Shown here in pieces: positions 1 to 39,659 of a DNA stretch of 39,659 nt. Within the stretch, counting starts at the first letter, position 1, and each line of letters starts with the position of its first letter. This DNA comes from Anoxybacillus tengchongensis (GTDB taxonomy: Bacteria > Bacillota > Bacilli > Bacillales > Anoxybacillaceae). Location: NCBI RefSeq assembly GCF_014201585.1, contig NZ_JACHES010000018.1, forward strand, positions 1 through 39,659. Direction: 5' to 3'. The notes beneath the pieces were generated by a model, which ran no database searches, was not told the origin of the DNA, and saw only the letters and a list, made by a program, of their open reading frames with translations. A program made the translations under genes and the position numbers.

Positions 1-807
1 CTAGAGAAACTGACGCCTTCCAAAAAGAAAAATAGACAGAAGCTCAATTGGATTCGTTTGGCGGAGCGAGGACGTATTCCGCACGGAAAACATGTGACAT
101 ACGTCAATCCACGCATCGTGTTTGACGGACTACATTGGTTTTTAACGGTCGGTGTAGAGGAAGCAGAAGTGAAACATGAAACGTACAACGAGGGCATCGG
201 CATTGATTTAGGGGTAAAGTCGTTAGCCACCGTCAGCAATGGCATGACGTTTCCAAACATCAACCAAACACCGAAAGTGAAAAGGCTTGAAAAACAAATT
301 AAGCGCATGCAAAGACGAATATCACGAAAGTACGAAATGAATAAAACGAAAACAGAAGGAGGTGAATTCCGTTACAGAAAAACGGAAAACATCAAGAAAA
401 TTGAATTCCTTGTTTTGAAAAAACGCCGAAGGCTGAAAAATATGCAGCTTAACCACACTCACCACATCACAGCGACGTTGGTGAAAGCCAAGCCAGCGTA
501 TGTCGTGATGGAAGACTTGAACACAAGTGGCATGTTAAAAAATTGCAAGCTATCGAAAGCGATTCAACAACAAACATTCCACGCGTTCAAGCGCCAAATG
601 ACGTACAAATGTGTATGGCATGGTATCGAGTTGATCGTAGCAGATCGCTTTTATCCGTCAAGCAAAAAGTGCAGCCGTTGCGGTCATGTGAAAGACCATC
701 TTTCTTTATCGGAACGGACGTACCGTTGTGAGGCGTGTGGGATAGAAATCGATCGCGATTTGAATGCAAGCATCAACTTGAAACAATATGCCGAATCCAT
801 GATGTGA
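1..807 (+). CDS. tnpB: TnpB (OrfB) of an IS200/IS605-family element, 5' end outside window
   Basis: The frame is open from base 1, so the N-terminus lies upstream; 268 residues are visible. TnpB proteins are RNA-guided RuvC-type nucleases encoded by IS200/IS605 transposons. The RuvC motifs are in order: GIDLGVKSLA (about base 199), VVMEDLNTSG (about 504) and DRDLNAS (about 751). A zinc ribbon, CSRCG then CEACG, lies between the second and third motifs, and a basic stretch (RMQRRISRKY, KKRRRLKNMQ) lies between the first and second. All three catalytic acidic positions and all four zinc cysteines are present, so the visible part looks functional. No tnpA is seen in the window; it could be upstream or absent, as in IS1341-type elements. 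A TTG at 58 is an internal codon of the longer frame rather than a convincing start. Confidence 0.93.
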   Translation, partial: LEKLTPSKKKNRQKLNWIRLAERGRIPHGKHVTYVNPRIVFDGLHWFLTVGVEEAEVKHETYNEGIGIDLGVKSLATVSNGMTFPNINQTPKVKRLEKQIKRMQRRISRKYEMNKTKTEGGEFRYRKTENIKKIEFLVLKKRRRLKNMQLNHTHHITATLVKAKPAYVVMEDLNTSGMLKNCKLSKAIQQQTFHAFKRQMTYKCVWHGIELIVADRFYPSSKKCSRCGHVKDHLSLSERTYRCEACGIEIDRDLNASINLKQYAESMM

Positions 808-960
808 CATGACCATGTACCCATACGTTAGTGGGGAAGTGAAGCCTTCGGAGCGCCAAGCAAACGAGAGTAGCTTTTTGCGAAATCGGGCGCGATGAAC
901 AAGGAAGGAAACAAAAACTTTGTAAAGAATTGTAGATGCTTTATAAAGTTTTATAAGTTT
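808..960 (+). ncRNA. Putative TnpB guide RNA (omega/reRNA) region and transposon right end
   Basis: TnpB guide RNAs normally come from the 3' end of tnpB and the adjoining right end. This stretch has no ORF. It contains small GC-rich foldbacks (around 840-862) and, near its end, a 12-bp inverted repeat AACTTTGTAAAG (916-927) / CTTTATAAAGTT (939-950) with one G-T wobble and an 11-base loop. AT-rich hairpins of this kind mark IS605 right ends. The exact end of the element is not determinable here; I place it between about 950 and 974. The guide function is inferred from the family. Confidence 0.5.
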
Positions 961-974
961 TCTGTAACGGTGAA

Positions 975-1436
975 ATGATGCGTCAAACGCTCATCGCTAT
1001 TGTAGCTTTACTGATTGTATTTACGCTTGAAACGTTTCACATTATTCAATGGTACGATACAAGTGTATGGTCTCTCATCGTTTTTTCTTTTGGACTTATT
1101 GTTCATATATATGTGTTCAAGCGCGGTGTACGTGGACATGAAGCGTTTCTTTTATTGCCAGCAGCCATCGCATTATGGATGGGAGCTTTTGCATTTGGCC
1201 ATTATTTTTCGCTGAATGACGGAACGATGTACGTATTGGCGTTTACGATCGGTTTATTCGAATGGTGGTTGTTCAGCGGTGAAGAGTGGCTGAAAACGCC
1301 GCTTCTTTTTTGTTTCGGATGTAGCGTAGCGGCTAGTTTAGGAACAGGGGACATATTTTTACTGCTTGTTGTTTTAACGATCGGCATCGGAGCATATATG
1401 TATAACATAAAAAACGAGCGAGCCAATGCACATTAG
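975..1436 (+). CDS. Small multi-pass membrane protein of unknown function
   Basis: This 153-residue protein has about five hydrophobic stretches (roughly residues 4-22, 32-49, 58-78, 86-102, 109-143), short charged loops and a basic C-terminus (NIKNERANAH), so it is an integral membrane protein. No catalytic motif is visible and I do not recognise the family. It begins only about 25 bases after the IS605 right-end hairpin. Its upstream sequence (AACGGTGAA) is a poor ribosome-binding site, so the insertion may have removed the original promoter or leader. The start could be the ATG at 975 or the next one at 978. The stop codon lies in the loop of the terminator at 1416-1450, which is shared with the convergent chemoreceptor gene. 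Confidence 0.7.
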   Translation: MMRQTLIAIVALLIVFTLETFHIIQWYDTSVWSLIVFSFGLIVHIYVFKRGVRGHEAFLLLPAAIALWMGAFAFGHYFSLNDGTMYVLAFTIGLFEWWLFSGEEWLKTPLLFCFGCSVAASLGTGDIFLLLVVLTIGIGAYMYNIKNERANAH

Positions 1437-1450
1437 GCTCGCTTTTCTTT
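1416..1450. terminator. Bidirectional rho-independent terminator
   Basis: Stem GCGAGCC (1418-1424) / GGCTCGC (1436-1442), followed by TTTTCTTTCTT on the plus strand. On the minus strand the stem is followed by TCGTTTTTT. It serves the convergent genes on both sides, and the upstream stop codon (1434-1436) overlaps its loop and arm. Confidence 0.85.
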
Positions 1451-1451
1451 C

Positions 1452-3065
1452 TTATTTAATTCCAAAACGATGCAACATTTGTTTCAGTTGCTGTACTTCC
1501 TCTGCTAGTATCGCTGCTTCTTTGGCGAGTTGATGGACGCTCGTTGCTTGTTGTTCAAGACCGCTTGCCGTTTCGTGAACAACTTTTGTAAAGTCGTTTG
1601 CGATTGTGTAAATGTCTGCAACGGCTTCATATAGTTCATTGCCTTCTTTTGTCGTTTGTTGCATAAGCGTTCGATTGCGCTGAATTAAAGCGTTTAATTC
1701 ATGCGACATCGTTTGAAAATAGGCAATACTTTCGGTCATTTTTGTTAAGGAAGCGGTCGTTTCGTCAATCGTATTCGCTTGTTTCGTGACCGCATTTGCG
1801 ACGGTTGATAGTTGGCGATGAGTATTCGCAAGCGATGATAAAATTTCATGCGCAAACGCATTCGTATGTTCCGCAAGTTTCCGCACTTCGCTTGCGACGA
1901 CCGCAAATCCTTTTCCAGCTTCTCCCGCTCTGGCAGCTTCGATGGAAGCGTTTAACGCTAACATGTTCGTCTGTTCCGCAATGGCGGTAATAGCGGATAC
2001 TTTTTGCATTAACGTATCTGCTTCTTTCGCCACCGTTTGAATGCCATGTGCAGTATCGTTCATTTGTTGTTTCGCTTCTTTCATTCGTTTTTCGATCATT
2101 TGCATATCGTCATATCCTGTTTTGGCGGAATCAAATGTCGTTTGTGCTCGTTCGACGACTTGTTCGATGTCTGTTTGGACGTTGTGCATATATTGTAACA
2201 TCGTTTGAATGCGCTCTTTCGCCTCATTTACAAATGCGGTTTGTTTTTGCGCCCCTTCACGAAACGTTTCCATCGTCGCGGATACTTCATCGAACGCTTC
2301 TGCAATGCGTTTCGCTTCTTCTTTTTGTTCGTGGCTCACATGTTCAACAGAATGTGTCGCTTTAGAAATTTGTTGTAAAATCATGCGCAAACCGAGAATG
2401 ACTTTATTAATCTCATAGCCAATTTGATGAAAAGCGTTGCGCTTTCCGACCGTTTTCACCTCTGTATGAAGCTGTCCAGATGAAACAGCACGAGTGACGT
2501 GATACCATGCGCGAAGACGATTCATCATGATGCGATAAAATGAAAAAGAAACGAGAAAGCCGACTACACATGTGCCGACAACAAGGACGATCGTTTGTTT
2601 TAGCGACAAATGTATGAGAAAAGCAAGAATGAAAAGAGCGATAGCCGGCAATAAGACGATCGCGCCGAACCATATTTCCATATACGGTTGATGAATCAAC
2701 CGGCCCATGCGTAAATTAAAGCGCTTTCCATTTTGTTCGAAAAGCGGACAAGAAGCGTCGATAAGCACTTCGCCTGTGTTTCGCTTATACAGTTGTAATA
2801 GAGGAGTAGTCGTTTTAGCTGATTTTTTCCCTACTTCATCATCAAACATCATCCCTTCGCGCAATCGATTCGTATGCACAAGACTGCGCCCGTCTTCATC
2901 GACGATGACGAAATATTCATCGCGATCGAGATGACCGTCTAATATGTCGCGCAACGAATCAAGTTGTTGAGCGAGCGGTTGGTCAGAACGGATGGCTTGT
3001 TTTACTTCTTGAGCTACCCGTTGTACTTTTTGTAACGCTTTTTTTGCTTGTTTCGATTGTAGCAA
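1452..3065 (-). CDS. Methyl-accepting chemotaxis protein with an N-terminal sensor and paired membrane segments
   Basis: Chemoreceptors pass ligand signals to CheA/CheW. In this 537-residue protein, residues 1-130 form a soluble sensor region that precedes the membrane segments and contains a PAS/Cache-like patch ([20 protein letters not shown]). Two hydrophobic segments lie at about 133-180, followed by a HAMP-like linker. The rest is a long signalling coiled coil with the MCP hairpin tip ([20 protein letters not shown], then [16 protein letters not shown]). Having the sensor before a closely spaced membrane pair suggests an intracellular or unusual topology rather than the usual extracellular domain. 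The start is TTG at 3065, chosen because GGGGGTAAGGA lies just upstream on the minus strand. No che genes are nearby, so it is an orphan receptor locus. Confidence 0.88.
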
Positions 3066-3171
3066 TATCCTTACCCCCTTTTCCCCTTATTTTAAATATA
3101 CACAATTTTCAAACAATAAAAAAGTCATAAAAAAGGAAAAGGAACAAATGATAAAAAGGGAGGTGAGACGA

Positions 3172-3285
3172 ATGACCCAATCAAAAAGACAAAAAGAGCG
3201 GCAGTGGACGGTTCGTAAGCAGGCACAAAACGAACCGCATGGAAAAGTGAAGTCGTTTGAACAACTATCGAAAGAAGAAAAATAA
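3172..3285 (+). CDS. 37-residue basic hypothetical protein
   Basis: This short ORF runs from ATG at 3172 to TAA at 3285 and encodes 37 mostly charged residues (begins MTQSKRQKERQWTVRK, ends FEQLSKEEK). It has a very strong ribosome-binding site (GGGAGGTGAG, about 3159-3167) and is followed immediately by a good terminator, which together argue that it is translated. It has no cysteines or hydrophobic segment and is likely a soluble or partly disordered protein. It stands between two minus-strand genes and must have its own promoter. I do not recognise the family; small charged ORFs of this kind in Bacillaceae are often sporulation-associated, but nothing here proves that. Confidence 0.6.
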   Translation: MTQSKRQKERQWTVRKQAQNEPHGKVKSFEQLSKEEK

Positions 3286-3289
3286 ATGG

Positions 3290-3327
3290 AAAAGGCTGTC
3301 CCAAAGAAGTTTGTGACAGCCTTTTCA
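3290..3327. terminator. Rho-independent terminator, usable from both strands
   Basis: Stem AAAAGGCTGTC (3290-3300) / GACAGCCTTTT (3315-3325) with a 14-base loop. A-rich and T-rich flanks on the two arms let it stop the 37-residue gene on the plus strand and the repeat-protein gene on the minus strand. Confidence 0.8.
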
Positions 3328-3330
3328 TCG

Positions 3331-4149
3331 TTACCTTGCTTTTAACGCACGAATTTCGTTTTCATGTACAAGTGACCGAAAAGCAAGTGATTGAATGGCA
3401 AGCTCTTGTTGTGCTTGTTTACGGATGACATCATCTAGTTTTTGGGACATTTCAGCGAGGTTTTGCTTGATCGTTGGAATTTCATTGACTGCTTCTAGTA
3501 TTTCAAATACAGCTTGTTTAATGAGAGGAATATCAGCGATGTCATCTTTTGTGGCCATACGTTGCTCAATGCTTGCGATATCGTCTTTTGTGGCCATACG
3601 TTGTTCGATGCTCGCGATGTCATCTTTTGTGGCCATACGTTGTTCGATGCTCGCGATGTCATCTTTTGTGGCCATGCGTTGTTCGATGCTTGCGATATCG
3701 TCTTTTGTGGCCATGCGTTGTTCGATGCTTGCGATATCGTCTTTTGTGGCCATCGTTTGTTCAATGTGCCCGATACGCTTGTCCATGGCAGCGATGTCGT
3801 CTTTTGTGGCCATGCGTTGTTCGATGCTTGCGATGTCATCTTTTGTGGCCATGCGTTGTTCGATGCTTGCGATATCGTCTTTTGTGGCCATCGTTTGTTC
3901 AATGTGCCCGATACGCTTGTCCATGGCAGCGATATCATCTTTTGTGGCCATACGTTGTTCGATACTTGCGATATCGTCTTTTGTGGCCATCGTTTGTTCA
4001 ATGTGCCCGATACGCTTGTCCATGGCAGCGATATCGTCTTTTGTGGCCATGCGTTGTTCGATGCTCGCGATGTCATCTTTTGTGGCCATGCGTTCACGCA
4101 TCAATGCGAGTTCATCGAAAATACGTTTTAGCATTTCATCCACTTTCAT
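3331..4149 (-). CDS. Tandem-repeat coiled-coil protein with ATKDDI repeats
   Basis: This 272-residue protein opens with a 20-residue leader (MKVDEMLKRIFDELALMRER). It continues with twelve full tandem units and a partial thirteenth: nine 13-residue units (MATKDDIASIEQR) and three 20-residue units (MATKDDIAAMDKRIGHIEQT). A unique 75-residue helical C-terminus rich in heptads follows (IPLIKQAVFEILEAVNEIP). The composition predicts a long alpha-helical coiled coil. There is no signal peptide, membrane segment or enzyme motif. The units are nearly identical in DNA, which indicates recent duplication; because 39 and 60 bases are multiples of three, changes in copy number keep the frame. The ribosome-binding site is GGGGGAGGTGA just before the ATG at 4149. 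The family is not firmly recognised; KDDI/KEDI-type repeats occur in other uncharacterised coiled-coil proteins. Confidence 0.82.
   Translation of the reverse strand: MKVDEMLKRIFDELALMRERMATKDDIASIEQRMATKDDIAAMDKRIGHIEQTMATKDDIASIEQRMATKDDIAAMDKRIGHIEQTMATKDDIASIEQRMATKDDIASIEQRMATKDDIAAMDKRIGHIEQTMATKDDIASIEQRMATKDDIASIEQRMATKDDIASIEQRMATKDDIASIEQRMATKDDIASIEQRMATKDDIADIPLIKQAVFEILEAVNEIPTIKQNLAEMSQKLDDVIRKQAQQELAIQSLAFRSLVHENEIRALKAR
3537..4092 (-). repeat. In-frame 39-bp and 60-bp tandem repeats
   Basis: Thirteen copies of a core encoding MATKDDIA recur at 39- or 60-base spacing, and the plus-strand motif TTTTGTGGCCAT marks each copy. Copies differ mainly at synonymous positions (GATATCGTC versus GATGTCATC). 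The order of units from the N-terminus is S-L-S-L-S-S-L-S-S-S-S-S then a partial unit (S = 13, L = 20 residues). Lack of stops in several frames makes long false ORFs on the opposite strand. Confidence 0.9.
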
Positions 4150-4202
4150 TCACCTCCCCCGACACGATTATATCACCAGATCATTGAAAAATCGACAAAT
4201 AA

Positions 4203-4232
4203 AAAAGATGCCTCAAATGACATGAGGCACCG
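4203..4232 (-). terminator. Terminator of phoU
   Basis: On the minus strand, GGTGCCTC / GAGGCATC flank a short loop and are followed by TTTTTT (plus-strand AAAAAAG at 4201-4207). It lies directly after the phoU stop. Confidence 0.85.
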
Positions 4233-4238
4233 AAACGG

Positions 4239-4898
4239 TTAATAATTTAAATCAATGCGAATACCTTTGACGCTATATAAAATATTTTCGGCGATGTTTG
4301 TCACATGGTCGCCAGCGCGCTCTAAATTGCGCGTCACAAACGATAATTGCGTGATTTGGTTCGTAAATTCTGGCTTTTCGCTCATTAAATCAATTAATTC
4401 TTGAATAATTTTTCCTTGTAATTCGTCAACACGATCATCTTCGAGCGCAATTCGTTTTGCTTCTTCAATATCATCGTTATGGAACGCGTGAAGTGCATGT
4501 TCTAACATTTCATTGACGATCGCTGCCATTTCAGGAATGTGAACGATCGGTTTTACGTGTGGCTCTGTGCCAATAAATTTAACCGATTTTGCGATATTGA
4601 CCGCAATGTCGCCAATACGCTCGACATCTGATGAAATTTTAAGAGCGACAATTAACCGCCGTAAGTCAGATGCGACTGGTTGTTGTTTTAAAATCGTCAT
4701 AATCGCAAGTTCGTTAATTTCTCGTTCAAGCTCGTTAATTTTTTTATCGTTTTCAATAATTTCCTCAGCTTTCGTGACATCTTGCGTTTTTAACGCTTCA
4801 ATTGATTCATGAAGCGCCTGTTGAGATGCAGATACCATCGTCATTAATTTTTCGCGTAGCTGTTGAAGTGCCGCGTCAAAAGTAGAACGTTTTGTCAT
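4239..4898 (-). CDS. phoU: Phosphate signalling complex protein PhoU
   Basis: PhoU is a cytoplasmic metal-binding helical protein that links the Pst phosphate transporter to the PhoR/PhoP two-component system. The 219-residue length matches the family. Two PhoU helical repeats are visible, each with the conserved E/D-x-x-x-D metal-site pattern: SSDVERIGDIAVNIAKS in the first repeat and TRNLERAGDHVTNIAENI in the second. The start at 4898 has TAGGTGAT upstream. In most Bacillaceae phoU ends the pst operon; here no pst gene lies directly upstream, and the gene has its own promoter-like sequence and terminator, so it appears monocistronic. Confidence 0.96.
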   Translation of the reverse strand: MTKRSTFDAALQQLREKLMTMVSASQQALHESIEALKTQDVTKAEEIIENDKKINELEREINELAIMTILKQQPVASDLRRLIVALKISSDVERIGDIAVNIAKSVKFIGTEPHVKPIVHIPEMAAIVNEMLEHALHAFHNDDIEEAKRIALEDDRVDELQGKIIQELIDLMSEKPEFTNQITQLSFVTRNLERAGDHVTNIAENILYSVKGIRIDLNY

Positions 4899-4925
4899 AT
4901 TGAATCACCTAACTTTTTTGTTGTT

Positions 4926-4954
4926 ATTATATCCTGAAAACAGTTCACAAATAA
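4926..4954 (-). promoter_or_regulatory. Probable phoU promoter
   Basis: Read on the minus strand, a perfect TATAAT (complement of 4926-4931) lies about 27 bases upstream of the phoU start codon. A weak -35-like TTATTT (complement of 4949-4954) is 17 bases further upstream. No clear tandem PhoP boxes were seen. Confidence 0.45.
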
Positions 4955-5023
4955 AGCATAAATTTTTATAGAATGAATATATGTTTTATGGTATATTGTT
5001 AGGCGTACAATTGAAGAAGAATT

Positions 5024-5110
5024 CTACGCCACTTGCGTAGGAGAGGTTCTAGAACACCCTCTATAAAAAAACTAGGGATCGCTATGTCCTTAGGGGGTAT
5101 AGCGTTTTTG
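5024..5110 (+). promoter_or_regulatory. PreQ1-I riboswitch with antiterminator/terminator switch
   Basis: The aptamer AGAGGTTCTAGAACACCCTC (5042-5061) followed by an A-rich tail to ACTA (5074) matches the preQ1 class I consensus of Bacillus queC leaders. P1 is AGAGG/CCTCT, and the tail CTA can form the pseudoknot. The expression platform is readable: CTAGGGA (5072-5078) can pair with TCCTTAG (5087-5093) as an antiterminator, while CGCTAT (5080-5085) pairs with ATAGCG (5099-5104) before TTTTTG as terminator. Ligand binding would hold the CTA in the pseudoknot and favour termination. A separate 5' hairpin, CTACGC (5024-5029) / GCGTAG (5035-5040), precedes the aptamer. Confidence 0.95.
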
Positions 5111-5157
5111 TTTTAGAACGCTCTTTCTTCTCACCATGTAAGAAAGGGGAGCGAAAG

Positions 5158-5817
5158 ATGAAAAAAGCAGTCGTTGTTTTTAGCGGCGGGCAAGATAGTA
5201 CAACGTGTTTATTTTGGGCAAAAAAACATTTTAATGAAGTCGAAGCAGTGACGTTCGATTACAACCAACGTCATCGGCTTGAAATTGACGTCGCCGCATC
5301 GATCGCTAAAGAGCTTGACGTACCACATACGGTGCTTAATATGTCGCTACTAAACCAGCTCGCGCCAAATGCGCTCACAAGAAGCGACATCGCCATTGAA
5401 CAAAAAGAGGGACAATTGCCATCCACGTTTGTCGATGGACGCAATTTATTGTTTTTATCGTTTGCGGCGGTGTTGGCGAAACAAAAAGGGGCACGCCATC
5501 TTGTAACAGGGGTGTGCGAAACGGACTTTAGCGGCTATCCAGATTGTCGCGACGTATTTATAAAATCGTTAAACGTGACGCTGAACTTAGCAATGGATTA
5601 CGAATTCGTCATTCATACGCCGCTTATGTGGTTAAATAAAGCAGAAACGTGGAAGCTTGCGGATGAGTTGGGTGCGCTAGAGTTCGTGCGCCATAAGACG
5701 CTCACGTGCTACAACGGTATCATCGCAGACGGTTGCGGTGAATGCCCGGCATGTGTGTTACGTAAGCGCGGCCTCGACCAATATATGAATGAAAAGAAAG
5801 GAGCAGATGTGCAATGA
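5158..5817 (+). CDS. queC: 7-cyano-7-deazaguanine (preQ0) synthase QueC
   Basis: QueC converts 7-carboxy-7-deazaguanine to preQ0 using ATP and ammonia. The 219-residue protein has the PP-loop [10 protein letters not shown] near the N-terminus (about residues 9-18) for ATP binding, and a C-terminal zinc site with the cysteine cluster GCGECPAC (residues about 190-197). The length is normal for the family. The ribosome-binding site AAGGGGAGCG precedes the ATG at 5158. It is the first gene of queCDEF, starts 48 bases after the riboswitch terminator and overlaps queD by four bases (ATGA), so the operon is translationally coupled and repressed by preQ1. Confidence 0.97.
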
Positions 5818-6251
5818 TCCAACAAATTTATCCGCAAGTCATTCATCCGTTTCGCTATGAGTTAAATAAAGATATGCAAATTGCGGCTGCGCACTTTATT
5901 CCGCATGAAGCGGCAGGGCAATGTGCGAACATGCACGGACATACGTATTTTATAAACATTACGGTTGCGGGTGATGAACTCGATGATTCCGGTTTTTTAA
6001 TTAACTTTCAACAGTTAAAAAAAATTGTCCACAATCGCTTTGATCATACAGTCATGAACGACCATAAAGACTTATTTAGCGATACAGAGGCAGAACATTT
6101 TCCGACAACAGAAGTCGTAGCACGTAAAATTGCTGAAATCGTGCAAGAACATTTAAATACGTTACCAAACAAACCAACGTGCGTCCAAGTGTTTGTACGA
6201 GAGTCCCCAACAAGCTATGTCGTATATCGTCCGAAAGCAGGGAAACAATAA
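5814..6251 (+). CDS. queD: 6-carboxy-5,6,7,8-tetrahydropterin synthase QueD
   Basis: QueD converts 7,8-dihydroneopterin triphosphate to 6-carboxytetrahydropterin, the first committed step toward preQ0. The 145-residue protein shows the PTPS-family zinc histidines: AAHFIPHE (about residues 24-31) and the motif CANMHGHTY (about 38-46), which supplies the catalytic cysteine and two zinc-binding histidines. [10 protein letters not shown] (about 75-84) carries the catalytic Asp-His pair, and the C-terminal [11 protein letters not shown] supplies the substrate-binding glutamate. It overlaps queC by four bases and queE by one (TAATG), consistent with one coupled operon. Confidence 0.97.
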
Positions 6252-6973
6252 TGGAGCGCATTCCGGTTATTGAAATTTTTGGCCCGACGATTCAAGGAGA
6301 AGGAATGGTCATCGGGCAAAAAACGATGTTTGTGCGCACGGCAGGATGCGACTATCGTTGTCGTTGGTGCGACTCATCGTTTACGTGGGACGGCTCAGCT
6401 AAACATGAAATCAAACAAATGACCGCTGCAGCCATTTGGCAACAGATGAAACAGCTCGGCGGCGACCGTTTCAATCATGTGACCATTTCCGGGGGCAACC
6501 CTGCGTTACTCAAAGGACTTCGTGCACTTATTTCATTATTAAAAGAACATAACATATGCATCGGTTTAGAAACACAAGGGAGCGTATGGCAAGATTGGTT
6601 TTATGACATCGACGATTTAACGATTTCACCAAAGCCGCCAAGCTCAAACATGGAAACAAACTTTGCGACGCTTGATATGATCATGAATCGATTAGCGGCG
6701 CATCGCGGACATGTAAGCTTAAAAGTCGTCGTGTTTGACGATAGTGATTTTGCTTATGCAACAATCGTACATCAACGCTATCCAAACGTTCCATTTTACG
6801 TGCAAGTCGGTAACGACGACATACATGAGGCGGATGACGTTGCGCTTCGCCTCAAACTATTGCAAAAGCTTGAATGGCTTGTTGACAAAGTAGTACAGTC
6901 TAAAGAAATGAACAACGTCCGCGTATTGCCGCAACTGCACACATTATTATGGGGCAATCGCCGCGGCGTATAA
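6251..6973 (+). CDS. queE: 7-carboxy-7-deazaguanine synthase QueE (radical SAM)
   Basis: QueE is the radical-SAM enzyme that rearranges 6-carboxytetrahydropterin to 7-carboxy-7-deazaguanine. The protein from the ATG at 6251 is 240 residues and starts [18 protein letters not shown], the normal family N-terminus; a longer frame from 6179 only adds out-of-family sequence. The cluster loop CDYRCRWCD (about residues 31-39) is the CX3CX2C motif for the [4Fe-4S] centre. The GGNP motif (about 79-82), used for SAM binding, and the downstream ISPKPPSS segment follow. The start overlaps the queD stop by one base, and queF follows after a short gap with a good ribosome-binding site. Confidence 0.96.
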
Positions 6974-6996
6974 GTATAAAGGAGGGAAACATCATC

Positions 6997-8653
6997 ATGA
7001 GAAAAGATGAAGAACTACAAGGAGTGACGCTCCTTGGCAACCAAGGAACGAAATATGTATTCGAATACAGCCCAGACATTCTTGAAGTGTTTGACAACAA
7101 ACATCCAGATCGCGACTATTTCGTCAAATTTAACTGTCCGGAGTTTACGAGCTTGTGTCAATGAGGGCACACTTCAGTGGTGACACTGTCGGCTAAACCT
7201 TGTGAATTCAGGGAAAGAGAAAAAGGGTGGAAATTATCTGAATTTTTATGTACAATGCAAACAAAGGAACGTATGTTTGTGGAGGTGTTTGTATTGTACA
7301 ACACGCCATGGAGAGATAAGGAATGGTTTACTAAGCAGTTTATTTACATTGGGAAGAGTATTCATGAGTTGTCCATTGAATTAGGTATGGATTGGTCTAG
7401 TCTTGAAAGATGGAGACAAATTCATGGACTACCTAAGCACTCGGAGAAAGAAAAGATTATTGAAGAGTATGGATTAGATGTTTTTGAAAACATAGTGAGG
7501 AGAAAGAAGAAAAGGTATTCACTTTCTAATAGAATGAAATCCGAGATAATGTATAAGGGAAAAAGTTACGAGGACATTTACGGTTTAGAGAGGGCTCAAG
7601 AAATTAAAAATAAAATTTCTGCTTCAAATAAAAATGTCAAAAGGTCGGACGAATTCAAAGAAAATCTATCCAAGAAACAAAGAGGAAAAAATAATTCGAA
7701 TTGGAAAGGCGGGTTTTATAGTCCTCATGTCTACGAACACATTGATCGTCTTAGTGTGAAAGAGTACGTTCTCGACACTTGGAATAGATATATAGTTATT
7801 GAAAAAGACTATACTTGTGAGTGCTGTGGAGTCAGATCGATCACTTGTAATGGACATCATCTATTATCTTTTACAAAAATTTTTCACGCGATTTGCTTTT
7901 ATTTGGATCAAAGGAATTGTTTAGACACAATGTCTGTCATTTCTGAAATGCATAAGTTTCACAAAGAAAACTTTCGTGAAATTTATCAATGCCTATGTTC
8001 CCCGTGTCATCGTAATATCCATCGGCAAGACAATTACTATGCGAGGATGGAACAAGAAAATCGCCTTATCTATTTACTAGAACCCTATTTCTCCAACCCT
8101 GAGCCAAGCCTTAAAGAAGAAAGGGCGATGTATGCAGCCTTGTTCTTTAAGGAAGGTGCAGAGACTATCGAAATCACTTTATCATGAAGCGAGTAAAGGT
8201 AGTGATAGAGGAAGAGAGTAGAGTACACCACGAAGTATCGTGGTGGAAGCGCAAGGGTTCTTATTCGATATCGCAGTCGAATAAGAATAAGATATAGTCC
8301 ACCTGCTTTATAAAAAGCAGTTGCCTAAAACCGGACAACCAGATTTTGCGACAATTTACATTAGCTACATTCCTGATAAAAAATGTGTTGAAAGCAAGTC
8401 GTTGAAATTATATTTATTTAGCTTCCGCAATCATGGTGATTTTCATGAAGATTGCGTCAATATTATTATGAACGATTTAATTCGCGTCATGGAACCGCGT
8501 TACATTGAAGTGTGGGGCAAATTTACACCGCGCGGCGGCATTTCGATTGACCCATATTGTAACTGGGGACGACCAGGAACGAAATATGAACAAATGGCGG
8601 AATATCGTTTATTGAACCACGATTTATATCCAGAAAAAGTGGATAATCGTTAG
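6997..8653 (+). CDS. queF: QueF (preQ0 reductase), split gene: exon 1 6997-7158, exon 2 8324-8653
   Basis: QueF reduces preQ0 to preQ1 with NADPH. Exon 1 encodes 54 residues from [17 protein letters not shown] to [10 protein letters not shown]. Exon 2 resumes with [17 protein letters not shown] and ends [12 protein letters not shown]. Joined, they give 163 residues without gap or frameshift, the normal size of the short Bacillus-type enzyme. The last codon of exon 1 is the cysteine that forms the covalent thioimide with substrate in this family, and the conserved aspartate (GQPDF) starts exon 2. The [20 protein letters not shown] segment binds NADPH and substrate. Without splicing the frame reads only Cys-Gln-stop. 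The ribosome-binding site is AAAGGAGGG at 6978-6986. Last gene of the que operon. Confidence 0.95.
7159..8323 (+). mobile_element. Group I intron (IA-type) inserted in queF
   Basis: The 1165-base insertion has assignable core helices. P1: exon TGTGT pairs with GCACA (7167-7171), giving the usual U-G pair at the 5' splice site. P10: AGG (7164-7166) pairs with exon-2 CCT. P2: CAGTG/CACTG near 7175-7188. P3: AACCTTG (7196-7202) with CAAGGGTT (8252-8259, one bulge). P7: GACTAT (8163-8168) with ATAGTC (8294-8299), inside the classic strings GCAGAGACTA and AAGATATAGTCC. P7.1: ATCACT/AGTGAT (8173-8178/8201-8206). P7.2: CACCACGA/TCGTGGTG (8226-8245). P8: CTTATTCGA/TCGAATAAG (8260-8285). P9: CTGCTT/AAGCAG (8303-8320). 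The last base is G (8323). P7.1/P7.2 indicate subgroup IA. Confidence 0.95.
7294..8187 (+). CDS. Intron-encoded HNH homing endonuclease
   Basis: Homing endonucleases cut intron-lacking alleles so that the intron is copied in. From TTG at 7294 the protein has 297 residues. This start is chosen because GGAGG (7281-7285) is eight bases upstream; a GTG at 7177 would lie inside intron helix P2. An N-terminal helix-turn-helix-like segment ([20 protein letters not shown]) comes first. A NUMOD3-type DNA-binding region (about residues 100-140, ending [10 protein letters not shown]) follows. The HNH/zinc module is CECCG (175-179), a His pair (188-189), and CSPCHRNIH (235-243). Its DNA is more AT-rich than the que genes, consistent with separate origin. 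The 3' coding end contains one strand of intron helix P7. It should be translated from unspliced RNA. Confidence 0.9.
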   Translation: MYNTPWRDKEWFTKQFIYIGKSIHELSIELGMDWSSLERWRQIHGLPKHSEKEKIIEEYGLDVFENIVRRKKKRYSLSNRMKSEIMYKGKSYEDIYGLERAQEIKNKISASNKNVKRSDEFKENLSKKQRGKNNSNWKGGFYSPHVYEHIDRLSVKEYVLDTWNRYIVIEKDYTCECCGVRSITCNGHHLLSFTKIFHAICFYLDQRNCLDTMSVISEMHKFHKENFREIYQCLCSPCHRNIHRQDNYYARMEQENRLIYLLEPYFSNPEPSLKEERAMYAALFFKEGAETIEITLS

Positions 8654-8654
8654 G

Positions 8655-8678
8655 AAGGCTGGCTTATGAGCCAGCCTT
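8655..8678 (+). terminator. Perfect 10-bp hairpin after queF
   Basis: AAGGCTGGCT (8655-8664) / AGCCAGCCTT (8669-8678) with a TATG loop begins two bases after the queF stop. It is followed by AAAAAATTC rather than a T-run, so it may be a 3'-end stabilising hairpin or an inefficient terminator of the que operon. Confidence 0.6.
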
Positions 8679-8722
8679 AAAAAATTCACAAAACACACCT
8701 AGTTTTTTTTCGTAAACGGGTA

Positions 8723-8728
8723 TATAAT
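8723..8728 (+). promoter_or_regulatory. -10 box of the oxidoreductase promoter
   Basis: A perfect TATAAT lies 44 bases before the TTG start at 8772, with a poor -35 (TAGTTT, 8700-8705). It overlaps the ATG at 8727, which rules that ATG out as the start if this promoter is used. Confidence 0.5.
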
Positions 8729-8771
8729 GACAAATTGTTACGAACCTTTTTTTCGTCTGGGGGGTCTTCAT

Positions 8772-9461
8772 TTGAGACAGAGAACTGCTCTTGTGATCGG
8801 GGCAAGCGGGTTAGTTGGAGGCGAGCTTCTCCAACGGTTGCTTCGTTCAGAGCATTATGAACGAGTTACTATATTTGTTCGAAAGCCAATAGCGTGCAAC
8901 CATGAAAAATTACAACAAGTCGTCGTTGATTTTGACCACATCGAACAATATGAAGAATATTTCCACGTTGATGATGTGTTTAGTTGCTTAGGGACAACGA
9001 TGAAAAAAGCAAAAACAAAACAACAATTTATTAAAGTCGATTACGAATATACGTTGCGTGCCGCGAAATTGGCGGAAAAATGCCATGTTAAAACGTTTTT
9101 ATTCGTTTCTGCCATTGGCGCCCATCCGCACTCGATGTTTTTTTACAATCGCGTGAAAGGAGAAACGGAGGAGGCGTTGCAGCGGCTTACGATTCGTTCG
9201 CTCCACATTTTCCGTCCGTCTTTATTAACAGGGGAGCGACAAGAGTTTCGCCTCGGTGAAAAAACAGCAGAATGGCTTTGTCACGGTATTTCGTTTGCGT
9301 TCGTTGGCAAATGGGAAAAATATAAACCGATTGCGGCAAAACAAGTGGCAGAAGCGATGTATCGCGCAGCACTATCAGAAAAGCAAGGCGTATACATTTA
9401 CGAATGCAACGAAATGAAAGGGGAATGTAAACAACAAAGAGGGCTGTCTCATCAACAATAA
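8772..9461 (+). CDS. NAD(P)-dependent atypical SDR, TIP30/HTATIP2-like oxidoreductase
   Basis: The 229-residue Rossmann-fold protein has a dinucleotide-binding motif at its N-terminus (ALVIGASGLVGGELL), a DVFSCLGTT segment typical of the HTATIP2/TIP30-like branch of atypical short-chain dehydrogenases, FVSAIGA, and a YNRVK element that fits the catalytic YxxxK pattern. The substrate is unknown. I prefer the TTG at 8772 over the ATG at 8727 because the latter overlaps a TATAAT and would add out-of-family residues; a G-rich ribosome-binding site (GGGGGG) precedes 8772 by a few bases. The last residues and stop codon lie within the terminator hairpin, so the gene is monocistronic. Confidence 0.85.
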   Translation: MRQRTALVIGASGLVGGELLQRLLRSEHYERVTIFVRKPIACNHEKLQQVVVDFDHIEQYEEYFHVDDVFSCLGTTMKKAKTKQQFIKVDYEYTLRAAKLAEKCHVKTFLFVSAIGAHPHSMFFYNRVKGETEEALQRLTIRSLHIFRPSLLTGERQEFRLGEKTAEWLCHGISFAFVGKWEKYKPIAAKQVAEAMYRAALSEKQGVYIYECNEMKGECKQQRGLSHQQ

Positions 9462-9476
9462 GCAGCCCTCTTTTCG
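9436..9476 (+). terminator. Terminator overlapping the 3' end of the oxidoreductase gene
   Basis: Stem AAAGAGGGCTG (9436-9446) / CAGCCCTCTTT (9463-9473), 11 bp, followed by TTTTCG. The stop codon (9459-9461) is in the loop. The A-rich 5' arm also lets it serve the convergent DUF2187 gene. Confidence 0.85.
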
Positions 9477-9653
9477 TTATTCAACAATTTTATAGTTTTT
9501 ATGGTTCACAACCGTCCGTTCTTGCAAGTCGAGTTCTTTGTAGTTTTCCATGTACGTTAAATCGACAATCACGGAATTTTCGTTTACTTTTTCCACAATT
9601 CCCCGCAACCCATTTTTAAATTCAATGACGTCGCCAATTTGCGCTTTTTTCAT
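9477..9653 (-). CDS. DUF2187 (YkvS-like) small protein
   Basis: This 58-residue protein (MKKAQIGDVIEFKNGLRGIV to VVNHKNYKIVE) matches the DUF2187 family of small beta-rich, SH3-like Bacillaceae proteins, of which B. subtilis YkvS is a member. The function is unknown. AAAGGGGATTTTC precedes the ATG at 9653 on the minus strand. It lies downstream of the Met/Pro/Gln-rich protein gene on the same strand, about 90 bases away with no clear terminator between, so co-transcription is possible. Confidence 0.82.
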   Translation of the reverse strand: MKKAQIGDVIEFKNGLRGIVEKVNENSVIVDLTYMENYKELDLQERTVVNHKNYKIVE

Positions 9654-9741
9654 TGAAAATCCCCTTTACTTTTGAATTTTTAAACCTTTTTTCTATTTTG
9701 CATGATTTTTCCTCGTTCGTAAAGGGCATTTTCAACTATTT

Positions 9742-10065
9742 TTAACGCGTTGGCCAATACGGCATTGGCATTCCCGGCCACATCGGTGCACTACAACCGC
9801 CCGGCATCATTTGTGGCATTTGTTGCGGCATTTGTTGCGGCATTTGTGGGAACGGCATTTGTTGTGGCATCATTTGTCCCATTGGCCACATCGGTCCCAT
9901 CGGCATGCCACAGCCGCAATCACCCGGCATCATTTGTGGCATCGGCATCATTTGCGGCATTTGTTGCGGCATCGGCATTGGCTGTGGCATTGGCATCGGT
10001 TGCGTTTGTTGCGGCATCATTTGTTGATCTAAGCGAAAATCTTCATACATATTCCAGTCATTCAT
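9742..10065 (-). CDS. Met/Pro/Gln-rich low-complexity protein, possible spore coat component
   Basis: This 107-residue protein has a short acidic-aromatic head (MNDWNMYEDFRLDQQ) followed by degenerate repeats of PQQM, PMPQ and QMMPGG, with a central GDCGCGMPMG cluster and a second cysteine-glycine patch (GGCSAP). There are no hydrophobic helices or globular motifs. The ribosome-binding site GAAAGGAAG lies before the ATG at 10065. A minus-strand CATACAAT (complement of 10103-10110) resembles a sigma-E/K -10 element, though no matching -35 at the right spacing was found. Low-complexity Pro/Met/Gln proteins of this kind are common in Bacillaceae spore coats; metal binding by the Met/Cys clusters is an alternative. 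Both functions are inference. Confidence 0.7.
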   Translation of the reverse strand: MNDWNMYEDFRLDQQMMPQQTQPMPMPQPMPMPQQMPQMMPMPQMMPGDCGCGMPMGPMWPMGQMMPQQMPFPQMPQQMPQQMPQMMPGGCSAPMWPGMPMPYWPTR

Positions 10066-10165
10066 CGTTCATCTTCCTTTCTTTCATTTAGAATCCACCA
10101 ACATTGTATGTGTGTTTTTCATAGACGTGTGTCAATATAACAAAATTAGGCATTCGCACATCGTA

Positions 10166-10194
10166 TTGACATGTGTCTGTAAGCACGTTAAAAC
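10166..10194 (+). promoter_or_regulatory. Candidate promoter with a repeated GACRTGTGTC motif
   Basis: Perfect -35 TTGACA (10166-10171), 17-base spacer and weak -10 TAAAAC (10189-10194), about 19 bases before the start codon at 10213. The -35 overlaps GACATGTGTC (10168-10177), and a near-copy GACGTGTGTC lies 44 bases upstream (10124-10133). Confidence 0.4.
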
Positions 10195-10212
10195 AAAGAG
10201 GGAGGGATGACG

Positions 10213-10407
10213 ATGACTGAACAAGAAGCAAAGCAACTTTTGCAACAATTGCGCGCAAAAAACATTCCGCATGTGCTTGTGAAAAAAGAACATTTTTTAA
10301 CGTTTCGTCATGTGCTCGTCCAACAGGAAGATTTTAAACATTTTCGCGGCGTTGCGCAGCGCGGTGGCGACGTCATGTATTACTATATGGATCGACCGCG
10401 CAGTTAA
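10213..10407 (+). CDS. Small soluble hypothetical protein
   Basis: This 64-residue protein (MTEQEAKQLLQQLRAKNIPH to YYYMDRPRS) is charged, with no membrane segment or recognisable catalytic motif. The ATG at 10213 is preferred over the one at 10207 because GGAGGG (10201-10206) would directly abut the earlier codon. The 3' end overlaps the convergent sigma-factor gene by 35 bases. The spacing and pairing with a sigma gene might suggest a regulatory partner, but convergence is against co-expression. I do not recognise the family. Confidence 0.65.
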   Translation: MTEQEAKQLLQQLRAKNIPHVLVKKEHFLTFRHVLVQQEDFKHFRGVAQRGGDVMYYYMDRPRS

Positions 10408-10858
10408 CGTATCGTTTTAATTTTTTTACGGCCGACATGCGCCATTGTTTGACGGCATTGACGGTAACGCCTTCTTCAGCGGCAATTTGTTTAAACGTTT
10501 TTCCTTCCATTACGTGACGAACGAGCCATATTTGCTCGCGTGGTGATAAATGTCGCATCGCATCTTCCCATACGATATTGGCAAAAAAATCGACATCTTC
10601 TTTTAACACATATTCATCTGGCAACGGAACGTATACGTTTTTCGTTTCTTTGCGAAGCTGCGACACGATGCGCCAACGAATCATTTTAAAGGCGAACGAA
10701 TAAAACGAGCCTTTCGTTTCATCATATCGTTCGTACGCCTCCCAAAGCGCGATTAAACCGATTTGCACATATTCATCGACATGGCGACGAATATGTAATT
10801 GACGAATGATGTAAGAAATAAGCGGACGATATTGCTCAACGATGGCTTCAAATAACAT
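10373..10858 (-). CDS. Sigma-70-family RNA polymerase sigma factor (orphan)
   Basis: This 161-residue protein has sigma region 2 (DEYVQIGLIALWEAYERYD, then GSFYSFAFKMIRWRIVSQLR) and region 4 with a helix-turn-helix (LSPREQIWLVRHVMEG, then FKQIAAEEGVTVNAVKQWRM). Regions 1 and 3 are absent, as in compact alternative or ECF-like sigma factors. It should direct RNA polymerase to a dedicated promoter set. No anti-sigma factor with a membrane segment lies beside it. AAAGGGATA precedes the ATG at 10858. Its 3' end overlaps the convergent small gene by 35 bases, and a perfect 14-bp GC-rich palindrome lies upstream of its ribosome-binding site. Target genes cannot be read from the window. Confidence 0.85.
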   Translation of the reverse strand: MLFEAIVEQYRPLISYIIRQLHIRRHVDEYVQIGLIALWEAYERYDETKGSFYSFAFKMIRWRIVSQLRKETKNVYVPLPDEYVLKEDVDFFANIVWEDAMRHLSPREQIWLVRHVMEGKTFKQIAAEEGVTVNAVKQWRMSAVKKLKRYVNCAVDPYSNT

Positions 10859-10873
10859 AAATATCCCTTTCCC

Positions 10874-10887
10874 GAAGGCGCGCCTTC
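10874..10887. other. Perfect 14-bp palindrome upstream of the sigma gene
   Basis: GAAGGCGCGCCTTC, 16 bases from the sigma-factor start codon and just before its ribosome-binding site. It could be an operator or an RNA foldback controlling translation; no known binding consensus is matched. Confidence 0.4.
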
Positions 10888-11057
10888 ACGTATTCCGCGG
10901 TTACATGTAGCTTATCAAACACGCTTACGTTGCGCGAAAGAGAAAATAGGAAAAAATGCCCCGTTTATGTTAGGCATATGCGGTGTTTCCCTTAAGGAAA
11001 TGCAGAAAATGAGGCGAAAAAAGGGCGGGAAATAGCGTATTTGCCTAAAAAAATGTT

Positions 11058-11087
11058 TTGAACGATGGGAATTTTTTGTGCTATGAT
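11058..11087 (+). promoter_or_regulatory. Promoter of the YueH-like/kinase pair
   Basis: -35 TTGAAC (11058-11063), 18-base spacer, -10 TATGAT (11082-11087). The start site would be near 11094, so an in-frame ATG at 11058 cannot be used and the gene begins at 11115. Confidence 0.65.
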
Positions 11088-11114
11088 AATAAAAAATGGA
11101 AAGGCATGAGCAAG

Positions 11115-11357
11115 ATGAAAATAAGAAAAACATGTATTCATCAAGATTCTACTCAACAAAATGTATACATTTATGAAAATAAAAAAGAACAATATATCGT
11201 TGTTGCCATTCCTTATTTAGAATGGTCGATGCATGTCACTTATGACGATTTTACTCATATCGAATCACGTCTACAACAATCGCTTGCGAACGTATTAGAT
11301 GAACAATATGTGCGCCCACTTGCGATGAAGCTAGCCCAATGGATGAGGGAAATGTAA
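11115..11357 (+). CDS. Small conserved protein, tentatively YueH-like
   Basis: The 80-residue protein begins MKIRKTCIHQDSTQQNVYIY and has a central strand-rich region (KEQYIVVAIPYLEWSMHVTY) and an amphipathic C-terminus ending WMREM. This pattern resembles the uncharacterised YueH family of Bacillus; the match is from memory and tentative. GGAAAGG (11098-11104) is a suitable ribosome-binding site for the ATG at 11115. Its 3' end overlaps or abuts the histidine kinase gene, so the two are probably co-transcribed. Confidence 0.7.
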   Translation: MKIRKTCIHQDSTQQNVYIYENKKEQYIVVAIPYLEWSMHVTYDDFTHIESRLQQSLANVLDEQYVRPLAMKLAQWMREM

Positions 11358-12637
11358 ATGAAGAAAGGTTCCGTTGTCAGATGAAATACGCCGTTTTTGC
11401 TTATGTGATTGTAAGTATCATTTGGATTATATTAACCGATTTATATGTAGAAAAGTTGCCTATTCCGCCGCATATCGCTCCGTACGTTCAGACGCTCAAA
11501 GGCTCGCTTTTTGTCATTTTATCTGCTGTCTTTATGTATATCGCTTTAAGGAAACATCGCCAGTTAAAACAAATGGCAGAAAGCGAGCAAGAGTTGTTGA
11601 CGCTCATTCATGCGATGCCTGATTTCGTATCGTTTAAAGATGGACAAGGCCGTTGGTTAAGGGTAAACGAATTTGGCTTAAAGCTATACGGGCTTGAGCA
11701 TGTCGATTATAAAGGAAAAACAGATGCCGAGCTTGCGGAATACACTCCTCATTTTCGCGAAGCGTTACTTTATTGCATCGATTCCGATGAAGAAGCGTGG
11801 CAAGCGAAAACAGTCACGCGCGCAGAGGAATCGTTTGCGATGCCAAACGGTGAAATGAAAACGTTTGATGTCATTAAAGTGCCACTATTTTACGAAAACG
11901 GCAAACGCAAAGGACTTGTCGTCATCGGTCGCGACATTACACAACAAAAAATTGCCGAGCAACTGTTGTTGAAAAAAGAAAAGCTATCGGTGATCGGAGA
12001 ATTAGCAGCAGGCATCGCCCATGAAATTCGCAATCCGTTAACGTCGATTAAAGGATTTTTGCAAATGATGAAAGAGACGAAAGAAGTGGATGAGCGATTT
12101 GTACAAATTATGTTAGATGAAATTGAACGAGTCAATCAAATCGTCACCCAACTGCTCGTGCTTGCGAAACCGCAAATGAAAGCGTACAAACCGCTTGCTT
12201 TACACGACGTGCTCGAATATGTGCTCGGGTTGTTTACATATGAAGCGATTTTACAAAACGTACAAATGAAATACGAACCGCGCACATCCGCAATGATATA
12301 CGGGGACAAAAACGAGCTCATTCAAGTATTTGTCAATATCGTGAAAAACGCATTAGAAGCGATGCCAAAAGGGGGAAAACTTACGATTTCCACGAAAGAT
12401 GAAGATGACTGCGTTTATGTTGTCATCGAAGATACAGGAAAAGGCATTGAACAAGAGCGGTTAAAACATATCGGTGAACCGTTTTATACATTAAAAGAAA
12501 AAGGTATGGGACTTGGCTTAACGACAAGTATGAAAATCGTTCATGAGCATAAAGGCACGATGCAAATTGAAAGCGAAGTCGGCAAAGGAACGCGGGTTCG
12601 TATGATGTTGCCCCTCTATAAAAACGACCCGTCTTAA
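11339..12637 (+). CDS. PAS-domain sensor histidine kinase, sporulation-kinase type
   Basis: This 432-residue kinase begins with two membrane segments (YAVFAYVIVSIIWIILTDLY and about residues 48-66). A PAS domain follows (about 80-210: LIHAMPDFVSFKDGQGRWLR to VVIGRDITQQK). The dimerisation/phosphoacceptor box is ELAAGIAHEIRNPLTSIKGF with its histidine near residue 231, and the ATPase has N box NIVKNALEAMPKGG, DTGKGI, and GMGLGL. It resembles KinA/KinE-type kinases that feed the sporulation phosphorelay; no response regulator is adjacent, which fits that type. The start is uncertain: ATG 11339 overlaps the upstream gene and lacks a good site, while ATG 11381 has GAAAGG about 13 bases before it. 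Confidence 0.88.
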   Translation: MDEGNVNEERFRCQMKYAVFAYVIVSIIWIILTDLYVEKLPIPPHIAPYVQTLKGSLFVILSAVFMYIALRKHRQLKQMAESEQELLTLIHAMPDFVSFKDGQGRWLRVNEFGLKLYGLEHVDYKGKTDAELAEYTPHFREALLYCIDSDEEAWQAKTVTRAEESFAMPNGEMKTFDVIKVPLFYENGKRKGLVVIGRDITQQKIAEQLLLKKEKLSVIGELAAGIAHEIRNPLTSIKGFLQMMKETKEVDERFVQIMLDEIERVNQIVTQLLVLAKPQMKAYKPLALHDVLEYVLGLFTYEAILQNVQMKYEPRTSAMIYGDKNELIQVFVNIVKNALEAMPKGGKLTISTKDEDDCVYVVIEDTGKGIEQERLKHIGEPFYTLKEKGMGLGLTTSMKIVHEHKGTMQIESEVGKGTRVRMMLPLYKNDPS

Positions 12638-12650
12638 AACGGGTCGTTTT
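12621..12650. terminator. Bidirectional terminator between kinase and nitroreductase
   Basis: Stem AAAACGACCCGT (12621-12632) / ACGGGTCGTTTT (12639-12650), 12 bp with a six-base loop. The kinase stop codon (12635-12637) is in the loop, and the nitroreductase stop starts at the other edge. Confidence 0.88.
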
Positions 12651-13254
12651 ATCCATTTACCCACGTCGTTATTTCGTCAATTGATAAACGGGACGATGGA
12701 TGAGCAGGGGCGCTCGCTTTTCCGATTGTAATAAGCATCACCGGAATGTAGCGGTGTGGGATGTGGAATGCTTCCATAAACGCTTGTGTGTCAAAGCCGC
12801 CGATGGCGCACGTATCAAATCCTTCCGCTTTTGCCGCAAGCATGAATTGCATCGCAGCTAACGATGCATTTGTGAATGCCGCATCGCGCGCATATTGGCG
12901 GTTTGTATATGCCTGTTCAATTTGCTTTGCGAGCGTTTCTTTCACTTCTTTTGTCATTTTTCCTGCTGCGACAAGTGGATCATAGACCGCATCTGTTTTT
13001 TTATTGGCTTCTAAGTCGCCAAGTACCGCAACAACGGCAGACGCATCAACGATTTGTTGTTGGTTGTAAGCGATCGGAAGAAGTTTTTGTTGCGCTTCTT
13101 TTCCGTAAATGACGACGAAATGCCAATGTTGTAAATTCCAAGCGGAAGGCGCTTTTCCTGCTAACTGCAACAGTTTTATTAATTGTTCCTTAGAAATCGA
13201 AGCAGTCGGATCGTATTTTCGGACGGATTGCCGTTGTTCAATAATCGAAAGCAT
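12649..13254 (-). CDS. Nitroreductase-family NAD(P)H flavoprotein, YodC-like
   Basis: This 201-residue protein has the N-terminal RQSVRKYD FMN-binding motif, KAPSAWNLQHWHFVV (substrate/FMN contact), a central helix rich in alanine (NASLAAMQFMLAAKAEGFDT) and a C-terminal VMLITIGKA strand. The family reduces nitro compounds and quinones with FMN and NAD(P)H. AGGAGG precedes the ATG at 13254. It is divergent from an HxlR/YodB-type regulator gene with a 109-base shared control region; in B. subtilis YodB represses the nitroreductase gene yodC in response to quinones and diamide. The arrangement here supports the same role by context. Confidence 0.88.
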   Translation of the reverse strand: MLSIIEQRQSVRKYDPTASISKEQLIKLLQLAGKAPSAWNLQHWHFVVIYGKEAQQKLLPIAYNQQQIVDASAVVAVLGDLEANKKTDAVYDPLVAAGKMTKEVKETLAKQIEQAYTNRQYARDAAFTNASLAAMQFMLAAKAEGFDTCAIGGFDTQAFMEAFHIPHRYIPVMLITIGKASAPAHPSSRLSIDEITTWVNG

Positions 13255-13280
13255 ATATAATCCTCCTTTATAAAAGAAAA

Positions 13281-13337
13281 TAACTTACTTTTTGTTAGAA
13301 ACAATGTTTATATTAATTTAGTTACAATAAGTTTGTC
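13281..13337. promoter_or_regulatory. Candidate operator region for the divergent YodB-type regulator
   Basis: AT-rich sequence between the divergent genes carries AACTTACTTTTTGTTAG (13282-13298) and, in opposite orientation, TTAGTTACAATAAGTTT (13318-13334). The two resemble each other and the YodB-type box (ACTA-TTTGTAAGTAACTA-like). Assignment rests on position and similarity by eye. Confidence 0.35.
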
Positions 13338-13363
13338 AAATTTCATGCATAGGGTGATGAGAG

Positions 13364-13672
13364 ATGGAACATTCACACGTCTGTCCGAAAATTGAAGCGG
13401 CGTTTCAACTGCTTGGAAAGCGATGGAATGGACTGATTATTCACGTATTATTTCGCGGACCGCTTCGGTTTAAAGATTTAGCAGAAAGCATTCCAGAAAT
13501 TAGTCAAAAAATGTTAACGGAACGATTAAAGGAGTTAGAAGAAGAACAAATTGTCGTCCGTCATGTATATCCTGAAAAGCCTGTCCGAATTGAATATGAA
13601 TTAACAGCAAAAGGAAAAGATTTGCATATTGTGATGGAAGCTGTGCAAACATGGGCAGAAAAATGGGTGTAG
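13364..13672 (+). CDS. HxlR/DUF24-family thiol-based regulator, YodB-like
   Basis: This 102-residue winged-helix protein reads CPKIEAAFQLLGKRWNGLII, GPLRFKDLAESIPEISQKML, TERLKELEEEQIVVRHVYPE and a wing ending YELTAKGKDLH. It contains the conserved N-terminal cysteine (Cys7 here) that acts as redox sensor in YodB and QsrR. B. subtilis YodB has two further cysteines near its C-terminus; this protein stops at WAEKWV and has only the single N-terminal cysteine. The regulator likely represses itself and the divergent nitroreductase and is inactivated by electrophilic quinones. A YodB-like identity is supported by sequence and by the divergent neighbour. Confidence 0.88.
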   Translation: MEHSHVCPKIEAAFQLLGKRWNGLIIHVLFRGPLRFKDLAESIPEISQKMLTERLKELEEEQIVVRHVYPEKPVRIEYELTAKGKDLHIVMEAVQTWAEKWV

Positions 13673-13729
13673 TCCCTAACCTTTCGCCGTTATCGTTGCG
13701 ATAGTTATAAGTGAAAGGAGGGGAGGAAC

Positions 13730-13933
13730 ATGCTTCAACGTTCACAACTTCGTTTAACGTTTGAAGTGGGCGTAACAGAGGCGGGCAAACCGATCTATAA
13801 AAATAAGACGTATACGATTAAACCGAACGCAACGGAAAGCTCGCTCGTCTCTGTCGCTCAAGCGCTTGCATCTTTACAAAGCGCCCCGCTCGTTCACGTG
13901 TATCGCAACGATGTGCATGTATTAGGCGAGTAA
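13730..13933 (+). CDS. DUF1659 family small protein
   Basis: This 67-residue protein (MLQRSQLRLTFEVGVTEAGK, ending LVHVYRNDVHVLGE) matches the DUF1659 family, which occurs next to DUF2922 and YvrJ genes in Bacillaceae. Function is unknown. It is a strand-rich soluble domain without catalytic residues. The ribosome-binding site is very strong (AAAGGAGGGGAGG) before the ATG at 13730. First gene of a three-gene cassette, with DUF2922 following after a 13-base gap. Confidence 0.82.
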   Translation: MLQRSQLRLTFEVGVTEAGKPIYKNKTYTIKPNATESSLVSVAQALASLQSAPLVHVYRNDVHVLGE

Positions 13934-13946
13934 GGAGGGATAACAA

Positions 13947-14162
13947 ATGAAAACACTTGAATTACAGTTTGTAAATGAAGAAGGAAAGACCGTTCGTTTG
14001 AGCGTTGATGCTCCGCGTGACGATGTGACACAAACGCAAGTTGCCAATGTGATGGATGTGATCATTGCTGCAAACGTCTTTCCATCAAGCGGAGGCGATC
14101 TAATGGCGAAAAAAGGCGCGCGCCTCATTGACACAACGATCACAGAATGGACGTTTATGTAA
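13947..14162 (+). CDS. DUF2922 family small protein
   Basis: This 71-residue protein (MKTLELQFVNEEGKTVRLSV, later MDVIIAANVFPSSGGDL and ending TTITEWTFM) fits DUF2922, a family of unknown function normally paired with DUF1659. AAGGAGGGATAACAA gives a strong ribosome-binding site. A small hairpin (14171-14193) separates it from the YvrJ-type gene and may attenuate or process the transcript. Confidence 0.82.
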   Translation: MKTLELQFVNEEGKTVRLSVDAPRDDVTQTQVANVMDVIIAANVFPSSGGDLMAKKGARLIDTTITEWTFM

Positions 14163-14170
14163 ACGGTTCG

Positions 14171-14193
14171 GGTGCCCTATGTTTCGGGGCACC
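14171..14193 (+). terminator. Intercistronic hairpin, possible attenuator
   Basis: GGTGCCC (14171-14177) / GGGCACC (14187-14193), followed by TTGTTATAT. The T-run is interrupted, so it is likely a partial terminator or RNA-processing/stability element between DUF2922 and yvrJ. Confidence 0.5.
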
Positions 14194-14231
14194 TTGTTAT
14201 ATATCAACCGAAAAAGAAAGGGATGAGAAAG

Positions 14232-14375
14232 ATGGAAGCCTATTTGTCGCTTCTTTCCGATGTCGGTTTTCCGATTGCGGTGACGTTTTATTTACTGCAT
14301 CGGATCGAAGGCAAACTAGATGCGGTCATCGACTCGATTCGCATGTTAGGCGAACAATGGAAAGCACCCAACTAA
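14232..14375 (+). CDS. yvrJ: YvrJ-family small membrane protein
   Basis: This 47-residue protein (MEAYLSLLSDVGFPIAVTFY, then LLHRIEGKLDAVIDSIRMLG) contains one membrane segment followed by an amphipathic charged helix, the pattern of the YvrJ family (Pfam YvrJ). Function is unknown; in layout it resembles holin-like or phage-derived small membrane proteins, but there is no phage context. The ATG at 14232 has AAAGGGA at a good distance; an ATG at 14223 is too close to it. Its stop codon is inside the terminator loop. Confidence 0.75.
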   Translation: MEAYLSLLSDVGFPIAVTFYLLHRIEGKLDAVIDSIRMLGEQWKAPN

Positions 14376-14392
14376 ATGGGTGTTTTCTTTTT
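14365..14392 (+). terminator. Terminator of the DUF1659-DUF2922-yvrJ cassette
   Basis: CACCCA (14365-14370) / TGGGTG (14377-14382), followed by TTTTCTTTTTTTC. The yvrJ stop (14373-14375) lies in the loop. Confidence 0.8.
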
Positions 14393-14456
14393 TTCTTCTG
14401 TTTGCTAACATAAACATATAGGTAAGTTGTTTATGTGATTTAAGGGGGCTCGGACA

Positions 14457-15749
14457 TTGTTTAAACGAAAACAAGAACAGCGAGATGAAAAACTTGAAGT
14501 CATTTTACAAATGAAAGAAGAGCCGATTCGTCTAAGCGAAGGGACGGTCGAACGGCAACTTGCGCTCATTGGGATGACGACAAAAGATATGGCGATTTTG
14601 CAACATGTCAAACCTTATATTGATGCGCACATTGCGCGCATTGTCGATGCGTTTTACGGTGCATTACAAAAAGAAAGCCATTTGCTTTCGATCATTCAAC
14701 AACATAGTACGATTGAGCGACTAAAACAAACGTTAACGGTACATGTCAAAGAAATGTTCAGTGGAAACATCGATGAAGCGTTTATTGAAAAAAGACGTCG
14801 CGTTGCCCAAGCGCATGTGCGCATCGGCTTAGAGCCGAAATGGTATATCGCTTCGTTTCAACATTTACTTGAGGAAATTTTAGCGGTGATGCTAGAGCAA
14901 TTGCCTCAACAATCGTATGTCATCGCAGTCATGAAAACGGTTTCGAAAATGTTAAACGTTGAACAACAACTCGTTCTCGAACAATATGAACGTGAAAACG
15001 AATTGCTTCGTCTGCAAATGGAGACGTTAAAACAACAAATGAAAGAACAAGTGAAATTATCGTTGCAACAGTTAAGTCACGCATCTGATGAAGTTAGCGC
15101 TTCCGTTTCGTCATTAAACGAACAAGCAACAAGCATTTCACAAGCGGCAAAAGAAGCGTCTACCGTAGCGATAGCGAGCGCAGAAAAATCGACGCAAGGA
15201 AAACAACAGTTGCAAATGCAAGTCGAAAACATGTTACAAATGAACGAAAAAATGAAACAAATCGAGACGAATATGGACAAGCTTCAACAAGCGATGAAAG
15301 AAATTGAACATATCGCATCTCTTGTCACATCGATTGCCGATCAAACGAATATGCTTTCATTGAACGCATCCATTGAAGCTGCGCGCGCAGGAGAACATGG
15401 CAAAGGATTTGCGGTCGTCGCTAACGAAGTGCGTAAGCTTGCTACGCAAACGAAACAGTCCGTTGCAGATGTTGCGCGCGTATTAAGTGACATTCATCAT
15501 CACATTTTAGCCATGTCGCAATCGCTCGAACAAGCATCGCTTTCAGTGACCGAGAGTACAAACGGAATCGAAACGGTGTATACGTTTTTTGATGAATTTG
15601 CGTCAGCGCTTGAGCGAATTTGCCAATATAACGTGCGCATTGATGATGAAATGAAAGCATGTGTACAAGCGGTTAGTGAAATTCACGAAGCGATGACACA
15701 TGTATCGGCATCGGCGGATGAATTAGAAGGGCTCGCAAGCGAACTGTAA
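14457..15749 (+). CDS. hemAT: HemAT, globin-coupled oxygen chemoreceptor
   Basis: HemAT is a soluble aerotaxis transducer that binds oxygen through a sensor globin and signals to CheA. The 430-residue protein has a globin domain in about residues 30-190 with the proximal histidine in [16 protein letters not shown] (His120) and a distal-side tyrosine in VDAFYGAL (Tyr67, equivalent to Tyr70 of B. subtilis). An MCP signalling domain follows with [20 protein letters not shown] and [16 protein letters not shown]. There are no membrane segments. The start is TTG at 14457, supported by AAGGGGG (14442-14448). Monocistronic; no other chemotaxis gene is adjacent. Confidence 0.95.
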
Positions 15750-15750
15750 G

Positions 15751-15915
15751 CTAGTTTGTTTTCTCCTTCTCTTTTTCGATTTTCCGAATATATTGCCTCG
15801 GTTGAAACGGCTGCTCGAGCTTTTCGTTTACGGTGGCGTAAACGGGAGGCTCTATTTTTTTGACTGTTGTTTCATAGTGATCGACCATCATGGCAATGAT
15901 AAAAAAAAGAACCAT
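15751..15915 (-). CDS. Small secreted or membrane-anchored hypothetical protein
   Basis: From ATG at 15915 the protein has 54 residues: a hydrophobic N-terminus (MVLFFIIAMMVDHYETTVKK) and a basic-acidic tail ending RKIEKEKEKTN. GAAAGGAAG on the minus strand lies just before this start, favouring it over longer frames up to 15978. It is convergent with hemAT, and its stop abuts the hemAT stop with one base between. It is divergent from mrpA. No family recognised; presence of a good ribosome-binding site is the main support. Confidence 0.5.
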   Translation of the reverse strand: MVLFFIIAMMVDHYETTVKKIEPPVYATVNEKLEQPFQPRQYIRKIEKEKEKTN

Positions 15916-15950
15916 CACGTGTCTTCCTTTCTTCATTTTTACTATGTATT

Positions 15951-15979
15951 TTGAAAAAAAGTGAAACTTTTTATACATA
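15951..15979 (+). promoter_or_regulatory. Candidate mrp operon promoter
   Basis: -35-like TTGAAA (15951-15956) with TATACATA (15972-15979) about 15-17 bases downstream, roughly 50 bases before mrpA. Confidence 0.45.
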
Positions 15980-16028
15980 TGGCACGTATAAAAAAGAGGA
16001 TGGCTATGTCAGAAGGGGGTTGATTGTT

Positions 16029-18413
16029 ATGCCGACATTACATATCGCGATGTTTGCGCCATTTTTGTTGGCGCTACTCGTTCCGTTTTTGTACAAATTG
16101 ATTCGTTCACTTCATGTCGGATGGTTTGTTTTACCGTTGCCGATTGCGCTATTTGTCTACTTTTTATCTTATATGGAGAACGTGCGTCAGTACGAAGCAG
16201 TGAGCGCCACGTTGCATTGGATTCCGTCGCTTCACATTTCATTTGACGTATATGTTGACGGATTAAGTTTATTATTTGCGCTACTTATTACAGGTATCGG
16301 CTCGCTTGTTGTCCTTTATTCGATTTATTATTTACAAAAAGGAAAAGAGCAGCTCGGAAACTTTTACGTCTATTTGCTTTTATTTATGGGAGCGATGCTT
16401 GGGGTTGTGCTTTCCGACCACTTAATTTCGCTATATGTATTTTGGGAGTTGACGTCCATTTCGTCGTTTTTATTGATCGCCTATTGGTACACGCGCGATC
16501 GATCGCGCTATGGCGCACAAAAATCAATGCTGATTACGATGTTTGGCGGACTGCTGATGCTCGGGGGATTTGTGGCGCTTGCGATCGCAGGTGGAACGTA
16601 TAACATTCGTGAGCTTATGCATACACCATTAACGGAACATCAGCTTTTTATCCCCGCACTTTTCCTTATTTTGTTTGGTGCTTTTACGAAATCAGCGCAA
16701 TTTCCGTTTTACATTTGGTTGCCTGATGCGATGGAAGCGCCAACGCCCGTCAGCGCATATTTACATTCTGCTACGATGGTGAAAGCAGGTATTTATTTAA
16801 TTGCTCGTTTGACGCCGATTTTCGCCGTTTCGTCTGTTTGGGTTTGGACGATTGCGCTCGTCGGACTTGTGACGTTATGTTGGGCTTCGTTTTTAGCCTC
16901 GAAACAAACAGATTTAAAAGCGATTTTAGCGTACTCAACGGTTAGCCAGCTCGGTTTAATTACGTCGTTGTTAGGGATCGGAGGGCTATCGTTTCATTAT
17001 GATGGGATAGACGAAAATGTATTTATGGTCGCGGTGTTAGCTGCTATTTTCCATTTGTTTAATCATGCGACGTTTAAAGGAAGTTTGTTTATGGTCGTTG
17101 GGATTGTCGATCATGAAACAGGAACGCGCGACATTCGTCGTCTTGGTGGTTTAATGACGATCATGCCGATGACGTTTACGATCGCGCTAATTGGTTCGCT
17201 GTCGATGGCGGGTTTGCCACCGTTTAACGGCTTTTTAAGTAAAGAAATGTTTTTTACTGCGATGTTGCGTGCGAAAGATGTTGCTAGCTGGGCGGTGGTG
17301 TTGCCTGTTGTCGCATGGGTGGCAAGCATATTTACGTTTTTATACAGCACGCTTTTCGTTAGTCGAACGTTTTTCGGGAAATATAAGCCGCACTTGTTGA
17401 AAAAAGAAGCGCATGAAGCACCGATCGGCATGCTTATCGCGCCAATTGTATTAGCGTTGCTCGTCATTTTCATCGGATTTGTGCCGAATGTATTGTCTGA
17501 CTCTGTATTAGCCCCAGCCGTATATGCGGTGCTATACGGATTGTTTACGCCAAATGAAGCGCTTGATGTGTATATTTCCCATTGGCACGGCTTTACACCA
17601 GAATTGTTTATGACGATCGGCGTATTATTGTTTGGTTTGCTGTTATATCGTACGTTTCCAAAATGGAAAAAAATATATTATCGCTTTTCTGAGCGGATGT
17701 CGCTGAACTTTTTGTACGATCAATCGTTCGTCTGGATGGAAAGAGGCGCTCGTTCGTTTACATCGCGCATCATGACAGGCTCGATGCGCACGTATTTAAT
17801 TTATATTTTTACATCGCTCGTTGCCTTGCTTTTGTTTACGATCGGTTGGAACGAGCAATGGAACATCGATTTAAGCCGTTTAGCAAACATTCGTGTGTAT
17901 GAAGTCGTTTTAGCGGTAGCGATTGTGGCGGCAACGGCCACAACGGTTATTGCGAAATCACGTTTAACAGCAATCGTTTCATTAGGGGCAGTTGGCTATG
18001 CAGTTGCGTTATTTTTCGTTTTATTTCGTGCGCCTGACTTAGCTTTAACTCAACTTGTTATTGAAACGATTTCGGTCGCGCTCTTTTTGCTTTGCTTTTA
18101 TCATTTGCCGAAGTTTAGTCAAAAGCAAGAAGGCGTCGGTTTTAATTTAAAGAACGCCCTTATTTCGATTGCAGTCGGGGTGACGATGAGCGTCATTGCC
18201 TTTTTAGCGTATGCCGGAAAACATTTCGATGCCATTTCGCAATATTACGTGGACAATACGTATGAAAAAGCGGCTGGAAAAAATATGGTCAATGTCATTT
18301 TAGTCGATTTTCGTGGCTTTGATACGTTGTTTGAAATATGCGTATTAGCGATTGCCGCCTTAGGCATTTATGCGATGGTGAAATTGCGGCTCGCGAAGGA
18401 GGAGGAGCGATGA
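16029..18413 (+). CDS. mrpA: Mrp Na+/H+ antiporter subunit A
   Basis: MrpA is the largest subunit of the seven-subunit cation/proton antiporter related to complex I. From ATG 16029 it has 794 residues with some 20 membrane segments. The N-terminal two thirds is NuoL-like (FVYLLLFMGAMLGVVLSDHL, FPFYIWLPDAMEAPTPVSAY, LHSATMVKAG, SLSMAGLPPFNGFLSKEMFF). The C-terminal part contains the MrpA-specific hydrophobic region (about 610-790). AGAAGGGGG is the ribosome-binding site. A longer frame from 15951 would add a charged leader out of character with the family. The stop overlaps mrpB by four bases (ATGA). It is needed for sodium resistance and alkaline pH homeostasis. Confidence 0.96.
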   Translation: MPTLHIAMFAPFLLALLVPFLYKLIRSLHVGWFVLPLPIALFVYFLSYMENVRQYEAVSATLHWIPSLHISFDVYVDGLSLLFALLITGIGSLVVLYSIYYLQKGKEQLGNFYVYLLLFMGAMLGVVLSDHLISLYVFWELTSISSFLLIAYWYTRDRSRYGAQKSMLITMFGGLLMLGGFVALAIAGGTYNIRELMHTPLTEHQLFIPALFLILFGAFTKSAQFPFYIWLPDAMEAPTPVSAYLHSATMVKAGIYLIARLTPIFAVSSVWVWTIALVGLVTLCWASFLASKQTDLKAILAYSTVSQLGLITSLLGIGGLSFHYDGIDENVFMVAVLAAIFHLFNHATFKGSLFMVVGIVDHETGTRDIRRLGGLMTIMPMTFTIALIGSLSMAGLPPFNGFLSKEMFFTAMLRAKDVASWAVVLPVVAWVASIFTFLYSTLFVSRTFFGKYKPHLLKKEAHEAPIGMLIAPIVLALLVIFIGFVPNVLSDSVLAPAVYAVLYGLFTPNEALDVYISHWHGFTPELFMTIGVLLFGLLLYRTFPKWKKIYYRFSERMSLNFLYDQSFVWMERGARSFTSRIMTGSMRTYLIYIFTSLVALLLFTIGWNEQWNIDLSRLANIRVYEVVLAVAIVAATATTVIAKSRLTAIVSLGAVGYAVALFFVLFRAPDLALTQLVIETISVALFLLCFYHLPKFSQKQEGVGFNLKNALISIAVGVTMSVIAFLAYAGKHFDAISQYYVDNTYEKAAGKNMVNVILVDFRGFDTLFEICVLAIAALGIYAMVKLRLAKEEER

Positions 18414-18832
18414 GACGAAACGATGTCATTTTACGAACGACAACAGCGGTTGTCACGCCGATCATCGTGTTATTTTCCGTTCAGTTGTTTTTTGCTGGTC
18501 ACTATTATCCTGGCGGTGGATTTATTGGCGGGTTAATGACGGCTGGAGCGATCGTTTTGTTGCTTTTAGCGTTTGATATTGAAACCGTTCGAAAAATGGT
18601 TCCTATTAATTACAAATGGCTTGTTGCGATCGGACTGTTGTTTGCAGTCGGAACGGGGATGAGCAGCATGTTTCTCGACCGCCCGTTTTTAACGCATGCG
18701 TATGAATACGTCCATTTGCCGTTGCTTGACTATACGTCGCTTCATACTGCTGTGTTGTTTGACTTAGGTGTTTATTTTGTTGTCGTTGGTGTGACGATGA
18801 TTATTATTGAAACGATAGGGGAGAGCGACTAA
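18410..18832 (+). CDS. mrpB: Mrp antiporter subunit B
   Basis: The 140-residue membrane protein has four hydrophobic segments and the family signature [30 protein letters not shown] gives a strong ribosome-binding site, and the ATG overlaps the mrpA stop. MrpB (MnhB domain) is part of the membrane core between the A and C/D subunits. An upstream in-frame extension to 18338 lies inside mrpA and is not used. Confidence 0.95.
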
Positions 18833-19164
18833 TGGAACTGCTTATGATCGTCGTCATCGGTTGCTTATTTACCGCTGCGACATATTTGTTGCTCAGCAAA
18901 AGTTTACTCCGCATTATTATCGGCACAGGGTTGCTTAGCCATGGCGCTCATTTGTTGCTGTTGACGATGGGCGGGCTAAAAGTAGGTGCCCCACCGCTTT
19001 TAGGAGAAAAGGCGGCACGATACGTTGATCCGCTTCCCCAAGCGCTCATTTTAACGGCGATTGTCATTAGTTTCGGGGTGACCGCATTTTTCTTAGTGTT
19101 AGCGTATCGTTCTTATCAAGAAATTGGAACAGATCATATGGAAGGGATGAAGGGAGATGAGTAA
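18832..19164 (+). CDS. mrpC: Mrp antiporter subunit C
   Basis: This 110-residue, three-segment protein is homologous to NuoK of complex [21 protein letters not shown] and [20 protein letters not shown] are characteristic; the second is the NuoK-type helix with conserved Pro-Gln-Ala-Leu. ATG 18832 overlaps the mrpB stop (TAATG) and AGGGGAGAG is the ribosome-binding site. Its 3' end overlaps mrpD by eight bases. Confidence 0.95.
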
Positions 19165-20629
19165 CCTTCTGCTTTGGCCAATTCTCATACCGCTTGTGAC
19201 GGCCATCATTCTTATTTTTTTTCCGAAGCACGTCTTTTGGCAACGTGCTGTTTCGACGCTTGCAACAACGAGTTTAATCGTCGCAAGCAGCGTCTTGCTT
19301 TATCGCGTGCATACGAACGGCATTCAGACGTTAAACGTCGGAAATTGGCCAGCCCCATTTGGCATTACGCTCGTATCGGATTCGCTATCTGCTTTGCTTG
19401 TGTTGACGACGAGCATCATTGCACTTGCTTGTTTAATGTATTCGTTTTATGCGATCGGGCATAAACGGGAAACATTTTATTACTATTCGTTTTTTCAATT
19501 TTTGCTCGTTGGCGTCAACGGGGCATTTACGACAGGCGATTTGTTTAACTTGTTCGTCTTTTTTGAAGTGATGCTCATGTCTTCTTACGTGTTGCTTGTA
19601 CTTGGAGGCACGAAAATTCAATTGCGTGAAACGATTAAATATACGCTTGTCAACGTCATTTCGTCCGCGCTATTCGTCGTGGCGGTTGCTTATTTATATG
19701 CGGTGACAGGGACGTTAAATATGGCTCATTTAGCTCAGCGCATTCACGACCTAGGCTCATCGCCAATTTTAACAGTCATTGCGGTGTTGTTTATGATCGT
19801 ATTCGGATTAAAAGGGGCGATTTTCCCGCTATACTTTTGGCTTCCAGGTGCGTATTATGCGCCACCAACACCGGTGTTAGCGCTGTTTGGTGGATTGTTG
19901 ACGAAAGTAGGAGTATATTCTATTTTGCGTACATTTACATTGTTATTTACGCATGATGCGATGTATACGCATACGTTGCTCGCTTGGCTTGCGCTCGGCA
20001 CGATTGTAATTGGCGTCATCGGAGCAGTCGCCTACAACGATATGCGCTATATCGTCATTTATAACATTATTGCAGCAGTCGGCGTGATGATTTTCGGCAT
20101 TTCCATCATGACACCAGACAGTTTAGAGGGAACGATTTTTTATTTGTTGCAAGATATGGTGATGAAAGCGATGCTCTTTTTATTCGTCGGTATCGTCTTT
20201 TCGATTACTCGTTCAAACGATATTCGTTCATTTTCTGGGTTGATGACATCGTATCCGCTTCTCGGTTGGGCGTTTTTTATCGCTGCGTTATCGCTCGCAG
20301 GCATTCCACCATTTAGTGGCTTTATCGGCAAGCTGTTAATTGTGAAAGCAAGTTTCGATCAACATCTTATCTTTGAAGCAGTCGTCATTTTATTGTCGAG
20401 TTTGCTTGTGCTATATTCGATAATGAAAATATTTATGAACGGCTTTTGGGGCGAGAAAAAAGGATTTGAACAAAAGAAGCTTGATGGACGATTCGTTCCG
20501 GTGTTGTTTTTGCTTGTTTTATCTGTTGCATATGGCGTTAGTATTGAATTTGTCCGCCCGTTTGTTGCCGATGCGGTAAGTGTATTAGTCGATCCGAGTA
20601 TGTACATTCAAGCGGTGTTAAAGGAGTAG
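19157..20629 (+). CDS. mrpD: Mrp antiporter subunit D
   Basis: MrpD is the second large antiporter-like subunit, homologous to NuoM/NuoN. The 490-residue protein has about 14 membrane helices with the conserved antiporter motifs ([20 protein letters not shown] with the key glutamate, [20 protein letters not shown] with the key lysine, [20 protein letters not shown]). It begins within the last codons of mrpC. The stop overlaps the ribosome-binding site of mrpE (AAGGAG, 20621-20626). Confidence 0.96.
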
Positions 20630-20634
20630 AGAAG

Positions 20635-21111
20635 ATGGCATTTCAAATTTTATTAAATGTCTGTTTAGCGTTCGTATGGATGTTTTTAACCGTTTCGTTT
20701 AACGGAGCATCATTTATCGTCGGCTATATGATCGGATTGTTTATTATTTTTATGTTGCGCCGTTTTTTCCATTCCCGCTTTTATCTCGTTCCGGTGTTCG
20801 TCATGATGAAATTGCTGTTCATCTTTTTGAAAGAACTCATTTTATCAAACATTGCTGTAGCAAAAGTCGTCATGAAACGTCAGTTGACGATTCAGCCTGC
20901 TATTTTTGCTTTGCCAACGGAATTAAAAAAAGAATGGGAAATTACGATGTTAGCTATGCTCATTACATTGACACCCGGCACGCTCGTTTTAGACGTATCG
21001 GATGATGGAAGCACGTTATATATTCACGCGTTAAACAGCCCAGATGTGCATGAGGCGATTGAAAGCATTAAACAATCGTTTGAGAAAACGATTATGGAGG
21101 TGAGTAAATGA
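20635..21111 (+). CDS. mrpE: Mrp antiporter subunit E
   Basis: This 158-residue protein has an N-terminal hydrophobic region (two to three segments) and a soluble C-terminal domain with the family element MLAMLITLTPGTLVLDVSDD and TLYIHALN. MrpE has no complex I counterpart and supports assembly or activity of the antiporter. ATG 20635 follows AAGGAG; the stop overlaps mrpF by four bases. Confidence 0.94.
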   Translation: MAFQILLNVCLAFVWMFLTVSFNGASFIVGYMIGLFIIFMLRRFFHSRFYLVPVFVMMKLLFIFLKELILSNIAVAKVVMKRQLTIQPAIFALPTELKKEWEITMLAMLITLTPGTLVLDVSDDGSTLYIHALNSPDVHEAIESIKQSFEKTIMEVSK

Positions 21112-21383
21112 TTTTAAACATCGCTCTCGTCATTCTTTCATTAGCGATGATCGGTTTTTTATATCGCGTCGTCAAAGGTCCAAGCACAGCCGATCGCATT
21201 ATTGCACTTGATGCGATGGGGATTACCCTCGCTGGAATGGTCGCGATCGTTTCCATGCTATTGAACACGAGCGCGTTTTTAGATGTCATTTTGCTCATCG
21301 GCATTTTAGCGTTTGTTGGAACGGTCGCATTTGCGAAGTTTTTAGAGAAAGGGGTTGTTATCGAACGTGGTAACGATCGCTAA
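21108..21383 (+). CDS. mrpF: Mrp antiporter subunit F
   Basis: This 91-residue, three-helix protein has the typical sequence VVKGPSTADRIIALDAMGI between helices 1 and 2, and a third helix ending FAKFLEKG. ATG 21108 overlaps the mrpE stop and follows GGAGGTGAG. The C-terminus overlaps the mrpG start by about 17 bases. Confidence 0.95.
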   Translation: MILNIALVILSLAMIGFLYRVVKGPSTADRIIALDAMGITLAGMVAIVSMLLNTSAFLDVILLIGILAFVGTVAFAKFLEKGVVIERGNDR

Positions 21384-21714
21384 CGTGCTTGTTGCTATAC
21401 TTATTTTGCTCGGTGCGGTGCTTACACTTTTATCTGCTGTCGGTGCGATTCGATTGCCGGATGTATATACGCGTAGCCACGCCATCAGCAAAAGTACGAC
21501 GCTTGGCATCATGTGCATTTTACTAGGGGCATTTTTGCATTTTTTTATTGAAAATAACCATTTCAACTCCCGTTTATTACTTGGCATCGTTTTTATTTTC
21601 ATGACATCTCCTGTAGCTGCTCATTTCATTAGCCGGGCAGCATATTATACAAACGTCGATCGGTGGGAAGGAACGGTTCGCGACGATTTAAAACAAAAAG
21701 CTGGCGGAAAATAA
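21367..21714 (+). CDS. mrpG: Mrp antiporter subunit G
   Basis: This is the last Mrp subunit, 115 residues with three membrane helices and the family motifs AIRLPDVYTRSHAISKSTTL, FIFMTSPVAAHFISRAAYY and a basic tail (VRDDLKQKAGGK). I use GTG at 21367, which aligns with the usual start about 27 residues before the IRLPDVY motif; TTG at 21355 directly abuts the AAAGGGG site and is the alternative. Followed by a good terminator, so mrpABCDEFG forms a complete single operon. Confidence 0.92.
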   Translation: MVTIANVLVAILILLGAVLTLLSAVGAIRLPDVYTRSHAISKSTTLGIMCILLGAFLHFFIENNHFNSRLLLGIVFIFMTSPVAAHFISRAAYYTNVDRWEGTVRDDLKQKAGGK

Positions 21715-21729
21715 CCGTCAGCTTTCCTT
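21697..21729. terminator. Terminator of the mrp operon, also usable by the convergent hydrolase gene
   Basis: GCTGGCGG (21700-21707) / CCGTCAGC (21715-21722), one G-T pair, followed by TTTCCTT; A-rich 5' flank. The mrpG stop is in the loop. Confidence 0.75.
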
Positions 21730-22489
21730 ATGAAAAATATGAGCGAATGATCAGGTTAAGCTCTTTGTGATGTTTCGTTGGAATTTGATGTCTTGCCCCG
21801 TCCACATATACGATGCGGACATCGTGTGCATGTTGTTGAAATATACGGCCGTATGTATGGACGTAATAATCGCGACTACCGTATATGAGTAAAATCGGGC
21901 AACGAAGTTCATGTAGGCGATCGGTCGACCGATAATGAAGCCCTGTCACATACATCTCATACAGTCGCTGACGATCGCATAATCGAACGTAATCGGCAAG
22001 CATTTGTTGTTCTTCTTTCGTTATGCCATGCGAGTTGCCGAGCACGTTCGCGAGAATAGGAATGCCATGCCATTTTACCGCATAAATCCCTATGAAAAAT
22101 TCCCCGTACAATAGCGGCGTACATACTTCAGAAAATCCTCCAATTAATACAAGCGCTTTCACTTGATGCGGATATTGCAACGCAAAATGTTGGGCGATCG
22201 AGCCGCCGTTTGAATAGCCACAAACAATCGCTTCTTTCAGTTCGAGATGGTTGAACAGCTCATGCAAATCGCTCGCTAATACGTCCATCGTTATCGGTTT
22301 ATTTCCTTTTCCGCTTTTTCCATTTCCTCTTAAATCATATGTCACGACTTGAAATGAAGAAGAAAGTTCGCGCTGACGATGAAATGTCACGCTTCCCATG
22401 CCGGGTGGATGAACAAATACAATCGGTGTTCCGCTTCCAATCGTCTCATAGTACAAAGGAACGGAATGTTCGACAAATGTATAAGGCAT
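21728..22489 (-). CDS. Alpha/beta-fold hydrolase
   Basis: The 253-residue protein has the alpha/beta hydrolase layout: oxyanion region IVFVHPPGMGS, the segment VVTYDLRGNGKSGKG, nucleophile elbow CGYSNGGSIA (GxSxG-type with serine), acid in LLIYGSRDYYVHTYG and catalytic histidine in YVDGARHQIP. The substrate is unknown; esterase or C-C hydrolase activities are typical of this group. The start at 22489 is supported by AAAGGAAG just upstream; a longer frame to 22543 would add a basic leader without a site. Transcribed toward the mrp operon. Confidence 0.88.
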   Translation of the reverse strand: MPYTFVEHSVPLYYETIGSGTPIVFVHPPGMGSVTFHRQRELSSSFQVVTYDLRGNGKSGKGNKPITMDVLASDLHELFNHLELKEAIVCGYSNGGSIAQHFALQYPHQVKALVLIGGFSEVCTPLLYGEFFIGIYAVKWHGIPILANVLGNSHGITKEEQQMLADYVRLCDRQRLYEMYVTGLHYRSTDRLHELRCPILLIYGSRDYYVHTYGRIFQQHAHDVRIVYVDGARHQIPTKHHKELNLIIRSYFS

Positions 22490-22663
22490 ATCGCATCTTC
22501 CTTTCGTTTTCATACGAATAGTATGCGAAAAAAGACCGATCATTTATGCTTATTTCAATTTAATGGAAAAATAGTATAAAAGTATACGGTTAATAGATTC
22601 GTAGTTTCATGTTATCATATGAGCAAGGAAGCGCTTCAAAAAAAGAAAAAGGAGTTTGGAACG

Positions 22664-23695
22664 ATGAAAAAAACGATTGTAGCTGGAGCGGTATTATCGA
22701 CGTTATTTTTAGGTGAAAAAGCGGTAGACGCCGCACAATATACGGTCAAATCAGGGGATTCATTATGGAAAATTGCCCAAACGTTCCGTACATCCGTCAA
22801 TGAAATAAAAGCGTTAAATCAGTTAACGTCAGATACGATTTTTATTGGACAAGTATTACAAGTGCCCGATGCCCCGACAACCGTACAAACGCCAGCACCA
22901 ACAACACAAACGGTAGCATCGACGACAGCGACATATACGATTCAAAGTGGCGATACGTTATCAACGATTGCAAGAAGATGGAATACGACAGTGACACGTC
23001 TCCTTGAATTGAACCCAACGATTACAGATGTGAATCGGATTTATGTCGGACAAGTGATTAAAGTGCCAACAATCATCACAACTAATACAACGACAAATCA
23101 ATTGACGTCACCAACACCAGCGCCGACAATGACACAAACATCGGTGCCAACGTCGACAACTAGCGCAAGTAAATCGTATATTGTCCAACCGGGCGACACG
23201 TTATCAACGATTGCGAAAAAATTTAATGTGACGGTAAACGATTTACTCGCACTAAACCCAAATATCACAAATGTTGATTTTATTCGCGTTGGGCAAACGA
23301 TCAATGTGCCGCTTTCATGGGAAGAACGAGCAAATGCGATTATTGAAACAGGGAAAAAATACGTGGGAGCGAAATACTTGTTTGGTGCACCAACGACGCG
23401 CACAGATGTATTTGACTGCTCATCGTTTACGTATCGCGTATATAGCGAAAACGGGATCACATTGCCGCGCACATCGCGCGAACAAGCCATGGTCGGTACT
23501 GAAGTGCCACTTGCGAGCGTAAGAAAAGGCGATTTAATCTTTTTTGATACGACAGGAGATGGCGTCATTAACCATGTGTCTATCGTTGTAGATAGCGAAA
23601 CGCTGTTGCATGCCGCAACGAGCACAGGAGTCGCGTTTGCGAACATGAAGCCATATTGGGCACCGCGTGCAGTGAAAGCCGTCCGCTTATTCTAG
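22664..23695 (+). CDS. LysM/NlpC-P60 cell-wall endopeptidase (LytE-like)
   Basis: D,L-endopeptidases of this type cut peptide cross-links in the cell wall during growth and separation. The 343-residue protein has a signal peptide (MKKTIVAGAVLSTLFLGEKA, cleavage near VDA-AQ), three LysM domains (each with GDSLW/GDTLS-x-IA and a VGQxI/VPxL end) separated by Thr/Pro/Ser-rich linkers, and a C-terminal NlpC/P60 domain. The catalytic cysteine is in DVFDCSSFTYRVY, with histidines in GVINHVSIVV and LLHAATS. Three LysM repeats and the length match B. subtilis LytE most closely. AAAGGAG precedes the ATG. A weak promoter-like TTAATA-17-TATCAT lies at about 22590-22618. Confidence 0.92.
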   Translation: MKKTIVAGAVLSTLFLGEKAVDAAQYTVKSGDSLWKIAQTFRTSVNEIKALNQLTSDTIFIGQVLQVPDAPTTVQTPAPTTQTVASTTATYTIQSGDTLSTIARRWNTTVTRLLELNPTITDVNRIYVGQVIKVPTIITTNTTTNQLTSPTPAPTMTQTSVPTSTTSASKSYIVQPGDTLSTIAKKFNVTVNDLLALNPNITNVDFIRVGQTINVPLSWEERANAIIETGKKYVGAKYLFGAPTTRTDVFDCSSFTYRVYSENGITLPRTSREQAMVGTEVPLASVRKGDLIFFDTTGDGVINHVSIVVDSETLLHAATSTGVAFANMKPYWAPRAVKAVRLF

Positions 23696-23707
23696 TAATG
23701 ATAAAAT

Positions 23708-23739
23708 GAAAAGATGCCTCTTACGTTTGAGGCATCTTT
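23708..23739. terminator. Bidirectional terminator
   Basis: AAAAGATGCCTC / GAGGCATCTTTT around an eight-base loop, symmetrical A- and T-runs; serves the LysM hydrolase and the convergent HAD gene. Confidence 0.88.
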
Positions 23740-24524
23740 TCGTTTATGGAAAGCACCGTTTCAATCGCTTCATGAACGGAAGAAACGATATAGCGCGCTT
23801 CTTTTTTTACTTGTTCGGGCGCATGCGACATGACGAAACTATGCGGAGTGAGGCGAAACATCGGAATGTCGTTAAACGAATCGCCGAAACAAGCCACTTC
23901 TTCTGCTTTCAGTTGTAAATGATTCATGAGCAATCGGAGCGCTTCGCCTTTGCTAATTTGTTTTGGCATAATGTCTAAACAGCGCGGTTCAGAAATAAAC
24001 GTATCGACATGTTGTGCCCACGTTTCGCGAACGAATCGCTCAAAGTGCAGGACGACGTGCTCTTCCCCAATCACAGTAATTTTTGATGGAAATATGTCAC
24101 GACCGATCGCTTCGAGCATATTTCGTTTTTCGACAATATCGAAAAATAACCGCGCTTTCATTTGTTCGATTTGCGCTGTTTTTGTCTCGACAAAGCTCGT
24201 TTGTTCGTTGCACACAAGCACAATCGCTTCTAGTTTGCGCGCTTGTTCATAAATGGAGCGGGCAATGTCTGGATGAAACGCGCTATGATGAAGAAGGCGA
24301 TGATTTTTTGTGTACACAAATGCACCATTTTGGCTAATGCGATGTGCGTCATGACCGATTTCTTTTAACACTTCTAAAATTTCATTATCCATGCGTCCAG
24401 AGGCGACAGCAAAATCGACGTTGCTTGTTATGGCGCGAATGACAGCCTCGCGATCTTCTTTTTTTACGCGCCGGTCATAGCCGAGTAACGTTCCGTCTAA
24501 ATCAGTAACAATGAGTTGAATCAT
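23721..24524 (-). CDS. HAD-superfamily Cof-type phosphatase
   Basis: This 267-residue protein has HAD motif I TDLDGTLLGYD at the N-terminus, motif II ASGR, motif III lysine in LPKQISKGEA region (ISKGEALRLLM) and motif IV ACFGDSFNDIPMF, followed by SFVMSHAPEQVKKEARYI, the characteristic end of Cof/YbiV-type IIB-cap phosphatases. Substrates are usually sugar phosphates, nucleotides or FMN; specificity cannot be read. GGAAGGAG lies upstream of the ATG at 24524. The C-terminus overlaps the shared terminator. Confidence 0.92.
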   Translation of the reverse strand: MIQLIVTDLDGTLLGYDRRVKKEDREAVIRAITSNVDFAVASGRMDNEILEVLKEIGHDAHRISQNGAFVYTKNHRLLHHSAFHPDIARSIYEQARKLEAIVLVCNEQTSFVETKTAQIEQMKARLFFDIVEKRNMLEAIGRDIFPSKITVIGEEHVVLHFERFVRETWAQHVDTFISEPRCLDIMPKQISKGEALRLLMNHLQLKAEEVACFGDSFNDIPMFRLTPHSFVMSHAPEQVKKEARYIVSSVHEAIETVLSINEKMPQT

Positions 24525-24650
24525 AATGGCAAACTCCTTCCATTTTTATACTGAACAAAAGTTTAATCGAACAAATGCATTTGTGCAACTGAAACGTCTT
24601 TTTGACAAAAAACATTCACAGCTGTCTTGACAAAATACAACGCATTTCCA

Positions 24651-24679
24651 TTGACGTAGCTTTGTTCGTTTCGTAACAT
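24651..24679 (+). promoter_or_regulatory. Probable glcT promoter
   Basis: -35 TTGACG (24651-24656), exactly 17 bases, -10 TAACAT (24674-24679). Two further perfect TTGACA hexamers lie upstream at 24602 and 24627 without good -10 partners. Confidence 0.55.
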
Positions 24680-24688
24680 TGAAAGTAA

Positions 24689-24702
24689 TGTAAACGTTTT
24701 TA
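24689..24702 (+). promoter_or_regulatory. Candidate CcpA cre site at the glcT start of transcription
   Basis: TGTAAACGTTTTTA matches the cre consensus (TGWAARCGYTWNCA) except for T instead of C near the end. It covers roughly +3 to +16 of the predicted glcT transcript, a position suited to repression. Confidence 0.45.
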
Positions 24703-24718
24703 AAGGAGCGAACTAGAC

Positions 24719-25564
24719 GTGGAACAATCGTTTCGCATTGAAAAAGTATTAAATAACAACGTGCTCATTGCCTCGCATCCAACGTACGATGAAGTTGTGT
24801 TGATCGGCAAAGGCATTGGCTTTGGCAAAAAGAAAGGGGACATCATTGCACAAAAAGACGTCGAAAAATGGTTTATTTTAAAAAATGAACGAGAACAAGA
24901 ACAATATAAAAAATTGTTGCCACATGTCGATGAAGAATTTATCGGCTTAATGAACGACATTATTCACCACATTCGGAAAAGAACGAACAGCTCGTTGAAT
25001 GAACATATTCACGTTGCGCTAACAGATCATATTTTGTTTGCAATCAAGCGGCTAGAACAAGGAATGGACATTAAAAATCCGTTTTTAGTCGAGACAAAAA
25101 GTTTATATCCGCTCGAGTATGATGTAGCAGCTGAAGTGGTAAACATGTTAAATGAACGGTTACACATTCAGCTCCCCGAAGGAGAAATTGGCTTTATTGC
25201 TTTACACATTCATAGTGCGCTAACGAATCATCAATTATCCGAAGTGAATCAACATTCGCAACTCATTTCTCGTTTAGTTTCCGTTGTTGAAGAACAGCTC
25301 GACATTCGTATTGATCGCGAAAGCATTCATTATTTACGGTTTGTCCGTCATTTGCGCTATGCGATCGAGCGCGTGAAAAAAGGGGAAAAAATTGAAGAGC
25401 CAAAAAAATTGTCGAACATATTGAAAGAGACGTACCCACTATGTTATAATTTGTCGTGGAAGCTCATAAAAATTATGCAGCAAACGTTGCAGCTTCCGGT
25501 AGATGAAGCCGAAGCCGTATATTTAACGTTGCACTTGCAACGGCTAACTGGAAAAAGTGAATAA
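24719..25564 (+). CDS. glcT: PtsGHI operon transcription antiterminator GlcT
   Basis: GlcT binds the RAT RNA in the ptsG leader and prevents termination when glucose is present; EIIGlc-mediated phosphorylation inactivates it. The 281-residue protein has an N-terminal RNA-binding (CAT) domain of about 55 residues (RIEKVLNNNVLIASHPTYDE, VVLIGKGIGFGKKKGD) and two PRD domains, each with conserved histidines (LNEHIHVALTDH and ALHIHSAL in PRD1; FVRHLRYAIERV and LTLHLQR in PRD2). Start is GTG at 24719 after AAAGGAG. It sits directly upstream of the RAT and ptsG, as in B. subtilis. Confidence 0.96.
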   Translation: MEQSFRIEKVLNNNVLIASHPTYDEVVLIGKGIGFGKKKGDIIAQKDVEKWFILKNEREQEQYKKLLPHVDEEFIGLMNDIIHHIRKRTNSSLNEHIHVALTDHILFAIKRLEQGMDIKNPFLVETKSLYPLEYDVAAEVVNMLNERLHIQLPEGEIGFIALHIHSALTNHQLSEVNQHSQLISRLVSVVEEQLDIRIDRESIHYLRFVRHLRYAIERVKKGEKIEEPKKLSNILKETYPLCYNLSWKLIKIMQQTLQLPVDEAEAVYLTLHLQRLTGKSE

Positions 25565-25580
25565 TTGGGCACTTATCTTT

Positions 25581-25695
25581 ACGTGTTACTGATTCGATCA
25601 GGCATGAGTAAAGAAGGCAAAAAAGTGGTGTAACGACAAAAATCGTTACATAATACCCTTTTTCTGTCATTCTTTGCTCGTGCCTTTTTGTTTTC
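25581..25695 (+). promoter_or_regulatory. GlcT-responsive RAT and overlapping terminator in the ptsG leader
   Basis: ACGTGTTACTGATTCGATCA (25581-25600) continuing to GGCATGAGT is a close match to the B. subtilis ptsG ribonucleic antiterminator. Its 3' part is also the 5' arm of a 15-bp terminator: GGCATGAGTAAAGAA (25601-25615) pairs with TTCTTTGCTCGTGCC (25670-25684, two G-T pairs), followed by TTTTTGTTTTCTC. Inside the loop is a smaller hairpin TAACGA (25631-25636) / TCGTTA (25643-25648). GlcT bound to RAT would block terminator formation. The RAT starts only 17 bases after the glcT stop, so the ptsG promoter must lie in the end of glcT (TTGCAA 25535-25540 with AATAAT 25560-25565 is a weak candidate). 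Confidence 0.93.
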
Positions 25696-25718
25696 TCTTA
25701 TTTGCAAATGCTTACATT

Positions 25719-25734
25719 CGTTAGACGTCTAACG
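25719..25734. promoter_or_regulatory. Perfect 16-bp palindrome in the ptsG leader
   Basis: CGTTAGACGTCTAACG lies 35 bases past the terminator stem and about 75 bases before ptsG. It looks like a dimeric repressor operator, but I cannot assign a regulator. A second inverted repeat, TTTTCAT-AC-ATGAAAA, follows at 25750-25765. Confidence 0.5.
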
Positions 25735-25775
25735 TTTCGCTTCATCTACTTTTCATACATGAAAATGCCGTTTGT

Positions 25776-25789
25776 TGCAAACGTTAACA
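25776..25789 (+). promoter_or_regulatory. Candidate CcpA cre site upstream of ptsG
   Basis: TGCAAACGTTAACA fits the cre consensus TGNAANCGNWNNCA at every defined position. It ends six bases before the ptsG ribosome-binding site (AAGGAGGG), downstream of the RAT terminator, a roadblock position. Confidence 0.55.
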
Positions 25790-25808
25790 TGATGAAGGAG
25801 GGTTTTAT

Positions 25809-27821
25809 ATGAAAAAAGCGTTTGGTACGTTACAAAAAGTCGGTAAAGCGCTTATGCTTCCGGTTGCGATTTTACCGGCAGCAGGTATTTTGCTTGCGTT
25901 CGGTAACGCATTGCAAAACCCAGCATTAATTGAAAAAATTCCAGCGTTAGAAACAGGCTGGGTCGAAATGGTTGCAAAAGTGATGGAGCAATCTGGTGGG
26001 ATTGTGTTTGCGAACTTGCCGCTTTTATTCGCGGTAGGGGTTGCCGTCGGATTAGCTGGCGGTGAAGGGGTTGCTGGTTTAGCGGCAATCATCGGTTACT
26101 TAGTCATGAACGTGACAATGAGCGTTATTTTAGGTGTCACAGCAGACCAAATTGGGACAGACCCATCATTTGCAAACGTGTTAGGTATTCCGACGTTGCA
26201 AACGGGGGTATTCGGCGGGATTATCGTCGGTATTTTAGCAGCATATATGTACAACAAATACTTTAACATTGAATTGCCATCTTATTTAGGCTTCTTTGCA
26301 GGAAAACGTTTCGTTCCAATTGTGACAGCCGCATCGGCATTAATTCTTGGTATTGCGATGACATGGTTATGGCCACCTGTTCAACATGGCTTAAACGCAT
26401 TTTCGCACAATATGATTGATGCAAACCGTACGTTAGCAGCATTCATTTTCGGTGTCATCGAGCGCGCATTAATTCCGTTCGGTTTACACCATATTTTCTA
26501 CTCACCGTTCTGGTTTGAGTTCGGTCAATACGTGAACAAAGCAGGTGAACTTGTACGCGGTGACCAACGTATTTTCTTCGAACAAATTAAAGACGGTGCT
26601 GAATTAACAGCAGGTACATTTATGACAGGAAAATTCCCGTTCATGATGTTCGGTTTACCAGCAGCAGCGCTTGCCATTTATCATGAAGCGCGCCCAGAAA
26701 ACAAAAAAGTTGTTGCCGGTATTATGGCATCTGCAGCGTTAACATCGTTTTTAACAGGAATTACAGAACCAATTGAGTTTTCATTCTTATTCGTTGCACC
26801 AGCATTGTTTGCGATTCATACCATTTTCGCTGGATTATCGTTTATGCTTATGCACATCTTAAACGTCAAAATCGGTATGACATTCTCTGGCGGTGTCATC
26901 GACTACTTACTATTCGGTGTATTGCCAGGTCGTACAGCTTGGTGGCTCGTCATTCCGGTCGGGCTTGTGTTTGCGGTCATTTACTACTTCGGATTCCGCT
27001 TTGCGATTCGTAAATGGGATTTAGCGACACCAGGACGTGAAAAAGAAACAGTTGAAACAACAAGTACAGCGGACGCAGGTGAACTTCCGCACGAAATTTT
27101 AGCGGCGCTTGGTGGAAAAGAAAATATCGCGCATTTAGATGCGTGCATTACGCGTTTACGTGTATCTGTCAACGACATTCAACATGTCGATAAAGATCGT
27201 TTGAAAGCGCTCGGCGCAGCAGGAGTATTAGAGGTTGGCAACAACATTCAAGCGATTTTCGGACCAAAATCAGACATATTAAAAACACAAATCAAAGACA
27301 TTATGGAAGGTCGCGTACCGACAAAAGCGGTAGAAAAAGCAAAACCAACTGTACAAGCGACAGGCGAAACAGAACAAGTGGCATCACCGTTAACAGGAAA
27401 AGTTGTTCCACTTTCTGAAGTGCCAGATCAAGTATTTTCAACAAAAATGATGGGTGACGGTTTTGCGGTTGAGCCAACAGATGGCACAGTCGTATCACCA
27501 GTAGACGGCACGATCGTCAACGTCTTCCCAACAAAACATGCGATCGGTATTCAATCAAAAACAGGTCGTGAAGTGCTTATTCACTTCGGCATTGATACAG
27601 TGAAATTGAACGGTCAAGGATTTGAAGCGCTCGTATCGGAAGGAACAGAAGTGAAAAAAGGGCAACCGCTTTTAAAAGTGGACCTTGAATATGTAAAACA
27701 ACATGCACCTTCTGTTGTCACACCAATTATTTTTACAAACTTACAAGCAGGAGAAACAGTAAATATCACGAAACAAGGAACAGTAACAAAAGGCGAAGAC
27801 GTTGTCGTCGTTCAAAAATAA
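25809..27821 (+). CDS. ptsG: Glucose-specific PTS EIICBA component
   Basis: PtsG imports and phosphorylates glucose. The 670-residue protein has domain order EIIC (residues 1-about 410, roughly ten membrane helices, with [15 protein letters not shown]), EIIB (about 425-500, phospho-cysteine in [13 protein letters not shown]) and EIIA (about 520-665, active histidine in [15 protein letters not shown]). Linkers are short and charged. All phosphorylation residues are present. AAGGAGGG precedes the ATG. Controlled by the GlcT-RAT switch, possibly CcpA and an unknown factor at the upstream palindrome. A terminator separates it from ptsHI, which would leave ptsHI expressed mostly by readthrough or its own promoter. 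Confidence 0.97.
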
Positions 27822-27852
27822 TTTACTTGCAAAACACGTCATTTTTCGGTAA

Positions 27853-27886
27853 AAAAACATAGAGGGTTTTCGCCCTCTATGTTTTC
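27853..27886 (+). terminator. Terminator between ptsG and ptsH
   Basis: AACATAGAGGG (27856-27866) / CCCTCTATGTT (27873-27883) with a six-base loop, then TTTTC. Near-perfect, so ptsHI levels depend on readthrough or a separate promoter. Confidence 0.82.
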
Positions 27887-27913
27887 AAAATAAAAAGTGA
27901 GGAGATGAGCAAT

Positions 27914-28177
27914 ATGCAAAAAACATTTAAAGTAACTGCAGAATCTGGTATTCATGCCCGTCCAGCAACTATGTTAGTACAAACAGCGAGCAAATTCGAT
28001 AGCGACATTCAATTAGAGTACAACGGCAAAAAAGTCAACTTAAAATCCATTATGGGTGTCATGTCTTTAGGCATTCCACAAGGTGCGCAAATTACGATTT
28101 CAGCTGAAGGTAGCGATGCAGCAGACGCGATTAACGCATTAACAGAAACGTTAGCAAAAGAAGGATTAGCGGAGTAA
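27914..28177 (+). CDS. ptsH: Phosphocarrier protein HPr
   Basis: HPr passes phosphate from enzyme I to EIIA domains; its seryl-phosphorylated form is the CcpA corepressor. The 87-residue protein has the active histidine in [10 protein letters not shown] and the regulatory serine in [12 protein letters not shown], both conserved. The ATG at 27914 is preferred to that at 27905 because GAGGAG directly touches the latter, and it gives the usual MQKTFKV N-terminus. Its stop overlaps the ptsI start by one base (TAATG). Confidence 0.96.
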
Positions 28178-29892
28178 TGAAACGATTAAAAGGGATTGCT
28201 GCATCGAATGGCATCGCCATTGCGAAAGCGTACCGTTTAGAACATCCTGATTTAACAGTTGAAAAACAAACGATTGAAAACCCAGCTGAACAAATTCACC
28301 GTTTTCAACAAGCGCTCGCCAAATCAAAAGAAGAACTTGAAGTCATTCAAGCGCATGCATTAAAAGAGCTTGGCGAAGATAAAGCGGCTATTTTCTCCGC
28401 CCATTTGCTCGTACTAAGCGACCCAGAACTCGTCCAAGCCGTTGAACAAAAAATTGAACAAGAACGCGTCAACGCAGAATTTGCCCTTCATGAAGTGGCA
28501 TCGATGTTCATTGCAATGTTTGAAGCGATGGATAACGAATATATGAAAGAACGTGCGGCAGACATTCGCGATGTGACAAAACGTGTTCTTGCTCATTTAT
28601 TAGGGGTTACGATTTCCAACCCAAGCATGATTACAGAAGAAGTTGTCATCATTGCCGAAGACTTAACGCCGTCCGATACAGCTCAATTGAACCGAAAATA
28701 TGTGAAAGGTTTTACAACTGACATCGGTGGACGGACGTCTCACTCTGCCATTATGGCGCGCTCGATGGAAATTCCAGCTGTCGTTGGAACGAAAGAAGCG
28801 ACAGCAGCGATTCAAAACGGTGACATCGTCATTATTGACGGACTTGACGGAGAAGTCATCATTCACCCAACCGAAGAAACGATTGCTGAATACGAACAAA
28901 AACGGGCCGCGTTTGCTGCGCAAAAAGCAGAATGGGCAAAGCTCGTTCATGAACAAACGGTTACAAGCGACGGACATCATGTAGAACTTGCTGCAAACAT
29001 CGGTACGCCAAATGATGTTGAAGGTGTGCTTGCCAACGGTGCAGAAGGCATCGGCTTATACCGTACTGAATTTTTATACATGGGCCGTAACGAGTTGCCG
29101 ACAGAAGAAGAACAGTTTGAAGCATATAAAACGGTATTAGAAAAGATGGAAGGAAAACCGGTTGTCGTGCGTACGCTTGACATCGGCGGCGACAAAGAAT
29201 TGCCATATTTAGACCTTCCAAAAGAAATGAACCCGTTTTTAGGTTTCCGTGCCGTTCGTCTTTGCCTAGATATGCAAGAGATGTTTCGCACGCAACTTCG
29301 CGCGTTGTTGCGCGCAAGTGTTTACGGCAACTTGAAAATTATGTTCCCGATGATTGCGACGTTAGACGAATTTCGTCAAGCAAAAGCAATTCTTTTAGAA
29401 GAAAAAGAAAAGCTTGTTGCTGAAGGTGTGTCAGTGTCTGACGACATCGAAGTCGGCATGATGGTTGAAATCCCGGCTGCTGCTGTATTAGCGGATCAAT
29501 TTGCGAAAGAAGTCGATTTCTTTAGCATCGGTACAAACGATTTAATTCAATATACGATGGCGTCTGACCGAATGAACGAACGCGTATCGTATTTATACCA
29601 ACCGTACAACCCAGCCATTTTACGTCTCATTTATAACGTCATTGAGGCGGCGCATAAAGAAGGCAAATGGGTTGGCATGTGTGGGGAAATGGCAGGCGAA
29701 GAGCTAGCTGTACCAATTTTATTAGCATTTGGTTTAGACGAGTTTAGCATGAGCGCGACATCGATTTTACGCGTTCGCTCGCAATTAAAGAAACTTTCCA
29801 AACAAGAAGCCGAACGAGTGAAAGATCACATTTTATCGCTTGCGACAGCAGAAGAAGTTGTTCGTTTCGTGAAAGAAACGTTTCAACGATAA
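28177..29892 (+). CDS. ptsI: PTS enzyme I (phosphoenolpyruvate-protein phosphotransferase)
   Basis: Enzyme I autophosphorylates from PEP and phosphorylates HPr. The 571-residue length is typical. The phospho-histidine is in [18 protein letters not shown] (about residue 189-191), PEP/Mg-binding elements are [43 protein letters not shown] and the catalytic cysteine region GMCGEMAGE. The start directly overlaps the ptsH stop. The stop overlaps the first bases of a perfect terminator, closing the glcT-ptsGHI locus. Confidence 0.97.
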
Positions 29893-29919
29893 GAACCGGA
29901 CGCCTCCGGTTCTTTTTTT
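29891..29919 (+). terminator. Terminator of ptsHI
   Basis: AAGAACCGGA (29891-29900) / TCCGGTTCTT (29905-29914), four-base loop, then TTTTTT. Confidence 0.92.
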
Positions 29920-29947
29920 ATGGAAAAAAAACAGTAAAAAACGGTCA

Positions 29948-29976
29948 TAGACATGATGATGTAAACCTTTTATAAT
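29948..29976 (+). promoter_or_regulatory. Promoter of the dCache chemoreceptor gene
   Basis: -35 TAGACA (29948-29953), 17-base spacer, perfect -10 TATAAT (29971-29976), ending 58 bases before the start codon. This is a sigma-A-type promoter; chemoreceptor genes in Bacillus are often sigma-D controlled. Confidence 0.7.
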
Positions 29977-30034
29977 GAAACTACAACTTTATTAATTTTT
30001 CGACAACATTCGACACAGCTAGGGGGGAGCCACT

Positions 30035-32014
30035 TTGTTTCGGTCATTAACGATGAAATTAACGAGTTTAATGGCATTATTATTAATTATTGCACTTGTT
30101 GCTTCACAAACGGTCAACTATGTTCAAATGGCATCGGTTATGAAAGATGATGCAAAAGTGCGTGCGGAATCACTTGTGACAGAGCTTGTTGACGATATTG
30201 AACATAGCTTTGACAGTCAAGAAGATGCGCTAAAGCAATTTAGTGAAACAAAATCATTTCAAACGTTTTCAAAAACAGAAGATGCACAACTTTGGCAAGA
30301 GATCGATCAACAACTTGCAACATTTTTAAACATTCATAAAAAAGTACAATTAGCTTACATCGGTACAGCAAACGGCAACATGTATACGACGCCATCCGTT
30401 GATTTGCCGCCGGATTTTGATCCGACGACACGCCCGTGGTATAAAGCGGCAGTGGCAACGCCAGACAAAGTCATTTGGACAGAGTCATACGTTGATGCGG
30501 TAACAAACGATTACATTGTCACGATCGCCAAAGCGATTGTTGAAAACGGTCAAGTGATCGGCGTCATCGGTTTAGACGTGTCGTTAAATACGCTTGCCGA
30601 GACGGTTGAACAATTCCGCGTTGGCTACAACGGCTATCCGGTATTGTTTGACCAAAACAAATTGGCAATCGTTCATCCGCAATACAAAGGAAAAGATATG
30701 TCTGACCATCCGGTCGTCAAAACGATGTTTTCGGAAGACAAAGGCGCTTATGAATATGAACAAGACGGCGAAAAACGGTTATTGTATTTTGCGACGATTC
30801 CAAAGTTAAATTGGAAAGTCGGTGCAGTGTACAAAGAAAAAGATTTATTAGCGACGTTAACGACGATCGGAAAAACGTCATGGACGATTGTCGTCATTGC
30901 GACAGTGCTTGCCTCGCTTCTTATTTATGCAGTGTCGCGTTCGATCGTCAAACCGATCGTTCAACTGAATGAGCGCGTGCAACAAGTGGCGACAGGCGAT
31001 TTAACGGTGCATGTCGAACCGAAAGGAAAAGACGAAATTGCGCAGCTTACTAGCCACTTTAATGAAATGGTGTCGCATATGCGCTCACTTATTGGCGAAG
31101 TCGATCGTTCCGTCGCAGAACTCGGTGGTGCGGCTGACCATTTAAGCGCGGTGTCCGAAGAAACGATGGCGACAAGCGAACAAGTGACGACAGCGGTAAC
31201 TGATATTGCGAAAGGGGTATCCGAACAAGCAAGCAATTTAGATGCGATGAACGACCGCATGAACGATTTATCTGAAAAAATGGGTACGGTGACGCAATCG
31301 GCCGAGCGTGTGAAACAACTTTCCGATGAAACGAAAGACGCAAGCTACATGGGCATCGAAAAATTAAATGTGCTTCAAGCGAAATCAGCGGAATCGCAAA
31401 ACGAATTGCGTTCGGTTGAAACGGTGATCACCGATTTAGGCGAAAAAATGAAACAAATCGGTGCGATTATTCAAACGATTACCGACATTTCCGCGCAAAC
31501 GAACCTTTTAGCACTCAACGCTTCGATTGAAGCGGCACGTGCAGGAGAGCATGGCAAAGGATTTGCGGTTGTTGCGGAAGAAGTGCGTAAGCTTGCCGAA
31601 CAATCGGCGCAAGCGACAGAACAAATTCGCCAAACGATTACGTCCATTCAACAACAAGCCACCCTTGCGACTGAAGCGGTTGATCATACGAAGCAAATGA
31701 ACGACCAGCAACAACAAGCAGTAAACGAAACTGCAGAATCGTTTATGCATATTGCGACGATGATGGAACAATTAACGTCAGCGATTGAACATATTTTTAC
31801 ACAAATTCACGACGTGAACGAGAATAAAGAACAAATTGTTGCTGCATTACAAAATTTAGCAGCGATTTCAGAACAATCAGCCGCATCGGCAGAAGAAGTA
31901 TCCGCGTCATCGGAAGAACAATTAAAAGCATTAAGCACGGTGACAGAAGCGGCAGAACGACTAAACGATATGAGCCGCTCATTGCAACAACTCATCCATC
32001 GTTTTCGTGTATAA
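30035..32014 (+). CDS. Methyl-accepting chemotaxis protein with double-Cache domain
   Basis: This 659-residue membrane chemoreceptor has a first membrane helix (about residues 10-30), a periplasmic-side dCache domain (about 35-275) with the typical [20 protein letters not shown] and [21 protein letters not shown] strings, a second helix (about 280-300: [18 protein letters not shown]), HAMP ([20 protein letters not shown]) and a long signalling region with [20 protein letters not shown] and [16 protein letters not shown]. dCache receptors often bind amino acids or organic acids; the ligand is unknown. Start is TTG at 30035 after AGGGGGGAG; ATG at 30053 is possible. It resembles the McpA/TlpA group of B. 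subtilis. Confidence 0.93.
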
Positions 32015-32040
32015 AGCTAGGCATCATGCCTAGCTTTTTT
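32013..32040 (+). terminator. Terminator of the chemoreceptor gene
   Basis: AAGCTAGGCAT / ATGCCTAGCTT around a single C, followed by TTTT; begins at the stop codon. Confidence 0.9.
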
Positions 32041-32064
32041 ACGTGTTTGTAACAATTTTTTTCC

Positions 32065-32093
32065 TTGATTTTTTTTTACGTGAGAATTACGAT
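32065..32093 (+). promoter_or_regulatory. Candidate promoter of the kinase-GGDEF pair
   Basis: TTGATT (32065-32070), 17-base spacer, TACGAT (32088-32093), about 50 bases before the start at 32143. Confidence 0.4.
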
Positions 32094-32142
32094 AAATTTA
32101 GGATAAAAGGCCTATATTTGTTCGTTTTTGGAGGAGAGGGCT

Positions 32143-33387
32143 ATGGATCGCTCGCTGATGGCGGCGTTAGAAAGTTTGCGCATTGCGCTTCATGTGACGC
32201 GCGTCGCCATTTTTCGTTTATATGCAACGGACCAAACATATACATTGCAACGCATTTACGATATACAAACACCCTCTGCACGTTTTCTGCCACGTGATGA
32301 CATCGTACTTCCAACAGAAGACGCTCATTGTTTAGCCCATTTATATGACGGAAATGTGTTTGTCGGGCATACAAATGAATTAGATGGGAATGTACGCACT
32401 GTTTTTGAGAAACACGCCATTCAGTCATTTATGATCGCCCCCATTTTTATTCACGATGAACGATGGGGATTTTTAAGCGTCGTCGATTGCGAACAAAAAC
32501 GAATGTTTTCCGCTCATGAACGTGCGATTTTTTGGGCGCTTGCTCGCACGATTGGCGAGGGGATTAAACGGGAACAAGAATTGACGGAACTTCAACAGCT
32601 AAAACAAGAAATGGAACAAATGAATGCAACACTCCAACAAAAAGTTGAAGAAGAAGTGCGAAAAAATCGCGAAAAAGATTTTATGCTTATTGAGCAATCA
32701 CGCTATGCAACGATGGGAGAAATGTTAAGAAACATCGCTCACCAATGGCGACAGCCGTTAAACGTCCTCGGCTTGCTTTTACAAGATATACAAGAAGCAT
32801 ATACGTACGGAGAACTAAACGAATCATATTTGCGCACATCTATTCAAAAATGTCTTGCTCAAATTCAACATATGTCCCGAACGATTAACGATTTTCGCAA
32901 TTTTTTTAAACCGCATAAGGAAGCATCGTACTTTCGTCCCGTTCAAGCCATTCGCCAAGCGTTAAAAATTATTTCAGCAAGTTTAGACCATTATGACGTT
33001 CATTTGCACGTTCAAAATCGGACGCGTGCGCACATGTATGGCTATCCGAATGAAATGAGTCAAGTGCTCATTAATTTGTTGACAAATGCGTGCGAACAAT
33101 TTGTTGAACGGGATGTGGGGCGACGAATCATTTGCATTCGTACATATGCAGACGACTCATTCATTTACATTCAAGTAAAAGACAATGCAGGAGGCATTGA
33201 CGAAACGATCATGCCACGTATGTTCGAACCGTACGTGACAACGAAAAAAGACGGCACTGGTCTCGGACTATATATGTCAAAAATGATTGTGACAAAAATG
33301 GGCGGTGATTTGCTCATTTCATCATCCAAAAATGGAGCGACGTTTACGATCCGCATGCCGCGAAGTAAAGGGGGAAGGGGTTCATGA
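32143..33387 (+). CDS. GAF-domain sensor histidine kinase
   Basis: This 414-residue soluble kinase begins with a GAF domain (about 1-150; LRIALHVTRVAIFRLYATDQ, FMIAPIFIHDERWGFLSVVD), then a coiled coil (about 150-185) and a phosphoacceptor box of the MLRNIAHQWRQPLNVLGLLL type (His about residue 203). The ATPase domain has VLINLLTNACEQF, VKDNAGGIDETIM, and GTGLGLYMSKMIV. No membrane segment, so the signal is cytoplasmic. A start at ATG 32143 is set by GGAGGAGAGG. Its stop overlaps the next gene by four bases (ATGA), pairing it with the REC-GGDEF protein as kinase and partner regulator. Confidence 0.92.
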   Translation: MDRSLMAALESLRIALHVTRVAIFRLYATDQTYTLQRIYDIQTPSARFLPRDDIVLPTEDAHCLAHLYDGNVFVGHTNELDGNVRTVFEKHAIQSFMIAPIFIHDERWGFLSVVDCEQKRMFSAHERAIFWALARTIGEGIKREQELTELQQLKQEMEQMNATLQQKVEEEVRKNREKDFMLIEQSRYATMGEMLRNIAHQWRQPLNVLGLLLQDIQEAYTYGELNESYLRTSIQKCLAQIQHMSRTINDFRNFFKPHKEASYFRPVQAIRQALKIISASLDHYDVHLHVQNRTRAHMYGYPNEMSQVLINLLTNACEQFVERDVGRRIICIRTYADDSFIYIQVKDNAGGIDETIMPRMFEPYVTTKKDGTGLGLYMSKMIVTKMGGDLLISSSKNGATFTIRMPRSKGGRGS

Positions 33388-34661
33388 TTGCGGTTCAAAC
33401 AGATGTAAAAGTATTATATGTCGAAGATGAGCCGAGCGCACGCGAGATGTTGACGCGTTTGCTTAAACGGCGCATTCGTGAAGTAAAAATAGCGAAAAAC
33501 GGTCAAGAAGCGCTCGAACTATTTACGACGTTTCACCCGGACATCGTCATTACAGATATTAAAATGCCTATATTAAACGGATTAGAGCTTATTCGCCATA
33601 TTCGTGAGATGGATAAACATGTGCAAATTATTATTACGACCGCCTATGACGATAACGACTTTTTCATTCGGGCGATTGAATACGGAGTGAATCATTTTAT
33701 TTTAAAGCCGATTGACCACGAAAAATTTTTGCAATCGTTGCAACATTCGATTTATCAACGTCAGCTCGAGCGGGAACTAGAAAAACAAAAACAATATACG
33801 CGCACGATTATTGATTTTCAAGAAAACTTAATATGCATTTTAAATGATGAACGATTGCTCGATTGCAATTTATCGTTTCAACGGTTTTTCGGACGAGAAC
33901 AAATGGAAAAACTTCGTGCTGGTCAAGCGCACGTATGCGATTATTTTGTTGCTGAACCTGGCTATTTTTATATGAAAGGAGAAAGGCGGTGGCTTCGCCC
34001 GCTCATTGATCGCACGATTCCGTTTTTAAAAGTAAAAATGATGTGCAAGCAATCAGAAGAACACGTGTTTTTAGTGAAGGCGACGTCGTTTCCTGATGAG
34101 CCCGAGTCGTATTTAGTCGTACTCACCGACATTACCGCGCTTGAGGAAGAAAGTAAACGGAATGAATTTTTAGCGACAAAAGATCCACTTACAAAAACGT
34201 TTAACCGCTTAAAATTTGACGAGTTTTTTACCCGTGAAATTCATCGCGCGAAACGATATAAACATACGTTTTCTATTATTTTGTTTGACATTGATCATTT
34301 TAAAAAAGTAAACGATACGTACGGGCATGATGTCGGTGATATGGTACTGACGCGCATGTGTGAAACGATTTCGAATCGATTGCGCGACTGCGACATATTG
34401 GCGCGTTGGGGCGGGGAAGAATTTATTATTTTAGCGCCTGCCACATCGCAAACGGGAGCGTATCGTTTAGCGGAAGCGCTTCGCCAGCTCATAGCAACTA
34501 CTCATTTTCCGAAAGTTGGGCATATTACGTGTAGCTTTGGCGTTTGCGAATACGAACAAGGAATGACGAAAGAGCAAATGGTTAAGCGGGCGGATGAAGC
34601 GTTATATGAAGCGAAGCGAACAGGAAGGAATCGCGTCGTCGTTAGCGAATGTATATGTTGA
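33384..34661 (+). CDS. Response regulator with GGDEF diguanylate cyclase output
   Basis: Domain order in 425 residues: receiver (about 8-125; VKVLYVEDEPSAREM with acidic pocket, phospho-Asp in IVITDIKMPILNG, TTAYDDN and conserved lysine in FILKPID), a short coiled coil, a PAS-like middle (about 145-260; NLICILNDERLLDCNLSFQR) and a GGDEF domain (about 270-422; DPLTKTFNRLKFDEFF, ILFDIDHFKKVNDTYGHDVG, ILARWGGEEFIILAP). The GGEEF signature is intact, so cyclic-di-GMP synthesis is predicted. No clear RxxD inhibitory site before GGEEF. Coupled to the upstream kinase by a four-base overlap, suggesting phosphorylation-controlled c-di-GMP production. Confidence 0.93.
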   Translation: MIAVQTDVKVLYVEDEPSAREMLTRLLKRRIREVKIAKNGQEALELFTTFHPDIVITDIKMPILNGLELIRHIREMDKHVQIIITTAYDDNDFFIRAIEYGVNHFILKPIDHEKFLQSLQHSIYQRQLERELEKQKQYTRTIIDFQENLICILNDERLLDCNLSFQRFFGREQMEKLRAGQAHVCDYFVAEPGYFYMKGERRWLRPLIDRTIPFLKVKMMCKQSEEHVFLVKATSFPDEPESYLVVLTDITALEEESKRNEFLATKDPLTKTFNRLKFDEFFTREIHRAKRYKHTFSIILFDIDHFKKVNDTYGHDVGDMVLTRMCETISNRLRDCDILARWGGEEFIILAPATSQTGAYRLAEALRQLIATTHFPKVGHITCSFGVCEYEQGMTKEQMVKRADEALYEAKRTGRNRVVVSECIC

Positions 34662-34675
34662 GGGGAGGATGGGAA

Positions 34676-35443
34676 ATGAAAACAGCGATTGTAGCCGCAT
34701 CAAGCCAAGGGCTTGGCAAAGCGATTGCGACAAAACTTGTTTCACAAGAAGTGAACGTCATGCTTGCTAGCCGCGATGAGCAAAAATTGCACGCTGTCGC
34801 TGAACAGCTCAATGCGCTCGGAAAAGGAAAAGCGGCCTATGTTGTAACAGACGTGACGAACAACGCAATGATCGAGCAATTAGTCGAAAAAACAGTAGAA
34901 ACATTTGGCGACATTCATCTATTAGTGAATAACGCCGGCGGTCCTCCGACCGGGACGTTTGCGACGTTAACAGATGCGGATTGGCAACAAGCGTTTGAGT
35001 TAAATGTGCTCAGCTACGTGCGGCTCATTCGCGCAACATTGCCACATTTGAAAAAGACGAAAGGGAAAATCGTCAATATTGCATCATCTTCCATTAAAGA
35101 ACCGATTCCAGGCTTGCTTTTGTCGAATACGTTTCGTCTCGGCATCGTCGGTTTGACAAAAACGCTCGCACAAGAGTTTGCCCCATACGGCATTTTAATC
35201 AATACCGTTGCCCCGGGGCGCATCGCAACGGAACGTGTCGCCTATTTAGACGAACAAAACGCCAAAAAACTCGGCATTGGCAAAGAAGAAATGGAAGCGC
35301 GCATGAAAGCGACCATTCCGCTCGGTCGTTACGGAACACCTGAAGAGTTTGCAAACGTCGTCGCCTTTTTATTGTCGGATGAAAATACGTATATGACAGG
35401 ACAGTCGCTTTTAGTCGATGGCGGCATGGTCAAAGCGATTTAG
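34676..35443 (+). CDS. Short-chain dehydrogenase/reductase with non-canonical active site
   Basis: This 255-residue SDR has the cofactor motif VAASSQGLGKAIA (TGxxxGxG-like, with AAS in place of TGG), NNAGG, the catalytic-serine strand IVNIASSSIKEP, and the C-terminal SDENTYMTGQSLLVDGG. At the place of YxxxK it reads LSNTFRLGIVGLTKTLAQEF, so the tyrosine is replaced and the lysine is not in the usual position. This variant is shared with a subset of FabG-like reductases annotated as 3-oxoacyl-ACP reductase, but the activity should not be assumed. ATG 34676 follows GGGGAGGATGGG. Likely co-transcribed with the next gene (15-base gap). Confidence 0.88.
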   Translation: MKTAIVAASSQGLGKAIATKLVSQEVNVMLASRDEQKLHAVAEQLNALGKGKAAYVVTDVTNNAMIEQLVEKTVETFGDIHLLVNNAGGPPTGTFATLTDADWQQAFELNVLSYVRLIRATLPHLKKTKGKIVNIASSSIKEPIPGLLLSNTFRLGIVGLTKTLAQEFAPYGILINTVAPGRIATERVAYLDEQNAKKLGIGKEEMEARMKATIPLGRYGTPEEFANVVAFLLSDENTYMTGQSLLVDGGMVKAI

Positions 35444-35458
35444 AATGGAGAGAGAAAC

Positions 35459-36325
35459 ATGCAAACGATTGGTTTCATTGGACTTGGTGTCATGGGAAAA
35501 AGTATGGCGCGCAACTTGCTTCGGGCAGGCTATTCGCTCATTGTATATACGCGCACAAAGGAAAAAGCGGAAGATTTATTAGCAGAAGGTGCAGTATGGA
35601 AAGAAACAGTAAAAGACGTCGCTCAAGTGGCGGATGTCGTCATGACGATGGTTGGTGAGCCGCACGATGTGGAACATATATACTTTGGCGATGACGGCAT
35701 TTTGAACGATGCGAAGCGCGGCGCGTATTTGATTGATTTTACGACATCTAAACCGTCGCTTGCGGTACGCATTTATGAGGCAGCAAAGGAAAAAGGAATG
35801 TTCGCTCTTGATGCACCTGTATCAGGCGGCGATATTGGTGCACGCGAAGGCACGTTGTCGATTATGGTCGGCGGGGACAAGGAAGCGTTTTCCGCATGTA
35901 TGCCGCTTTTTTCGCATATCGGAAAAAACATCGTTTGGCAAGGGAAAGCAGGAGCAGGGCAACATACGAAAATGTGCAACCAAATTGCGATTGCGACAAA
36001 TATGATTGGCGTATGTGAAGCGCTTGTTTATGCTGAAAAAGCAGGATTAGACCCAGAACGCGTCTTGCAAAGCATTTCGCAAGGAGCGGCATCGAGCTGG
36101 TCGCTTTCCAACTTAGCTCCAAGAATGCTTGCTGGCGATTTCGCCCCGGGCTTTTATGTGAAACATTTTATTAAAGATATGGGCATCGCGCTTGCCGAAG
36201 CAGAAACGCTCGGTTTATCACTGCCCGGCTTAAAGCTTGCAAAACAATTGTATGAGTCGCTTGCGGAGCGTGGGGAAGAACAAAGCGGTACACAAGCGTT
36301 ATATAAATGGTATAAAGAATGGTAA
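35459..36325 (+). CDS. 3-hydroxyisobutyrate-dehydrogenase-family oxidoreductase (YkwC-like)
   Basis: This 288-residue beta-hydroxyacid dehydrogenase has the N-terminal Rossmann motif IGFIGLGVMGKSMARNLL, the substrate motif DAPVSGGDIGAREGTLSIMV, and the catalytic lysine in GAGQHTKMCNQIA. The C-terminal helical domain ends GTQALYKWYKEW. B. subtilis YkwC is the closest recalled relative; its substrate is uncertain (2-hydroxy-3-oxopropionate, glyoxylate or related acids). GGAGAGAG precedes the start. Follows the SDR gene closely and ends at a terminator that also serves the convergent aminotransferase. Confidence 0.9.
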   Translation: MQTIGFIGLGVMGKSMARNLLRAGYSLIVYTRTKEKAEDLLAEGAVWKETVKDVAQVADVVMTMVGEPHDVEHIYFGDDGILNDAKRGAYLIDFTTSKPSLAVRIYEAAKEKGMFALDAPVSGGDIGAREGTLSIMVGGDKEAFSACMPLFSHIGKNIVWQGKAGAGQHTKMCNQIAIATNMIGVCEALVYAEKAGLDPERVLQSISQGAASSWSLSNLAPRMLAGDFAPGFYVKHFIKDMGIALAEAETLGLSLPGLKLAKQLYESLAERGEEQSGTQALYKWYKEW

Positions 36326-36355
36326 AAAGGTGCTTTTAGCGAGCACCTTTTTTTA
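36324..36355. terminator. Bidirectional terminator
   Basis: AAAAAGGTGC (36324-36333) / GCACCTTTTT (36343-36352), followed by TT. The stop of the dehydrogenase precedes it and the C-terminus of the convergent aminotransferase (stop at 36336) overlaps it. Confidence 0.85.
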
Positions 36356-37487
36356 TGTACGATTCGATGCGGTCGAGCCCTTTTTGTAGCTCCTCCATCG
36401 CACAAGCATACGATATACGAATATATCCTTCACCGTATGTCGAAAATGCACTTCCTGGCACGACAGCGACTTTTGCTTCTTTCGCTAGCTGTAACGCAAA
36501 ATCAAATGACGAATGATGAAACTTTGCAATGGAAGGAAAAATGTAAAACGCTCCATTCGGCTTTTGGACGTCAAAGCCGATGGCACGAAGGCGCTCGTAC
36601 ACATATGACATTCGTTCAGCATATTGCTTTTTCATGTCGTGCGCATCGTTCATCCCAACTGTTAGCGCTTCAAGCGCCGCTCGTTGCGAAATAGATGTCG
36701 CGCATGAGACGTTATATTGATGCACTTTCAACATATGCTCAATAATCCATTTTCGCGCAAATAAAAACCCGATGCGAAACCCAGTCATCGCATGCGACTT
36801 ACTAACGCCGTTAATGACGATCGTTTGGTCAGGAAGCCATGTCGCAATCGACTGATGGTTGCCTGTAAACACCAGTTCGCTATAAATTTCATCGGAAATG
36901 ATCCAAATCGGTTTGTCTTTTACAAGTTGAGCGATTTGTTGCAGCTCATCGTGTGATAACGTCATCCCCGTCGGATTAGACGGGTACGGCAACACGATGC
37001 ATCGCGTTCGCTCGGTCATAAGCGGTTCGATTTGCTCGGCTAATAGTTTAAAGCCTGTATGCCGCGTATCGACATATACAGGTGTTGCCCCGCATAGCCG
37101 AATGATCGGTTCATATCCCGGATACACAGGGGCAGGGAGAATGACTTCGGAACCTTCTGTTAAAATCGTACGAAAGGCAATATCAAGCGCTTGGCTCGCC
37201 CCGACGGTAACGATCACTTCATCAGCGGTATAATGCAAGTTGTATTTCGTTTCAACAAAGCGACAAGCCGCTTCACGTAACGGTACATATCCTGCGTTAT
37301 GCGTATAAGAAGTAAACTGCTCATCAAGCGCACGTTTTGTCGCTTCTTTAATATGATCGGGTGTCGGAAAGTCCGGCTGTCCAATCGTTAATGAAATCAT
37401 ATCTTTTTCTTTGGAAACGAGATTAAAAAACTGACGAATGCCAGAGAGTTGAATATGTTGCACACGTTCATTCATCGGTAGCGTCAT
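36336..37487 (-). CDS. patA: PLP-dependent aminotransferase PatA type
   Basis: PatA-type enzymes are class I aminotransferases; B. subtilis PatA acts on N-acetyl-L,L-diaminopimelate in lysine synthesis. The 383-residue protein has ISLTIGQPDFPTPDHIKEA, SYTHNAGYVPLREA, VTVGASQALDIAFRTILTEG, LPYPSNPTGMTLSHDEL, DEIYSELVF, the PLP-lysine in VINGVSKSHAMTGFRIGFLF, and the C-terminal substrate arginine in YIRISYAC. Recalled similarity to B. subtilis PatA is high along the full length. GAAAGGTGAAAG precedes the ATG at 37487. Convergent with the dehydrogenase gene; no other lysine genes are nearby. Confidence 0.9.
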   Translation of the reverse strand: MTLPMNERVQHIQLSGIRQFFNLVSKEKDMISLTIGQPDFPTPDHIKEATKRALDEQFTSYTHNAGYVPLREAACRFVETKYNLHYTADEVIVTVGASQALDIAFRTILTEGSEVILPAPVYPGYEPIIRLCGATPVYVDTRHTGFKLLAEQIEPLMTERTRCIVLPYPSNPTGMTLSHDELQQIAQLVKDKPIWIISDEIYSELVFTGNHQSIATWLPDQTIVINGVSKSHAMTGFRIGFLFARKWIIEHMLKVHQYNVSCATSISQRAALEALTVGMNDAHDMKKQYAERMSYVYERLRAIGFDVQKPNGAFYIFPSIAKFHHSSFDFALQLAKEAKVAVVPGSAFSTYGEGYIRISYACAMEELQKGLDRIESYIKKGAR

Positions 37488-37526
37488 CGTCTTTCACCTT
37501 TCTTTGTTTTTTTCTATTAAACAATA

Positions 37527-37573
37527 AAAGGTGAACGTTTCGCAATGTGTTTTGCTCAAAACGTTCACCTTAT
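37527..37573 (-). terminator. Terminator of the IDEAL-domain gene
   Basis: AAGGTGAACGTTT (37528-37540) / AAACGTTCACCTT (37559-37571), a 13-bp stem with an 18-base loop; on the minus strand it is followed by TTATTG after TT. Confidence 0.78.
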
Positions 37574-37599
37574 GTGCTGTTCTGTCATATCACAGTCGA

Positions 37600-37839
37600 T
37601 CATGCGTGTACATCCTCCAAATGACGATAGCGAGCGAGAAGCTCATTATATTGTTGCGCGAGGGTTAGAAACAACGTTTCATTCCGTTCTTCAAGCGCCT
37701 TGTCAATATCGCGCATGAGACGCTCTCTTTCAAACCGGAATAACGCCTGTTCGATCACGAATTGTGCTGCTTGCCCATAACCATTAGCGACATCGTGTGG
37801 CTGCGATACGAGTGCCATATCATTGTACTTTTCAAACAT
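37600..37839 (-). CDS. IDEAL-domain small protein
   Basis: This 79-residue protein carries a C-terminal IDEAL motif (LMRDIDKALEERNETLFLTL then AQQYNELLARY), a short helical module found in Bacillaceae proteins such as YpiB. IDEAL domains are adaptor-like and of poorly known function. The N-terminal half has no recognisable fold. GGGGGAATGAAAC precedes the ATG at 37839. Monocistronic, with its own terminator; lies upstream of patA on the same strand. Confidence 0.8.
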   Translation of the reverse strand: MFEKYNDMALVSQPHDVANGYGQAAQFVIEQALFRFERERLMRDIDKALEERNETLFLTLAQQYNELLARYRHLEDVHA

Positions 37840-37944
37840 GTTTCATTCCCCCTTAGCGAGAAGAATACTCTTCCCCCTTTTCTACATTATAAAGAGTTTT
37901 TTGTAAATTGTAAATAAAATTTCGAAAAATTAAAACAAAAAAAT

Positions 37945-37970
37945 AAAAGCTGACGAACGCCAGCTTGATC
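37945..37970 (-). terminator. Terminator of the 49-residue acidic protein gene
   Basis: Minus strand AAGCTG / CAGCTT around an eight-base loop, then TTATTTTTTT (plus-strand A-run 37935-37946). Confidence 0.7.
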
Positions 37971-37972
37971 TA

Positions 37973-38122
37973 TTAATAACCGTAGTCCCAGTCGATTTCT
38001 TCATCATGCCAAAGAACAGCTTCTGTTTGTTCATCGGCCACTTCTTCTAGCTGTTCTTTTTCTACATCTTCTACAATCGTTACTGTATGATCTTCTTCAA
38101 AAAGAATGGCTAACCCTTTCAT
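37973..38122 (-). CDS. Small acidic hypothetical protein
   Basis: From ATG at 38122 the protein has 49 residues (MKGLAILFEEDHTVTIVEDV, ending WHDEEIDWDYGY), very acidic and without cysteine or membrane segments. AAAGGTAGTG on the minus strand is a suitable ribosome-binding site for this start; the longer frame from 38158 has no better site. It has its own terminator. No family recognised with certainty; acidic small proteins of this type in Bacillaceae are uncharacterised. Confidence 0.65.
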   Translation of the reverse strand: MKGLAILFEEDHTVTIVEDVEKEQLEEVADEQTEAVLWHDEEIDWDYGY

Positions 38123-38257
38123 TTTGACACTACCTTTCGTGTTTGTTTTCACAATCATTGTAACGCGCCATATTTGTCCACGTCTATCGTGTTCATAAAG
38201 ATGTCAATGTTTTTGTTTTTTCTGAAAATAAAAACGAATATAGCCGTCACACTTCTT

Positions 38258-38267
38258 ATGTTACAAT
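38258..38267 (+). promoter_or_regulatory. Extended -10 promoter of the KinB-like gene
   Basis: TGTTACAAT (TGn plus TACAAT, -10 at 38262-38267), 32 bases before the start codon; the -35 (TATAGC at 38239) is poor, as is common for extended -10 promoters. Confidence 0.5.
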
Positions 38268-38298
38268 ACATGTGGAACAACCATCATGGAGGCATCAT

Positions 38299-39555
38299 AT
38301 GTTTGTTGCGATTATTAAGCCACTCGTTGTTAATATTACGATTTTATTTTCACTCGTTTTTAATGCGAACTTATTTTTTCCATTCCGAAGAAAAATGGTG
38401 CTCACATGGAAACAAAAAGTCATTTACGGTATCGTTTCATCATTTACAGCCATTTTATGTATGATGTATCCGATTCAGCCGCTTGCGAAAACGAACTTCG
38501 ACTTTCGCATGATCGTCATTTTAGTGACAACATTATATATTGGAAAAACCGCAGGGTTGTTATGCACATTTACAGTTGTCATCGTTCGTTTAATCATCGG
38601 TGGCCCATTCGCTTATGTAGGTTCGGCGGTGTCCGTATTTGCCTACATCGTCGGTATGATGTTTCGTACGTCTTTTTTTAACGTAAAAAGAAAAATATTA
38701 TATGGGCTTATGATCGTTTTCATTTATCTTATTTTGTATGTCGCAACGATTATATACGCCGTTCCACCGCTTCCTTGGCGGTTTTATGTCGTATATTTTT
38801 CGTTTTTTATCGCCATGTTTGTCGCGCTTGTTTACGTCATTGAACGGCTCATTCAATTTAACGAGCAGTTTGACGATATGATTTACGTCGATAAACTAGC
38901 CACCGTCAGCGAAATGGCGGCATCTTTCGCTCATGAAATTCGCAATCCGCTCACAACGGTGCGCGGCTTTGTCCAATTTTTAAGCGAAGATACGACTGAT
39001 GAAAACGTGAAAAAATTCGCTCCCGTCATTTTAGAAGAATTAGATCGAACGAATCAAATTATTACCGAATATTTAACATTAGCTAAACCAACGCCATTTG
39101 AACGTCAAAAAGTGAATATCGATGACGTTTTACATACATCCGTTCATTTGTTAAGTCCGCTCGGTACGATGACAAACGTATCGTTGCAGCTATATACGGA
39201 AGGGAAAAGCGATGTGTATGGCGATAAACATTATTTAAAACAAGCGCTATTAAACGTCATAAAAAACGGAATGGAAGCAATTGAATATGGCGGGGTCGTG
39301 ACGATTCATAAAACGGTCGATGAAAAAGAAAAGCAAGTGATCATTACGATTCGCGACACAGGAAAAGGAATGACCGAAGAACAGTTAAAAAACATCGGCT
39401 TGCCGTATTATACGACAAAATCGAAAGGAACAGGGCTTGGAAGCATGATTACCGCACGTCTGATTCGCCAAATGGGAGGAACGATTACATATGAAAGCCG
39501 CTTGAACGTCGGAACGACTGTCACGATCACATTGCCATTGTATGAAGGGGATTAG
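38299..39555 (+). CDS. KinB-like membrane sensor histidine kinase (5TM-5TMR_LYT type)
   Basis: This 418-residue kinase has five to six membrane helices in the first 185 residues, including the 5TMR_LYT-like segment IYVGKTAG/VIVRLIIGGPFAYV region and the string LLCTFTVVIVRLIIGGPFAY. A cytoplasmic kinase follows: phosphoacceptor box EMAASFAHEIRNPLTTVRGF (His about 215), N box NVIKNGMEAIEYGG, DTGKGM and GTGLGSMITARLI. The G2 box has GTGLGS where GLGL is usual. Layout matches B. subtilis KinB, which phosphorylates Spo0F; no response regulator is adjacent. GGAGG precedes the ATG at 38299. The stop lies in the loop of the terminator. Confidence 0.88.
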   Translation: MFVAIIKPLVVNITILFSLVFNANLFFPFRRKMVLTWKQKVIYGIVSSFTAILCMMYPIQPLAKTNFDFRMIVILVTTLYIGKTAGLLCTFTVVIVRLIIGGPFAYVGSAVSVFAYIVGMMFRTSFFNVKRKILYGLMIVFIYLILYVATIIYAVPPLPWRFYVVYFSFFIAMFVALVYVIERLIQFNEQFDDMIYVDKLATVSEMAASFAHEIRNPLTTVRGFVQFLSEDTTDENVKKFAPVILEELDRTNQIITEYLTLAKPTPFERQKVNIDDVLHTSVHLLSPLGTMTNVSLQLYTEGKSDVYGDKHYLKQALLNVIKNGMEAIEYGGVVTIHKTVDEKEKQVIITIRDTGKGMTEEQLKNIGLPYYTTKSKGTGLGSMITARLIRQMGGTITYESRLNVGTTVTITLPLYEGD

Positions 39556-39568
39556 TCCCCTTCTTTTT
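39544..39568 (+). terminator. Terminator of the KinB-like gene
   Basis: GAAGGGG (39544-39550) / CCCCTTC (39557-39563), six-base loop containing the stop codon, then TTTTT (39564-39568). The group II intron begins one or two bases later. Confidence 0.85.
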
Positions 39569-39569
39569 G

Positions 39570-39659
39570 GTGTGCTCGGCATGGGTGCAATCTCTAGGGT
39601 GAAAGTCCCGAACTGCGAAGGCAGAAGTAGCAGTTAGCCTAACGCAAGGGTGTCCGTGG
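39570..39659 (+). mobile_element. 5' end of a group II intron, continues beyond the window
   Basis: GTGTGCTCGGCATGGGTGCA (from 39570) matches the GUGYG start of group II introns. The downstream strings AGGGTGAAAGTCCCGAACTG, GCAGAAGTAGCAGTTAGCC and AAGGGTGTCCGTGG are recalled as domain I sequence of RT-encoding introns common in Geobacillus and relatives. AACTGC (39611-39616) and GCAGTT (39630-39635) form one of the domain I stems. The reverse transcriptase ORF would lie outside the window. The class is not determined. Confidence 0.8.

Follow-up and report, generated by a model that had tools for sequence, protein, structure and literature searches.

A group I intron at the catalytic-cysteine codon of queF in Anoxybacillus tengchongensis and its relatives

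The queF gene of Anoxybacillus tengchongensis is interrupted by 1165 nt of additional DNA directly after a cysteine codon. From its anatomy, conservation and distribution, on which the splicing, cleavage and homing steps proposed below are also based, we consider it very likely that the insertion is a self-splicing intron of type IA which reached queF as DNA, most likely through homing, and which is spliced out of the mRNA. The locus lies in the window, by which we mean the whole stretch of 39,659 nt of DNA that was analysed, and the source genome comprises 2.73 Mb in 29 contigs. The main features are as follows.

5037 to 5081, forward strand: PreQ1 riboswitch (Rfam, 42.2 bits against a cut-off of 39), 5′ of the gene run that ends in queF
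6997 to 7158, forward strand: queF exon 1, 54 codons, Met1 to Cys54, ending in FTSLC
7159 to 8323, forward strand: group I intron of 1165 nt with the IA-like elements P7.1 and P7.2; its last base is the G at 8323
7162 to 7164, forward strand: in-frame stop codon TGA after exon 1, in the P1 loop
8324 to 8653, forward strand: queF exon 2, Pro55 to Arg163 and the stop codon, opening with PKTGQPD

The last codon of exon 1 is TGT (Cys54, 7156-7158). The exon coordinates and the open joined frame confirmed a preliminary description of this DNA, which had queF split after Cys54 and restarting at PKTGQPD without the loss of a residue. The joined exons encode 163 amino acids and matched the NCBIfam QueF-II model with 187 bits against a cut-off of 86.9, which is a match to a unimodular QueF. 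The product aligned with PDB 4f8b across residues 2-163. In B. subtilis QueF, Cys55 is given as the residue that forms the thioimide with preQ0, and Glu97 and Cys99 are also named (available part of PMC5372742). By a hand count on the alignment, these three residues are positions 56, 98 and 100 of the 4f8b chain, each one higher. Because Cys54 of the joined product was aligned to position 56, and so matched B. subtilis Cys55, it is by this alignment the catalytic cysteine of QueF, and the earlier statement that the insertion falls at the thioimide-forming cysteine agrees both with the alignment and with what is said of Cys55 in the same part of that paper. The gene run behind the PreQ1 riboswitch consists of queC, queD and queE (names assigned by eye), with queF last, and a promoter scan of 4900-8760 returned 10 sites against 9.4 expected. 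Elsewhere in the window, at 845-906, a RAGATH-18 RNA was found (64.8 bits, cut-off 44.9).

The preliminary description had proposed a search of other queF genes for insertions at the same codon, and such insertions were found in 17 of 41 genomes of the family, where we searched with the intron DNA, and in two genomes elsewhere. All 17 family carriers had the insertion after the same TGT codon, and all 17 introns shared the boundaries that had been placed at 7159 and 8323; their lengths ranged from 303 to 1201 nt. queF itself was present in all 41 genomes (E <= 0.001). The 24 remaining genomes had queF as one piece without a stop, the 17 carriers had it as two exon pieces, and a second queF was not found in any of these carriers at the same threshold. 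We built a covariance model, called R1, from P7-P9 of the queF intron. In the order it found matches in 44 of 397 genomes, in the class in 22 of 398 and in the phylum set in 2 of 398, one of the two being the source genome; these sets are overlapping samples that were scored with strict filters. When 30 loci from the order scan were checked for QueF exons, eight were in queF, six of them within the family and two in other families, and at five new loci from the class scan QueF exons were not found. The two copies from outside the family interrupt the same codon with introns of 377 nt (G143) and 249 nt (G401). The latter (locus L069) is the shortest queF intron; it scored 153 bits with R1 and had no match at the Rfam gathering level. 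In genome G010, P6 of the queF intron is enlarged by a 225-bp insert (L016:1673-1897). Among three genomes searched one full copy of this insert was found, and G010, G011 and G012 gave partial matches.

In all 19 copies exon 1 ended in TGTGT, and the intron opened with CAAT and closed with G. If the cut lay one base further right, the joined sequence would be identical, but the alternative cut has no U at position -1 and no final G. With the boundaries as listed, the exon end UGUGU would pair with an intron guide to form P1, with a U-G wobble at the splice site. A guanosine bound in P7 would then attack after the U, and the freed exon would attack after the terminal G at 8323, so that TGT is ligated to CCT and no residue is lost. 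In an unspliced mRNA ribosomes would read one Gln codon beyond the junction and then reach a stop, and this early stop should keep them off the catalytic core. The second codon past the junction was a stop in all 19 copies (TGA in 11, TAA in 7 and TAG in 1), and in the accessible part of PMC3984707 such stops are viewed as stalling ribosomes and aiding the folding of the intron.

The exon end TGTGT was found in 19 of 19 intron alleles compared to 9 of 24 intronless alleles (Fisher's exact p = 1e-5, a rough value since the genomes were treated as independent though they are related). Twelve of the 15 intronless alleles that lacked it read TATGT, which would break one pair of P1. On the other side of the site, four intronless loci (L032, L033, L035 and L037, from genera g1 and g2) read PKTNQPDF instead of PKTGQPDF, and intronless L052 reads PKTRQPDF. 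To judge from their sequence, these alleles are possibly a homing-resistant target.

A secondary structure with a P3/P7 pseudoknot was made by hand on eight copies without an intact ORF, with the exon ends included. The helices have the following positions in the window.

7154 to 7171, forward strand: P1, exon TGTGT (7154-7158) with GCACA (7167-7171), U-G at the 5′ splice site, identical in 8 of 8 copies
7175 to 7188, forward strand: P2 (7175-7179 with 7184-7188), one pair with two-sided change
7198 to 7204, forward strand: P3, 5′ strand, partner 8250-8256, one pair with two-sided change
7207 to 7213, forward strand: P4, 5′ strand, partner 8097-8103, invariant
7217 to 7222, forward strand: P5, 5′ strand, partner 8088-8093, the weakest full helix with 89.1% of cells paired, ORF start in its loop
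8109 to 8152, forward strand: P6 (8109-8116 with 8145-8152), from the sequence and the eight-copy alignment
8163 to 8168, forward strand: P7, 5′ strand, partner 8294-8299, invariant
8177 to 8210, forward strand: P7.1 (8177-8185 with 8202-8210), five pairs with two-sided change
8226 to 8245, forward strand: P7.2 (8226-8233 with 8238-8245), six pairs with two-sided change
8258 to 8287, forward strand: P8 (8258-8268 with 8277-8287), four pairs with two-sided change
8303 to 8320, forward strand: P9 (8303-8307 with 8316-8320), two pairs with two-sided change

Across the eight copies 98.7% of the cells were paired. Two-sided changes were seen at 24 of 78 pairs, compared to a mean of 10.2 in shuffles and 2-5 in slid versions. 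For pair types the shuffle control was weaker, 43 against 37.2, with the former reached by 4 of 500 shuffles. P1, P4 and P7 were invariant across the eight aligned copies and thus fall outside the covariation test; compensatory change was seen in the group I helices with these three set aside. The helices from P1 to P9 with P7.1 and P7.2, among them P1, P3, P7, P7.1, P7.2, P8 and P9 as listed in the preliminary description, could all be drawn and were kept in the eight relatives. For P10, which was on the same list, 2-3 bp were made out by eye, formed by CC of the 3′ exon and GG of the guide, with the third pair in the window copy only. The presence of P7.1 and P7.2 between P7 and P3′ is the mark of subgroup IA, and both are present in the queF intron.

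The Rfam group I model RF00028 did not report a match in the window at the default threshold. On the window copy itself it matched 7950-8320 with 38.4 bits (E 7.2e-8), below the cut-off of 50, and placed its own 5′ part within the intron ORF, which in this copy splits the core. Above the cut-off, with 57-85.5 bits, were 10 of the 18 other queF-intron loci. The eight loci without a gathering-level match were L003-L008, with a full or broken long ORF, L014, with a broken ORF, and the shortest copy, L069. The covariance-model search of 7159-8323 that had been proposed earlier thus did find a group I core, below the cut-off in this copy and above it in 10 relatives. Taken by its anatomy, the core model and compensatory change, 7159-8323 is a group I intron.

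A large insertion that carries an ORF might also be a group II intron, an IStron or a plain insertion element. We rejected these candidates on the group I core that Rfam found in the relatives, the covariation and a junction that lies in frame at the same codon in all 19 copies. In addition, the ORF product had no reverse transcriptase or transposase match, and the IS605-type TnpA/TnpB that defines an IStron was absent, the sole intron ORF of more than 100 aa being HNH-like. An element of any of these three kinds is extremely improbable.

The intron ORF and a possible ribosome-binding signal have these positions.

7281 to 7285, forward strand: Shine-Dalgarno-like GGAGG that precedes the TTG start by 8 nt, a motif that the other copies compared lack at this place
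7294 to 8187, forward strand: intron ORF of 297 aa with a TTG start, HNH homing-endonuclease-like

The ORF begins in L5, spans P5′, P4′, P6 and the 5′ strand of P7, and ends in P7.1. Neither this ORF nor the recurrence of the intron in other genomes was noted in the preliminary description. An intact ORF of 275-300 aa with a TTG start was found in 6 of the 19 copies; in the other 13 it was broken or deleted, or the intron was too short to hold one. All six ORF proteins matched PHROG 8446, an HNH endonuclease profile, with a best E of 2.5e-12 and 6.1e-7 for the window copy, and the motifs CxxC, GHH and CxxCHxxIH were seen in them by eye. No Pfam model was above cut-off for the six proteins and no NCBIfam model for the three that were tested, and the PDB search gave no relative of solved structure, with one match at E 0.29. 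The dN/dS ratio of the ORF was 0.06-0.13 in the three pairs, of six among four copies, for which it was computable, one pair having dS near saturation. The product is probably a homing endonuclease, judged by its profile match and motifs. Translation would begin at a separate TTG codon within the P5 loop, and the resulting 297-aa HNH-type protein would cut intronless queF near the cysteine codon.

No donor of the intron was found, because a tblastn search of phage and plasmid collections with the ORF (E 1e-5) gave no match and a pattern scan of IMG/VR no relative. A contig collection contained four ORF loci (Anoxybacillus thermarum, A. ayderensis, A. mongoliensis and an Anoxybacillus MAG), which appear to coincide with four intron-carrying family genomes. 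When the whole split queF was compared to phages by blastn, 10 records were returned, with query ranges that start or end in exons.

The broken or lost ORF in 13 of 19 copies would also be expected if the intron were a splicing-dead remnant and queF a pseudogene in the carriers. However, the joined queF frames were open in all 19 copies. Their dN/dS, taken over those 114 of 171 pairs whose dS exceeded 0.05, had a median of 0.017 and a maximum of 0.047; the remaining pairs had a smaller or saturated dS. The helices were kept with compensatory changes, and no second queF was found in the 17 carriers. We therefore regard the remnant as very improbable, and the queF intron as a real, conserved and probably active element.

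The persistence of the intron after loss of the ORF, again in 13 of 19 copies, could alternatively mean that it was retained as a regulatory element, in which conditional splicing of queF (by GTP, temperature or translation) tunes the output of preQ1. The PreQ1 riboswitch ahead of the gene run would suit such a role, and a reference title in PMC3984707 describes the flagellin group I introns found in thermophilic Bacillus as "temperature-dependent". In contrast, no known ligand-binding RNA was detected within the intron at the Rfam gathering threshold, queF is intact in 24 of the 41 family genomes, and the scattered occurrence of the intron is what a selfish, neutral element would show. Regulatory retention is thus unlikely, if less so than a dead remnant. 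It is equally doubtful that the family has specialised on the catalytic-cysteine codon of queF and was kept after endonuclease loss because conditional splicing gives the last gene of the queuosine precursor operon a second RNA switch atop the preQ1 riboswitch.

With regard to homing, we compared carriers from different genera, taking the first 60 nt and the P7-P9 part as the intron core. The cores of G038 and G033 were 100% identical while their distal exons were 91.8% identical, and for G035 and G039 the values were 99.1% and 88.3%. When every aligned base of the intron was counted, each of the two pairs came to 90.4%. The identical cores of G038 and G033 are a weak sign of transfer, and common descent is possible since their upstream flanks are also 78-100% alike. 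For G035 and G039, the likeness of the upstream flank beyond queF drops to 63-92%. In cross-genus comparisons of likeness within 30 nt of the site against likeness farther off, intron alleles were 4.5 points more alike near the site (140 pairs), compared to -0.7 for intronless (192 pairs) and +0.7 for mixed pairs (416 pairs), and at 60 nt the values were +3.8, +2.7 and +2.5, respectively; these pairs are not independent, as they come from related genomes. Similarity close to the site could also arise from the P1 constraint by itself. The near-site likeness fits homing with co-conversion, short of proof.

Weak R1 matches were fetched from 27 loci, of which 22 were read by eye (L084, L086, L088, L089 and L099 were left out). 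The hosts, also named by eye, were the large subunit of ribonucleotide reductase in 19 cases, a small-subunit-like gene in one and recA in one, and one was not made out. These Bacillales ribonucleotide reductase and recA introns resemble the queF intron in matching R1, at 29-71 bits, but they differ in their host gene and mostly in a shorter P7-P9 part (about 125-150 nt compared to 164-184 nt in the 17 family queF copies), and 5 of the 22 have a Vsr-like ORF beside them (by eye). On IMG/VR contig L105, a phage-type intron shares with the queF intron an exact 24-nt core together with CCTGAGCCAAGCC and GGAAGAGAGTAGAGTACA, but its host gene is DNA polymerase-like and its ORF GIY-YIG-like (names by eye). 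Likened by description rather than sequence, the IA2 intron with I-PfoP3I in a cyanophage DNA polymerase gene is likewise of type IA and likewise combines a protein-gene host with an HNH ORF, but that host is a phage gene (PMC3428280, as far as available). The flagellin group I introns of thermophilic Bacillus and Geobacillus (Hayakawa and Ishizuka; PMC3984707, in part) also occupy another host gene and are compared here by description. The source genome has two flagellin-linked group I introns of its own outside the window, at G000:C12:17732-18533 (L101 and L102, 68.5 and 66.6 bits); one lies inside a flagellin gene, the second starts at about the end of the last flagellin exon, and a LAGLIDADG-like ORF (by eye) lies nearby on the opposite strand. 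Because of the weak relatives in Bacillales genes and the core shared with a phage, the queF intron appears to be a branch of an intron family already known from phages and Bacillales.

The preliminary description knew of no intron in queF, and in the literature searched, with most subscription journals outside it, we likewise found no joint mention of queF and a group I intron. Titles and abstract starts on queuosine-related self-splicing introns held none on a queF intron, the Anoxybacillus intron literature searched did not mention it, and it was not among the matches listed for Geobacillus, for Bacillus recA and nrdE, for bacterial surveys or for flagellin and nrdE introns. The element is of a known kind, and its position in queF is probably new. 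The bacterial protein genes reported as hosts of group I introns in the available part of a 2014 review are flagellin, recA and nrdE (PMC3984707). If the queF intron is spliced, the gene of a tRNA-modification enzyme joins the bacterial protein genes that host group I introns. The copies form a natural series in one gene and at one codon, from an intact endonuclease through a decaying endonuclease and a bare intron of down to 249 nt to the empty site. In this series the homing, decay and persistence of such an intron can be tested directly, as can the possible retention of the bare intron for regulation.
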